A model generated the notes under the pieces. That model worked only from the letters and a program-made list of their open reading frames with translations. It was not told where the DNA came from and made no database searches. From a bacterium (GTDB lineage Bacteria; UBA4055), in assembly GCA_029559475.1 (NCBI GenBank), contig JAKQBN010000008.1, positions 1 to 42,938 on the forward strand: a stretch of 42,938 nucleotides of DNA, written 5' to 3'. Of this stretch, positions 1-42,938 are shown piece by piece (the first letter of the stretch is position 1; each line of letters opens with the position of its first letter). The position numbers were made by a program, and so were the translations under genes.

Positions 1-144
1 AACTGGAGAGATACGCTGAGATTTTATTCAGAGAACAAGATGCAGAAATTCTATCTTAAAGGCAGGGAGGAAGCAAATAAGAGAATAGAAGAAATAAAAG
101 ATGCTGTAGTAGAAAATAAATCAAATTTTAAGGAGGAATCATGA
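1..144 (+). CDS. C-terminal fragment of an unknown protein
   Basis: The frame is open from base 1 to a TGA at 142-144, giving 47 residues that lack any start. The segment is highly charged and rich in Glu and Lys (for example GREEANKRIEEIKDAV), consistent with a helical C-terminus. I do not recognise the family. The stop overlaps the ATG of the phasin-like gene (ATGA), so the two are probably translationally coupled and co-transcribed. The frame is supported by that overlap and by continuous coding sense. Confidence 0.6.
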   Translation, partial: NWRDTLRFYSENKMQKFYLKGREEANKRIEEIKDAVVENKSNFKEES

Positions 145-464
145 TTGACATTCTAAAAAAGGGGATACTTATCGGTGTAGGACTGGGTGTTACGTCCAAA
201 ACAAGACTTGAAGAGCTATTAAAAAACGCTATGAATGAAGCTAAAATGTCTGAAGAAGAGGGTCGAAAATTCGTCAATTCAATTCTCGAACAATCGGAAG
301 CTGCAGAGAAAAACATGGAAAAAAGTATTTCTACTCAAGTAAAAAAAATGCTGGTTGAAATGCATATTCCCACAAGAGAAGAAATAGATTCACAGATAGC
401 AATTATCGAAGAACTGAACACAAAAATAGATAAATTAAGAGAAGAGATTGCTAGAAAAAATTAA
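141..464 (+). CDS. Phasin-like small helical protein
   Basis: This 107-residue protein starts with a short hydrophobic, glycine-rich segment (residues 8-17). A long amphipathic helix and a C-terminal coiled-coil-like stretch follow (about 80-107, EELNTKIDKLREEIARKN). The layout, including the SEEEGRKFV turn, resembles the phasin / PHA granule-associated family that is often found beside ABC1 kinases. Phasins coat polyhydroxyalkanoate granules, but many relatives occur without PHA synthase and their role is unclear. A strong Shine-Dalgarno (AAGGAGG, 130-136) precedes the ATG. The ABC1 kinase begins just after the stop, so a functional link with it is likely. No PHA synthesis gene is visible in the window. 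Confidence 0.75.
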   Translation: MIDILKKGILIGVGLGVTSKTRLEELLKNAMNEAKMSEEEGRKFVNSILEQSEAAEKNMEKSISTQVKKMLVEMHIPTREEIDSQIAIIEELNTKIDKLREEIARKN

Positions 465-468
465 TAGT

Positions 469-2139
469 ATGAATAAAATATACAGACATACAAACAGATA
501 TGTCGAGATTATCGAAGTAATAGGCACTCACGGCTTTGCAGAAATAATCAAACGATCAAAATTACCCGGCAACATTAGATTGCGCAGGATTCATTTTTTA
601 CCAAGTATTAACTCGGATATTTACAAATTCACTTATAGCGAAAGAATCAGGATGATTCTTGGTAAGCTCGGGCCAACATTTATTAAATTTGGACAAATAC
701 TTAGCAGTCGGCCTGACATTTTTCCTGCTGAGCTTATCATTGAACTTGAAAAACTACAGGATTCTGTTCCTCCCTTTTCTGAAGATAAAGCCTTGGCTAT
801 TGTAGAAAAGGAGTTAAATAAACCTGTTCGTGGGCTATTCAAAGATTTTGACTTAACTCCACTCGCCAGCGCATCCATTTCTCAGGTACATAAAGCTATA
901 CTTTTCAGTGGCGAAGAAGTTGTTGTAAAGATTCAGAAACCTGATATTGCGAAGATCATCGAAATCGATTTGGAAATAATGCTTTTTATAGCAAATACTA
1001 TTGATAAATATGTATCTGAGTTAAAACCTTACAATCTCCCCGGTATTGTGAGAGAATTTGAGAAAGCTATATGGAAAGAGCTTGATTTCACTATCGAAGC
1101 CTCGAACATGGAAAGGTTTAAAACAATTTTCCTAAACAGTAATGAAATCCATATTCCGAAATGTTACAGAAAATTGTCCACAAGCAAGATTCTGACGATA
1201 GAATTTATTGATGGTATAAAAGTTTCTGAAATTGATAAACTGAATAAAAATAATGTTTCATTAAAAACAATTGCAAGTAACGGAATAGATGCTATACTTA
1301 AGCAAATTTTCGAAGATGGGTATTTTCATGCAGATCTGCATCCGGGGAATATAATGGTTCTGCCTGGTAATGTAATTTCATTTATTGATTTTGGAATTGT
1401 AGGGAAATTTTCAAAAAGGTCTCAGGAACTTCTGGTCTCTGGGCTAATTGCAATTTCAGATAGAAACATAGAAAGAACAGCGAAAACCATACTGGAATTT
1501 TCTGAAGGCGGTAAAGACATAGATTCGGATAATTTTGAATTACAAGTTGAGGAGATTTTCGATAAACATTTCGTATCTAAACTCGAAAAACTTGATCTTA
1601 TTGAAATTTTTAAAGACGTACATAAGTTATTTTCCGTAAATAGACTTGTTATGCCGGAAAATTTTTATCTGCTTCTAAAAACTCTAGCCATGGCTCAATC
1701 TTTCGGATTAAAACTTGACCCGGATTTAAATATAATCGAACACATGAAACCATTTGCGAAGAAATTCATAAATCGAAATATGAATCTAGAATACAAGGCG
1801 AAAGAGATTTACGGCTTAAGCAACGACATATGGGATTTAGTAAAAGTATTACCTTACGAATCAACTGAGATACTGAAAATATTAAAGAAAGGTAAGATCA
1901 AGATAGAAATACAACACACCGGATTTGAAAATATGCTTACGACACATGAAAGATTAAGCAACAGACTTGCATATTCGTTAGTATTGGCTTCACTAGTAAT
2001 CGGATCAGCTTTAGTTATTCAATCAGGAATACCACCTTTCTGGAACGGGATGCCGATTATCGGTTTAGCAGGTTTTGTTAGCGCAGTGTTTCTGGGATTT
2101 TGGTTATTGATCTCTATTATGAAGCATGGAAAGATGTAA
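469..2139 (+). CDS. ABC1/UbiB family atypical kinase
   Basis: The 556-residue protein has the full ABC1 (UbiB/AarF/COQ8) signature. It shows the KxGQ motif KFGQ (73-76), the alanine-rich loop ASASISQVHKA (133-143), the ATP-site lysine in VVVK (154), the catalytic FHADLHPGN (286-294) and DFG (307-309). Two membrane segments lie near the C-terminus (about 505-550), as in bacterial UbiB. Known relatives are ATPases/kinases that support isoprenoid-quinone lipid metabolism at the membrane. I chose the ATG at 469; a TTG at 448 is in frame but would overlap the phasin gene and has its purine-rich stretch too close. The gene lies 4 bases after the phasin-like gene. The exact substrate is unknown. Confidence 0.93.
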   Translation: MNKIYRHTNRYVEIIEVIGTHGFAEIIKRSKLPGNIRLRRIHFLPSINSDIYKFTYSERIRMILGKLGPTFIKFGQILSSRPDIFPAELIIELEKLQDSVPPFSEDKALAIVEKELNKPVRGLFKDFDLTPLASASISQVHKAILFSGEEVVVKIQKPDIAKIIEIDLEIMLFIANTIDKYVSELKPYNLPGIVREFEKAIWKELDFTIEASNMERFKTIFLNSNEIHIPKCYRKLSTSKILTIEFIDGIKVSEIDKLNKNNVSLKTIASNGIDAILKQIFEDGYFHADLHPGNIMVLPGNVISFIDFGIVGKFSKRSQELLVSGLIAISDRNIERTAKTILEFSEGGKDIDSDNFELQVEEIFDKHFVSKLEKLDLIEIFKDVHKLFSVNRLVMPENFYLLLKTLAMAQSFGLKLDPDLNIIEHMKPFAKKFINRNMNLEYKAKEIYGLSNDIWDLVKVLPYESTEILKILKKGKIKIEIQHTGFENMLTTHERLSNRLAYSLVLASLVIGSALVIQSGIPPFWNGMPIIGLAGFVSAVFLGFWLLISIMKHGKM

Positions 2140-2199
2140 TTATAATTTTGGATCTTAAAATGTATTTTACCAAAAAAACATACGAGATCTATATAGAAT

Positions 2200-2228
2200 T
2201 TGACAATTACAGAAAAAATATGTTTATT
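2200..2228 (+). promoter_or_regulatory. Sigma70-type promoter for the TetR gene at 2274
   Basis: TTGACA (2200-2205), a 17-base spacer and TTTATT (2223-2228) lie about 45 bases upstream of the ATG. The spacing is the same as in six other intergenic regions of this window. Assigned by motif only. Confidence 0.6.
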
Positions 2229-2262
2229 TAGATTTAGAATAGCTTATATTTGAAAAAAAATC

Positions 2263-2266
2263 AGGA
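2263..2266 (+). promoter_or_regulatory. Shine-Dalgarno that decides the TetR start
   Basis: AGGA sits 7 bases before the ATG at 2274. This favours that ATG over an in-frame TTG at 2250, which has no such site. Confidence 0.55.
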
Positions 2267-2273
2267 TAGCATT

Positions 2274-2867
2274 ATGAACAAAAGTGAAGAAAAAAAAGAT
2301 AAAATACTCCGAATTGCTCAAATTCTTTTTGCAAAATACGGGTTGTTTAAAACGAGCGTAGATGATATTGCAAAAATGGGTAAAATGGGGAAGAGTTCAA
2401 TTTATTATTATTTTGAAAGCAAAGAGGAGATATTTAAAAGTGTTCTTGAAAAGGAGATGACCACGCTTCTTGAAAAAGTAAAATCAGCTATAGATGAGGC
2501 GAAAACACCAAGCGGCAAACTGAAAGGTTATATAATATCAAGAATGAAAAATGTAAAAGAACTGGCGATTATCTACAGCACGCTCAGAGATGAGTATATG
2601 ATTCATTACGCATTTATACAAAAATTCAGAGAAAATTTCGACAGAGAAGAAATAGGTATAATCAGGGATATTCTCGCAGAAGGAGTAAAGAAGAAAGTAT
2701 TTGAAGTAAAAAATATCGAATTGACGAGTTATGCAATAGGAACAGCAGTCAAAGGATTAGAGTATGACTGGGCAATAAAATTAAAGGAAGAAGACATAGA
2801 GAATAACTTAAACTGTTTACTGGATGTATTGTTTTATGGGATCATGAATCCGGCTATGAATAGTTAG
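2274..2867 (+). CDS. TetR/AcrR family transcriptional regulator
   Basis: This 197-residue protein has a typical TetR N-terminal helix-turn-helix at about residues 8-55 (ILRIAQILFAKYGLFKTS, then SSIYYYFESKEEIF). A helical ligand-binding domain follows and is not conserved enough to suggest an effector. Such proteins act as dimeric repressors released by small ligands. It has its own promoter and sits between the phasin/ABC1 pair and a convergent - strand block. Its stop overlaps the far end of the broken frame on the opposite strand. Targets are unknown; the second TetR gene at 4942 is a distant relative. Confidence 0.93.
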   Translation: MNKSEEKKDKILRIAQILFAKYGLFKTSVDDIAKMGKMGKSSIYYYFESKEEIFKSVLEKEMTTLLEKVKSAIDEAKTPSGKLKGYIISRMKNVKELAIIYSTLRDEYMIHYAFIQKFRENFDREEIGIIRDILAEGVKKKVFEVKNIELTSYAIGTAVKGLEYDWAIKLKEEDIENNLNCLLDVLFYGIMNPAMNS

Positions 2868-3070
2868 ATGCATCCAAAAAAGGTATATATGGAGAGTGCC
2901 CGATTTTTTTCGTTGATAAGAAACACCCAAAGGAAGCGTTTCTGGTCTTACCCGATCCGGAATGATATTTCATAGCGGTCATCCATCGCAAGCTCTTTAT
3001 AAAGCGGATAAAGCCAATTAAAATAATATTCTTTTTTTAGATCGAATAGAACTTTTATTTTTGAAATCAT
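2864..3070 (-). pseudogene. Interrupted frame, possibly a glycerophosphotransferase-like N-terminus
   Basis: On the - strand an ATG at 3068-3070 is preceded by GGAG at good spacing, just after the stop of the phosphoethanolamine-transferase-like gene. The frame reads 40 codons (start KIKVLFDLKKEYY, then YPLYKELAMDDRYEI) to a TAA at 2948-2950. It continues in the same frame for 27 more codons (DQKRFLWVFLINEKN) to a stop at 2864. The N-terminus resembles the start of CDP-glycerol glycerophosphotransferase / GT-B proteins (beta strand, then a Pro-Leu-Tyr helix), which is a weak resemblance. Protein-like sequence on both sides of the stop suggests a nonsense-disrupted, 3'-truncated gene. A genuine 40-residue peptide cannot be excluded. 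Confidence 0.45.
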
Positions 3071-3080
3071 AAGAACTCCG

Positions 3081-4688
3081 TTATCTGATAATTTCTTCAG
3101 AAACCATTTGTCCGTCTTTCAGTTTAACTTCCATATAGCCTGCAAGAGCATTCATTTCTGAACCGTTGATATATATTGTTCTTTCAGGATCTGTTTCAGG
3201 CTTGGAATCATATCCGAGCAGGTTTTGGATCTGAGAACTGACGTCAAAATGGCACCTGACATCTTTACTGCCTGAATTGTCTTCATCAACCGGATTTATC
3301 CTGAAGCAAAAATAAGGTACATTATATATTTCTTTTTCAAACCATCCATGACCTTTTTTATTTCCGGCTTCGCCTAATAGCTCCCCGTGATCAGATGTGA
3401 AAATAAGCCAGGTCTCTTTCAGGCTGTTCTTTTTCAGATAATCATAAATGTTATAGATGACATAATCCGTATAAAGCACAGAATTATTGTAGGGATCGAA
3501 GAATTTTCCGAATTCTTCAGGATATTTATTGTATACCGGAGAATGAGAGCCTCTTTGATGAAGCACGACAAAACTGCTTTTGCTAAGATCTATATTTTTC
3601 ATCATCGGGATCAGATCACCGTCATACTGAGTCGTGTTCCCAATATATTTTTCAAAATCGGATTTTGATGCGAAAAAGTCTATATACTGTCTGAAAAGCA
3701 TATCGTCTATTATCTCGAGCTGGCTTAATGACTGCTTTGAAATAAAGGAAGTAGAAAAACCGTTCTCTTTTGCCAACCTGAAAAGATTATTCGCACTGCT
3801 TATATAATTTTTACCGCCGGGGTACTTTGATCGGTTGATAAGAGCAGTAAAAGCCGTCTGGGTCATAGTCCCTCCGGCATAGATCATCCGTTTCTCAAAT
3901 GGTTCTGAAGAGTACAGGGAATCAAGCAGTGGTGATGTTTTAATATTGTAACCAAGCACTGACATTCTGTCGCCTCTGAATGATTCTCCGATTATAAGAA
4001 CTATGTTTCTGACGGGATCCTTAATTGTTATTGAAGGCTGAGGAATATCAGGAAAATCAATATAATCACCTGTAATTATCCTCGGTACTATTCCCGCTGT
4101 AAAATAATTCAGACTGCGCATATAATTCTCAAAAGAATGTCTGTTCGGACGGACATAAATGAATCTGCTCTGAACATTGTTAAGCTTCCCTGAAGTATTG
4201 TTTAAAAGGACAAATATTATGACGAGATGAATGAATACGAGAATGAAAAAAATATAAGATGAGAATCTGAAAGATATCATTTTATCCTGAAATTTTCTGT
4301 TCAGATAAATAAGCACAGTAGCGACAAGTATAACTATCAGAAGAGGAACTATCATAGCTATAAATTCAGGCAGGAGGGATTCAAAAACTTCGCCGGTGCT
4401 CTGGAATATCTGCATAAAAGCTATAGGCTGGATGAAATTCCCGAAATACTGGAAATAGAACAGATGAGCCATCACTGAAAGCATTATTAACACAATCAAC
4501 GTTACTCTGAGCCATAACTTCGAGATGAGCGACAGTGCGAGGAATAAGGTTAAGGGATAAACGATATTCCTTTTATTGGGTATAAAAGCATAAGAGCTGT
4601 TGTAGAACGAATAGATCATGTCGCCAGCCATAAAGATCACGGAGCACAATAAAATATAGATCAGCGAAAAAAACGAACTTTTGTTCAT
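3081..4688 (-). CDS. Phosphoethanolamine transferase-like membrane enzyme (sulfatase fold)
   Basis: This 535-residue protein has about five N-terminal membrane helices (residues 7-165) followed by an extracytoplasmic alkaline-phosphatase/sulfatase-fold domain. Visible motifs are IGES (233-236; metal-binding Glu), GGTMTQTA with T274 at the nucleophile position of the EptA family, HQRGSHSPVY (377-386), LYTDYVIYNI and SDHGE (432-436). The order and spacing match EptA/EptC/CptA enzymes, which move phosphoethanolamine from phosphatidylethanolamine onto lipid A, heptose or protein. A phosphoglycerol transferase role (LtaS-type) is less likely because of the HxxGSH and TDY motifs. The ATG overlaps the stop of the radical-SAM stub (ATGA). 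The acceptor is unknown. Confidence 0.85.
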   Translation of the reverse strand: MNKSSFFSLIYILLCSVIFMAGDMIYSFYNSSYAFIPNKRNIVYPLTLFLALSLISKLWLRVTLIVLIMLSVMAHLFYFQYFGNFIQPIAFMQIFQSTGEVFESLLPEFIAMIVPLLIVILVATVLIYLNRKFQDKMISFRFSSYIFFILVFIHLVIIFVLLNNTSGKLNNVQSRFIYVRPNRHSFENYMRSLNYFTAGIVPRIITGDYIDFPDIPQPSITIKDPVRNIVLIIGESFRGDRMSVLGYNIKTSPLLDSLYSSEPFEKRMIYAGGTMTQTAFTALINRSKYPGGKNYISSANNLFRLAKENGFSTSFISKQSLSQLEIIDDMLFRQYIDFFASKSDFEKYIGNTTQYDGDLIPMMKNIDLSKSSFVVLHQRGSHSPVYNKYPEEFGKFFDPYNNSVLYTDYVIYNIYDYLKKNSLKETWLIFTSDHGELLGEAGNKKGHGWFEKEIYNVPYFCFRINPVDEDNSGSKDVRCHFDVSSQIQNLLGYDSKPETDPERTIYINGSEMNALAGYMEVKLKDGQMVSEEIIR

Positions 4689-4939
4689 AAGCAGCCACTC
4701 TTTTGCCGTGCAGATAGTATCAATATCGTGTAAAGCGATATGTCGAGAATTGCTTCGCCTACAGTAGTCTTTTTTATCTTTTTCATAAGTTCAGAATTAA
4801 TAATCACCCGGTTAGTAATGTATGGAGTTGCATCCATTTTAGTCACACAGTATTTGCAGTTCTGGTTGCATTCTATTGTGGATGTAAAATAACAGAGGAA
4901 AAATTTGCGCTTATTATTTTTCAAGTATGAGTTTCTCAA
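4685..4939 (-). pseudogene. Stub of a radical SAM protein
   Basis: The 84-codon frame contains the radical SAM cluster motif CNQNCKYC (C24, C28, C31, the CxxxCxxC pattern) after a beta strand (FFLCYFTSTIE). It then ends in an unrelated-looking tail (GEAILDISLYTILIL). Radical SAM domains need roughly 200 residues, so most of the barrel is missing. The only start is a TTG two bases after the stop of the TetR gene. The 3' end overlaps the transferase ATG, so the stub may persist as a coupling leader. I read it as a deletion remnant. A functional small Fe-S protein is possible but less likely. Confidence 0.5.
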
Positions 4940-4941
4940 AT

Positions 4942-5553
4942 TCAGTCTTTTAATCCTTTTGTAAAAATATCAACGAAAATATCAGAATCTTCGTAATTGT
5001 GGCTATTTTTACCTGTCACATCATCCATTACAAGCTGTATTACTAGTCCCCTAGTAAAATTTGTAATAAAATAAGCAAGCTGATCGATATGGTTTTTGAA
5101 TTTAGAAGAGAATTGTCCTGAATTTATTCCGTTAATTAGTATGTTCCTGACCAATTCAATTTCGATTGTATCAATTTCATTCTTTAAGCGATAATTATTA
5201 AATAAGGCTTCCTTTAATTCTCCTCTAACAAGTGAATATAACAGGATCTTTTTCTTTGATTCGTTCAAAGCCATTCTTATATAAGTTTTCAGCTCCGAAA
5301 CTGAGTTTGTATCTTTGTTTATTTCTTTCATAATTGAATTCATAAGGCTACGACCTTCACTGATGAGTATTAGTTCCAGAATTTCTTCTTTATTATTGAA
5401 ATACTGATAGATCGTTGTTTTGCTTTTTCTTGTACCTGTGGCAATTTCATCCATAGTGGTTTTCTTCAAACCATACCTAATAAAAAGCTCCTTTGCGACA
5501 TTCATGATATCGTCTTTAATTTCATTTGTTTTGTTATTTGTTGTATCACTCAT
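4942..5553 (-). CDS. TetR/AcrR family transcriptional regulator
   Basis: The 203-residue protein has an N-terminal TetR helix-turn-helix at about residues 15-62 (IMNVAKELFIRYGLKKTT, then KTTIYQYFNNKEEILELI). A helical C-terminal domain of unknown ligand specificity follows. It is first in the - strand block that includes the radical-SAM stub and the phosphoethanolamine-transferase-like gene, so it may control envelope modification as well as itself. The ATG at 5551-5553 has GGGA upstream. A sigma70-type promoter lies at 5601-5629. The gene faces the MORN/TPR gene across a divergent promoter region. Confidence 0.93.
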   Translation of the reverse strand: MSDTTNNKTNEIKDDIMNVAKELFIRYGLKKTTMDEIATGTRKSKTTIYQYFNNKEEILELILISEGRSLMNSIMKEINKDTNSVSELKTYIRMALNESKKKILLYSLVRGELKEALFNNYRLKNEIDTIEIELVRNILINGINSGQFSSKFKNHIDQLAYFITNFTRGLVIQLVMDDVTGKNSHNYEDSDIFVDIFTKGLKD

Positions 5554-5600
5554 TATAATTCCCTTTTTTATTATTTGTACGAAAATACTAATATCGGATA

Positions 5601-5629
5601 AATGTATAAAAGTTTGAATAATAAGTCAA
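5601..5629 (-). promoter_or_regulatory. Promoter for the - strand TetR block
   Basis: Read on the - strand, TTGACT (5624-5629), 17 bases and TACATT (5601-5606). It lies about 48 bases upstream of the TetR ATG. The -35 faces away from the divergent promoter at 5667-5695, with 37 bases between the two -35 boxes. Confidence 0.65.
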
Positions 5630-5666
5630 TAATAAAAACCGGCACTACAGAACAAAAAATAAAATA

Positions 5667-5695
5667 TTGACTATAACAGCCGTTTTAAATATATT
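5667..5695 (+). promoter_or_regulatory. Promoter for the MORN/TPR gene
   Basis: TTGACT (5667-5672), a 17-base spacer and TATATT (5690-5695). The predicted transcript start is near 5702, leaving a leader of about 33 bases before the ATG at 5735. An in-frame ATG at 5714 would sit almost at the transcript start, which supports the later start. Confidence 0.65.
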
Positions 5696-5722
5696 TAGCG
5701 TGCATTAATTATAATGAAAATT

Positions 5723-5726
5723 GAGG
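5723..5726 (+). promoter_or_regulatory. Shine-Dalgarno that decides the MORN/TPR start
   Basis: GAGG lies 8 bases before the ATG at 5735. It falls inside any product begun at the earlier ATG (5714), so it supports 5735, which also gives a clean signal peptide. Confidence 0.55.
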
Positions 5727-5734
5727 TTGGAATT

Positions 5735-6502
5735 ATGAAAAATAAAATTATGGCTGTAATACTGGCAGCACTGTTCATCCTGAATGCCGAGATCGTACAG
5801 AAAGGTACTCTCGACAAACCCATGTTTTTCAACGGTAAAACGCAGATTTTCGGAGAAGAAATTGACGGGAATATCAAAGCTTTCTGGGACAGCGTTAAGG
5901 TAAGAGGAGAATATAATTACAATAAAGGCGTGATGGACGGACTTCAGAAAGAATTTTATTCCAGCGGTAAATTATCAGCCGAATGGAGCATGAAGAACGG
6001 TAAAAGATCAGGATCGGGAAAAGAATATTATGAGGATGGGACGGTTTCTTTCCAGCGCGAACTGAACGGTTCCGGAGATGGTTTAGGAACCGAATATTAT
6101 AAAAACGGAATGAAAAAGAGAGAAAGAGCATACAAGAACAGCGAACAGGTTTATGTGAGTGATCTTAATCATGATATCAGGGGAAACAGGTATAAACGTA
6201 CCGCGGAAGAGCTTTTTTATGAAGCTCAGGAATACGGTTTTCTTGGGATGTACGGCCATGCTATTGATAATTTTACAGAATACCTTAATAAATACCCGAA
6301 AGACACAAGGGCTGCCGACGCGAAATTTCTTATCGCATTTACCTATCATAATAATCTAAAAGAAGAAGAACTAGCAAGAAAGAATTACGAGGAATTTCTT
6401 AAGATGTTCCCTGAAAGCCCGTTAAGCGTGTCCGCAGAATTTGAACTGGAAAATATCGGGAAGGAAATTGAGAGTCTCGATCAGTTCAAAGGAAAGAACT
6501 GA
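5735..6502 (+). CDS. Exported MORN-repeat / TPR protein
   Basis: The 255-residue protein begins with a signal peptide (MKNKIMAVILAALFILNA). From about residues 50-135 it has at least three MORN/YwqK-type repeats of the form GxxxGxxKEYYxxGxxxxE, for example GLQKEFYSSGKLSAEW and GSGKEYYEDGTVSFQ. From about 150 to the end there are TPR-like helices of the YbgF/BamD type (EYGFLGMYGHAIDNFTEYL, FPESPLSVSAEFELENI). Both modules are protein-binding scaffolds, so an envelope assembly or anchoring role is plausible; no catalytic site is seen. It is followed after 4 bases by the MoxR gene. Confidence 0.85.
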   Translation: MKNKIMAVILAALFILNAEIVQKGTLDKPMFFNGKTQIFGEEIDGNIKAFWDSVKVRGEYNYNKGVMDGLQKEFYSSGKLSAEWSMKNGKRSGSGKEYYEDGTVSFQRELNGSGDGLGTEYYKNGMKKRERAYKNSEQVYVSDLNHDIRGNRYKRTAEELFYEAQEYGFLGMYGHAIDNFTEYLNKYPKDTRAADAKFLIAFTYHNNLKEEELARKNYEEFLKMFPESPLSVSAEFELENIGKEIESLDQFKGKN

Positions 6503-6506
6503 GATT

Positions 6507-7487
6507 ATGGAAGAACTCGAAAGAATTAAACTACTCGAGCAATCGAAAGAGAAGATCTACTCGAATATCAGGAAAAGGATAATCGGGCAGCAGGAAATTA
6601 TAGACGATCTTCTGATAGCCATATTCGCGGGCGGACACGTGCTTCTTACAGGCGTTCCCGGCCTTGCGAAGACCCTGATGATCACAACGCTTGCCGAAAG
6701 TATGTCGCTCGACTTTAAAAGGATCCAGTTCACGCCTGACCTTATGCCTACCGACATAATCGGAACGGAAATTCTGGAATCGAACAGAACTACGGGCGAA
6801 AAGGAACTGAAGTTCATAAAAGGACCCGTATTCTCAAACATCATTCTCGCAGATGAGATCAACAGAACCCCTCCGAAAACGCAGTCGGCGCTTTTACAGG
6901 CTATGCAGGAAAAAGAAGTTTCGGTAGGCAACACGACTTTCAAGCTTCAGGAGCCTTTTTTCGTAATGGCGACTCAGAATCCGATCGAGCAGGAGGGAAC
7001 TTATCCTCTTCCCGAAGCTCAGCTTGACAGATTTCTGTTCAACCTCGTGATCGGTTATCCAGATTATCAGTCAGAAATAGAGATCACAGGCTTAACTCAG
7101 GCAGATCAGGAAACAGCATCAGAAAAAGTGATCGATTCGAATGATATTATCGCCGCACGGCAAATAATCGGAAAGATCCCGGTGACCAAGGCGATCATCG
7201 AATATGCGGTCAGGATCGTCAGAGCTACAAGGCCGGAAGACAGTTCTGCGTCACAGTTCGTCAAAGAATCAGTAAGCTGGGGCGCGGGTCCGAGAGCCGG
7301 ACAGAATCTGGTGGCGGCAGCGAAGATCAATGCGGTCTTCAGCGGAAGAAAAACACCCGAGTATCAGGACGTTAACCGGATAGCAAAGCAGGTTCTTAGG
7401 CATAGAGTGATACCGAATTTTAGAGCCGAAGCTGAAGGCGTTACACCTGATATGATCGTAGATGAAATTATTAAAAAATCAAGATAA
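6507..7487 (+). CDS. MoxR-family AAA+ ATPase
   Basis: The 326-residue protein has Walker A GVPGLAKT (49-56), Walker B ILADEINR (113-120) and the MoxR signature ATQNPIEQEGTYPLPEAQLD with its arginine finger region. A C-terminal lid domain follows. MoxR proteins are chaperone-like ATPases that usually work with DUF58 and von Willebrand factor A partners encoded downstream; none is present here. The ATG at 6507 follows the previous stop by 4 bases. The frame could be read from 6441, but that would run far into the upstream gene. Confidence 0.93.
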   Translation: MEELERIKLLEQSKEKIYSNIRKRIIGQQEIIDDLLIAIFAGGHVLLTGVPGLAKTLMITTLAESMSLDFKRIQFTPDLMPTDIIGTEILESNRTTGEKELKFIKGPVFSNIILADEINRTPPKTQSALLQAMQEKEVSVGNTTFKLQEPFFVMATQNPIEQEGTYPLPEAQLDRFLFNLVIGYPDYQSEIEITGLTQADQETASEKVIDSNDIIAARQIIGKIPVTKAIIEYAVRIVRATRPEDSSASQFVKESVSWGAGPRAGQNLVAAAKINAVFSGRKTPEYQDVNRIAKQVLRHRVIPNFRAEAEGVTPDMIVDEIIKKSR

Positions 7488-7499
7488 GGATGGCGGAAA

Positions 7500-8027
7500 A
7501 TGCGTATAAAAGACAGGGATTTCACCGAACTGTATTCCGAGCAGGATCTGAAAAAAATAATCAGCAAATGCGTATCGGATGTTAAGAACTCGATAAGCAA
7601 TACGGAAAATCTTGTGCTTGTCGGAGTACTGAACGGAGGGGTTCCCCTTCTCAACGAGATCGCTTTCTCCATGCCAGAAAACATTACTTTAGATTACGTA
7701 AAAGCCGTAAGCTACGGAAATAATACGTTTTCATCGGGAGAGATAATACTGCTGCTCGACACTCAGGTTGAGATCAACGGCAGGGATGTCGTACTTGTTG
7801 ATGACATTATTGACAGCGGCAGAACGATGCAGTTTCTAAAAGATCACATGAGAAAAAAGGGAGCCAGATCCGTAAAAGTCTGCAGCCTTTTCTACAAAAA
7901 GAACGAAATGTCCATCGAACCTGATTTTTACGGCGAGATGATAAACGAGAAATTCATTATAGGATTCGGCCTTGATTACGCACAGAAGGGAAGAAACCTG
8001 AAGAATATACTTAAATTAAACGACTGA
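7500..8027 (+). CDS. hpt: Hypoxanthine phosphoribosyltransferase
   Basis: The 175-residue type I phosphoribosyltransferase has the PRPP-binding motif VVLVDDIIDSGRTM and an N-terminal VGVLNGGVPLLNEI loop. Its length is normal for bacterial Hpt. It converts hypoxanthine or guanine with PRPP to IMP or GMP in the cytoplasm. The position directly before ftsH is a very common bacterial arrangement (tilS-hpt-ftsH-folP), which supports the assignment; tilS is absent and moxR takes its place. A GGCGGA ribosome site precedes the ATG. Confidence 0.94.
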   Translation: MRIKDRDFTELYSEQDLKKIISKCVSDVKNSISNTENLVLVGVLNGGVPLLNEIAFSMPENITLDYVKAVSYGNNTFSSGEIILLLDTQVEINGRDVVLVDDIIDSGRTMQFLKDHMRKKGARSVKVCSLFYKKNEMSIEPDFYGEMINEKFIIGFGLDYAQKGRNLKNILKLND

Positions 8028-8045
8028 TCAAGGAACGGCAGATAA

Positions 8046-10073
8046 ATGACAGATGAAAAACAGCCCGATAAAAATAGCGCTGAAGAAAAAGAAAAACAAA
8101 AAAAATCAATAAAGTTCATAGGTGATAACCAGAAACCGGGCAGACGGCCTGACGGGAAGAAGGGTTTTAAGCAGGACGATGAAGGAATGTTCTGGAAAAA
8201 AGGTTCGAAAACATTTCTGATATGGCTGATAGTCATTGCAGGAGCGCTGCTTCTGATCAATTATTTTGAACAGGACAATAAAGCGGCTGAACTCGACTAC
8301 AACGAATTCACAACTTATCTTGATAACGTTAAAAAGATCGAGATCACGAACATAGATTCGAACGCCGAGATAACCGGAGAGTTCATCAAGCCGCAGCAGA
8401 TACATTCAAGGCAGAACAGGGAATATTCCAAATTCATGCTCATAGTTCCTTCAGTGACAAAAGAGACTGCTGATGAATGGTCATCAAGAGGCATCTCGGT
8501 TAAAATGCGCAGGGAGCAGTACGGCGTATCGGATTTTCTCATATCGATGATACCGTGGATCCTGATACTGGTTCTCTGGTTCTATCTTCTGAAAAGAATG
8601 CAGGGAGGAGGACAGGGTGGAGACGGCAAAGGCATTTTCTCTTTCGGACGAAGCAGGGCAAAACTTGTCGATAATGCGAAAAATAAGATCACATTTATTG
8701 ACGTTGCAGGAGCCGATGAGGCAAAAGAAGAATTAAAAGAAGTAATTGATTTCTTAAAAGAACCGGCAAAATTTACCGAAATGGGCGCAAAAGTTCCCAA
8801 AGGTGTACTTCTGACAGGACCGCCCGGAACAGGCAAGACGCTTCTCGCTAAAGCGGTGGCCGGAGAGGCAGGAGTACCTTTCTTCAGCATCAGCGGAGCC
8901 GATTTCGTCGAGATGTTCGTCGGTGTCGGAGCTTCGAGGGTAAGGGATCTTTTTCTACAGAGCAAAAAAAATTCACCCTGCATTCTTTTCATTGATGAGC
9001 TCGATGCTGTAGGCCGGCACAGAGGTACAGGTATCGGCGGCGGAAATGACGAGCGTGAACAAACTTTAAATCAGCTTCTTGTCGAGATGGACGGATTTGA
9101 TACGGAAGACAACGTGATCGTAATAGCAGCTACGAACAGACCGGACGTTCTCGATCCCGCGCTTTTAAGACCGGGCAGATTCGACAGACACGTAGTTGTT
9201 GATAATCCTGATGTGAAAGCAAGAGAGGAGATCCTTAAGGTTCACGCGAAAAAAGTGAAGATGGAAAAAGACATCGATCTTTCAATAATTGCCAAAGGAA
9301 CTCCCGGAATGTCGGGTGCGGATCTTGCAAGCATAATCAACGAATCGGCTTTATTTGCAGCGAGAAGAGGCAGAAAAGAGATAATATTAGATGATGTTGA
9401 AGAGGCTAAAGATAAGGTCATGATGGGAGTCGAACGTAAATCGGCCGTGATAAATGAAAATGAGAAAAGGATCACAGCATATCACGAAGCCGGACACGTG
9501 CTGATCGCAAAGATGACCGAAGGAAGCGATCCGGTGCATAAAGTGACCATAATACCGAGGGGAAGGGCTATGGGACTTACGCACTATCTTCCTATCGAAG
9601 AAAAGCATTCATACTCAAAAACATACATCTACGCCAAACTTCTCCATCTTTTCGGAGGAAGAGTGGCAGAAGAGCTTATATTCAACGATATTACGACAGG
9701 CGCATCCAACGATATCGAGAGGGCAACGGATATTGCGAGAAAAATGGTCTGTGAATGGGGAATGAGCGAGGATATCGGACCTATTCATTACGGAGTAAAG
9801 AACGACAATCCTTTTTTGGGAAAAGAGCTGACAAGAACAACATCAATATCTGAAGAGATCGGGAAAAAGATCGATGCCGCCGTCCAGAATATAATTTTTA
9901 AAGCGCTTGAAAAAACCAGAGAGGTACTTTCCCAGAACGTCGATACGCTGCATAAGATCGCAGAAGCGCTTCTCGAAAAGGAAACACTAACCGGCAGCCA
10001 GATCGATGATATCGTGGCTATGAATGCGAAGAACGCAAAAATCAACGGACACGACCTGATCAATGATATTTAA
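8046..10073 (+). CDS. ftsH: ATP-dependent zinc metalloprotease FtsH
   Basis: The 675-residue membrane protease has a long charged cytoplasmic N-terminus (1-54), TM1 (about 56-74), a short external domain and TM2 (about 164-182). The AAA domain carries Walker A GPPGTGKT (258-265), Walker [11 protein letters not shown] (314-323) and the second region of homology RPGRFDR. The zinc site HEAGH is at 480-484. FtsH hexamers extract and degrade membrane and regulatory proteins. The basic N-terminal extension of about 50 residues is longer than in E. coli. The last 11 bases overlap folP. Confidence 0.97.
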
Positions 10074-10902
10074 AGCGCGCGACAAATATTTCGACCTTGA
10101 TAAAAAGCCGCTGATCATGGGAGTTCTAAATATGACCCCAGATTCTTTTTCAGACGGAGGTAAATTTCTAGAACCAGAGAAAGCTTTTTTTCAGTGCGAG
10201 AAAATGATACGCGAAGGCGCGGACATCATTGATATAGGGGGAGAATCGTCAAGGCCGGGTTCCGAACCGGTATCTTCTCAGGAAGAATCGGACAGGATAC
10301 TTGAGACTCTTCGTTCTTTAAAACAGGATTTCGATATCTGCATCAGCGCGGACACCTATAAGCCTGAAGTAGCCCGTTCGGCTCTGCTTGAAGGAGCCGG
10401 CATGATCAACAATATATTCGGCATAAAGAACGATCCTGATATGCTCAAAACGGTTTCCGAATTTAAAGCAGGCTACTGCATTATGCACATAAAGGGGATA
10501 CCGGGAATGATGCAGAAAGATACTGAGTACGAAGATATAATAAATGAGGTTTCGTCCTGGCTGAAAAATTCTGTAGAAGCCGCTGAAAATGCAGGCATAA
10601 CAAAAGAATATATCACCATCGATCCAGGTATCGGATTCGGTAAAGATATGGAGGGTAATCTGAAGATCCTTAAGGAACTGAAATCGTTTGCCGCACTTCA
10701 GTTACCTGTACTTATCGGAACGTCAAGAAAGAGTTTTATAGGAAAGATCCTGAATGAAGAATCCGAAGGCAGGCTTTTCGGCACCATAGCCTCGAACGTG
10801 GCGGCTTTAATGAACGGAGCACGCATCTTTCGCGTTCACGATGTAAAAGAGAACAGGCAGGCAATAGATACAGCATTCGCAATTATGAATTCCGGCAAGT
10901 AA
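10063..10902 (+). CDS. folP: Dihydropteroate synthase
   Basis: The 279-residue TIM-barrel enzyme shows the two family signatures: MGVLNMTPDSFSDGGKF near the N-terminus and DIIDIGGESSRPG. It also has the pterin-site IDPGIGFGK and the GTSRKSFIG lysine loop. It joins p-aminobenzoate to the pterin pyrophosphate in folate synthesis and is the target of sulfonamides. The ATG lies inside the end of ftsH, indicating translational coupling. The next gene starts 3 bases after its stop, so folate and surface-glycan genes share a transcript. Confidence 0.96.
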   Translation: MIFKARDKYFDLDKKPLIMGVLNMTPDSFSDGGKFLEPEKAFFQCEKMIREGADIIDIGGESSRPGSEPVSSQEESDRILETLRSLKQDFDICISADTYKPEVARSALLEGAGMINNIFGIKNDPDMLKTVSEFKAGYCIMHIKGIPGMMQKDTEYEDIINEVSSWLKNSVEAAENAGITKEYITIDPGIGFGKDMEGNLKILKELKSFAALQLPVLIGTSRKSFIGKILNEESEGRLFGTIASNVAALMNGARIFRVHDVKENRQAIDTAFAIMNSGK

Positions 10903-10905
10903 ATT

Positions 10906-11850
10906 ATGACTGACGATGAATTTAAAGTATCAATAATCATAAACGCGAACAACGCGGAAGAAACTCTTTTCAGATGTCTTGATGCGGTGATGGCTATCGA
11001 TTATCCGAAAGATCTTTATGAAGTCCTTCTTATAGATAACGGATCGACAGACAGAACGTTCAGAATCGCCTCGGGTTACAGTATAAGGCTGATCGGAACA
11101 AGAAAACGGTTAAAAAATTCCGATTCTATGATGACAGGCGCACGGCATTCCGGGTTTGAAAACCTTCTTTTTCTGGATCAGAAGACAATAGTAAAGAAAG
11201 ATATCCTAAATAAACTTAAAGAACTGAATAATTCGCCGCTCATTTCCGGCGAACTTAACGTAGATAAATACAGATCAGGCCACGATACTTTTATGTTCCT
11301 TATAAGTTCAAGGTTGTACAGCCCGCACTTTCCGCAGAGCGCTTACGGAAAGGAATTATGGATAACGAAGAAAAATTTTAAAAAGGTCAGCAAGAATAAA
11401 GCGCTTCTTTTCATAAGCAAAGATTTTTTTAATAAACTTCATGAAACCGGATTTGATTATAATAACGGAAACGACGACTTATTCAGGAAGATCATATTCG
11501 ATCACAACATGAGAATACTTTCTCACACCGAAATCGATGTGGAGTATATCGGCGAATTAAAAGTAAAGACGAACAGGGAGATCGTCGAGAACGGTTACCG
11601 GTGGGGTAAAAGATATCTTTCAAATTTCAATGCCTTTTCATTCATATACTATATGATCCATATAGCTATACTTGTGATCGTGATTATGTATACGAACATA
11701 GCTTTTCTTGTTTTTGTAGCTCTTTATCTTTCCTTTCTTCTTTATCTTTCAAGGTCGAAAAAAGATTTCTGGATCCTGTTTAAAGTAGCACCGGCAGAGA
11801 TAATCAGGTTTTACAGTGGAACGATTAAATATATAACGAACAGATCATGA
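10906..11850 (+). CDS. Family 2-like glycosyltransferase with C-terminal membrane segments
   Basis: The 314-residue protein has a GT-A nucleotide-binding start: VSIIINANNAEETLFRCLDA (8-27) and VLLIDNGSTDRTF (40-52). The usual DxD metal site appears as LDQK (90-93), lacking the second Asp. Later GNDDLF could supply the acidic catalytic residue. Two membrane helices lie at about 240-285. It probably transfers a sugar to a lipid- or glycan-linked acceptor at the inner membrane face, but the altered DxD leaves activity uncertain. It overlaps the next membrane-protein gene by 4 bases (ATGA). Confidence 0.82.
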   Translation: MTDDEFKVSIIINANNAEETLFRCLDAVMAIDYPKDLYEVLLIDNGSTDRTFRIASGYSIRLIGTRKRLKNSDSMMTGARHSGFENLLFLDQKTIVKKDILNKLKELNNSPLISGELNVDKYRSGHDTFMFLISSRLYSPHFPQSAYGKELWITKKNFKKVSKNKALLFISKDFFNKLHETGFDYNNGNDDLFRKIIFDHNMRILSHTEIDVEYIGELKVKTNREIVENGYRWGKRYLSNFNAFSFIYYMIHIAILVIVIMYTNIAFLVFVALYLSFLLYLSRSKKDFWILFKVAPAEIIRFYSGTIKYITNRS

Positions 11851-13532
11851 AAAACAATACACTGTTTAACGTAGCCGTTTTCGTTTTTTTTCTAGCTGTT
11901 TACGTAATTTTCTCGAATCAGAGGATAACTACGTCGATGGATGTCGATGTTCTCAGGTATGCATCAGAATACGTTGAGACCGGAAATTACGGCTCTGAAT
12001 ATAAGATAGCTTCAGGTGTAGCATACAGCCCGAAAACAGGCATGTTCTATCCTCAGGAAGGTATCGGGATAGTTGTCCCTCTTTCAGTGTTCGTATATCT
12101 GTCTAATATTATAAATCCTGAATCGCAGTTCGTCATTTTCACGTTCAATCAGTTTTTTTCTGCGCTGGCGGTTCTATTTGTGTTCCTTATACTTTCTATG
12201 TTCATGCCTAAAAAGAAAGCTTTTTTTTATACAGCTTTATTCGGTCTCGGTACACCGCTTTTCGTTCATTCAAAATATCTGCTGCCTGAGCCGGTCACTC
12301 TTTTCTCTATAATCTCCGCATTGTATTTTATGCTCAAATTCAGGAGAACAGGAAAACCTGTATTGGTATTCTTATCAGGGCTCTCAGCCGGATATTCGCT
12401 TCTTACAAGGCCGGATGCACCAATATTCGCAGGCATATTCTTTATTCTGGCCGTATATGTTTCTTTCAGAACTGATAAGATCAGATTAATGAAAAACAGC
12501 CTTTTTCTTATCGCAGGATATAGTATTTTCACCTTTGTGTTTTTCGTGTCAAATTACCAGAGATACGGTTCAGTACTAGAAACCGGCTATACACTTGACC
12601 GAAAAACTGTAATATCGTCTCTAGAGCGTGATATTCCTCTTATTTACGATAAGGCTGTAAAGGCTTATCAGGCAGATCAGAGTTCAGAAGAAACAGCGCT
12701 TTATGTAAATAAATACCAGTCAATGCAGAAATTCTTGGAGGACCAAAATAAGATAATCAAGGATATCGGAGACAAGAATACAAATTTCTACTCAAGCGGA
12801 CCAGCAAACTTTTTTTACGGATTATATCTGATCTTTATTTCACCGAACAGGTCGATATTGTTTATTTCTCCGTTTTTGATCATGCTGATCATAGGAATAC
12901 CTTTAATATTAAAAAAGTATAAAATCGAGTTTATTCTCGTTTCGACGATATTTTCAGGATATTTAATTCTGTATGCGCTCAGAGCTCCGCTGAGCTATGC
13001 CGGAAGCGGGGCATGGGGTATCAGATATATGCTTCCCGTTTATCCACTTATTTTTCTTTCAGTGATTTTTTTTGACCGATCTGAATTGTTTAGAAATAAG
13101 GCTGTAAAGTACACATTCTACGCACTCTGCGTGATATCGTTCATTTTCCAGATAATCGGATCGAGTGTAAATTATCAGTCGGTTCAGATGCCTCTTGAAT
13201 ACAAATGCAAAAAGATCTATGGCGAAGCCGATATGACATGGGCGCATGAATCAAGATTGAGCATGATGACGGATTTTTCAAGCTCACTTCTGCTTAATAA
13301 CTCAAGGATTTTAACCGGAAGTCTTACAGATGAACAGAGTGAGTACGGAGTAGAGACCGGACCGAACGACTGGTTCTTCTGGCAGGTCATAAAAGGCGAA
13401 GGACAGCTTGTTAATGGGAAAGAACGTTCAATGGGAAATTTTAAGGTTCTATTGTTCCTTCTTATTGTTTCCGCGGCAGGATCGCTTTATTACATTTTCA
13501 AATCAGATATTATGAAACCGATAAAAAAATGA
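11847..13532 (+). CDS. Polytopic membrane protein, GT-C (family 39/83-like) glycosyltransferase candidate
   Basis: The 561-residue protein has roughly ten to twelve hydrophobic helices. The first extracytoplasmic loop carries acidic residues (TSMDVDVLRYASEYVE, about 30-45) and a PEGIG-like segment, the placement expected of the catalytic Asp in GT-C enzymes that use lipid-linked sugars. A soluble insertion lies at about residues 250-310, before further helices. ORF overlap with the family-2-like transferase upstream and the methyltransferase downstream suggests a shared glycan or lipid pathway. The family call rests on topology, not on a diagnostic motif. Confidence 0.7.
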   Translation: MKNNTLFNVAVFVFFLAVYVIFSNQRITTSMDVDVLRYASEYVETGNYGSEYKIASGVAYSPKTGMFYPQEGIGIVVPLSVFVYLSNIINPESQFVIFTFNQFFSALAVLFVFLILSMFMPKKKAFFYTALFGLGTPLFVHSKYLLPEPVTLFSIISALYFMLKFRRTGKPVLVFLSGLSAGYSLLTRPDAPIFAGIFFILAVYVSFRTDKIRLMKNSLFLIAGYSIFTFVFFVSNYQRYGSVLETGYTLDRKTVISSLERDIPLIYDKAVKAYQADQSSEETALYVNKYQSMQKFLEDQNKIIKDIGDKNTNFYSSGPANFFYGLYLIFISPNRSILFISPFLIMLIIGIPLILKKYKIEFILVSTIFSGYLILYALRAPLSYAGSGAWGIRYMLPVYPLIFLSVIFFDRSELFRNKAVKYTFYALCVISFIFQIIGSSVNYQSVQMPLEYKCKKIYGEADMTWAHESRLSMMTDFSSSLLLNNSRILTGSLTDEQSEYGVETGPNDWFFWQVIKGEGQLVNGKERSMGNFKVLLFLLIVSAAGSLYYIFKSDIMKPIKK

Positions 13533-14356
13533 TGCAAAGCGGAATAGTAAAGATAGAGAATTATAAAAAAGTTCTTGAAAGCGAATCTTTCTCTGAGCTG
13601 GAATCATATTCCGATAATTTCACAAAACTTCAAAGAGAATTATTTCCCGAATTCTCAAAACGCTGGGTTAAGGATTCATTTCATCAATGGAGCAGGCAGT
13701 ACGAATATCCGTTCGTAGCTGACGCGATCTCTGATCTTTCAGCGGGTGCAGGCAGAATTCTTGATGCTGGTTCAGGAATTACATTTTTTCCATATTATCT
13801 GAAAGAAAAATACGCAGACATTCAGATCGAGTGCTGCGACTATGATCCTAAACTGAAAGAGCAGTTTGAAAGAGTAAATTCAAAGCTAGATAAGAACATC
13901 CAATATTTTAATGCAGATATAAGGAATATCGAAAAGCCTGATAAATTTTATGACATGATCTATTGTATTTCAGTTCTTGAACATACGGATGATTATGACG
14001 GTATTCTTAAAGAACTGGCAAGGATCACTTCTAAAGACGGTCATCTGATCCTTACATTTGACATTTCAATGGACGGGTCGGCAGATATCTCGATAGAAAA
14101 GGCTATTGAACTATTAGCCGTGATCGAAAAATATTACATTCAGGTTACAGGTAAAGTATCACTCTCGGGATCTGACTTGAAAAACTCCGATCTTCTAACT
14201 ACAAATTATATAAACACGATCAATAAAAAACTCCTTCCCTGGAGATATCCATATTTGATGTTCTTCAAATCACTTTCAAAAGGAAAATTATCAAAATATT
14301 TGCTCAGAAATCTTACCTGTTACTGCGGAGTTTTTAAGAAAAAACCGGAGGCGTAG
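13529..14356 (+). CDS. Class I SAM-dependent methyltransferase
   Basis: The 275-residue protein has the Rossmann SAM motif I RILDAGSGITFFPYY (76-90) and the acidic post-I strand ECCDYDP (101-107). The motif IV/post region is MIYCISVLEHTDDYDGIL. It methylates an unknown small molecule, lipid or glycan. A C-terminal region of about 90 residues beyond the core fold may confer acceptor specificity. The start overlaps the preceding stop by 4 bases (an ATGATG gives two possible starts). The CrtI-like gene begins right after its stop. Confidence 0.88.
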   Translation: MMQSGIVKIENYKKVLESESFSELESYSDNFTKLQRELFPEFSKRWVKDSFHQWSRQYEYPFVADAISDLSAGAGRILDAGSGITFFPYYLKEKYADIQIECCDYDPKLKEQFERVNSKLDKNIQYFNADIRNIEKPDKFYDMIYCISVLEHTDDYDGILKELARITSKDGHLILTFDISMDGSADISIEKAIELLAVIEKYYIQVTGKVSLSGSDLKNSDLLTTNYINTINKKLLPWRYPYLMFFKSLSKGKLSKYLLRNLTCYCGVFKKKPEA

Positions 14357-15850
14357 ATGAATAAGAAAGTCATTATAGTCGGAGCGGGACCGGGCGGGCT
14401 GTCTGCCGGAATGCTTCTTGCTTCGAAAGGCTACAATGTTCATATTTATGAAAAAAAGAATGAAGTAGGCGGCAGAAACTCTTTTTTCAGACTGGGAAAT
14501 TATACATTCGATATAGGACCTACATTTTTTATGATGAAAGATGTGCTGGAAGCCGTATTCGAAAAAAGCGGGAAGAAGCTGGAGGATTTTGTTGAATCTG
14601 TAAGGCTCGATCCTATGTATCGTCTGAAATTCGCCGACGGGAGGGAACTTTATCCTTCTCCCGACAAGGCTAAGATGAAAGAAACTATGGAAAAATTCTT
14701 TCCGGGCAGCTTTGACGGCTATCTGAAATATCTTGAAAAAGAGAAGATAAAGTATGACAAGCTTATTCCATGCCTATCGATACCGTACGGAAAACTTAGT
14801 GATTTCTTTTCTATGCACCTAATAAAGGCTTTGCCGTACCTGGACGCCCATACAAGTCTGTACGGAGTTCTTTCGAGATACTTTGATGATCCGGACACAA
14901 GAATAGCTTTTACATTCCAGGCCAAATACATCGGCATGTCGCCATGGACGGCTCCGGGCACTTTCAGCATAATATCATTTATAGAACACGGCGGCGGGAT
15001 ATATCATATTACCGGCGGACTCAACAAACTTTCTCACGGTATGGCTGAGGCCTTCAAACAGCTTGGCGGAAACATACATCTCTCTTCTCCTGTAAAAAAA
15101 CTTATTGTTGAGAACGGGAAGGCAACGGGCGTTGAGCTCGACGGCGGAAAGACCGACATGGCGGATTATATAGTAGTAAACGAGGATTTCGCATATGCCA
15201 TGACCGAGATAGTCCCGAAAGAAAACAGAAAAAAATGGACGGACGAAAATCTTGCTTCGAAAGGTTATTCGTGCTCGACTTTCATGCTCTATCTCGGAGT
15301 GAAGAAAGAATATAAAGATATAGCTCATCACAGCATAATATTCGCTAAAGACTATAAGAAAAATGTTGATGAAATAACGGAAGAAATGAAGCTGTCGGAT
15401 GATTTTTCTTTCTATGTTCAGAATGCTTCCGTTACGGACAAAACACTAGCTCCGGAAGGTAAAAGCGCGATCTATGTCCTCGTGCCTGTACCTAACAATA
15501 AAAGCGGAATAGACTGGGAAAAAGAAAAGTCAGCTTTCAGGAACAGGATACTTGAAGCTCTTGAAATTAGAGGCGGATACGAAGGTATAAGGCAAAATAT
15601 TGAAGAAGAGAAGATCGTTACGCCTGCGGACTGGGAAAATGAGCACTCAGTCTATTTGGGTGCGACTTTTAATCTTGCCCACAATGTCGGCCAGATGCTG
15701 TACTTCCGCCCGCATAACGAATTCGAAGAATTTAAGAGCTGCTATCTGGTGGGAGGCGGTACACATCCGGGAAGCGGACTTCCAACCATATATGAGTCAG
15801 GCAGAATATCGGCTGAGCTGATAATGAAAAAGGACGGAATAAAACCTTAA
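14357..15850 (+). CDS. CrtI-like FAD-dependent desaturase / oxidoreductase
   Basis: The 497-residue protein has the FAD dinucleotide fold VIIVGAGPGGLSAGMLLASK (5-24) with the following EKKNEVGGR (32-40). The C-terminal FAD signature is GGGTHPGSGLPTIYESG. Both are typical of the phytoene desaturase / carotenoid oxidoreductase family, and the length is usual for CrtI. The family includes desaturases, isomerases and ketolases of polyisoprenoids. No phytoene synthase or cyclase gene lies in the window, so the substrate may be another isoprenoid or a lipid. It abuts the methyltransferase and overlaps the DUF2141 gene by 1 base. Confidence 0.9.
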   Translation: MNKKVIIVGAGPGGLSAGMLLASKGYNVHIYEKKNEVGGRNSFFRLGNYTFDIGPTFFMMKDVLEAVFEKSGKKLEDFVESVRLDPMYRLKFADGRELYPSPDKAKMKETMEKFFPGSFDGYLKYLEKEKIKYDKLIPCLSIPYGKLSDFFSMHLIKALPYLDAHTSLYGVLSRYFDDPDTRIAFTFQAKYIGMSPWTAPGTFSIISFIEHGGGIYHITGGLNKLSHGMAEAFKQLGGNIHLSSPVKKLIVENGKATGVELDGGKTDMADYIVVNEDFAYAMTEIVPKENRKKWTDENLASKGYSCSTFMLYLGVKKEYKDIAHHSIIFAKDYKKNVDEITEEMKLSDDFSFYVQNASVTDKTLAPEGKSAIYVLVPVPNNKSGIDWEKEKSAFRNRILEALEIRGGYEGIRQNIEEEKIVTPADWENEHSVYLGATFNLAHNVGQMLYFRPHNEFEEFKSCYLVGGGTHPGSGLPTIYESGRISAELIMKKDGIKP

Positions 15851-16287
15851 TGAGAGTTTTGATTACGATAATTCTCGCTTGCATGATCGCAGCTGCATGT
15901 CAAACGGCTGTCCCTGACAGCGCAGAGGTTTATGTGATTATCTCCGGATTCAAAAGCGATCTAGGATACTGCAGACTGCTCTTTTACAAGAGCAGTAAAG
16001 GTTTTCCCGAGGATCCTGACAATGCGTTTATAATTAAGAGCGGAAAGATCGTGGACAAAAAAGCAGGATTTACTTTTAAAGCTGGACTGGGAACTTACGC
16101 AATCTCGATACTGCACGACGAAAACTCGAACGAGAAGCTGGACAAAACCTGGTACGGGAAACCCAAAGAGGGTTTCGGCATATCGAATAACCCAAAGGTC
16201 AGGTTCGGGCCGCCGTCATTCGATGAATCAGCTTTGTTATTAGAAAAAGGGAAAAACAGCATCACAATTCGAATGATCTATCTTTAG
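15850..16287 (+). CDS. DUF2141-type lipoprotein
   Basis: The 145-residue protein has an N-terminal signal with a possible lipobox (IIAACQ-like AAAC, Cys about 17). A compact beta domain follows with DUF2141 hallmarks: ISGFKSDLGYCRLLFY, a GFPEDP loop and ISILHDENSNEKLDKTWYGKPKEGFGISNN. The domain's function is not known. The start codon shares its A with the preceding stop, so it is coupled to the CrtI-like gene. I infer an envelope protein that serves the same pathway. Confidence 0.85.
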   Translation: MRVLITIILACMIAAACQTAVPDSAEVYVIISGFKSDLGYCRLLFYKSSKGFPEDPDNAFIIKSGKIVDKKAGFTFKAGLGTYAISILHDENSNEKLDKTWYGKPKEGFGISNNPKVRFGPPSFDESALLLEKGKNSITIRMIYL

Positions 16288-16300
16288 TTAAGGACAGTGT

Positions 16301-17485
16301 ATGAATATATTTACTTTTTTAAAGCTGATACGCATGATATACGGCAATAGGCCGGATATAGACAAGATACAGAAAATGGGACTTCTGGCAGTAAAGATCG
16401 GTCAGGTTCACGCTCTCAGGATAGATTTTCTGGACGAAAAAACCTGTATCGAACTTTCAAAGCTCTACCGTGCCAATACTCCCATTAAGACCGAGGATGC
16501 TCTTAAAAATATCGACAGGTCGAAGTATTCGCACATTGATGAAGTACCCTTGGCAACAGCATCGGTAGGTCAGGTTTATAAAGCCAGGCTCGTTTCAGGC
16601 GAGGATGTAGTTATAAAGATCATAAAAGCCGATTTCAAAAAAAGATTCGAAAAGGACGTGAAAGCTGTAAAGAGGCTGTTCAGGTTTGTGATATTTTTTT
16701 ACCCGAAGCTTGCGAGGGTGTTTGATCCGATAGGCATTCTTGAGCATATCGAAGAATATACTTTAAGAGAAATGAATCTTTTGAACGAGATCGAAGGGCA
16801 CGATATACTTAGGAAAATTTATGAAGAGAACAAAGGTAAATACGATCTATCGATGATGTCGTTCCCTAAAATATACAAAGAACTCTCATCGGAAAATGTC
16901 ATGGTCTCGGAATTTATACCCGGAAAGACTTTTGATGAAATATTAGATACCGAAATGAAATATGAAGATCTTCTTCTGCTATTCAAACTTCACGGATTCT
17001 TCATGTTCAATATAGGCACATTTCACGGTGACATTCATCCCGGCAATCTGATGGTCTGCTGCGGAAAGATATATTTTGTTGATACAGGCGCTATAGGATA
17101 TGTCAGCAAAAGGCTCAGCCGCGGACTTTTAAATTTCTTTGACGCTTTATCTCAGTATGATTACGATATGTGCGCACAGAGGCTTAATGAAATGGCCGAA
17201 ACTTCCATTTCCGGCGAAAAATATGAGAAATTCAGAAAGAAATTCCATGTGCTTTATGCGGACTTTAATGGAAAGAGCGTGAAAGAAGTGTCTCTAACTA
17301 AGAAAATGATGGAAACTATCAAGCTCGGGGTCAACTGCGGAATGGGATTTGAAAAAGGCATGTTCTCAATCATTAAAAGCCTGATGTTTTTGGACGGCAT
17401 GGTGCTTAGGTGCAAGCCTGACGCGGTACTATTGGAAGATATGAGGCAGTTCGTTTCAGAGTTCAAAAAAGCGGAGGTAAAATGA
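16301..17485 (+). CDS. Second ABC1/UbiB-like kinase, short form
   Basis: The 394-residue protein is a shorter ABC1 relative. It retains KIGQ (32-35), the alanine-rich loop LATASVGQVYKA (84-95), lysine K106 in VVIK and the catalytic FHGDIHPGN (241-249). The metal-binding motif is DTG (261-263) instead of DFG, and the C-terminal membrane helices of the larger paralogue are absent. The metal ligand Asp is kept, so ATP binding is plausible. The stop overlaps the start of a small membrane protein that could anchor it. Context suggests it acts on the isoprenoid or lipid product of this operon. Confidence 0.9.
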   Translation: MNIFTFLKLIRMIYGNRPDIDKIQKMGLLAVKIGQVHALRIDFLDEKTCIELSKLYRANTPIKTEDALKNIDRSKYSHIDEVPLATASVGQVYKARLVSGEDVVIKIIKADFKKRFEKDVKAVKRLFRFVIFFYPKLARVFDPIGILEHIEEYTLREMNLLNEIEGHDILRKIYEENKGKYDLSMMSFPKIYKELSSENVMVSEFIPGKTFDEILDTEMKYEDLLLLFKLHGFFMFNIGTFHGDIHPGNLMVCCGKIYFVDTGAIGYVSKRLSRGLLNFFDALSQYDYDMCAQRLNEMAETSISGEKYEKFRKKFHVLYADFNGKSVKEVSLTKKMMETIKLGVNCGMGFEKGMFSIIKSLMFLDGMVLRCKPDAVLLEDMRQFVSEFKKAEVK

Positions 17486-17817
17486 GCAAAAGAGCAATAA
17501 CGGGTCTTATTCTTGGAGCTGTGCTTGGAGTATTCTGCATCTTCGGTGTCAACTTCAGGATGGGCGATCAGGTGGCCGGGCTATTTTTGTTTGCAACCTG
17601 GTTCAACAGAGTGGTCATGGGCTTAATGATCGGGTTCTATACTCCTGCATCGAAAAATCTTCTTAATTCAGCTCTCAGGGGAGGAATTCTTGGTCTGATA
17701 GTGAGTTTCTCGCTTTATTCAGCTACGGATTTTCTGGATACTCCGGGATTTATAGCAGGGATATTTTACGGTATAATTATTGATTTAATATGCACTAAGT
17801 ACAGGGAAATTAAATGA
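17482..17817 (+). CDS. Small membrane protein
   Basis: This 111-residue protein has three to four hydrophobic helices (about 5-22, 31-52, 66-84, 88-104) joined by short loops and ends in a basic tail (TKYREIK). I do not recognise the family. It overlaps the ABC1 kinase upstream and threonine aldolase downstream, each by an ATGA. It could be the membrane partner of the tail-less kinase; this is inference from gene order. Confidence 0.75.
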   Translation: MSKRAITGLILGAVLGVFCIFGVNFRMGDQVAGLFLFATWFNRVVMGLMIGFYTPASKNLLNSALRGGILGLIVSFSLYSATDFLDTPGFIAGIFYGIIIDLICTKYREIK

Positions 17818-18830
17818 AAATAATCGATCTGAGAAGCGACACGGTCACAAGACCGTCCGAAGCGATGCGTAAAGCGATGTACAAAGCTGAAGTGGGTGAC
17901 GATGTTTACGGTGATGATCCGACAGTAAACAGGCTTGAAGGGCTCGGGGCTGAGATGCTTGGAACGGAAGCGGCTATCTTTGCAACAAGCGGAACTCAGG
18001 CAAATCTTCTGGCACTTTTGGCACACTGCGAAAGGGGAGATGAATATATAGTCGGTCAACACGCTCACACATATAAGTATGAGGGCGGAGGAGCGGCAGT
18101 TCTGGGCTCTATCCAGCCGCAGCCTTTAGAGATGAACGAGAACGGAATGATAGATCTAAAGGTCGCAAAGACTTTCATAAAAGACGATGATGATTTTCAC
18201 TACTCTAAAACAAGACTGCTCTGCCTCGAGAATACTTACGGCGGAAGAGTAGTGCCTATGGAATATTTAAAAGAGGCACATACTTTCGCAGGGAAGCACA
18301 AACTGAAACTCCACCTTGATGGTGCGCGCGTTTTCAATGCGGCTGTTAAGCTGAATATTGATGTCAAGGGAATAACTAAACACTTCGATTCAGTTCAGGT
18401 CTGTCTTTCAAAAGGTCTCGGAGCGCCGGTGGGTTCGCTGCTTTGTTCATCAAAGGAAGTCATAGATAAAGCAAGACGCTGGAGAAAAGTTCTGGGCGGA
18501 GGAATGCGACAGGCTGGTATCATAGCCGCAGGCGGAATTTATGCGCTTGAACATAATGTTCATAGGCTTTCAGAGGATCATAAAAATGCAAAACTTCTCG
18601 CAGAAGGTCTGAGCAAAATAGACGGAATAAAGCTCGATCTGAGCGCAGTCGAAACCAACATGGTTTTCATCGAGCTCACTAAGAATGTAAAAAACGACAT
18701 TCAGGCTTTCATGCAAGACAGAAATATCTTAATATCAGGTCATAAGAACATCAGACTTGTCACGCATCTCGATGTAGATGAGAAGGATATAAAGAGAGTT
18801 GTAGCTGCGTTTAATGAGTTCTTTAAATAA
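17814..18830 (+). CDS. ltaE: Low-specificity L-threonine aldolase
   Basis: This 338-residue PLP enzyme has the family start IDLRSDTVTRPSEAMRKAM and the VGDDVYGDDPTVNRLE segment (27-42). PLP-binding residues include HLDGARVFNAA and the lysine K200 in QVCLSKGLGAPVGS. It cleaves L-threonine or allo-threonine to glycine and acetaldehyde, or runs in the aldol direction on other aldehydes. It overlaps the small membrane protein gene and precedes the split transketolase by 24 bases. The assignment is firm; the biological role in this operon (amino-acid catabolism or synthesis of a hydroxy-amino acid) is open. Confidence 0.93.
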   Translation: MKIIDLRSDTVTRPSEAMRKAMYKAEVGDDVYGDDPTVNRLEGLGAEMLGTEAAIFATSGTQANLLALLAHCERGDEYIVGQHAHTYKYEGGGAAVLGSIQPQPLEMNENGMIDLKVAKTFIKDDDDFHYSKTRLLCLENTYGGRVVPMEYLKEAHTFAGKHKLKLHLDGARVFNAAVKLNIDVKGITKHFDSVQVCLSKGLGAPVGSLLCSSKEVIDKARRWRKVLGGGMRQAGIIAAGGIYALEHNVHRLSEDHKNAKLLAEGLSKIDGIKLDLSAVETNMVFIELTKNVKNDIQAFMQDRNILISGHKNIRLVTHLDVDEKDIKRVVAAFNEFFK

Positions 18831-18854
18831 TAAAAATGATAATGCTGAAATAAT

Positions 18855-19652
18855 ATGAAAGATTACGCAGAAATAGCTAAGACCATCAGAAGAGATATCA
18901 TTGAGATGATCTTCGCAGCTGGATCAGGTCATGCGGGAGGATCACTGAGTCTGGCTGATATTTTTGCCGTGCTGTACTTCGGAGAAATGAATCACGATCC
19001 TTCCAGACTTCAGTGGGAAGAAAGGGACAGACTTATTCTGTCAAAAGGACATGCCGCGCCTGTGCTGTATTCAGCACTGGCGAGAAGCGGATATTTCGAT
19101 CCGGATAATCTGAAAACGCTGCGAAAAACCGATTCTTTTCTCGAAGGCCATCCGGCTATGAAGACACCCGGCGTTGAAGTCGGAACAGGTTCGCTCGGTC
19201 AGGGACTTTCAATAGGCTGCGGACTCGCGGTTTATTTCAAAAAAAGACAGACTTCACAGCGTGTTTTTGTGATCTTAGGAGACGGCGAGCTTCAGGAAGG
19301 GCAGAACTGGGAAGCCTTCATGTTCGCCGGTCATAACAAGCTGAATAATCTGACCGCCGTGATCGACTTAAACGACCTTCAGATAGACGGGAATGTATCG
19401 GAAGTCAATACGATCGAACCTATAGCAGATAAAATGAAAGCTTTCAACTGGAATTATGAAGCGATTGACGGACATAACATTGATCAGATCCAGAATGCAT
19501 TTAAAAATGCAAGGCTTTCAGAAAAGCCTTTTGCGGTCATTGCCAAGACGGTAAAGGGCCGTGGGGTTTCATACATGGAGAACAGGGCGGAATGGCACGG
19601 AAAACCGCTGAATAAAGAAGATCATGATAAAGCTATGAAAGAACTATTATGA
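18855..19652 (+). CDS. Transketolase, N-terminal (TPP-binding) subunit
   Basis: The 265-residue protein covers the TPP pyrophosphate-binding half of transketolase. It shows GHAGGSLSLADIFAVLYF (25-42), SKGHAAPVLYSAL and the GDG...N metal motif GDGELQEGQNWEA. Split transketolases (N and C halves as separate genes) are common in anaerobes and archaea. The C half follows with an ATGA overlap. It transfers two-carbon ketol units between sugars in the pentose phosphate pathway. The placement beside KAS III and ACP genes also allows a specialised C2-transfer role. Confidence 0.93.
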   Translation: MKDYAEIAKTIRRDIIEMIFAAGSGHAGGSLSLADIFAVLYFGEMNHDPSRLQWEERDRLILSKGHAAPVLYSALARSGYFDPDNLKTLRKTDSFLEGHPAMKTPGVEVGTGSLGQGLSIGCGLAVYFKKRQTSQRVFVILGDGELQEGQNWEAFMFAGHNKLNNLTAVIDLNDLQIDGNVSEVNTIEPIADKMKAFNWNYEAIDGHNIDQIQNAFKNARLSEKPFAVIAKTVKGRGVSYMENRAEWHGKPLNKEDHDKAMKELL

Positions 19653-20593
19653 CAGATATTAAAGAAGAAAAGACCGCCAACAGGTTCGGCTACAGTGATG
19701 CGCTTCTTGACCTTATCGAAATAGATAAGAATATCATAGCTCTCGACGCAGATCTGGCAAAATCAACCACAACTTTCAGGATAAAAGAAAAATATCCCGA
19801 CAATTTTATAGATGTGGGGATAGCAGAACAGAACCTGATCGGGATAGCCGCTGGATTATCACTGAACGGGCACATTCCTTTTGTTTCAACCTACGCTGCT
19901 TTTGTAGCAGGGCGAGCTTTCGACCAGATAAGAACGACAGTATGCTATTCAAATTTAAATGTGAAACTTGCGGGAATGCATGTCGGCATTACCGTAGGCG
20001 CGGACGGTCCGACCCATCAGATGCTCGAGGACATCGCTCTTATGCGCGTACTTCCGAACATGATAATTCTAAATCCTTGCGATGTGAATGAAGCCTATAA
20101 TGCTACAGTTCAGGCGTATAAACATAAAGGACCTGTTTATATCAGATTCGTCAGAGAAGCAACGCCTATACTGACTTCTCGCGAAGACGAATTCGTAATC
20201 GGTAAAGCAAAGATCCTCAGGCAGGGAAAAGATATAACCGTTGTTTCATCGGGACAGATATTATCTAATGTTATTGAAGCATGCAAGATGCTAGAAAAAG
20301 AAGGTTTTGATATTGAGCTGATTAATGTTCATACGATTAAACCGCTTGATGTTAAATGTATAGCTGATTCAGTCAGAAAAACAGGAAAGCTTTTCGTAGT
20401 TGACGAGCATCAGATCCACGGAGGATTGGGAACTGCCGTTTTTGAAGCTCTGATGCTGGAGAACATTCAGGTTAGATCAGGTATTATCGCTGTAAATGAT
20501 ACATTCCTTACTTCAGGTTCGCCGGATGAACTTCTGGAGAAATATGGTTTTTCGTCAGTTGCTGTTAAATATAAAATTCAATCATTTTATTAA
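19649..20593 (+). CDS. Transketolase, C-terminal subunit
   Basis: The 314-residue protein carries the pyrimidine-binding domain, with the activating Glu in FIDVGIAEQNLIGIAAGL and the FVSTYAAFVAGRAFDQIR segment. A transketolase C-terminal domain follows (VVSSGQILSNVIEACKML). It forms the active site jointly with the subunit just upstream. Together the pair is a complete transketolase of about 580 residues, slightly shorter than the single-chain form of about 660. Lack of sequence for other TPP acceptors (no lipoyl domain nearby) argues against a dehydrogenase. Confidence 0.93.
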   Translation: MTDIKEEKTANRFGYSDALLDLIEIDKNIIALDADLAKSTTTFRIKEKYPDNFIDVGIAEQNLIGIAAGLSLNGHIPFVSTYAAFVAGRAFDQIRTTVCYSNLNVKLAGMHVGITVGADGPTHQMLEDIALMRVLPNMIILNPCDVNEAYNATVQAYKHKGPVYIRFVREATPILTSREDEFVIGKAKILRQGKDITVVSSGQILSNVIEACKMLEKEGFDIELINVHTIKPLDVKCIADSVRKTGKLFVVDEHQIHGGLGTAVFEALMLENIQVRSGIIAVNDTFLTSGSPDELLEKYGFSSVAVKYKIQSFY

Positions 20594-20614
20594 TTAATAA
20601 AAGATAAATATTAC

Positions 20615-20643
20615 TTTACTTTGTGCGGAATGATGCTTAAATT
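20615..20643 (+). promoter_or_regulatory. Promoter for the KAS III-SDR-ACP-GNAT group
   Basis: TTTACT (20615-20620), 17 bases and TAAATT (20638-20643), about 22 bases before the KAS III ATG. This short leader fits a strong GGAGG site at 20654-20658. It would let the acyl genes be expressed apart from the transketolase pair. Confidence 0.5.
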
Positions 20644-20665
20644 TTAGAATTATGGAGGTTCCCTG

Positions 20666-21622
20666 ATGACAGCAGGTATCAAAGCAATAGAGTATTATCT
20701 CCCGGAAAAAGTTCTTTCAAACGATGAACTATCGTCGGTTTTTCCTGATTGGACACCCGAGAAGATATTTGAAAAAACCGGAATCAGGAACAGGCATATA
20801 TGTCAAGATGATGAATGCGCCTCTGACCTGGCTGTAAAAGCCGCAGAAAAACTGTTTATTTCGGGAGCGATAAGTAGAAAAGATATTGATTTTTTAATTC
20901 TTGCCACGCAGACACCGGATTATATATTGCCGACTACCGCCTGTATGATTCAGGACAGGCTCGGATTGCCTAAAACCTGCGGGGCTTTTGATTTTAATCT
21001 GGGATGTTCAGCTTTCGTGTACGGTCTTGCAGTATCAAAAGGACTTATAAGCGCAGGCATAGCCAGAAATATTCTTTTTATTACTTCAGAAACATACTCA
21101 AAACATATAAATCCATTGGATAAAAGTACAAGAACAATATTCGGAGACGGTGCAGCAGCGGTTCTAGTATCTGAAGGAGGTCATATTTTAGGCGAGTTCG
21201 ATCTATGTACGGACGGAAGCGGTTACGATAAGCTGATCATACACTCAGGCGGAGCACGGAAAGCAGGATCCAAAGATGATCTGTATATGTCAGGTACGGA
21301 TATATTCAATTTTACCATATCGGCAGTTCCAGAAAGTGTTGGCACAGCTTTAAGAAAAAACGGTCTGAATATCTCCGATATAGATGTTTTCGTTTTTCAC
21401 CAGGCGAATAAATTCATGCTTGACTACCTTCGTAAAAAGATCGGAATACTGGAAGATAAATTCATTATAGATATTGAGGATACAGGCAATACAGTATCGT
21501 CTACCATACCGATAGTTCTGAAAAGATCAGAAGAAAAATGTTTGATAAAGAAAGGATACAAAGTTCTGATATGCGGTTTCGGTGTCGGTCTGTCGTGGGG
21601 TTCGGCCGTGATCGAATGGTAG
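20666..21622 (+). CDS. 3-oxoacyl-ACP synthase III-like enzyme
   Basis: The 318-residue protein is a FabH-type thiolase-fold enzyme. The catalytic triad is visible as C114 in NLGCSAFVYG, H245 in FHQAN and N275 in DTGNTVSST, so it should condense or transfer acyl groups. KAS III enzymes start fatty acids from acetyl-CoA and malonyl-ACP; paralogues in accessory clusters make hydroxyacyl or branched groups. It is followed by an SDR and an ACP, not by the usual fabD/fabG/acpP set. The ATG has a GGAGG site. The accessory setting makes the housekeeping fabH role less likely. Confidence 0.9.
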   Translation: MTAGIKAIEYYLPEKVLSNDELSSVFPDWTPEKIFEKTGIRNRHICQDDECASDLAVKAAEKLFISGAISRKDIDFLILATQTPDYILPTTACMIQDRLGLPKTCGAFDFNLGCSAFVYGLAVSKGLISAGIARNILFITSETYSKHINPLDKSTRTIFGDGAAAVLVSEGGHILGEFDLCTDGSGYDKLIIHSGGARKAGSKDDLYMSGTDIFNFTISAVPESVGTALRKNGLNISDIDVFVFHQANKFMLDYLRKKIGILEDKFIIDIEDTGNTVSSTIPIVLKRSEEKCLIKKGYKVLICGFGVGLSWGSAVIEW

Positions 21623-21633
21623 CTTATAATATT

Positions 21634-21640
21634 AAGAGGG
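21634..21640 (+). promoter_or_regulatory. Shine-Dalgarno that decides the SDR start
   Basis: AAGAGGG lies 5 bases before the ATG at 21646. It excludes longer in-frame starts at 21538 and 21616, which run inside the KAS III gene. Confidence 0.6.
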
Positions 21641-21645
21641 ATCAA

Positions 21646-22392
21646 ATGCTAAATCCTATGGATATGACAGGAAAGCTGATAATTGTGACCGGAGCATCTG
21701 ACGGAATAGGCCGGGCAGCAGCTTTACATCTAGCTATGCTTGGAGCAAAGACAGTACTGATAAGCAGAGATGTTAATAAACTCAAGTTAATATCGGAAGC
21801 ATTAGGAAAGAATCCTCATAAAATCTATCCCTATGATCTTACTGATTTGGAGGGTATTGAGGATCTGATAAGAACAATATCCGAAGAGAACGGCAAAATA
21901 GACGGGATGGTACATTGCGCAGGAGTATCACCGATGATGCCTTTAAAAAGCACAAAATACGATCTTTTCCACAATACTATGCTGATCAATTTTTACGCTT
22001 TCGCGGAACTGGTAAGATGCGCAGGAAAAGCAGCGAACTGCAATGACGGGGCGAGTTTTCTGGCTGTATCGTCAGTTTCTTCGGTCAAAGGTAATAAAGC
22101 ACAAAGCGCTTATGCAGCTTCGAAGGCAGCAGTCTCGGGAGTTATAAAGCCTATGGCAAAGGAACTGTCATCAAGAGGGATCAGAGTAAATTCCGTACTG
22201 TTCGGAATCATCAAAACAGGTATGTACGAAAAGTTTTTGGAACAGGGTGGAGATATGTCCTTATGGAACGGGCAGTATCTTGGACTAGGGTCTCCTGAAG
22301 ATGCCGCGAATGTAATATCATTCCTGTTAAGCGATGCTTCAAAACTGATAACCGGGACAGATCTGATCGCTGACGGTGGATATTTATCATAA
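21646..22392 (+). CDS. Short-chain dehydrogenase/reductase
   Basis: The 248-residue classical SDR has the NAD(P) motif TGASDGIG near the N-terminus and the catalytic Ser in AVSSVSSVKG. The YxxxK pair is in SAYAASKAAV, and the C-terminus carries the usual DGGY. It is closest in style to FabG-like ketoreductases, so it could reduce the 3-ketoacyl product of the upstream KAS III. The substrate is inferred only from context. The ACP gene starts 18 bases after its stop. Confidence 0.92.
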   Translation: MLNPMDMTGKLIIVTGASDGIGRAAALHLAMLGAKTVLISRDVNKLKLISEALGKNPHKIYPYDLTDLEGIEDLIRTISEENGKIDGMVHCAGVSPMMPLKSTKYDLFHNTMLINFYAFAELVRCAGKAANCNDGASFLAVSSVSSVKGNKAQSAYAASKAAVSGVIKPMAKELSSRGIRVNSVLFGIIKTGMYEKFLEQGGDMSLWNGQYLGLGSPEDAANVISFLLSDASKLITGTDLIADGGYLS

Positions 22393-22410
22393 ATTTAACT
22401 GAAGGATAAA

Positions 22411-22629
22411 ATGGAAACATCAGACAAGATCAGGCTTCTTGAAGAAATGTTGGAGCTGAAGAACGGTACTTTAAATGAAAGCACTGCGCTAAAAAGTATC
22501 CCGGGCTGGGATTCTATGGCGGCACTATCTCTGATAGCTTTATGCGACGAAAAATTTCACAAAAAACTTAGTGGCGATAAAATACTCAGTTTCATTACTG
22601 TTAAAGATATTACTGATTTTATGGGCTGA
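22411..22629 (+). CDS. Acyl carrier protein
   Basis: The 72-residue protein is a divergent acyl carrier protein. The attachment serine is S35 in the motif GWDSMAAL, preceded by a four-helix-type charged N-terminus (METSDKIRLLEEML). It carries acyl groups on a 4'-phosphopantetheine arm. The motif has GWDSM instead of the fatty-acid ACP DSL, which suggests a specialised carrier, as in small biosynthetic clusters. An AAGGATAAA ribosome site precedes it. No dedicated phosphopantetheinyl transferase is seen nearby. Confidence 0.87.
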   Translation: METSDKIRLLEEMLELKNGTLNESTALKSIPGWDSMAALSLIALCDEKFHKKLSGDKILSFITVKDITDFMG

Positions 22630-22639
22630 AAACCTCGCT

Positions 22640-23518
22640 ATGATCGAACTTAAGAAAGCTTATCCCGATGACATCGGAAGAATAATTCCACTTCTTTATG
22701 ACGAATTCGGCCTCGAGAAAATGAGTGGAAGAAGACTGGAAAGACAGAAAGAGTCTTTTAGAAAACTGTTCGGAATACACTGGAATTCAAAGCAGGATCA
22801 TATCGGCTATATTCTGGAAGAAGATAAAAAAATAAGCGGTTTTATAGCTTATATTTTCTCCGAGAGAATGATCTTGGATAAAATATACAAATTCTGCAAT
22901 ATGTCAGCCTGGGCTGTTCGCAAAGGATCAAGATCATCCGCTCTTTCTCTGACTATGCCTGTAAAAGAACTGATAGAAGAAGGATATACCATAACGAATC
23001 TTTCTCCATCGCCGTCTGCTTATGATGTTTTCAGAAAGCTTCACGGGTTTAGAGATCTTGAAACTCATTATATATTGATCCCCTATATTCCCAGCGTATC
23101 CAGAAGATCATCGGTGAGCGTAAGTATTAATGAAGAAGTAGAACTGTCAGGGGTAAGTGATTTCGTAAGAAAAAATTATGAAGATTCTGCGCCTTACGGA
23201 GCTCAGATGCTTCATATTAGAACAAGCTCCGACAGCTGCAGTGTAATTTTTAAAAAAACATACTATAAAAGGTATATTCCTGCATCTGGTATTTTGTTCG
23301 TAAGCGATCCTGAAGTGTTTATAAAAAACATACAGCTTCTTCGCAGTGTGATAAACAGAAAGTCCGGCACAGCAGTTATGATTACGGATTCAAGATTTAT
23401 AAACGGAAAAAATATCAACTTCAGCTATGTAAAGAAAATGCACAATCCGAAGCTTTTTTGGTCAGAACGGTTTGAAAAAGATCGGATAGACAATCTTTAC
23501 TCTGAAAACCTTTTATAA
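22640..23518 (+). CDS. GNAT-like acyltransferase
   Basis: The 292-residue protein starts with a GNAT-like fold: MIELKKAYPDDIGRIIPLL (1-19), a central strand pair GYILEEDKKISGFIAYIFSE and a later NLSPSPSAYDVFRKLHGF region. The GNAT pyrophosphate-binding loop is not obvious, and the protein is longer than a single domain. It may contain a second degenerate acyltransferase half. The ATG at 22640 follows the ACP stop by 10 bases; longer in-frame starts run into the ACP gene. It likely releases or transfers the acyl group carried by the ACP. The 3' end overlaps the convergent deacetylase by 6 bases. Confidence 0.65.
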   Translation: MIELKKAYPDDIGRIIPLLYDEFGLEKMSGRRLERQKESFRKLFGIHWNSKQDHIGYILEEDKKISGFIAYIFSERMILDKIYKFCNMSAWAVRKGSRSSALSLTMPVKELIEEGYTITNLSPSPSAYDVFRKLHGFRDLETHYILIPYIPSVSRRSSVSVSINEEVELSGVSDFVRKNYEDSAPYGAQMLHIRTSSDSCSVIFKKTYYKRYIPASGILFVSDPEVFIKNIQLLRSVINRKSGTAVMITDSRFINGKNINFSYVKKMHNPKLFWSERFEKDRIDNLYSENLL

Positions 23519-24241
23519 AATCCCTGCTCTTATTAAGTTCTCTTTTATGTACCTTTTTAAAAGCTTTATATGAAGTTTGCATTCGCATTTTTTTTTGAAT
23601 GTATTAAGATCGTCCTTAGGCTCAACTTCTATCCTTCTTAATTCGTACAGGTATTTTATTCTGTTAGAAATCCCGTATCTTGTCGAAAAAGCCGCGTCAT
23701 ACCCGCATTCCTTCAGTTTCTTTACTGAGAATTGAGAGTAATCGTTGATCTGTCCGAAAGGATAGCTGAAATATCTGACAGGTTTTGCTGTGCGTAAATA
23801 AATTTCATTTTTAGAATCAATAAATTCAGATATCACTTCAGATTCGGATAATCCGGAAAGCCGTTTATGGGATCTTCCATGTGATCCGATCTCAACAAGA
23901 TTTTCATTACTGATTTCAGTTATACTGTTCCAGCCCATTATCCTGATCTTTTCCTTCGTATCCCATACATTATATTTACCTACATGGTCAGATGGAACGA
24001 AAAGAAGGGCAGGCAGGTTCAATTCTTTTAAAACAGGATAGAACAGTTCAATAAAACTAGTGTAAGCGTCGTCGATCGTAATTAGTACATTTTCTTTTTC
24101 GCTATCAAGCTGCTTTATGTAATCTTCCGCATTTAAAACTGTAAAATTATCTTTAATATAAACTATCTGACGCTTAAGTTCGTCCAAGGACACAGTATTA
24201 AAACCGGCCTTCTCGCCAATATTGTGATACATGAGAATCAT
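23513..24241 (-). CDS. Polysaccharide deacetylase (NodB-type)
   Basis: The 242-residue protein has the NodB start MILMYHNIGE, motif 1 TIDDAYTS (where the usual TFDDG has lost Gly) and motif 2 SHGRSHKRLS, the metal-binding HxxxH. Later it has YFSYPFGQIND. It would remove acetyl groups from N-acetylated glycans or modify lipid-linked sugars. There is no signal peptide, so it likely acts at the cytoplasmic face or on a precursor. The start overlaps the alaS stop (ATGA). It is the last gene of the holB-alaS transcript. Confidence 0.87.
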   Translation of the reverse strand: MILMYHNIGEKAGFNTVSLDELKRQIVYIKDNFTVLNAEDYIKQLDSEKENVLITIDDAYTSFIELFYPVLKELNLPALLFVPSDHVGKYNVWDTKEKIRIMGWNSITEISNENLVEIGSHGRSHKRLSGLSESEVISEFIDSKNEIYLRTAKPVRYFSYPFGQINDYSQFSVKKLKECGYDAAFSTRYGISNRIKYLYELRRIEVEPKDDLNTFKKKCECKLHIKLLKRYIKENLIRAGIL

Positions 24242-26838
24242 ATCGAACTTTTCATCGATTCCACGGCTTCTTTTAGCTTAGATACATCTTTTGCTCCGGC
24301 AGTTGCCAGATGATCCGCACCTCCGCCTCCTCCGCCCAGCATTTTAGCCACTTGACCGACTATCTGGCCCGCTTTGATCGTGCCTTTCAGATCATCGGTT
24401 ACTGCGCAGACTAGAGAAGCTTTGTTATCTATTTCAGCACCGAGCAGAATAATGCTCATCTGAAGCTGATTTCTCAAATTCTCAGCCATGTTCTTTAATA
24501 TCCGTGAATCTGAAACCTGAACTATCGAAGATATAATTGTTATGCCGTTCACAACTTTTTTCTGTGAGATCAGCTCGTTCATCTGGGTCATAGCCAGTTT
24601 CTCATTCAGCTCGTTCACCGTTTTATCCAGTTCTTTTCTGTCAAGAGAATTTTTTTCAAGACGCGAAAGTATGTCATTCTCTTTGACCGACTGCATTTTA
24701 ATTATCGTTTCGATGATGCTTCTCTGTTCAGCAGCTCTTACGACAGCATAATGACCGCAAACAGCTTCGATCCTGCGTATCCCTGCTGCGATGCTGGTTT
24801 CAGAAATAATCCTGAAATATCCGAGGTCGCCCGTTCTGGACGCATGTGTACCTCCGCACAGTTCTGCCGAAACATCGCCCATCCTAACTACTCTAACTAT
24901 CTCGCCGTACTTTTCGCCGAATAGAGCAGTAACACCTGTTTTCTTTGCCTCTGCAAGCGGCATGATCTCGGTTGTAATAGAAAGGTTCATTCTTATATAA
25001 TAATTAACTATTTCTTCTACTTTGCGGATATTTTCTTCAGACATCTTTTCGTAGTGCGAATAATCGAACCTCATAATGTCGTTCGCTACAAATGATCCCG
25101 ACTGAGCTATATGATCCCCATAGATCTTTCTGATCGCCGACTGAAGAAGATGGGTAGAGCTGTGGTGGATCCTGCATTCGTCGCGGAAATTTTTATCAAC
25201 TGACTGCATTAGAACAGTATCGTCTGAAATATTCAGATTTGCAGGTTTATCGGCTTTTATAACAAAATAGTTTCCGTCTTTTTGAACATCCAGAACTGAA
25301 AGATTCTGTCCGTTTATCTCAACAAAACCTCTATCTGCTATCTGTCCGCCAGATTCAGCATAAAATACCGACTCATCGGGAACCAGATAAATGTTTTTTT
25401 CGTCTGCTCTGTATTTAATGATATTTGAGCTTTCTTCAAGTATTTCGTAACCTTTAAATTCAGTCTCTGTACAATCAGACAGAACGATCCATTCGATATC
25501 TTTACTGTCTTTGAACTTCTGGTTTGATCGGGACTGATCCTTCTGTTTTTTCATACAAGCTTCGAATCCGGCTGTATTGAGCTTATATCCTATCTCTTCA
25601 GCCATCTGAGCGGTCAGATCGACAGGGAATCCGAAAGTATCGTAAAGTTTAAATATCGTATCTCCGTCGATTATTCTGTCAGATGATTTTTTAGCTTCCA
25701 CGAATTCATTAAAAAGTTCAATTCCTTTGTTCAGAGTGGTCAGGAACATTTTCTCTTCGGCTTGAATAATGCTTTGAGCGTGCTTGAGATATTTTCTGAT
25801 CTCAGGGAATTCATCCCCCATGACATCGGCTACAGCCGGAGCGATCTTATAAAGGACAGGTTCATTCATACCGAGCTTGGTTCCGTATCTGACAGCCCTT
25901 CTAAGTATTCGTCTTAGAACGTATCCTCTTCCTTCATTCGAAGGCATTCCGCCGTCCGAGATCGCGAAAAGCAGAGTTCTTATATGATCAGCTATGACCC
26001 TGTGTGGTATCCCGCTGTCGTCCGTCTGATATTTCGCACCTGTCACGATCTCTATCTCTGTAATAATGTCCCTGAAATGATCGATATGATAATTTGAATT
26101 CTGCTTCTGAAGCACCTGACAAATTCTTTCGAAACCCATCCCCGTATCAACATGTTTGCTCGGTAGAGGAGTCAGGATTCCTTTATCATCTTTGTTATAC
26201 TGAATAAAAACGAGGTTCCATATCTCGAAAATTCTGGAGCAGTCTCCGTTAGCCTCGCATTTGTGGCCGGGGACATTCTGCTTGTCGCAGAACTCGATGC
26301 CTCTGTCATAATGGATCTCGGTACACGGACCGCAGGGTCCTGTCTCACCCATCTGCCAGAAATTATCTTTATCGCCGTGCCTTGATATATGCGAATGATC
26401 TATGTCCGTCACGGTCTTCCAAAGCTGTTCCGACTCATCATCATCTTTATAAACTGTCGCATAGAGCTTTGATTTGTCGAGTATCCAGACTTCAGTCAAA
26501 AGCTCCCATGCCCATGAGATAGCTTCTTTTTTATAATAATCCCCGAATGACCAGTTTCCGAGCATCTCAAAAAAGGAATGATGGAATCCGTCCTTTCCGA
26601 CTTCGTCAAGATCGTTATGTTTTCCGCCCGCCCTTATGCATTTCTGGCTGTTCACAGCGCGGGTGTAATCCCTTTTTCCTGTGCCGAGAAAGATGTCCTT
26701 GAACTGATTCATTCCCGCGTTCGTAAAAAGAAGCGTAGGGTCAGTATATGGTATTACAGGCGATGCCATTACCTTTGTATGGCCTTTATTTATAAAGAAC
26801 TGAATAAAATCTTCTCTTATTTCCTTTGAACTCTTCAT
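24238..26838 (-). CDS. alaS: Alanyl-tRNA synthetase
   Basis: The 866-residue protein is close to the usual bacterial length. The N-terminal class II core starts MKSSKEIREDFIQFFINKG and has TDPTLLFTNAGMNQFKDIFLG. The editing domain has HHSSTHLLQSAI and the Cys-His zinc site CGGTHASRTGDLG. The C-terminal DHHA1-type domain has LGGGGGGADHLATAGA. It charges tRNA-Ala and clears Ser/Gly mischarging. It is fourth in the - strand series from holB and is followed by a deacetylase with a 4-base overlap. Confidence 0.97.
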   Translation of the reverse strand: MKSSKEIREDFIQFFINKGHTKVMASPVIPYTDPTLLFTNAGMNQFKDIFLGTGKRDYTRAVNSQKCIRAGGKHNDLDEVGKDGFHHSFFEMLGNWSFGDYYKKEAISWAWELLTEVWILDKSKLYATVYKDDDESEQLWKTVTDIDHSHISRHGDKDNFWQMGETGPCGPCTEIHYDRGIEFCDKQNVPGHKCEANGDCSRIFEIWNLVFIQYNKDDKGILTPLPSKHVDTGMGFERICQVLQKQNSNYHIDHFRDIITEIEIVTGAKYQTDDSGIPHRVIADHIRTLLFAISDGGMPSNEGRGYVLRRILRRAVRYGTKLGMNEPVLYKIAPAVADVMGDEFPEIRKYLKHAQSIIQAEEKMFLTTLNKGIELFNEFVEAKKSSDRIIDGDTIFKLYDTFGFPVDLTAQMAEEIGYKLNTAGFEACMKKQKDQSRSNQKFKDSKDIEWIVLSDCTETEFKGYEILEESSNIIKYRADEKNIYLVPDESVFYAESGGQIADRGFVEINGQNLSVLDVQKDGNYFVIKADKPANLNISDDTVLMQSVDKNFRDECRIHHSSTHLLQSAIRKIYGDHIAQSGSFVANDIMRFDYSHYEKMSEENIRKVEEIVNYYIRMNLSITTEIMPLAEAKKTGVTALFGEKYGEIVRVVRMGDVSAELCGGTHASRTGDLGYFRIISETSIAAGIRRIEAVCGHYAVVRAAEQRSIIETIIKMQSVKENDILSRLEKNSLDRKELDKTVNELNEKLAMTQMNELISQKKVVNGITIISSIVQVSDSRILKNMAENLRNQLQMSIILLGAEIDNKASLVCAVTDDLKGTIKAGQIVGQVAKMLGGGGGGADHLATAGAKDVSKLKEAVESMKSSI

Positions 26839-26857
26839 CGTTTCCCCGTATATAAAA

Positions 26858-28390
26858 TTATAGATCTATAACGCTTATCTTCAATATTTTTCCGCCTCTT
26901 TTAGCTTCTGTGCCGATAAACCAGAAATCGTCAAAGTCAGTTACCTCTCTCTCTTTAGATAATATTCTTCTAACAACGATATCGTGTTTCGAGCCTATCT
27001 GAGATAGGGAGTTAGAAAAACTGAGTCCCCAGTCAGATGAGAAAAGAGCTCTGTCATGTATAGGAGTCTGAGATCTGTTCGCGAATTTTATCAGCTTGAC
27101 CAAAACCGGAGCATATCTAGATTCTCTCAGTTCTGCCAGCTTTTTCCTGAATTCATTAAGCTTGTCCTTATATTCTTCCAGTCCCAAGGCATATGTAATC
27201 ACCCTTATTTCGATATCGTCTGGTATGTCTTTAAATAATTCCAGTTCGGAAGGAAAGAAATACGGATCGACTAGCTTTATATATTTTTCAGCCATGCTTT
27301 CAAGGGAGAACAGAAGAATATTTTTACCCTGATCGGGATTCTTCATCTCTATCGTGAAATTATCGGGCAGCTTTTCATTAAGCAGTTTATACCTGTAATA
27401 AAAATTCGTAATTCTGTCTATCAGTTTATCAGTATCGGCTTCTTTAAGATCGAGCGTGCTGCTCAGGTTTATGTTGTCCTTGATTATGTTTCTGTATATT
27501 TTCTTTTCAAGTTCAAGTTTGTTTGAAAATTCCTCGATCTTGTCGTGATAATCGGACAACAGCTGATCCTTAACTTTTTCCACGCTTTCTCTCACTCTGT
27601 CGTCAATAAGTTTCTGTACGCCTCTGACAGCCATGAGTTTTTCTATCGTAATGTCTTTTTCATCTATATTTTCAATATTCTGACCTTTAGCCTTGGGAAT
27701 GTGTTTGCTGATATTAATATCTTTTTTGATCCTGAGCCTTTTTTCGATGATATCTTTGTGCGCAGGATAAATGTCCGAAAGGTAAATGATCTTCTTTTCA
27801 ATGATGTTATCGTAAATCTCAATGAAACCATCGCATTCCATTTCAGCTTCATATTTTATCAGCGATATGAAATCCATTATGAAATTGATGTCGTCGATCT
27901 TTTCGGAGATAACTCTCTGATAAAAAAATTCTGCTTCCTGTGATGTGTCGTTAGCTTTCAGACGTTCGGATGCTCTTTTTAAAAGCCTGTCCCTGATCAT
28001 CAGATTCAGTCTGTAAACGAAATCGGGTTTCAGATTTTTGGTAATATAATCTTCCCATGCTATGCTGAATTTGCATTTGTCTTTCTTCTTGCCGTACTCG
28101 TGATAAATGAAGCTTATCGAAAAACCGCTGTTCTGCGATAGATATAAGTTCTCATACGGAAAAGAGAGCATGAACTCCTTTTCAAGAAGCGATTTTGATC
28201 CGTAAAAAACGAGCTCGTTCTCTTCGAGAAGCAGTATTCCTGTTTTCGGAAGAAGAGTATTACTTTCAAAATAAATGACCGAGTTTATGAACTCTCCGTA
28301 GATGATCCTGCCCGCTCTAAAAAGCGTGTTAACATAACTCGGATCGCCCTTCAGCTTTGAGTAGTGCTGTATCTCAGATCTTTTTGACAC
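26858..28390 (-). CDS. Unrecognised protein with PH-like and PLD-like regions
   Basis: The 510-residue protein is not one I can name. Residues 30-110 look like a PH/GRAM-type beta domain (KTGILLLEENELVFYGSKSL). The middle (120-340) is helical, with a Lys/Glu-rich coiled-coil-like part near 260-310. The C-terminus (360-500) resembles a PLD-like fold: VDPYFFPSEL (374-383), IEIRVITYA and PIHDRALFSSDWGLSFSNSL (444-462). The HDR triad might be a single HKD-like active site. The start is GTG (28390) with GGGAG upstream, overlapping ricT by 17 bases. It may act with RicT or a nucleic-acid process, as an inference from order. Confidence 0.8.
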   Translation of the reverse strand: MSKRSEIQHYSKLKGDPSYVNTLFRAGRIIYGEFINSVIYFESNTLLPKTGILLLEENELVFYGSKSLLEKEFMLSFPYENLYLSQNSGFSISFIYHEYGKKKDKCKFSIAWEDYITKNLKPDFVYRLNLMIRDRLLKRASERLKANDTSQEAEFFYQRVISEKIDDINFIMDFISLIKYEAEMECDGFIEIYDNIIEKKIIYLSDIYPAHKDIIEKRLRIKKDINISKHIPKAKGQNIENIDEKDITIEKLMAVRGVQKLIDDRVRESVEKVKDQLLSDYHDKIEEFSNKLELEKKIYRNIIKDNINLSSTLDLKEADTDKLIDRITNFYYRYKLLNEKLPDNFTIEMKNPDQGKNILLFSLESMAEKYIKLVDPYFFPSELELFKDIPDDIEIRVITYALGLEEYKDKLNEFRKKLAELRESRYAPVLVKLIKFANRSQTPIHDRALFSSDWGLSFSNSLSQIGSKHDIVVRRILSKEREVTDFDDFWFIGTEAKRGGKILKISVIDL

Positions 28391-29471
28391 TTTGATCTCC
28401 CTTTCTTAAAGGTTTGTTTCTTTTATCCTGATTATTCGGCTGGGCATTCTTTTTTTCAGCCGGGATGATCTTTGCTTTTTCATCACCGTCATCGTAGTTC
28501 AGAAAATTTCCTTTTGGACAAACAGCGCAACCGTTTTCGCTTCTTGAATTCTCGTCACGCATATTTTTTATTATTCTGAATTCCTTTTCGAGTTTCTTAA
28601 CCAATTCCTTTTTCGGAATAATGAGCACTTCACCGCCTTCGTAATCAAGAGTAACTGTCTCATTAAATACATCAATGAAAGAGATCGTAGCTTTACCATT
28701 ATCGGTCATGATCATCGAACCGGTATCGGGTATTCCTTCTTTTTGAGCCAGATAGAAATCGTGCTCGTATTTTAGGCAGCATTGAAGCTTTCCGCAGGCA
28801 CCTGAGAATTTTTCGGGCTTGACGAAAAGGTTCTGGTCTCTGGCCATCGACACGTTTATCGAAACGAAGTTCGTCAGGAACTGAGAGCAGCACAGCTCTC
28901 TTCCGCATATACCGATCCCTCCGATCTTTTGAGCCTCATCACGAACGCCGATCTGGCGCAGTTCTATCCTTGTTCTGTACTCACCCGCGAAAACTTTTAC
29001 AAGCTCCCTGAAATCCACTCTGCCGTCCGCCGTAAAATAAAATACAAGCTTTTTCCTGTCGAATTTGTATTCGATATCGATGAATTTCATTTCCAGCCCG
29101 AAATTTGCGGCCTGTTTACGTGCGTTAACCAGAATCTGGTCCTCAATTTTTCTGTTCTCTTCCAGTCTGCGGACATCTATCTGATTGCTCTTCCGGATAA
29201 TATCGCCCATGATCTCGATATTCTCGCGCTTAAGCTGCTTCACGATAATGCCGCTTACGATACCCATATCCTCGCCTGATTCATAATCCACGATAATATA
29301 TTCTCCTACTTTTAAAGGTATAGCTTTCGGATTAAGGAAATAGTGCTTTCTGACTCCCTTGAAATTTGTTTCGATTAGAAACTCTTTTCTGTCCTCTGTT
29401 GTGAGTTCCGTTGTGTCGGTAGTCGGAGAGATTATATCGTTTATAATGTTTTCGTCTATCTGGTTTTCCAC
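28374..29471 (-). CDS. ricT: PSP1-domain protein RicT/YaaT-like
   Basis: The 365-residue protein contains the PSP1 C-terminal signature: QKIGGIGICGRELCCSQFL (182-200) and GACGKLQCCLKYEHDF (225-239), with clustered cysteines. In Bacillus subtilis, YaaT (RicT) acts with YlbF and YmcA in an Fe-S-bearing complex linked to RNase Y. Direct position after holB is also known there. A further CAVCPKG motif lies near the basic, disordered C-terminus. The start is GTG at 29471, which overlaps holB by 16 bases, with AGAGAGGA upstream. Metal-binding is inferred from the cysteines. Confidence 0.9.
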   Translation of the reverse strand: MENQIDENIINDIISPTTDTTELTTEDRKEFLIETNFKGVRKHYFLNPKAIPLKVGEYIIVDYESGEDMGIVSGIIVKQLKRENIEIMGDIIRKSNQIDVRRLEENRKIEDQILVNARKQAANFGLEMKFIDIEYKFDRKKLVFYFTADGRVDFRELVKVFAGEYRTRIELRQIGVRDEAQKIGGIGICGRELCCSQFLTNFVSINVSMARDQNLFVKPEKFSGACGKLQCCLKYEHDFYLAQKEGIPDTGSMIMTDNGKATISFIDVFNETVTLDYEGGEVLIIPKKELVKKLEKEFRIIKNMRDENSRSENGCAVCPKGNFLNYDDGDEKAKIIPAEKKNAQPNNQDKRNKPLRKGDQSVKKI

Positions 29472-30535
29472 TTTTTAAATTCCTCTCTAAAGTTTAAATA
29501 TAAATTTATCAATAATAGCCTCGGGCTGATATTGCGTCTGTACATAATCCCGAACCTTTCAAAGTCAGACATTATTGCCGCTTTTATAGCCAGCGATTCT
29601 TTTCTCTCATCACCGAAAGTTGAATTCAACAGCGCAGTAAGAGTTTTTCTGAGTACAAAATCTATCTCCGTATCCGAAAGCTCTTTAATATCATCAATAA
29701 ATGAATCTATCATTTTTATCGTCTTAGGCGGCAGAGAATCATAGAAGATCGTATAAAGGTTTTTGTGAAGTTCGACCAGCTTTGCACCGGAATCGGTCAG
29801 AAGCTTTGTAAGAGTATCTATGCTCCCGAAAGAATCCGCGACTAGATCCGGAACAAGCTCTTCTTCAACGTCAGGATGATATCTTTTTATATATTCTTCA
29901 ACGTCAGTTCCGGAAAGCGCCGGGAACGGGATATTCATGCATCTTGATCTGATGGTATCGAGCACGAAAGACGGAGTTTCGGATATAAGTATAAAGAAAA
30001 GGTCTGCCGGCGGTTCTTCAAGTATTTTCAGCAGAGAATTCTGAGCTTCCTTATTCATAGTTTCAGCAGGATAGATGACGACGAATTTCTTTGAACGATT
30101 GATCGAATTGTATCTTGCGAAATGTTTTATTTCGTCGATCTGGCCCAGTGTTATGAACCTGCCTGATTTAAAGCTGAATTTGTAATAACCTTTGTATTTT
30201 AATTTTTCTTTCAGCCCGGATCTGATCATGTCCGCTTTTTCTTTAAGAACCTTATCTGTATCACCAGCCTTATTTATGGTCGGGAAAATATACAGAAGGT
30301 CATCTGATGAGAATGAACTCAGATCTCTGCACGGTCTGCACTCACCGCAGTATCCGTCTTTAACTTTGCCGGTCTGGCAGTTTACGATCCTGATAAGCTC
30401 AAGTGCAACAGCTTCCTTGCCGACCCCGGCCTGGCCGCTGAATAAGTATGCATGATGAAGTTTATTGCCCGTAACCGCTCTCGACAGATTCTCAGTGATC
30501 TTTTTCTGACCTATAACATCTTTGAATAAATTCAT
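29456..30535 (-). CDS. holB: DNA polymerase III delta-prime subunit
   Basis: The 359-residue clamp-loader subunit has the start NLFKDVIGQKKITENL and P-loop SGQAGVGKE (33-41). The zinc module is formed by C53, C63, C66 and C69 (CQTGKVKDGYCGECRPC). It also has the sensor region KILEEPPADLFFILISE. It loads the sliding clamp with the gamma/tau and delta subunits. It is the first gene of the - strand transcript that continues to ricT, the 510-residue protein, alaS and the deacetylase. A good promoter is seen upstream at 30593-30621. Confidence 0.95.
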   Translation of the reverse strand: MNLFKDVIGQKKITENLSRAVTGNKLHHAYLFSGQAGVGKEAVALELIRIVNCQTGKVKDGYCGECRPCRDLSSFSSDDLLYIFPTINKAGDTDKVLKEKADMIRSGLKEKLKYKGYYKFSFKSGRFITLGQIDEIKHFARYNSINRSKKFVVIYPAETMNKEAQNSLLKILEEPPADLFFILISETPSFVLDTIRSRCMNIPFPALSGTDVEEYIKRYHPDVEEELVPDLVADSFGSIDTLTKLLTDSGAKLVELHKNLYTIFYDSLPPKTIKMIDSFIDDIKELSDTEIDFVLRKTLTALLNSTFGDERKESLAIKAAIMSDFERFGIMYRRNISPRLLLINLYLNFREEFKKWKTR

Positions 30536-30592
30536 TATTCTCTTTTGTGCTTATATTTTTAAACATCCGGCTTTTTGTCGGACGCGCGTGTC

Positions 30593-30621
30593 AATATATG
30601 TAAATTTTATATTATAGTCAA
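30593..30621 (-). promoter_or_regulatory. Promoter for the holB-ricT-alaS transcript
   Basis: On the - strand, TTGACT (30616-30621), 17 bases and TATATT (30593-30598), the same sequence as the promoter at 5667-5695. The leader to the holB ATG is about 50 bases. Confidence 0.7.
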
Positions 30622-30694
30622 AGTAAATAAATTTGAAAAACAGATGCAGAATTTTGCGGATATTTCTGAATTAACTTATAATTTTTCAACGAAT

Positions 30695-31036
30695 TCAGCT
30701 TCTTTTATAATCGTCCTGATATCTGATTATGTCATCTTCTCCGAAATATGTTCCGGTCTGTATCTCAATGAAGACAAGGATCTCTTTTTCTTTATTCTCG
30801 ACCCTGTGTTTCTGATTCTTTTTTATCTTTACGCTATGACCGTAAGGAACTGTTTTCTCTTTATCATCGATCGTCACAACGGCTTCGCCTTTAACCACGA
30901 TCCATAATTCGTCTCTTTTTTTGTGCGACTGATAGCTCAATCTATGTCCGGGATTAACTACTATCCTTTTAACTTTATAGGCTGGGCTTTCCTCCATTAT
31001 AAAAAAACTACCCCACGGTCTTTCTTCAACATACAT
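30695..31036 (-). CDS. Cupin, type II mannose-6-phosphate isomerase-like
   Basis: The 113-residue protein is the cupin module found at the C-terminus of bifunctional mannose-1-phosphate guanylyltransferase / phosphomannose isomerase. The signature runs ERPWGSFFIM near the start, GHRLSYQSHKKRDELWIVVKG (38-58) and KNQKHRVEN, with His and Glu metal ligands. As a stand-alone protein it would interconvert mannose- and fructose-6-phosphate for nucleotide-sugar supply. A second nucleotidyltransferase domain is absent. It has its own promoter upstream and stands apart from the beta-helix gene. Confidence 0.88.
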   Translation of the reverse strand: MYVEERPWGSFFIMEESPAYKVKRIVVNPGHRLSYQSHKKRDELWIVVKGEAVVTIDDKEKTVPYGHSVKIKKNQKHRVENKEKEILVFIEIQTGTYFGEDDIIRYQDDYKRS

Positions 31037-31063
31037 AATGAACTCCGTTTTAATAAAGCTGAC

Positions 31064-31092
31064 AAAATAATAATATTCTTAAAAAATCTCAA
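31064..31092 (-). promoter_or_regulatory. Promoter for the cupin gene
   Basis: On the - strand, TTGAGA (31087-31092), 17 bases and TATTTT (31064-31069), about 28 bases upstream of the ATG. A weaker match than the others, but with the same spacing. Confidence 0.5.
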
Positions 31093-31110
31093 GCTGAAAA
31101 ATTTGCTCTG

Positions 31111-34074
31111 TCATTTCAGCCGGCGGGAACGGATAAGTTTTCCCGGTTTATCAGCCGGCAGCAATGTTTTCCAGTCGGTGCTTGCCTGTATATAAAAGAA
31201 TTTCAGGGCAGAATCAAGAGGAACAGTATATGTAAGATCCCAGGTCGATGCAATGCAGGTAAAACCTGAGTAAGGCGAGTCTGATGCGAATATTTTATAA
31301 GTATTATATCCGTTTAATGCATCCCAGCTCAAAGTGAGACCTAATTCAGAGACGCTTGTCAGTACATTTTGAGGAAACTCGTATTTTTGATAGAATTCGT
31401 GCGATCCGATGTCAGGTGCAGTTCCGTAATAATATACCGTTTTACCTTCCGAAAATGAATGAATGCCGTCGATAACGATACCTGCGTTAATACAGGGCGA
31501 TGAGCTGTTGAGGTTGAAATTGCCATCACCAGAAGAAACAAAGTCTGGATAATTTGAAATATTGCCGGAGCCTGATACATTTGATGTATCTATCAGACAG
31601 TTGTTAAAAAAATTAACGTTTGATGTACCGATAATTGTACTGAAGTCAATCTGTTCTGACCAGTAGATGTTGTTAATAATGTTCGCCGGGGCAGGAACGG
31701 AAGAATAGTGCGTGAAAAATCCTTCATCAGAATTGCAGATCGTATTGTTGACAACATTGACAGTGTCTGATGCGTCCATTATCTTTATTCCGGCCCTCAT
31801 TTTCCCAGAGTACCACGGGTCTGGATATATTGTGTTGTACATTATATTGCCTTCTGACCCTCTGATCTCAATTCCTGTAATATTCGTACTTAAATAATCA
31901 CGGCTGACGATGTTATTCAAGGATATATCGACAGGCTGAGCGCTGTTTTCGACGTAAATTCCCGTTTTGTAGTAAGGCGTATCTTTAGTCGCAGTATCAA
32001 CGTCGAAGTTAACTGCATTATTTGTGATCCTTCCTCCGGAACCGGATTTCATGCATACGCCTATATCAGCGCCTTTTATGACATTATTCTCGATATCAGC
32101 TGTAATATTAGATACTTCTATTCCTGTTTTTCCATCCGATTTTAGGAGTTTTGAAGCTGTATCCGCATCAAAACCTATTGTGTTGTTGCTGATTCTTTTT
32201 GATGTCTTAGGATCAGAGAAAGCATTCTTAAAAGTACCGGCAACTTTTATTCCCGTGATCATTTTGCCGATGAGTTTTGAGTTTTCTATTACGAGAACAT
32301 CAGGATCGGTCACTTCAATTCCGGCCGGAAAAAGACTTTTGGAATCCGAAACATAAACCATGCTGTCCATTTCAACGGACACCGGCATACCGGGCGTTGA
32401 AACCCTCATGCTGATATTATAAAGTTTAGTGTTTTTCAGCTTTAGTTTTTCAGTTACAGTAATGCGGTGGGGATTCAATTCAACTGAATTTTTTACCCTC
32501 AACGGTTCGATCGAACACATTCCGCTGAATTTACTTTCAGGTGAGGAAAGTGATCTTACTGTGACCTCTGAAATCTGATCAGACTTTATGAACATTTGCG
32601 AATTAGCTCCGAGCCTTATAGAATCTATTGAAGCGGATCCGCCTATGACCTCAAGTATTCCTGCTGTATTGTCCGGAATATTGAAGTCATCAGTTATAAA
32701 AAAGTAAGGTTTTGCGGCTTCAGCTGTGCCCCCGTACGCTCCTATATTAAGTCTCGAGCCGTCGGGATCGGTCAATGCAGGATCACCCGTGTCCGAACAG
32801 GGCGAAAGCACCGACTCATGAAGATCGTATTTATCAGGATCGAACGTTTCCATTTCTGAATTCGGAGGTGGATTTATAAACAAAGGATCTGAGCTTAAAT
32901 TCGTAACACCGATCGAATCATTCTGTATGTCACAGTATTTAAATATGTCGCTCAGTGCAGGATATGTTAAGTCCTCTATCCAATAGTTGCTCGGAAGTGA
33001 CATTTGATCAGTATTTTTCCAGAGGATATTATTTTCGATCAAAGGATAATTTCCGTTCGAGTTAATATATATGCCTGAAACGAAATTCAGCTTTAGTTTA
33101 GAGGGTTTAATAGAATTAAATGCGACAGTCAAGTTCGTAATTTTTAAATCGGACGGATTTGAAGTCATGCCCATATTGAGATAAATTCCGGATTGCGTAC
33201 CTCCGGTGTTCTTGAGAACGATCAGGTTTGCGAATCTCTGAGGGGGAATAATACCGGACATCATAGTCATCAGACTTGCATAGATCGCGCTTCCCCAGGA
33301 TGCGTCGTTAGAAAAAAACCGGCATTTTGAGAATTCAGCATCTATATGGCCTTCATTCATATAATATACGGCACCACCGTTCCCTGTCATCGCAACGTTA
33401 TTAAAGAAATCCGAGGAAGTAATATTCAATTCCATCGTGTTCAGACTCATATAATCATCAAAAACATAGACAGCTCCGCCGTTTGAATCGGCAGTATTTG
33501 ATTCAAAAACGCATTTATCGATATTGATGAAAACCGGATCGGTCAAAAACCCGGTTATCTTGATAGCGCCACCGTCAGAGGCATAATTATTATTGAAATT
33601 CGTATTGCTGATACTGACAATACCGCCTTCGATTTTAATCGCTCCACCGTTCGTATCTCCGCTGTTATTCGTGAAACTGCAGTTTTCGATAGTGACAGTC
33701 GTATTTTTTAAACTCATTCCGGCATAACCGCTCTGAAAAAGCGGTGTCATGTTGGAAATATCCGTATAACTGAAGATATTTTCCGAAGACCGTGAGTCGA
33801 TAATAATTCCGCCCCAAGTATTGGACGCTTCAATTCCAGGTAGATATGTAAACGTCACACGCGAATCTGATGTTCCGTTCGATCTGATCTCGCCGTAAAC
33901 GATGAGTTTCGTTTCCATATCGAATCTGATGGTTGTGCCGGGTTCGATGGTAAGAATGTCGAGTGTGTCCACTATAAAATCAGATATAAGATCTTTATGG
34001 CCGCTCCATGTTATTTCGGCCGGAAATGCTAAAGCTGTAATGAAAAATATCAGCAGAAGTAATATTCTTTTCAT
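31111..34074 (-). CDS. Exported right-handed beta-helix protein, paralogue A
   Basis: The 987-residue protein starts with a signal peptide (MKRILLLLIFFITALAFPA). A long beta-helix follows, starting TIEPGTTIRF and containing repeated Asn/Thr-rich coils with NNSGDTNGGAIKIEGG-type turns. Mid-protein DPDGSRLNIGAYGGT and later TAPDIGSHEF match the choice-of-anchor Q type. At about 600-700 two copies of INN-x-x-x-FD-x-DTASK occur. An Fn3-like domain (SWDALNGYNTYKIFASDSP) precedes a short basic tail, LIRSRRLK. No catalytic site is visible; a surface or adhesive role is inferred. The adjacent paralogue at 34197 is related throughout. Confidence 0.9.
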   Translation of the reverse strand: MKRILLLLIFFITALAFPAEITWSGHKDLISDFIVDTLDILTIEPGTTIRFDMETKLIVYGEIRSNGTSDSRVTFTYLPGIEASNTWGGIIIDSRSSENIFSYTDISNMTPLFQSGYAGMSLKNTTVTIENCSFTNNSGDTNGGAIKIEGGIVSISNTNFNNNYASDGGAIKITGFLTDPVFINIDKCVFESNTADSNGGAVYVFDDYMSLNTMELNITSSDFFNNVAMTGNGGAVYYMNEGHIDAEFSKCRFFSNDASWGSAIYASLMTMMSGIIPPQRFANLIVLKNTGGTQSGIYLNMGMTSNPSDLKITNLTVAFNSIKPSKLKLNFVSGIYINSNGNYPLIENNILWKNTDQMSLPSNYWIEDLTYPALSDIFKYCDIQNDSIGVTNLSSDPLFINPPPNSEMETFDPDKYDLHESVLSPCSDTGDPALTDPDGSRLNIGAYGGTAEAAKPYFFITDDFNIPDNTAGILEVIGGSASIDSIRLGANSQMFIKSDQISEVTVRSLSSPESKFSGMCSIEPLRVKNSVELNPHRITVTEKLKLKNTKLYNISMRVSTPGMPVSVEMDSMVYVSDSKSLFPAGIEVTDPDVLVIENSKLIGKMITGIKVAGTFKNAFSDPKTSKRISNNTIGFDADTASKLLKSDGKTGIEVSNITADIENNVIKGADIGVCMKSGSGGRITNNAVNFDVDTATKDTPYYKTGIYVENSAQPVDISLNNIVSRDYLSTNITGIEIRGSEGNIMYNTIYPDPWYSGKMRAGIKIMDASDTVNVVNNTICNSDEGFFTHYSSVPAPANIINNIYWSEQIDFSTIIGTSNVNFFNNCLIDTSNVSGSGNISNYPDFVSSGDGNFNLNSSSPCINAGIVIDGIHSFSEGKTVYYYGTAPDIGSHEFYQKYEFPQNVLTSVSELGLTLSWDALNGYNTYKIFASDSPYSGFTCIASTWDLTYTVPLDSALKFFYIQASTDWKTLLPADKPGKLIRSRRLK

Positions 34075-34114
34075 AAATGACCCCGCGTTAGAAAATTATA
34101 TTTCCATCAATGTT

Positions 34115-34143
34115 AATATAACACTGTCTGACTGATAAACAAA
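34115..34143 (-). promoter_or_regulatory. Weak promoter for beta-helix gene A
   Basis: On the - strand, TTTGTT (34138-34143), 17 bases and TATATT (34115-34120). A short inverted repeat TGTTA-ATA-TAACA (34111-34123) covers the -10. A perfect TATAAT (34095-34100) with no good -35 lies closer to the gene and is an alternative. Confidence 0.35.
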
Positions 34144-34170
34144 ATAAAAAAACCCCGAAATTTCGGGGTT
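34141..34170 (-). terminator. Intrinsic terminator after beta-helix gene B
   Basis: A perfect 20-base palindrome (34151-34170: AACCCC, then GAAATTTC, then GGGGTT) forms a GC-rich stem. On the - strand it is followed by a run of T (complement of 34141-34150). It ends the 34197-37244 transcript before beta-helix gene A. On the + side TTTTCGGGGTTTTTT also follows, so it could act in both directions. Confidence 0.85.
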
Positions 34171-34196
34171 TTCGGGGTTTTTTCTCAAGAATCAGG

Positions 34197-37100
34197 TTAT
34201 CTTTCCGTATTTCTTCTAATCTTTATTTTCTTTATTTTCTTATCAGTACTGATGTTCTCAGAGGAGTTATCTACTTTATTCGTATCGGTAATATTAGAAT
34301 CGTACGATTTTGACGGAGCGTCAGTGGTAGCTACTACATAAAAGAATTTTTTTGTCCCTATTACTGCTGTATAGTTTGTAGCTGCTCCATGATAAACTAC
34401 ATTGAAAGTGCCGTAAGGATCATTTGAGCTGTAAACTTTATAATAATCAAATCCGGACACCGGGTTCCAGCTGATGTTAAAATCCGTGCCTGTCACAGAA
34501 GAAGAAACGTTTGAAGGTGCAGATAATTCCTGATACAGTTCTTCAGCTCCGATGTCGGGAGCGGTTCCGTAATAGTAAACAGCTTTACCGGCGTCGAAGG
34601 CATGGACACCCGGTATCGCCAAACCGGCATTTACGCACGGCGAACCCGAATCAAGAGTGTAATCATAAGCCCAGGAAGCATTGATCTCAGGATCGGAATA
34701 TATATTGTCTGATCCTATCACTCCGGAAGGAAGACTGTCAATGAAGCAGTTGTTAAAGAATTTTACTTCGGTCGTGTCGTTTATTGTGTCATAAGTCGAC
34801 TGGTCAGACCAGAAAATATTGTTTATTAAAATTATCTCTTTCGGTGATGCACCCTGTGTTACATTAAAAGCCTGCAGAGTATTGTATATGGTATTATTAA
34901 ATACCTTTACAGTATCGGTCGGGGCGATCACTTTAATTCCGGTCCTTTCAGTACCAAATGTGTAACCCTCAAATCCCATAGTGTTGTAGAGTATAGATGC
35001 TTTTGAATCGCTTATCTCGATACCTGTGACACTTGCAATTGAGAAATCATCATTAATGATAGTATTTCCTGAAATCTCAGTAGCAATTGAATTTGTAGAA
35101 ACTACTATAGCCTTCTTACTATATTCACCTTTCTTACTTGCAGTATCCACATCGAAATTAATAGAATTATTTGTAATCCTTCCGCTTGACCCGGATTTCA
35201 TTACCACACCTTCGTCACCACCGTCAATCTCATTATTCTCAATATCGATATTCGCATTAGAAACTTCAACACCTACTCTTTTGGCAGCCTTGGCACCTTT
35301 TTTGGATGCAGTATCCACATCGAAACTGATAGAATTATTTGAAATTCTTCCGCTTGCTTTAGTTGCTTTTCCCTGTGTCGGCAATGCTGTTCCTACTCTG
35401 ATACCACCTTTATAATCGACAAAACTGGAGTTTTCGATGACTATATTTTCTGTTTCCGCTATATTCACCGCAATGTCCGGTAAAATCGACATAGTATCTA
35501 CTTCAGCATAGAATTTTGAGTTTTTGATTATCACAGAAGAAGGCATAATCTCTTTATCAATATTCAGCATGATGTTATATACGTTCGAGTTCACTATCTG
35601 AGCGTTCTCGCTGATAGAAACACTCTGAGTCGGGGTAAGATCGCCGGTTGTCGCATTTCTTTGAGTCTGAATGGAAACATATCCGTCAAAATCCGATTTC
35701 AAGTTCATCGGAGTAATTATAGATTTCGCGAAAATGTCCGCATTGGCAGAAGCATGAAGGAAAAGCTGGGAGTTTTGACCGAGTATTATGTCGTTGAAAC
35801 TAAATTTTCCGCTTTTTCCCTGAAAATCCAGAATGACAGCGGCATTGTCACTAACGTTTACGGTAGTGTTCGAAGTAGCTACTACTGTCGAATATGTTCC
35901 TTTTGCAGCTTCTGGTGTCCCGCCGTATGCTCCTATGTTCAGTCTTGAGCCGTCAGGATCTGTCAGATTCGGGTCACCTGTGTTTATGACTGGAGAATTC
36001 AGAGTTTCGTGAAGGTCGTATCTGTCAGGATTGAATATTTCGGATTCTGATGTCAGCGGAGGTCTGATGAAGGCGGGATTAGCGCTTATATTTGTACCGC
36101 CGTCGAACATCTCAATGTCGCAGTAATTGAAAATGTTTGTCAGGAGCGGATTTGTATTGTCGTCTATCCAGAAATTGCTAACCCCGATCTGATTAGTATT
36201 TCCCCACAGGATAGTATTTTCAACAAGCGGGTAATTTCCGTTAGATTTGATATACAGACCGGAAGTATATGATTGCTCGGTTTTTGACGGGTTGATCGAA
36301 TTGAATGCGATAGTATTGTTAGTGAATTTCAAGAATCCGGGATCAAGGGTGTTACCCATGTCGATGTATATTCCCGACTGAAACCATCCGCCGTTCTTGT
36401 AAACAAGCAGATTGGAAAATCTCTGCTGGAGGATAGGACCCGGAGTAAAAGGCTGAAATTTTGCGTATATAGCTGAACCCCAGTCTGCGCTGTTCGATAT
36501 CATTCTGCATTTTGAAAATTCAGCATCGATCTTACCCTCGTTCTGATAATAGATAGCTCCGCCAAAACCGCTGTAATTATCCATAAACAGACATTTTGAC
36601 AGATTGATCTCCATGTTGCAGACTGAAGACTGGTCATCAGTAATATAAACAGCTCCACCGTTCGACCATCCGTCATTATGATCGAAAACGCAGGATGTAA
36701 TGTTTGTTATTGATGGTGATAATGATTGATTATGTATGTACAAAGCACCTCCATTAGCAGAAGAATTGTGCTTGAAAAGCGTATTCGATACAGTAACCGT
36801 TCCGCCGATTATCTTTATAGCTCCGCCTTCGTGACCTGAGCATTCATTAAATCTGCAGTTCGATACTGTCAGACTGGAATTTTCTACTGTAAGACCGGCT
36901 TTTCCGGTTTCGGCAGGAATATCGGTAAAACTGATAAAAGTATAGTTCAATATATTGCTGCCTGAAGATGAGTTTATGTATACTCCTTCCCATCTCAGAT
37001 CGCCTCTGTTCAACGGCGCAAGTATTACCGGATCAGTTTCAGTACCGTTCGAAGTTATCTGTCCGTAAACCGTTATTGATGCATCAGGAGCGAACCTTAC

Positions 37101-37244
37101 GGTCGTTCCGGCTTCGATAATCAGGTTGTCTGTCGAGCTGACCGTCACGTCGGATGTGATTTCTTTGTATTTTCTCCATATTATATCGGCCGCGAAAATA
37201 TGCGCCATTAATATCATAATGAAGAACACCATTATTTTTCTCAT
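34197..37244 (-). CDS. Exported right-handed beta-helix protein, paralogue B
   Basis: The 1015-residue protein has a signal peptide (MRKIMVFFIMILMAHIFA) and the same order of parts as paralogue A: IIEAGTTVRF opening coil, Asn/Gly-rich beta-helix, DPDGSRLNIGAYGGT and TAPDIGAEEL. Two copies of ITNNSI-NFDVDTASKK-type sequence occur about 56 residues apart. A C-terminal Fn3-like domain (NVSSSVTGTDFNISWNPVSG) is followed by a Ser/Asp-rich linker and a basic tail, IKKIKIRRNTER. I infer a cell-surface or secreted protein; no enzyme motif is seen. A TGTGA-N6-TCACA site lies upstream, and the gene ends in its own terminator. Confidence 0.9.
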   Translation of the reverse strand: MRKIMVFFIMILMAHIFAADIIWRKYKEITSDVTVSSTDNLIIEAGTTVRFAPDASITVYGQITSNGTETDPVILAPLNRGDLRWEGVYINSSSGSNILNYTFISFTDIPAETGKAGLTVENSSLTVSNCRFNECSGHEGGAIKIIGGTVTVSNTLFKHNSSANGGALYIHNQSLSPSITNITSCVFDHNDGWSNGGAVYITDDQSSVCNMEINLSKCLFMDNYSGFGGAIYYQNEGKIDAEFSKCRMISNSADWGSAIYAKFQPFTPGPILQQRFSNLLVYKNGGWFQSGIYIDMGNTLDPGFLKFTNNTIAFNSINPSKTEQSYTSGLYIKSNGNYPLVENTILWGNTNQIGVSNFWIDDNTNPLLTNIFNYCDIEMFDGGTNISANPAFIRPPLTSESEIFNPDRYDLHETLNSPVINTGDPNLTDPDGSRLNIGAYGGTPEAAKGTYSTVVATSNTTVNVSDNAAVILDFQGKSGKFSFNDIILGQNSQLFLHASANADIFAKSIITPMNLKSDFDGYVSIQTQRNATTGDLTPTQSVSISENAQIVNSNVYNIMLNIDKEIMPSSVIIKNSKFYAEVDTMSILPDIAVNIAETENIVIENSSFVDYKGGIRVGTALPTQGKATKASGRISNNSISFDVDTASKKGAKAAKRVGVEVSNANIDIENNEIDGGDEGVVMKSGSSGRITNNSINFDVDTASKKGEYSKKAIVVSTNSIATEISGNTIINDDFSIASVTGIEISDSKASILYNTMGFEGYTFGTERTGIKVIAPTDTVKVFNNTIYNTLQAFNVTQGASPKEIILINNIFWSDQSTYDTINDTTEVKFFNNCFIDSLPSGVIGSDNIYSDPEINASWAYDYTLDSGSPCVNAGLAIPGVHAFDAGKAVYYYGTAPDIGAEELYQELSAPSNVSSSVTGTDFNISWNPVSGFDYYKVYSSNDPYGTFNVVYHGAATNYTAVIGTKKFFYVVATTDAPSKSYDSNITDTNKVDNSSENISTDKKIKKIKIRRNTER
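35140..35360 (-). repeat. Internal duplication within beta-helix gene B
   Basis: The 18-base sequence GCAGTATCCACATCGAAA occurs at 35140-35157 and again at 35308-35325, exactly 168 bases (56 codons) apart. Each copy is followed by a similar stretch (AGAATTATTTG...CTTCCGCTTG). It encodes the repeated NN-x-x-x-FDVDTASKK coil. Paralogue A has the same pair in a more diverged form near 32000 and 32160. Confidence 0.7.
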
Positions 37245-37290
37245 AACTCACTCCCTATTAAAAAATTACCGATGCTTTGTTGTTTTTCAT

Positions 37291-37334
37291 TTGATAATCC
37301 CACTTGCAACTTTCTGTAACAATAATACATTATA
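37291..37334 (-). promoter_or_regulatory. Candidate promoter elements for beta-helix gene B
   Basis: Two arrangements fit on the - strand. One is a perfect TATAAT (37329-37334) whose -35 would fall beside the Crp-type site. The other is TTACAG (37314-37319), 17 bases and TATCAA (37291-37296). I cannot choose between them. Confidence 0.35.
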
Positions 37335-37347
37335 TCCCCGTGATTAC

Positions 37348-37363
37348 TGTGACACCAGTCACA
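37348..37363. promoter_or_regulatory. Crp/Fnr-type operator
   Basis: TGTGACACCAGTCACA is a perfect TGTGA-N6-TCACA inverted repeat, the classic Crp half-sites. It lies about 104 bases upstream of the beta-helix B start and 92 bases before the gltX -35. Its centre (37355.5) would be about -33 for the TATAAT promoter or about -71 for the TTACAG one. A Crp/Fnr-family gene lies about 4 kb away at 41333. Confidence 0.55.
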
Positions 37364-37454
37364 TGTTTAACTTCGCAGTAATAAAATAATACAATAATTT
37401 AAAAAAATCAAAGCAAAAATAAAAAAAAATATTGTATTTCCCGGATGTATGACC

Positions 37455-37483
37455 TTGATTATCGGTTCATAAAAGTATATCTT
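37455..37483 (+). promoter_or_regulatory. Promoter for gltX
   Basis: TTGATT (37455-37460), 17 bases and TATCTT (37478-37483), 40 bases before the gltX ATG. An A-rich stretch (37400-37430) upstream may act as an UP element. The rest of the 279-base gap to the beta-helix gene holds the Crp-type site. Confidence 0.55.
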
Positions 37484-37523
37484 ATCGTCTGTAAGGACAA
37501 GCTAAAACAACAAGGATCGAAAA

Positions 37524-38963
37524 ATGGTCAGAACAAGATTCGCCCCGAGCCCGACAGGATATATGCATATAGGGAATTTAAGAACCGCATTATATGCTTA
37601 TCTAATAGCAAAAAAATCCGACGGTAAATTTTTATTGAGGATCGAGGATACCGATCAGAAAAGGACGGTCGATGATTCTGTTGAAGTTATTTATTCAAGT
37701 CTTGCTCTTGCCGGAATAGAATATGACGAAGGGCCGGATAAGGATGGCGGTTTCGGACCTTATATTCAGAGCGAAAGAAGAAATATTTATAAAAAACACA
37801 TTGAAGAACTCATTTCATCGGGGAAAGCTTTCAGATGTTTCTGCACTAAAGAAGAACTCGAAAAGGAAAGAGAAGATTTTTCTAAAAAATATCCGGCAAA
37901 ACCTTTCAGGGATAAATGCAGAGATCTTTCTGCGGCTGAAATAGATGAAAATCTGTCATCAGGTAAACCTTTTATTGTAAGACAAAGGATCCCCGAGACC
38001 GGAACAACGACTTTTAACGACATGGTCTTCGGATCGATCACAGTTGAAAACAATACGCTTGACGAACAAGTTTTAATGAAAGCCGATGGTCTGCCGACGT
38101 ACAATTTTGCCAATGTAATCGACGACCATCTGATGGAAATAACGCATGTCGTAAGGGGTTATGAATACCTTTCTTCAGCTCATAAGTACAACCTGCTGTA
38201 TGAAAGTTTCGGATGGGATATACCTCAGTACATACATCTTCCGCATATATTAAGGGAAGACGGGAAAAAACTGAGTAAAAGGGAAGGGGATGCGTCATTT
38301 CAGGACCTTCTGGATCTGGGATATCTGCCTTCCGCGATAATAAACTATATCGCGATGCTCGGCTGGAATCCGGGAACAGAGGAAGAATTCTTTACGATGC
38401 ATGATCTGATCAGTAAATTCACTCCGGAAAGAATCAATAAATCAAATGCTATATTTTCGATGGCGAAACTGACATGGCTGAACAATCTCCACATTAAAGC
38501 TATGGATTTTGAAGCTTTTCATAAAAAAGCATCCGATCACTATACCGCCGAGCTAAAAGAAATGTTAGATACCAAAAAGATCAGTAAACTGATAATGGAA
38601 AGGCTTGAGACCTTCAATCAGATACCTGAGAAAACTGATTTTTTTATCGAAGTGCCTTACATTGATCCAGCGCTTTATGATAATAAAAAAATGAAATCAG
38701 ATCCAGTTTCAGCAAAAATAATGCTCGATAAAATGATTCCTTATATTGAGAAAGTTGAAACATGGAATAATGAAACTGTATTCGCGGCTTTTCAGGAATT
38801 GATAAGCGCTGAAGGATGCAAAGCAGGAACGGTTCTCTGGCCCGCGAGAATAGCTTTATCCGGAAAGCAGTCCACTCCCGGAGGAGCGAGCGAAATCGCT
38901 TATATTATAGGTAAAAACGAAACATTGAAAAGAATCAGAGATGCAATTAAACATCTTTCTTAG
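37524..38963 (+). CDS. gltX: Glutamyl-tRNA synthetase
   Basis: The 479-residue class I synthetase has the HIGH motif as HIGN (15-18, APSPTGYMHIGNLRTAL) and the KMSKS motif as KKLSKREGD. It also has FLLRIEDTDQKR near residue 40. The length is normal for bacterial GltX. It charges tRNA-Glu and, in bacteria lacking GlnRS, can also misacylate tRNA-Gln. Start choice is supported by AAGGATCG upstream. It opens a + strand series ending with dnaG and the Crp/Fnr gene. Confidence 0.96.
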   Translation: MVRTRFAPSPTGYMHIGNLRTALYAYLIAKKSDGKFLLRIEDTDQKRTVDDSVEVIYSSLALAGIEYDEGPDKDGGFGPYIQSERRNIYKKHIEELISSGKAFRCFCTKEELEKEREDFSKKYPAKPFRDKCRDLSAAEIDENLSSGKPFIVRQRIPETGTTTFNDMVFGSITVENNTLDEQVLMKADGLPTYNFANVIDDHLMEITHVVRGYEYLSSAHKYNLLYESFGWDIPQYIHLPHILREDGKKLSKREGDASFQDLLDLGYLPSAIINYIAMLGWNPGTEEEFFTMHDLISKFTPERINKSNAIFSMAKLTWLNNLHIKAMDFEAFHKKASDHYTAELKEMLDTKKISKLIMERLETFNQIPEKTDFFIEVPYIDPALYDNKKMKSDPVSAKIMLDKMIPYIEKVETWNNETVFAAFQELISAEGCKAGTVLWPARIALSGKQSTPGGASEIAYIIGKNETLKRIRDAIKHLS

Positions 38964-38980
38964 AATTCCAGGGAGAAAAA

Positions 38981-39475
38981 ATGGAAGATAGAACTGCCGG
39001 AACCAAATACTTAAGACCCACATGGGATGAGTATTTTATGGAAGTCATGAACGCCGTATCAAAAAGAGCCACATGCGACAGAGGGCGCAGCGGCTGCGTC
39101 ATCGCAAGAAAAGGTCAGATCCTTACTACGGGGTACGTAGGTTCCCCTATAGGAATGCCTCATTGCGACGATGTAGGTCATCAGTTCAAAAAGATGCTTC
39201 ATGAGGACGGAACAATTTCCGAACACTGCGTAAGAACGGTCCATGCGGAGCAGAACGCGATCTGCCAGGCCGCTAAACTCGGTATCGCGATCGAAGGAGC
39301 AACGCTTTACTGCAGAATGACCCCTTGCAGGACATGCGCGATGCTGATAATCAACAGCGGAATAAAAAGAGTGGTAGTGGAATATAAGTATCAGAGGGGT
39401 CAGGAGTCTGAAGAAATGTTCAGACAGGCGTGTGTTGAACTTGTAATACTGAAAGACGAAGTGCAGAAATACTGA
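38981..39475 (+). CDS. dCMP deaminase (ComEB-like)
   Basis: The 164-residue zinc deaminase has HAE (88-90, TVHAEQNAICQAAKLG) and PCRTC (115-119), the zinc-binding and proton-shuttle residues of the cytidine deaminase fold. Extra residues at RGRSGCVIARKGQ and PHCDDVGHQF are typical of dCMP deaminase, including the second zinc site. It converts dCMP to dUMP for thymidylate synthesis. It lies 17 bases after gltX with a GGGAG ribosome site. ComEB-type proteins are the same family; competence roles are not implied here. Confidence 0.93.
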   Translation: MEDRTAGTKYLRPTWDEYFMEVMNAVSKRATCDRGRSGCVIARKGQILTTGYVGSPIGMPHCDDVGHQFKKMLHEDGTISEHCVRTVHAEQNAICQAAKLGIAIEGATLYCRMTPCRTCAMLIINSGIKRVVVEYKYQRGQESEEMFRQACVELVILKDEVQKY

Positions 39476-39487
39476 TTTTTTTATATT

Positions 39488-39491
39488 GAGG
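39488..39491 (+). promoter_or_regulatory. Shine-Dalgarno that decides the dnaG TTG start
   Basis: GAGG at 39488-39491 is 6 bases before the TTG at 39498. It falls inside the TTG at 39486, so that earlier codon cannot use it. The choice also fits the family start M-I-P-x-x-x-I. Confidence 0.6.
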
Positions 39492-39497
39492 AATAAA

Positions 39498-41312
39498 TTG
39501 ATCCCGAAAGACCAGATAAAAAAAGTACTCAGCACTGCAGATATTGTTGATGTGATAGGCGAAAGAATAGATATTAAAAGAGCCGGTTCCAACTATAAGG
39601 CCAGATGCCCTTTCCATGACGAAAAAACGCCGTCATTTATGATATCAGCATCCAAACAGATATTTAAATGTTTCGGTTGCAGCGCTTCAGGAGACGCTAT
39701 TAAATTCCTGATGATGTATGACAGCCTGTCCTACCCTGACGCGATCAGGCATCTTGCTTCAAAGTACGGGATCGAGTTAACAGAGACAAATGAGAGATCG
39801 AAAGATCAGACCGGCGATGATAAAAAAGAACTTTTAAGAATATTAAATAAAATTGCAGCTGATATTTTTTATGAAAGGCTTATAAGAGAATATTCGTACG
39901 AAAATTCTCCGGTAATAAAATATCTTTCGGGTAGAGGCATTGAAAAAGAATATATTAATAAATTCAGACTTGGATATGCTCCTGACGAATGGAATTTTCT
40001 CTCATCCGACAAAAGACTGAAAGATTATAAAGATGAGATTCTCATTGAGGCCGGACTGCGAAAGAAAAACGAAAAGGGAAATGTCTATGACCAGTTCAGG
40101 AACAGACTGATGTTCCCTGTATTCGATCAGCTAGGAAACACCGTCGGTTTCAGCGGAAGGACTTTAAACGATGACATCCAGCCCAAGTATCTGAATTCGC
40201 CTGAGAGTGAGATATATAAGAAAAACCAGGTGCTTTACGGTCTTTTTCAGGCAATGGAAAGCGTCAGAAAGAAAAAAGAAATAATTCTTGTGGAAGGTAA
40301 CGTCGATCTTATTTCGATGCATAAATTCGGATTCGAGAATACCGCGGCAATTTGCGGTACAGCTTTTACAGAAAATCACGCGAATCTCATCAAGCGCAAT
40401 GCAGAAAAAGTTACTGTTCTTTTAGACGGAGATGATCCTGGAAGGAAATCTGCGCTGAGAACATCCGAAATACTTATTTCATGCAATATAATTCCGATGA
40501 TCGTGATCCTTCCCGAAGAGGATGATCCGGACAGCTATCTGAAAAAGAACGGAGCGGCACAACTGACAGTACTGTTGAATCAACCGGTGAATATAATCGA
40601 CCTTTGCATTCTGCTAAATGATAACGGTAATATAAATGATCCGAATCAGAAGGTCACAGCGGCAAAAGAAGTAATAAATATTCTGAAAAATATAAAAGAC
40701 GGGATCACTCTGGATCTTTTTACAAAGGAAGCATCAAAAAAACTCGGTATAGACCTGTCGGTCATAAAAAAGGAGCTGACCGGGTCTTCGCATGACAGAA
40801 ATAAAAATATTAAGCCGGTCAATCTGCGACGAGATGAATATATATGTAAGAACGACGATATTGTAGAATTCAGCATCATTTATCTTATGATAACGGACGA
40901 AACTTTAAGGAAAAAATTCCTTGCAGGTATGAATGAAGAAGATTTCGAAAATGAAGAAGCATCCGGAATGTTCAATAGGATCTACGAATTGTATGAAGAG
41001 GGAGAGGAAATAAAATTAAATAATATTTTATTTGACTTTAACGAAAAATTCAAGGATTTTATGATAGGTTTTGTATTGAAGCAGGATTCAGCCTTTTTTA
41101 GTTCCGCAGGATTCTCAGAGAACGAAACCCAGCAGAGAGTAAAGCTCGACAAGGCTTTTGAGGATAATTTCTCGAAAATAGTCCTGAGAAAGTTGAAGAA
41201 GAGGATCGATATTCTGAACGGAGAGCTGAAATTTACCAATGATCAAAACAGGCAGAATGAAATTCTGAAAGAACTGACAGAAGTAAAAAGATTACAGAAG
41301 CAGCATAACTAA
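39498..41312 (+). CDS. dnaG: DNA primase
   Basis: The 604-residue primase starts from TTG with the family opening IPKDQIKKVLSTADIVDVIGE. The CHC2 zinc finger uses C37, H40, C58 and C61 (ARCPFHDEKTPSF, KCFGCSASGDA). The Toprim domain follows, with LVEGNVDLISMH and VLLDGDDPGRKSA. The C-terminal helicase-binding part is present but divergent. It makes RNA primers at the replication fork. The next gene is a Crp/Fnr regulator, not the common rpoD, which is an unusual neighbourhood for dnaG. Confidence 0.96.
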   Translation: MIPKDQIKKVLSTADIVDVIGERIDIKRAGSNYKARCPFHDEKTPSFMISASKQIFKCFGCSASGDAIKFLMMYDSLSYPDAIRHLASKYGIELTETNERSKDQTGDDKKELLRILNKIAADIFYERLIREYSYENSPVIKYLSGRGIEKEYINKFRLGYAPDEWNFLSSDKRLKDYKDEILIEAGLRKKNEKGNVYDQFRNRLMFPVFDQLGNTVGFSGRTLNDDIQPKYLNSPESEIYKKNQVLYGLFQAMESVRKKKEIILVEGNVDLISMHKFGFENTAAICGTAFTENHANLIKRNAEKVTVLLDGDDPGRKSALRTSEILISCNIIPMIVILPEEDDPDSYLKKNGAAQLTVLLNQPVNIIDLCILLNDNGNINDPNQKVTAAKEVINILKNIKDGITLDLFTKEASKKLGIDLSVIKKELTGSSHDRNKNIKPVNLRRDEYICKNDDIVEFSIIYLMITDETLRKKFLAGMNEEDFENEEASGMFNRIYELYEEGEEIKLNNILFDFNEKFKDFMIGFVLKQDSAFFSSAGFSENETQQRVKLDKAFEDNFSKIVLRKLKKRIDILNGELKFTNDQNRQNEILKELTEVKRLQKQHN

Positions 41313-41332
41313 AAGTAAAATGGGCATTTAAG

Positions 41333-42028
41333 ATGAAAGAAAAAGTAGATTATTTAAAGGGCCTTCCGATAATTTCTATGCTGAAAGAAGATGAGATAAG
41401 AAAGATCGAGGATAAATTTTATATAGAAAGCATAACAAAAAATAAATATGTATTCGAGGAAGGGAACTCATGTTTCTGGATCTATTTTGTCTGCGAAGGA
41501 AGAGTAAAACTTCTTGCTCATTCGTCTGCCGGTAAGGACTTTATAATAAGAATTGTCCAGGCAAATGATCTAATCTCGGACAATAATGTTCTTTTTCATA
41601 GAGATCCGGAATGTGTTTACAGCGCTAAATCTCTCGAAAGTTCAATAGTCGCGAAGATCAATTCAAACGATTTTATGGCTTTAATGAATAAAAAGCCGGA
41701 GCTATTTAAAAGTTATTCTGAAATTATAGACGCTCATCTTTCGGAATCTTACAAGAGTTTAAAGAACATGGCGTTCGAAAAGGTCGAAAGAAGGATCGCC
41801 CGGCATCTTGTCCAGTTCGCAAAGAACACCGGTGAAAAAACTGAGATCGGAATTAAACTGGGTGTAAAGCTTTCAAGGCAGGAGATCGCGAATCTGACCG
41901 GAACAACGATCGAAACAGCTATCAGAGTTATGAGCAAATTTAAGAAATCAAAGATCATAATTGAAAAAGAAGGACATATTTATATAGTTGAAAGGCATAA
42001 GCTTGTCAATATAGCCGAAGAATTCTAA
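41333..42028 (+). CDS. Crp/Fnr family transcriptional regulator
   Basis: The 231-residue protein has an N-terminal cyclic-nucleotide-binding beta-barrel (about 15-125), a long dimer helix and a C-terminal winged helix (LSRQEIANLTGTTIETAIRVM). The recognition segment IETAIR keeps Glu and Arg of the Crp ExxxR pattern but has Ile where E. coli Crp has Arg180, nearer to FNR (VETISR). The barrel shows no cysteines in an FNR N-terminal cluster pattern. The signal is unknown. It probably is transcribed with dnaG and the following TPR gene. The weak ribosome site before the ATG leaves some doubt about the start. Confidence 0.93.
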   Translation: MKEKVDYLKGLPIISMLKEDEIRKIEDKFYIESITKNKYVFEEGNSCFWIYFVCEGRVKLLAHSSAGKDFIIRIVQANDLISDNNVLFHRDPECVYSAKSLESSIVAKINSNDFMALMNKKPELFKSYSEIIDAHLSESYKSLKNMAFEKVERRIARHLVQFAKNTGEKTEIGIKLGVKLSRQEIANLTGTTIETAIRVMSKFKKSKIIIEKEGHIYIVERHKLVNIAEEF

Positions 42029-42047
42029 TATAATTCAAGAGATCATT

Positions 42048-42938
42048 ATGAACAGTACATCAAAAGAAACTGGCTCAAAAATTGAAAAGTTGTATAAAGA
42101 GGATAAAAGGTTTTTTGTATTCTACGCGGATTTTCTCAGACAGCACGGAGAACAGGACAAAGCACTGAAAATTCTCAAAGACAACATAAATAGTTTTACT
42201 GACTATTACACAGGCGAACTTGTTCTGGGCGAGATATTTTTCGGTCAGAAAAAATACGATCAGGCCGAAATGCTTTTCAAAGGTGCGCTGAAAAAAGATA
42301 AAACATGCGTTAAGGCCATCAAGTTCCTGTCGCAACTTGAAGAATCGAAAGGAAGAAGCGCAGAGCAGCTTGAACTTCTAAGCGATCTTTTGAAAATAGA
42401 CCCGTTCGACCAGGACGCTGTAAATCTTTTAAGGTTGAGCGGAAAATTAAAAAAAGCTGAACCTGAAATCAAGCCGGTAGAAGAACCCGGACGGACTTTT
42501 GAGAAAAAAGAATTTAAACAGCAGATGGAACCAGCTGAATCATCCGTATTTGATCCTGATACGTATTTTGACAAAATAAATTCTTCTGATGACCTAAACA
42601 TTCCTGACATACCGTTAGAGAGTGAAGATGATACAATTAAAAAACATAATTTCAGTAACGAAGTTCTTAATAAAGAAAAGAGTTTTTCTGAAGATATTAC
42701 GGAGAGTCTGGATTCTTTAACTAAGAGTTATATAAAAGAATCCAATACTTTTGAAACTAAAAAAACTCGAGATGATTATTCTGACATTATAAAAGTAAAA
42801 CTTGAAGTAAAACCTGAAGTAAAACCTGAAGTAAAACCTGAAGTAAAACCTGAAGTAAAACCTGAAGTAAAACCTGAAGTAAAACCTGAAGTAAAACCTG
42901 AAGTAAAACCTGAAGTAAAACCTGAAGTAAAACCTGAA
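42048..42938 (+). CDS. TPR protein with KPEV tandem repeat, 3' end missing
   Basis: The frame is open from the ATG at 42048 to the end, 297 codons with no stop. Residues 15-135 contain about three TPR-like helix pairs (YADFLRQHGEQDKALKILKD, GEIFFGQKKYDQAEMLFKGAL, LELLSDLLKIDPFDQDAV). An acidic, low-complexity linker follows (SSVFDPDTYFDKINSSDD). At residue 250 it enters a perfect (VKPE) tandem array. Pro/Lys/Glu/Val arrays like this often span the periplasm, as in TonB-like or FimV-like proteins, so a scaffolding role is possible. The C-terminal part is not in the window. Confidence 0.8.
   Translation, partial: MNSTSKETGSKIEKLYKEDKRFFVFYADFLRQHGEQDKALKILKDNINSFTDYYTGELVLGEIFFGQKKYDQAEMLFKGALKKDKTCVKAIKFLSQLEESKGRSAEQLELLSDLLKIDPFDQDAVNLLRLSGKLKKAEPEIKPVEEPGRTFEKKEFKQQMEPAESSVFDPDTYFDKINSSDDLNIPDIPLESEDDTIKKHNFSNEVLNKEKSFSEDITESLDSLTKSYIKESNTFETKKTRDDYSDIIKVKLEVKPEVKPEVKPEVKPEVKPEVKPEVKPEVKPEVKPEVKPEVKPE
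42795..42938 (+). repeat. Perfect 12-base tandem repeat encoding VKPE
   Basis: Twelve copies of GTAAAACCTGAA run to the last base. The first copy (42795-42806) has CTT instead of CCT; the other eleven (42807-42938) are identical and end exactly on a unit boundary. The identity of synonymous positions indicates recent slippage or homogenisation. The true copy number is unknown because the sequence stops here. Confidence 0.95.

Follow-up and report, generated by a model that had tools for sequence, protein, structure and literature searches.

Does the split transketolase of this locus belong to the same pathway as the acyl-carrier genes that follow it, and what would those genes make? The question is raised by the window, a stretch of 42.9 kb that forms one contig within a 2.28-Mb genome (92% complete). 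The original prediction read the KAS III, SDR, ACP and GNAT-like genes as a carrier-protein set, possibly fed by the transketolase pair and possibly decorating a glycan. We find an ordinary neighbour, the transketolase, beside a known kind of widespread acylation cassette; the carrier-protein part of the prediction stands and the transketolase link does not. The unusual part is the transferase only, a putative GNAT-fold protein of two halves that belongs to no named family, is paired with a deacetylase and sits in place of a VioB/NeuD-type enzyme.

Table 1. Features of the transketolase–acyl gene region, in coordinates of the window.
Feature	Position	Strand	Evidence or remark
Transketolase N-terminal subunit, ThDP-binding	18855-19652	+	Pfam PF00456 1.4e-55; outside acyl cassette
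Transketolase C-terminal subunit	19649-20593	+	PF02779 and PF02780; outside acyl cassette
Inserted block, 3644 bp	20594-24237	none	Between transketolase C and alaS; empty in G003
KAS III, cassette-type, VioS-like	20666-21622	+	Triad C114/H245/N275
SDR, 3-oxoacyl-ACP reductase-like, VioR-like	21646-22392	+	Catalytic Ser, Tyr156, Lys160 as in FabG
Dedicated ACP	22411-22629	+	Predicted phosphopantetheine site Ser35 in GWDSM
Two-half putative GNAT-fold protein, proposed ACP-dependent N-acyltransferase	22640-23518	+	Homologues at 24–42%; Foldseek on low-confidence model
Polysaccharide deacetylase PF01522	23513-24241	-	DD and HxxxH metal motifs

All six genes of the prediction were recovered at their coordinates (Table 1), with the SDR start placed at the ATG at 21646 (mechanical ORF 21538) and that of the GNAT-like gene at the ATG at 22640 (mechanical ORF 22571), both of which better fit the homologues. 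The KAS III triad is intact, as predicted, aligning with C112/H244/N274 of Escherichia coli FabH, and the ACP is indeed divergent (20.5 bits against a Pfam PP-binding cut-off of 20.8) but nonetheless genuine, with Ser35 kept in the aligned relatives. The prediction ended before a convergent polysaccharide deacetylase gene, which is a member of the same inserted block and runs 4 bp into the end of alaS. The promoter proposed at 20615 was not recovered: a consensus scan of the 72-bp gap (20594-20665) found neither a promoter-like nor a terminator-like site there, and the 19 promoter matches over the region are at chance level (16.6 ± 3.2 in shuffled sequence). Elsewhere in the window lie two ABC1/UbiB-type atypical kinases (448-2139 and 16301-17482) and, adjoining a family 2 glycosyltransferase, a 561-aa protein (11847-13532) that matches no Pfam family but is related (39%) to one encoded downstream of alaS in G011 (L157 9184-10965).

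By their gene order, the KAS III, SDR, ACP and GNAT-like genes form a unit. Specifically, the related genome G008 carries KAS III, SDR, ACP and GNAT genes, a convergent deacetylase and alaS in the order of the window, at identities of 71, 60, 65, 41, 57 and 75%, respectively. Another relative, G007, carries a KAS III, a second KAS III, an SDR and an ACP, with a VioB/NeuD-type transferase (160.6 bits against the TIGR03570 cut-off of 160.8) where the window has the GNAT-like gene. To look more widely, we scanned genome contigs with a KAS III alignment, since the seven-row GNAT alignment was too divergent to serve as the query, and kept the best 80 matches to conserved KAS III peptides, a sample of this clade and not of all KAS III; setting aside two sister genomes left 78 loci, which are partly related and include many Bacteroidales. 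Within 3 kb of the KAS III, an ACP was found in 68 of these 78 loci, an SDR in 66, a VioB/LbH-type acyltransferase in 41 and a VioA-type aminotransferase in 20, and 49 have an unbroken same-strand run of ACP, SDR and KAS III; these counts rest on BLAST against a small reference set and on mechanical ORFs, which can miss genes that are small or divergent and may have left some labels loose. For example, a Paenibacillus locus (L072) combines an aminotransferase, an LbH transferase, KAS III, SDR, ACP and glycosyltransferases, and L071 and L073 also have a malonyltransferase-type gene. As to whether the neighbours travel together, the ACP and SDR accompany the KAS III in most of the 78 loci, and a transketolase lies within 3 kb in none (0/78).

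Second KAS III genes, mostly 34–40% identical to the first, occur within 3 kb in 21 of the 78 loci (e.g. L040 9096-10184, L071 10975-12108, L018 9263-10364), and nearly all fall on a branch of their own in the tree; the window has only one KAS III. In the Burkholderia glumae record such a second copy is unannotated and split over two overlapping frames. A further contig of G007 (C56) has another KAS III (36–38%) about 3.4 kb from a 48% relative of the window deacetylase (L043 9156-10139, 13506-14231).

What such a cassette might make is suggested by the viosamine island of Pseudomonas syringae pv. tabaci (vioS, a KAS III; vioR, a reductase; acp; vioB), where flagellin carries Qui4N with an N-3-hydroxybutyryl group and where this modified sugar is missing from strains that lack vioR, vioA, vioB or vioT (PMC3927599). 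Like this island and its homologues orfB–orfE of P. aeruginosa PAK, the window has a KAS III outside FabH with an intact triad, an adjacent SDR and small dedicated ACP, and an acyltransferase; unlike them, its transferase is GNAT-fold and not of the VioB/NeuD family (TIGR03570), no vioA, vioM or vioT lies alongside, and a deacetylase is added. Similarly, a B. glumae plasmid carries flagellin genes, vioA, a KAS III (46% identical to that of the window), an ACP, an SDR and an acetyltransferase, and polysaccharide loci in Bacteroidota, Bacillota, Chlorobiota and further groups (L071–L148) hold cassettes that share the KAS III clade, the dedicated ACP and the SDR, many with LbH or other transferases in contrast to the GNAT of the window.

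We consider it probable that the genes at 20666-23518 form a small cassette that makes an acyl group and attaches it to an amino sugar of a surface glycan, and that the transketolase pair takes no part in this. The KAS III would condense malonyl on the dedicated ACP with a short acyl starter (acetyl being the most likely) to give a 3-oxoacyl-ACP. Reduction by the SDR would yield a 3-hydroxyacyl-ACP, with 3-hydroxybutyryl as the likeliest acyl group; the putative GNAT-fold protein would then move this group from the ACP to the amino group of a sugar destined for the glycan, an amino group that the convergent deacetylase may free by removing N-acetyl. A C4 3-hydroxyacyl amide on an amino sugar is our best guess for the product because of the viosamine island and the B. 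glumae plasmid set, the chain length being taken from these precedents. Support for a glycan-decorating set comes from the KAS III clade and the co-travelling neighbours; the earlier argument from upstream glycosyltransferases is weak, as some 9 kb that include housekeeping genes separate the cassette from the only upstream glycosyltransferase with a Pfam match. Counting against this reading, no sugar aminotransferase or VioB gene adjoins the cassette in the window (two DegT-family sugar aminotransferase genes are on other contigs), the proposed transferase has neither a family name nor a confident model, and the same gene pattern could yield another 3-hydroxyacyl or 3-oxoacyl group. We found little published work on 3-hydroxybutyryl O-antigen clusters.

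The transferase deserves separate treatment. Its position in the cassette suggests that the GNAT-like protein takes the place of VioB. The protein itself has no Pfam or NCBIfam match, and a distant homologue (L022) passes the Acetyltransf_1 cut-off (1.2e-8); homologues at 19–42% identity come from G008 and from plasmids of Alphaproteobacteria and Acidobacteria. A three-sequence model of low confidence (mean pLDDT 54.7) has GNAT topology in its first half, which the second half resembles in pattern, and Foldseek matched this low-confidence model to Eis-type and single-domain GNATs in the PDB (E down to 6e-7). A single-sequence model (pLDDT 32.5) was useless and was discarded, and comparison with the GNAT beside the G007 cassette gave no convincing homology. 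Family members were found neither within 3 kb of the KAS III in the 78 loci (from the best 80), nor in the phage collection, nor in 396 genomes around a locus in an Acidobacteria MAG (a search run without a positive control), nor in two viral-contig scans with single GNAT proteins; a viral-contig scan with an alignment query found one, L149.

The homologues keep company that bears on function. In Sinorhizobium and Rhizobium (T136), genes for an exosortase-A-type acyl ligase, an ACP and a deacetylase come after the GNAT homologue, and a PLP decarboxylase was also read in the Rhizobium set; in Aureimonas, the genes after the homologue are a ligase and a decarboxylase, and an ACP is close by. These exosortase-A-associated plasmid sets (TIGR03098) share with the window a homologous GNAT (24–30%), a dedicated ACP and, in the rhizobia, the polysaccharide deacetylase, but their acyl group is made by ligase and decarboxylase, whereas in the window KAS III and SDR would make it. 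A gene annotated as a deacetylase, without a Pfam match, adjoins the homologue in Sulfitobacter, and in Paludibaculum an annotated deacetylase lies three genes away. The recurring pairing of GNAT and deacetylase is suggestive only, because deacetylases are common in polysaccharide loci. The arrangement recalls rhizobial Nod factor synthesis (NodA, NodB, NodE, NodF and NodG), in which a deacetylase frees an amine, a KAS, a reductase and a dedicated ACP build the chain and an N-acyltransferase attaches it; the likeness drawn here is one of logic, and NodE differs from the window KAS III in being of KAS II type and serving long chains. We tentatively hypothesize, as a possibility on the doubtful side, that the two-half GNAT-fold family is an unrecognized kind of amino-sugar N-acyltransferase that depends on acyl-ACP and acts together with a deacetylase (acetyl removed, then reacylation), is fed by differing acyl modules (in the window the KAS III with the SDR, in rhizobia a ligase with a PLP decarboxylase), and converges on the NodB/NodA logic with unrelated parts.

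The alternative that survives best, though we regard it as unlikely, is that the short acyl group goes to an acceptor other than a sugar, for instance an amino acid, a peptide, a polyamine or another small metabolite. Over its full length, the GNAT model best matches two-domain acetyltransferases of the Eis type, and its single-domain matches include aminoglycoside and polyamine acetyltransferases; a halogenase and an adenylate-forming enzyme adjoin one of the GNAT relatives, and no glycosyltransferase adjoins the cassette in the window. However, sugar aminotransferases, VioB-type transferases and glycosyltransferases are neighbours of related KAS III cassettes, and the window deacetylase shares its inserted block with the cassette and also lies beside it in G008, which favours the amino-sugar reading.

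A second alternative takes the KAS III, SDR and ACP as a spare set for fatty-acid synthesis, with the GNAT and the deacetylase as unrelated passengers; the KAS III does pass the cut-off of a general NCBIfam FabH-like subfamily (NF006829). The tree, as the original prediction had proposed to examine, places it outside housekeeping FabH: the cassette KAS III rows split from FabH with SH-aLRT 96, and the window protein groups with Delongbacteria and Bacillota cassette rows, in a quick tree without bootstrap in which E. coli FabH is on a long branch. Residues agree with this split. At the position of FabH W32, the clade has K in 78 of 81 members and K, R or N in all 81, and it uniformly (81/81) has L at F87, F or Y at R249 and V at G306; the window protein has K33, L88 and F250 at the positions of W32, F87 and R249, residues that all eight FabH rows retain. 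In E. coli FabH, W32 and R151 hold the CoA adenine and R249 helps dock the ACP. With W32 and R249 as CoA and ACP contacts, their replacement would fit a different, dedicated ACP partner, a compatibility short of proof. The actual fabH of this genome is on another contig (C4) beside plsX, fabD and fabG, neighbours that the cassette gene lacks. This separate set, the KAS III clade and the five genes kept in order and orientation in G008 at 41–71% identity make the spare-gene explanation improbable. One feature of the KAS III counts against the acylation-cassette reading: its active-site loop (about residues 193-210; FabH 192-209) has 18 residues compared with 31–35 in most of the clade, though E. 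coli FabH has the same length.

As for the transketolase pair, we conclude from synteny and canonical residues that it is a normal metabolic enzyme without a role in the acyl pathway, the simple housekeeping that the original prediction had offered as its alternative. The closest solved chain to the N subunit is the N-terminal component of a split-chain transketolase (PDB 6yak), and the window pair is of the same kind with no notable difference: ThDP and sugar-phosphate residues are present, R358, S385, E411, H461, D469, H473 and R520 of E. coli TktA are all kept in the C subunit, and the sole change among the residues checked, F434 to Tyr, is conservative. A second, full-length transketolase is encoded on contig C4. 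Relatives of the pair in G007 (81%), G011 (65%) and G005 (about 90%), and the pair in G003, lack the acyl block beside them; in G005 a threonine aldolase precedes the pair, as in the window, and a C10 peptidase comes next. In the sister genome G003 (L158), transketolase C and alaS are convergent across a 9-bp gap with nothing between, and this empty site suggests that the acyl cassette was inserted as a block between the pair and alaS. The G008 contig ends exactly where the transketolase would be expected, and the absence of the pair there was not counted. The junction is variable, because other genes, including Fib_succ_major proteins, flank alaS in G009 and G007. With its empty state in G003 and a Fib_succ_major protein in G009, the junction (20594-24237; alaS 3′ flanks L154–L158) resembles a small insertion hotspot. 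A single five-gene pathway, in which the pair would load the ACP with a C2 ketol unit, giving glycolyl-ACP for the KAS III and SDR to extend, as in the tetrahydroisoquinoline antibiotic pathways, has in its favour the adjacent same-strand position and intact catalytic residues of the pair, but is largely refuted and now highly improbable given the empty site, the four relatives without an adjoining acyl block, the absence of transketolase from the 78 loci and the 72-bp gap before the KAS III (vs a 4-bp overlap within the pair), and we dropped it on the synteny evidence.

The analysis separates a chance neighbour, the transketolase, from a real and very widespread acylation cassette. For annotators, K at the position of FabH W32, L at F87 and F or Y at R249 are marks by which cassette KAS III can be told from FabH. 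Should the GNAT family be the transferase, amino-sugar acylation in several phyla would gain a new enzyme type.
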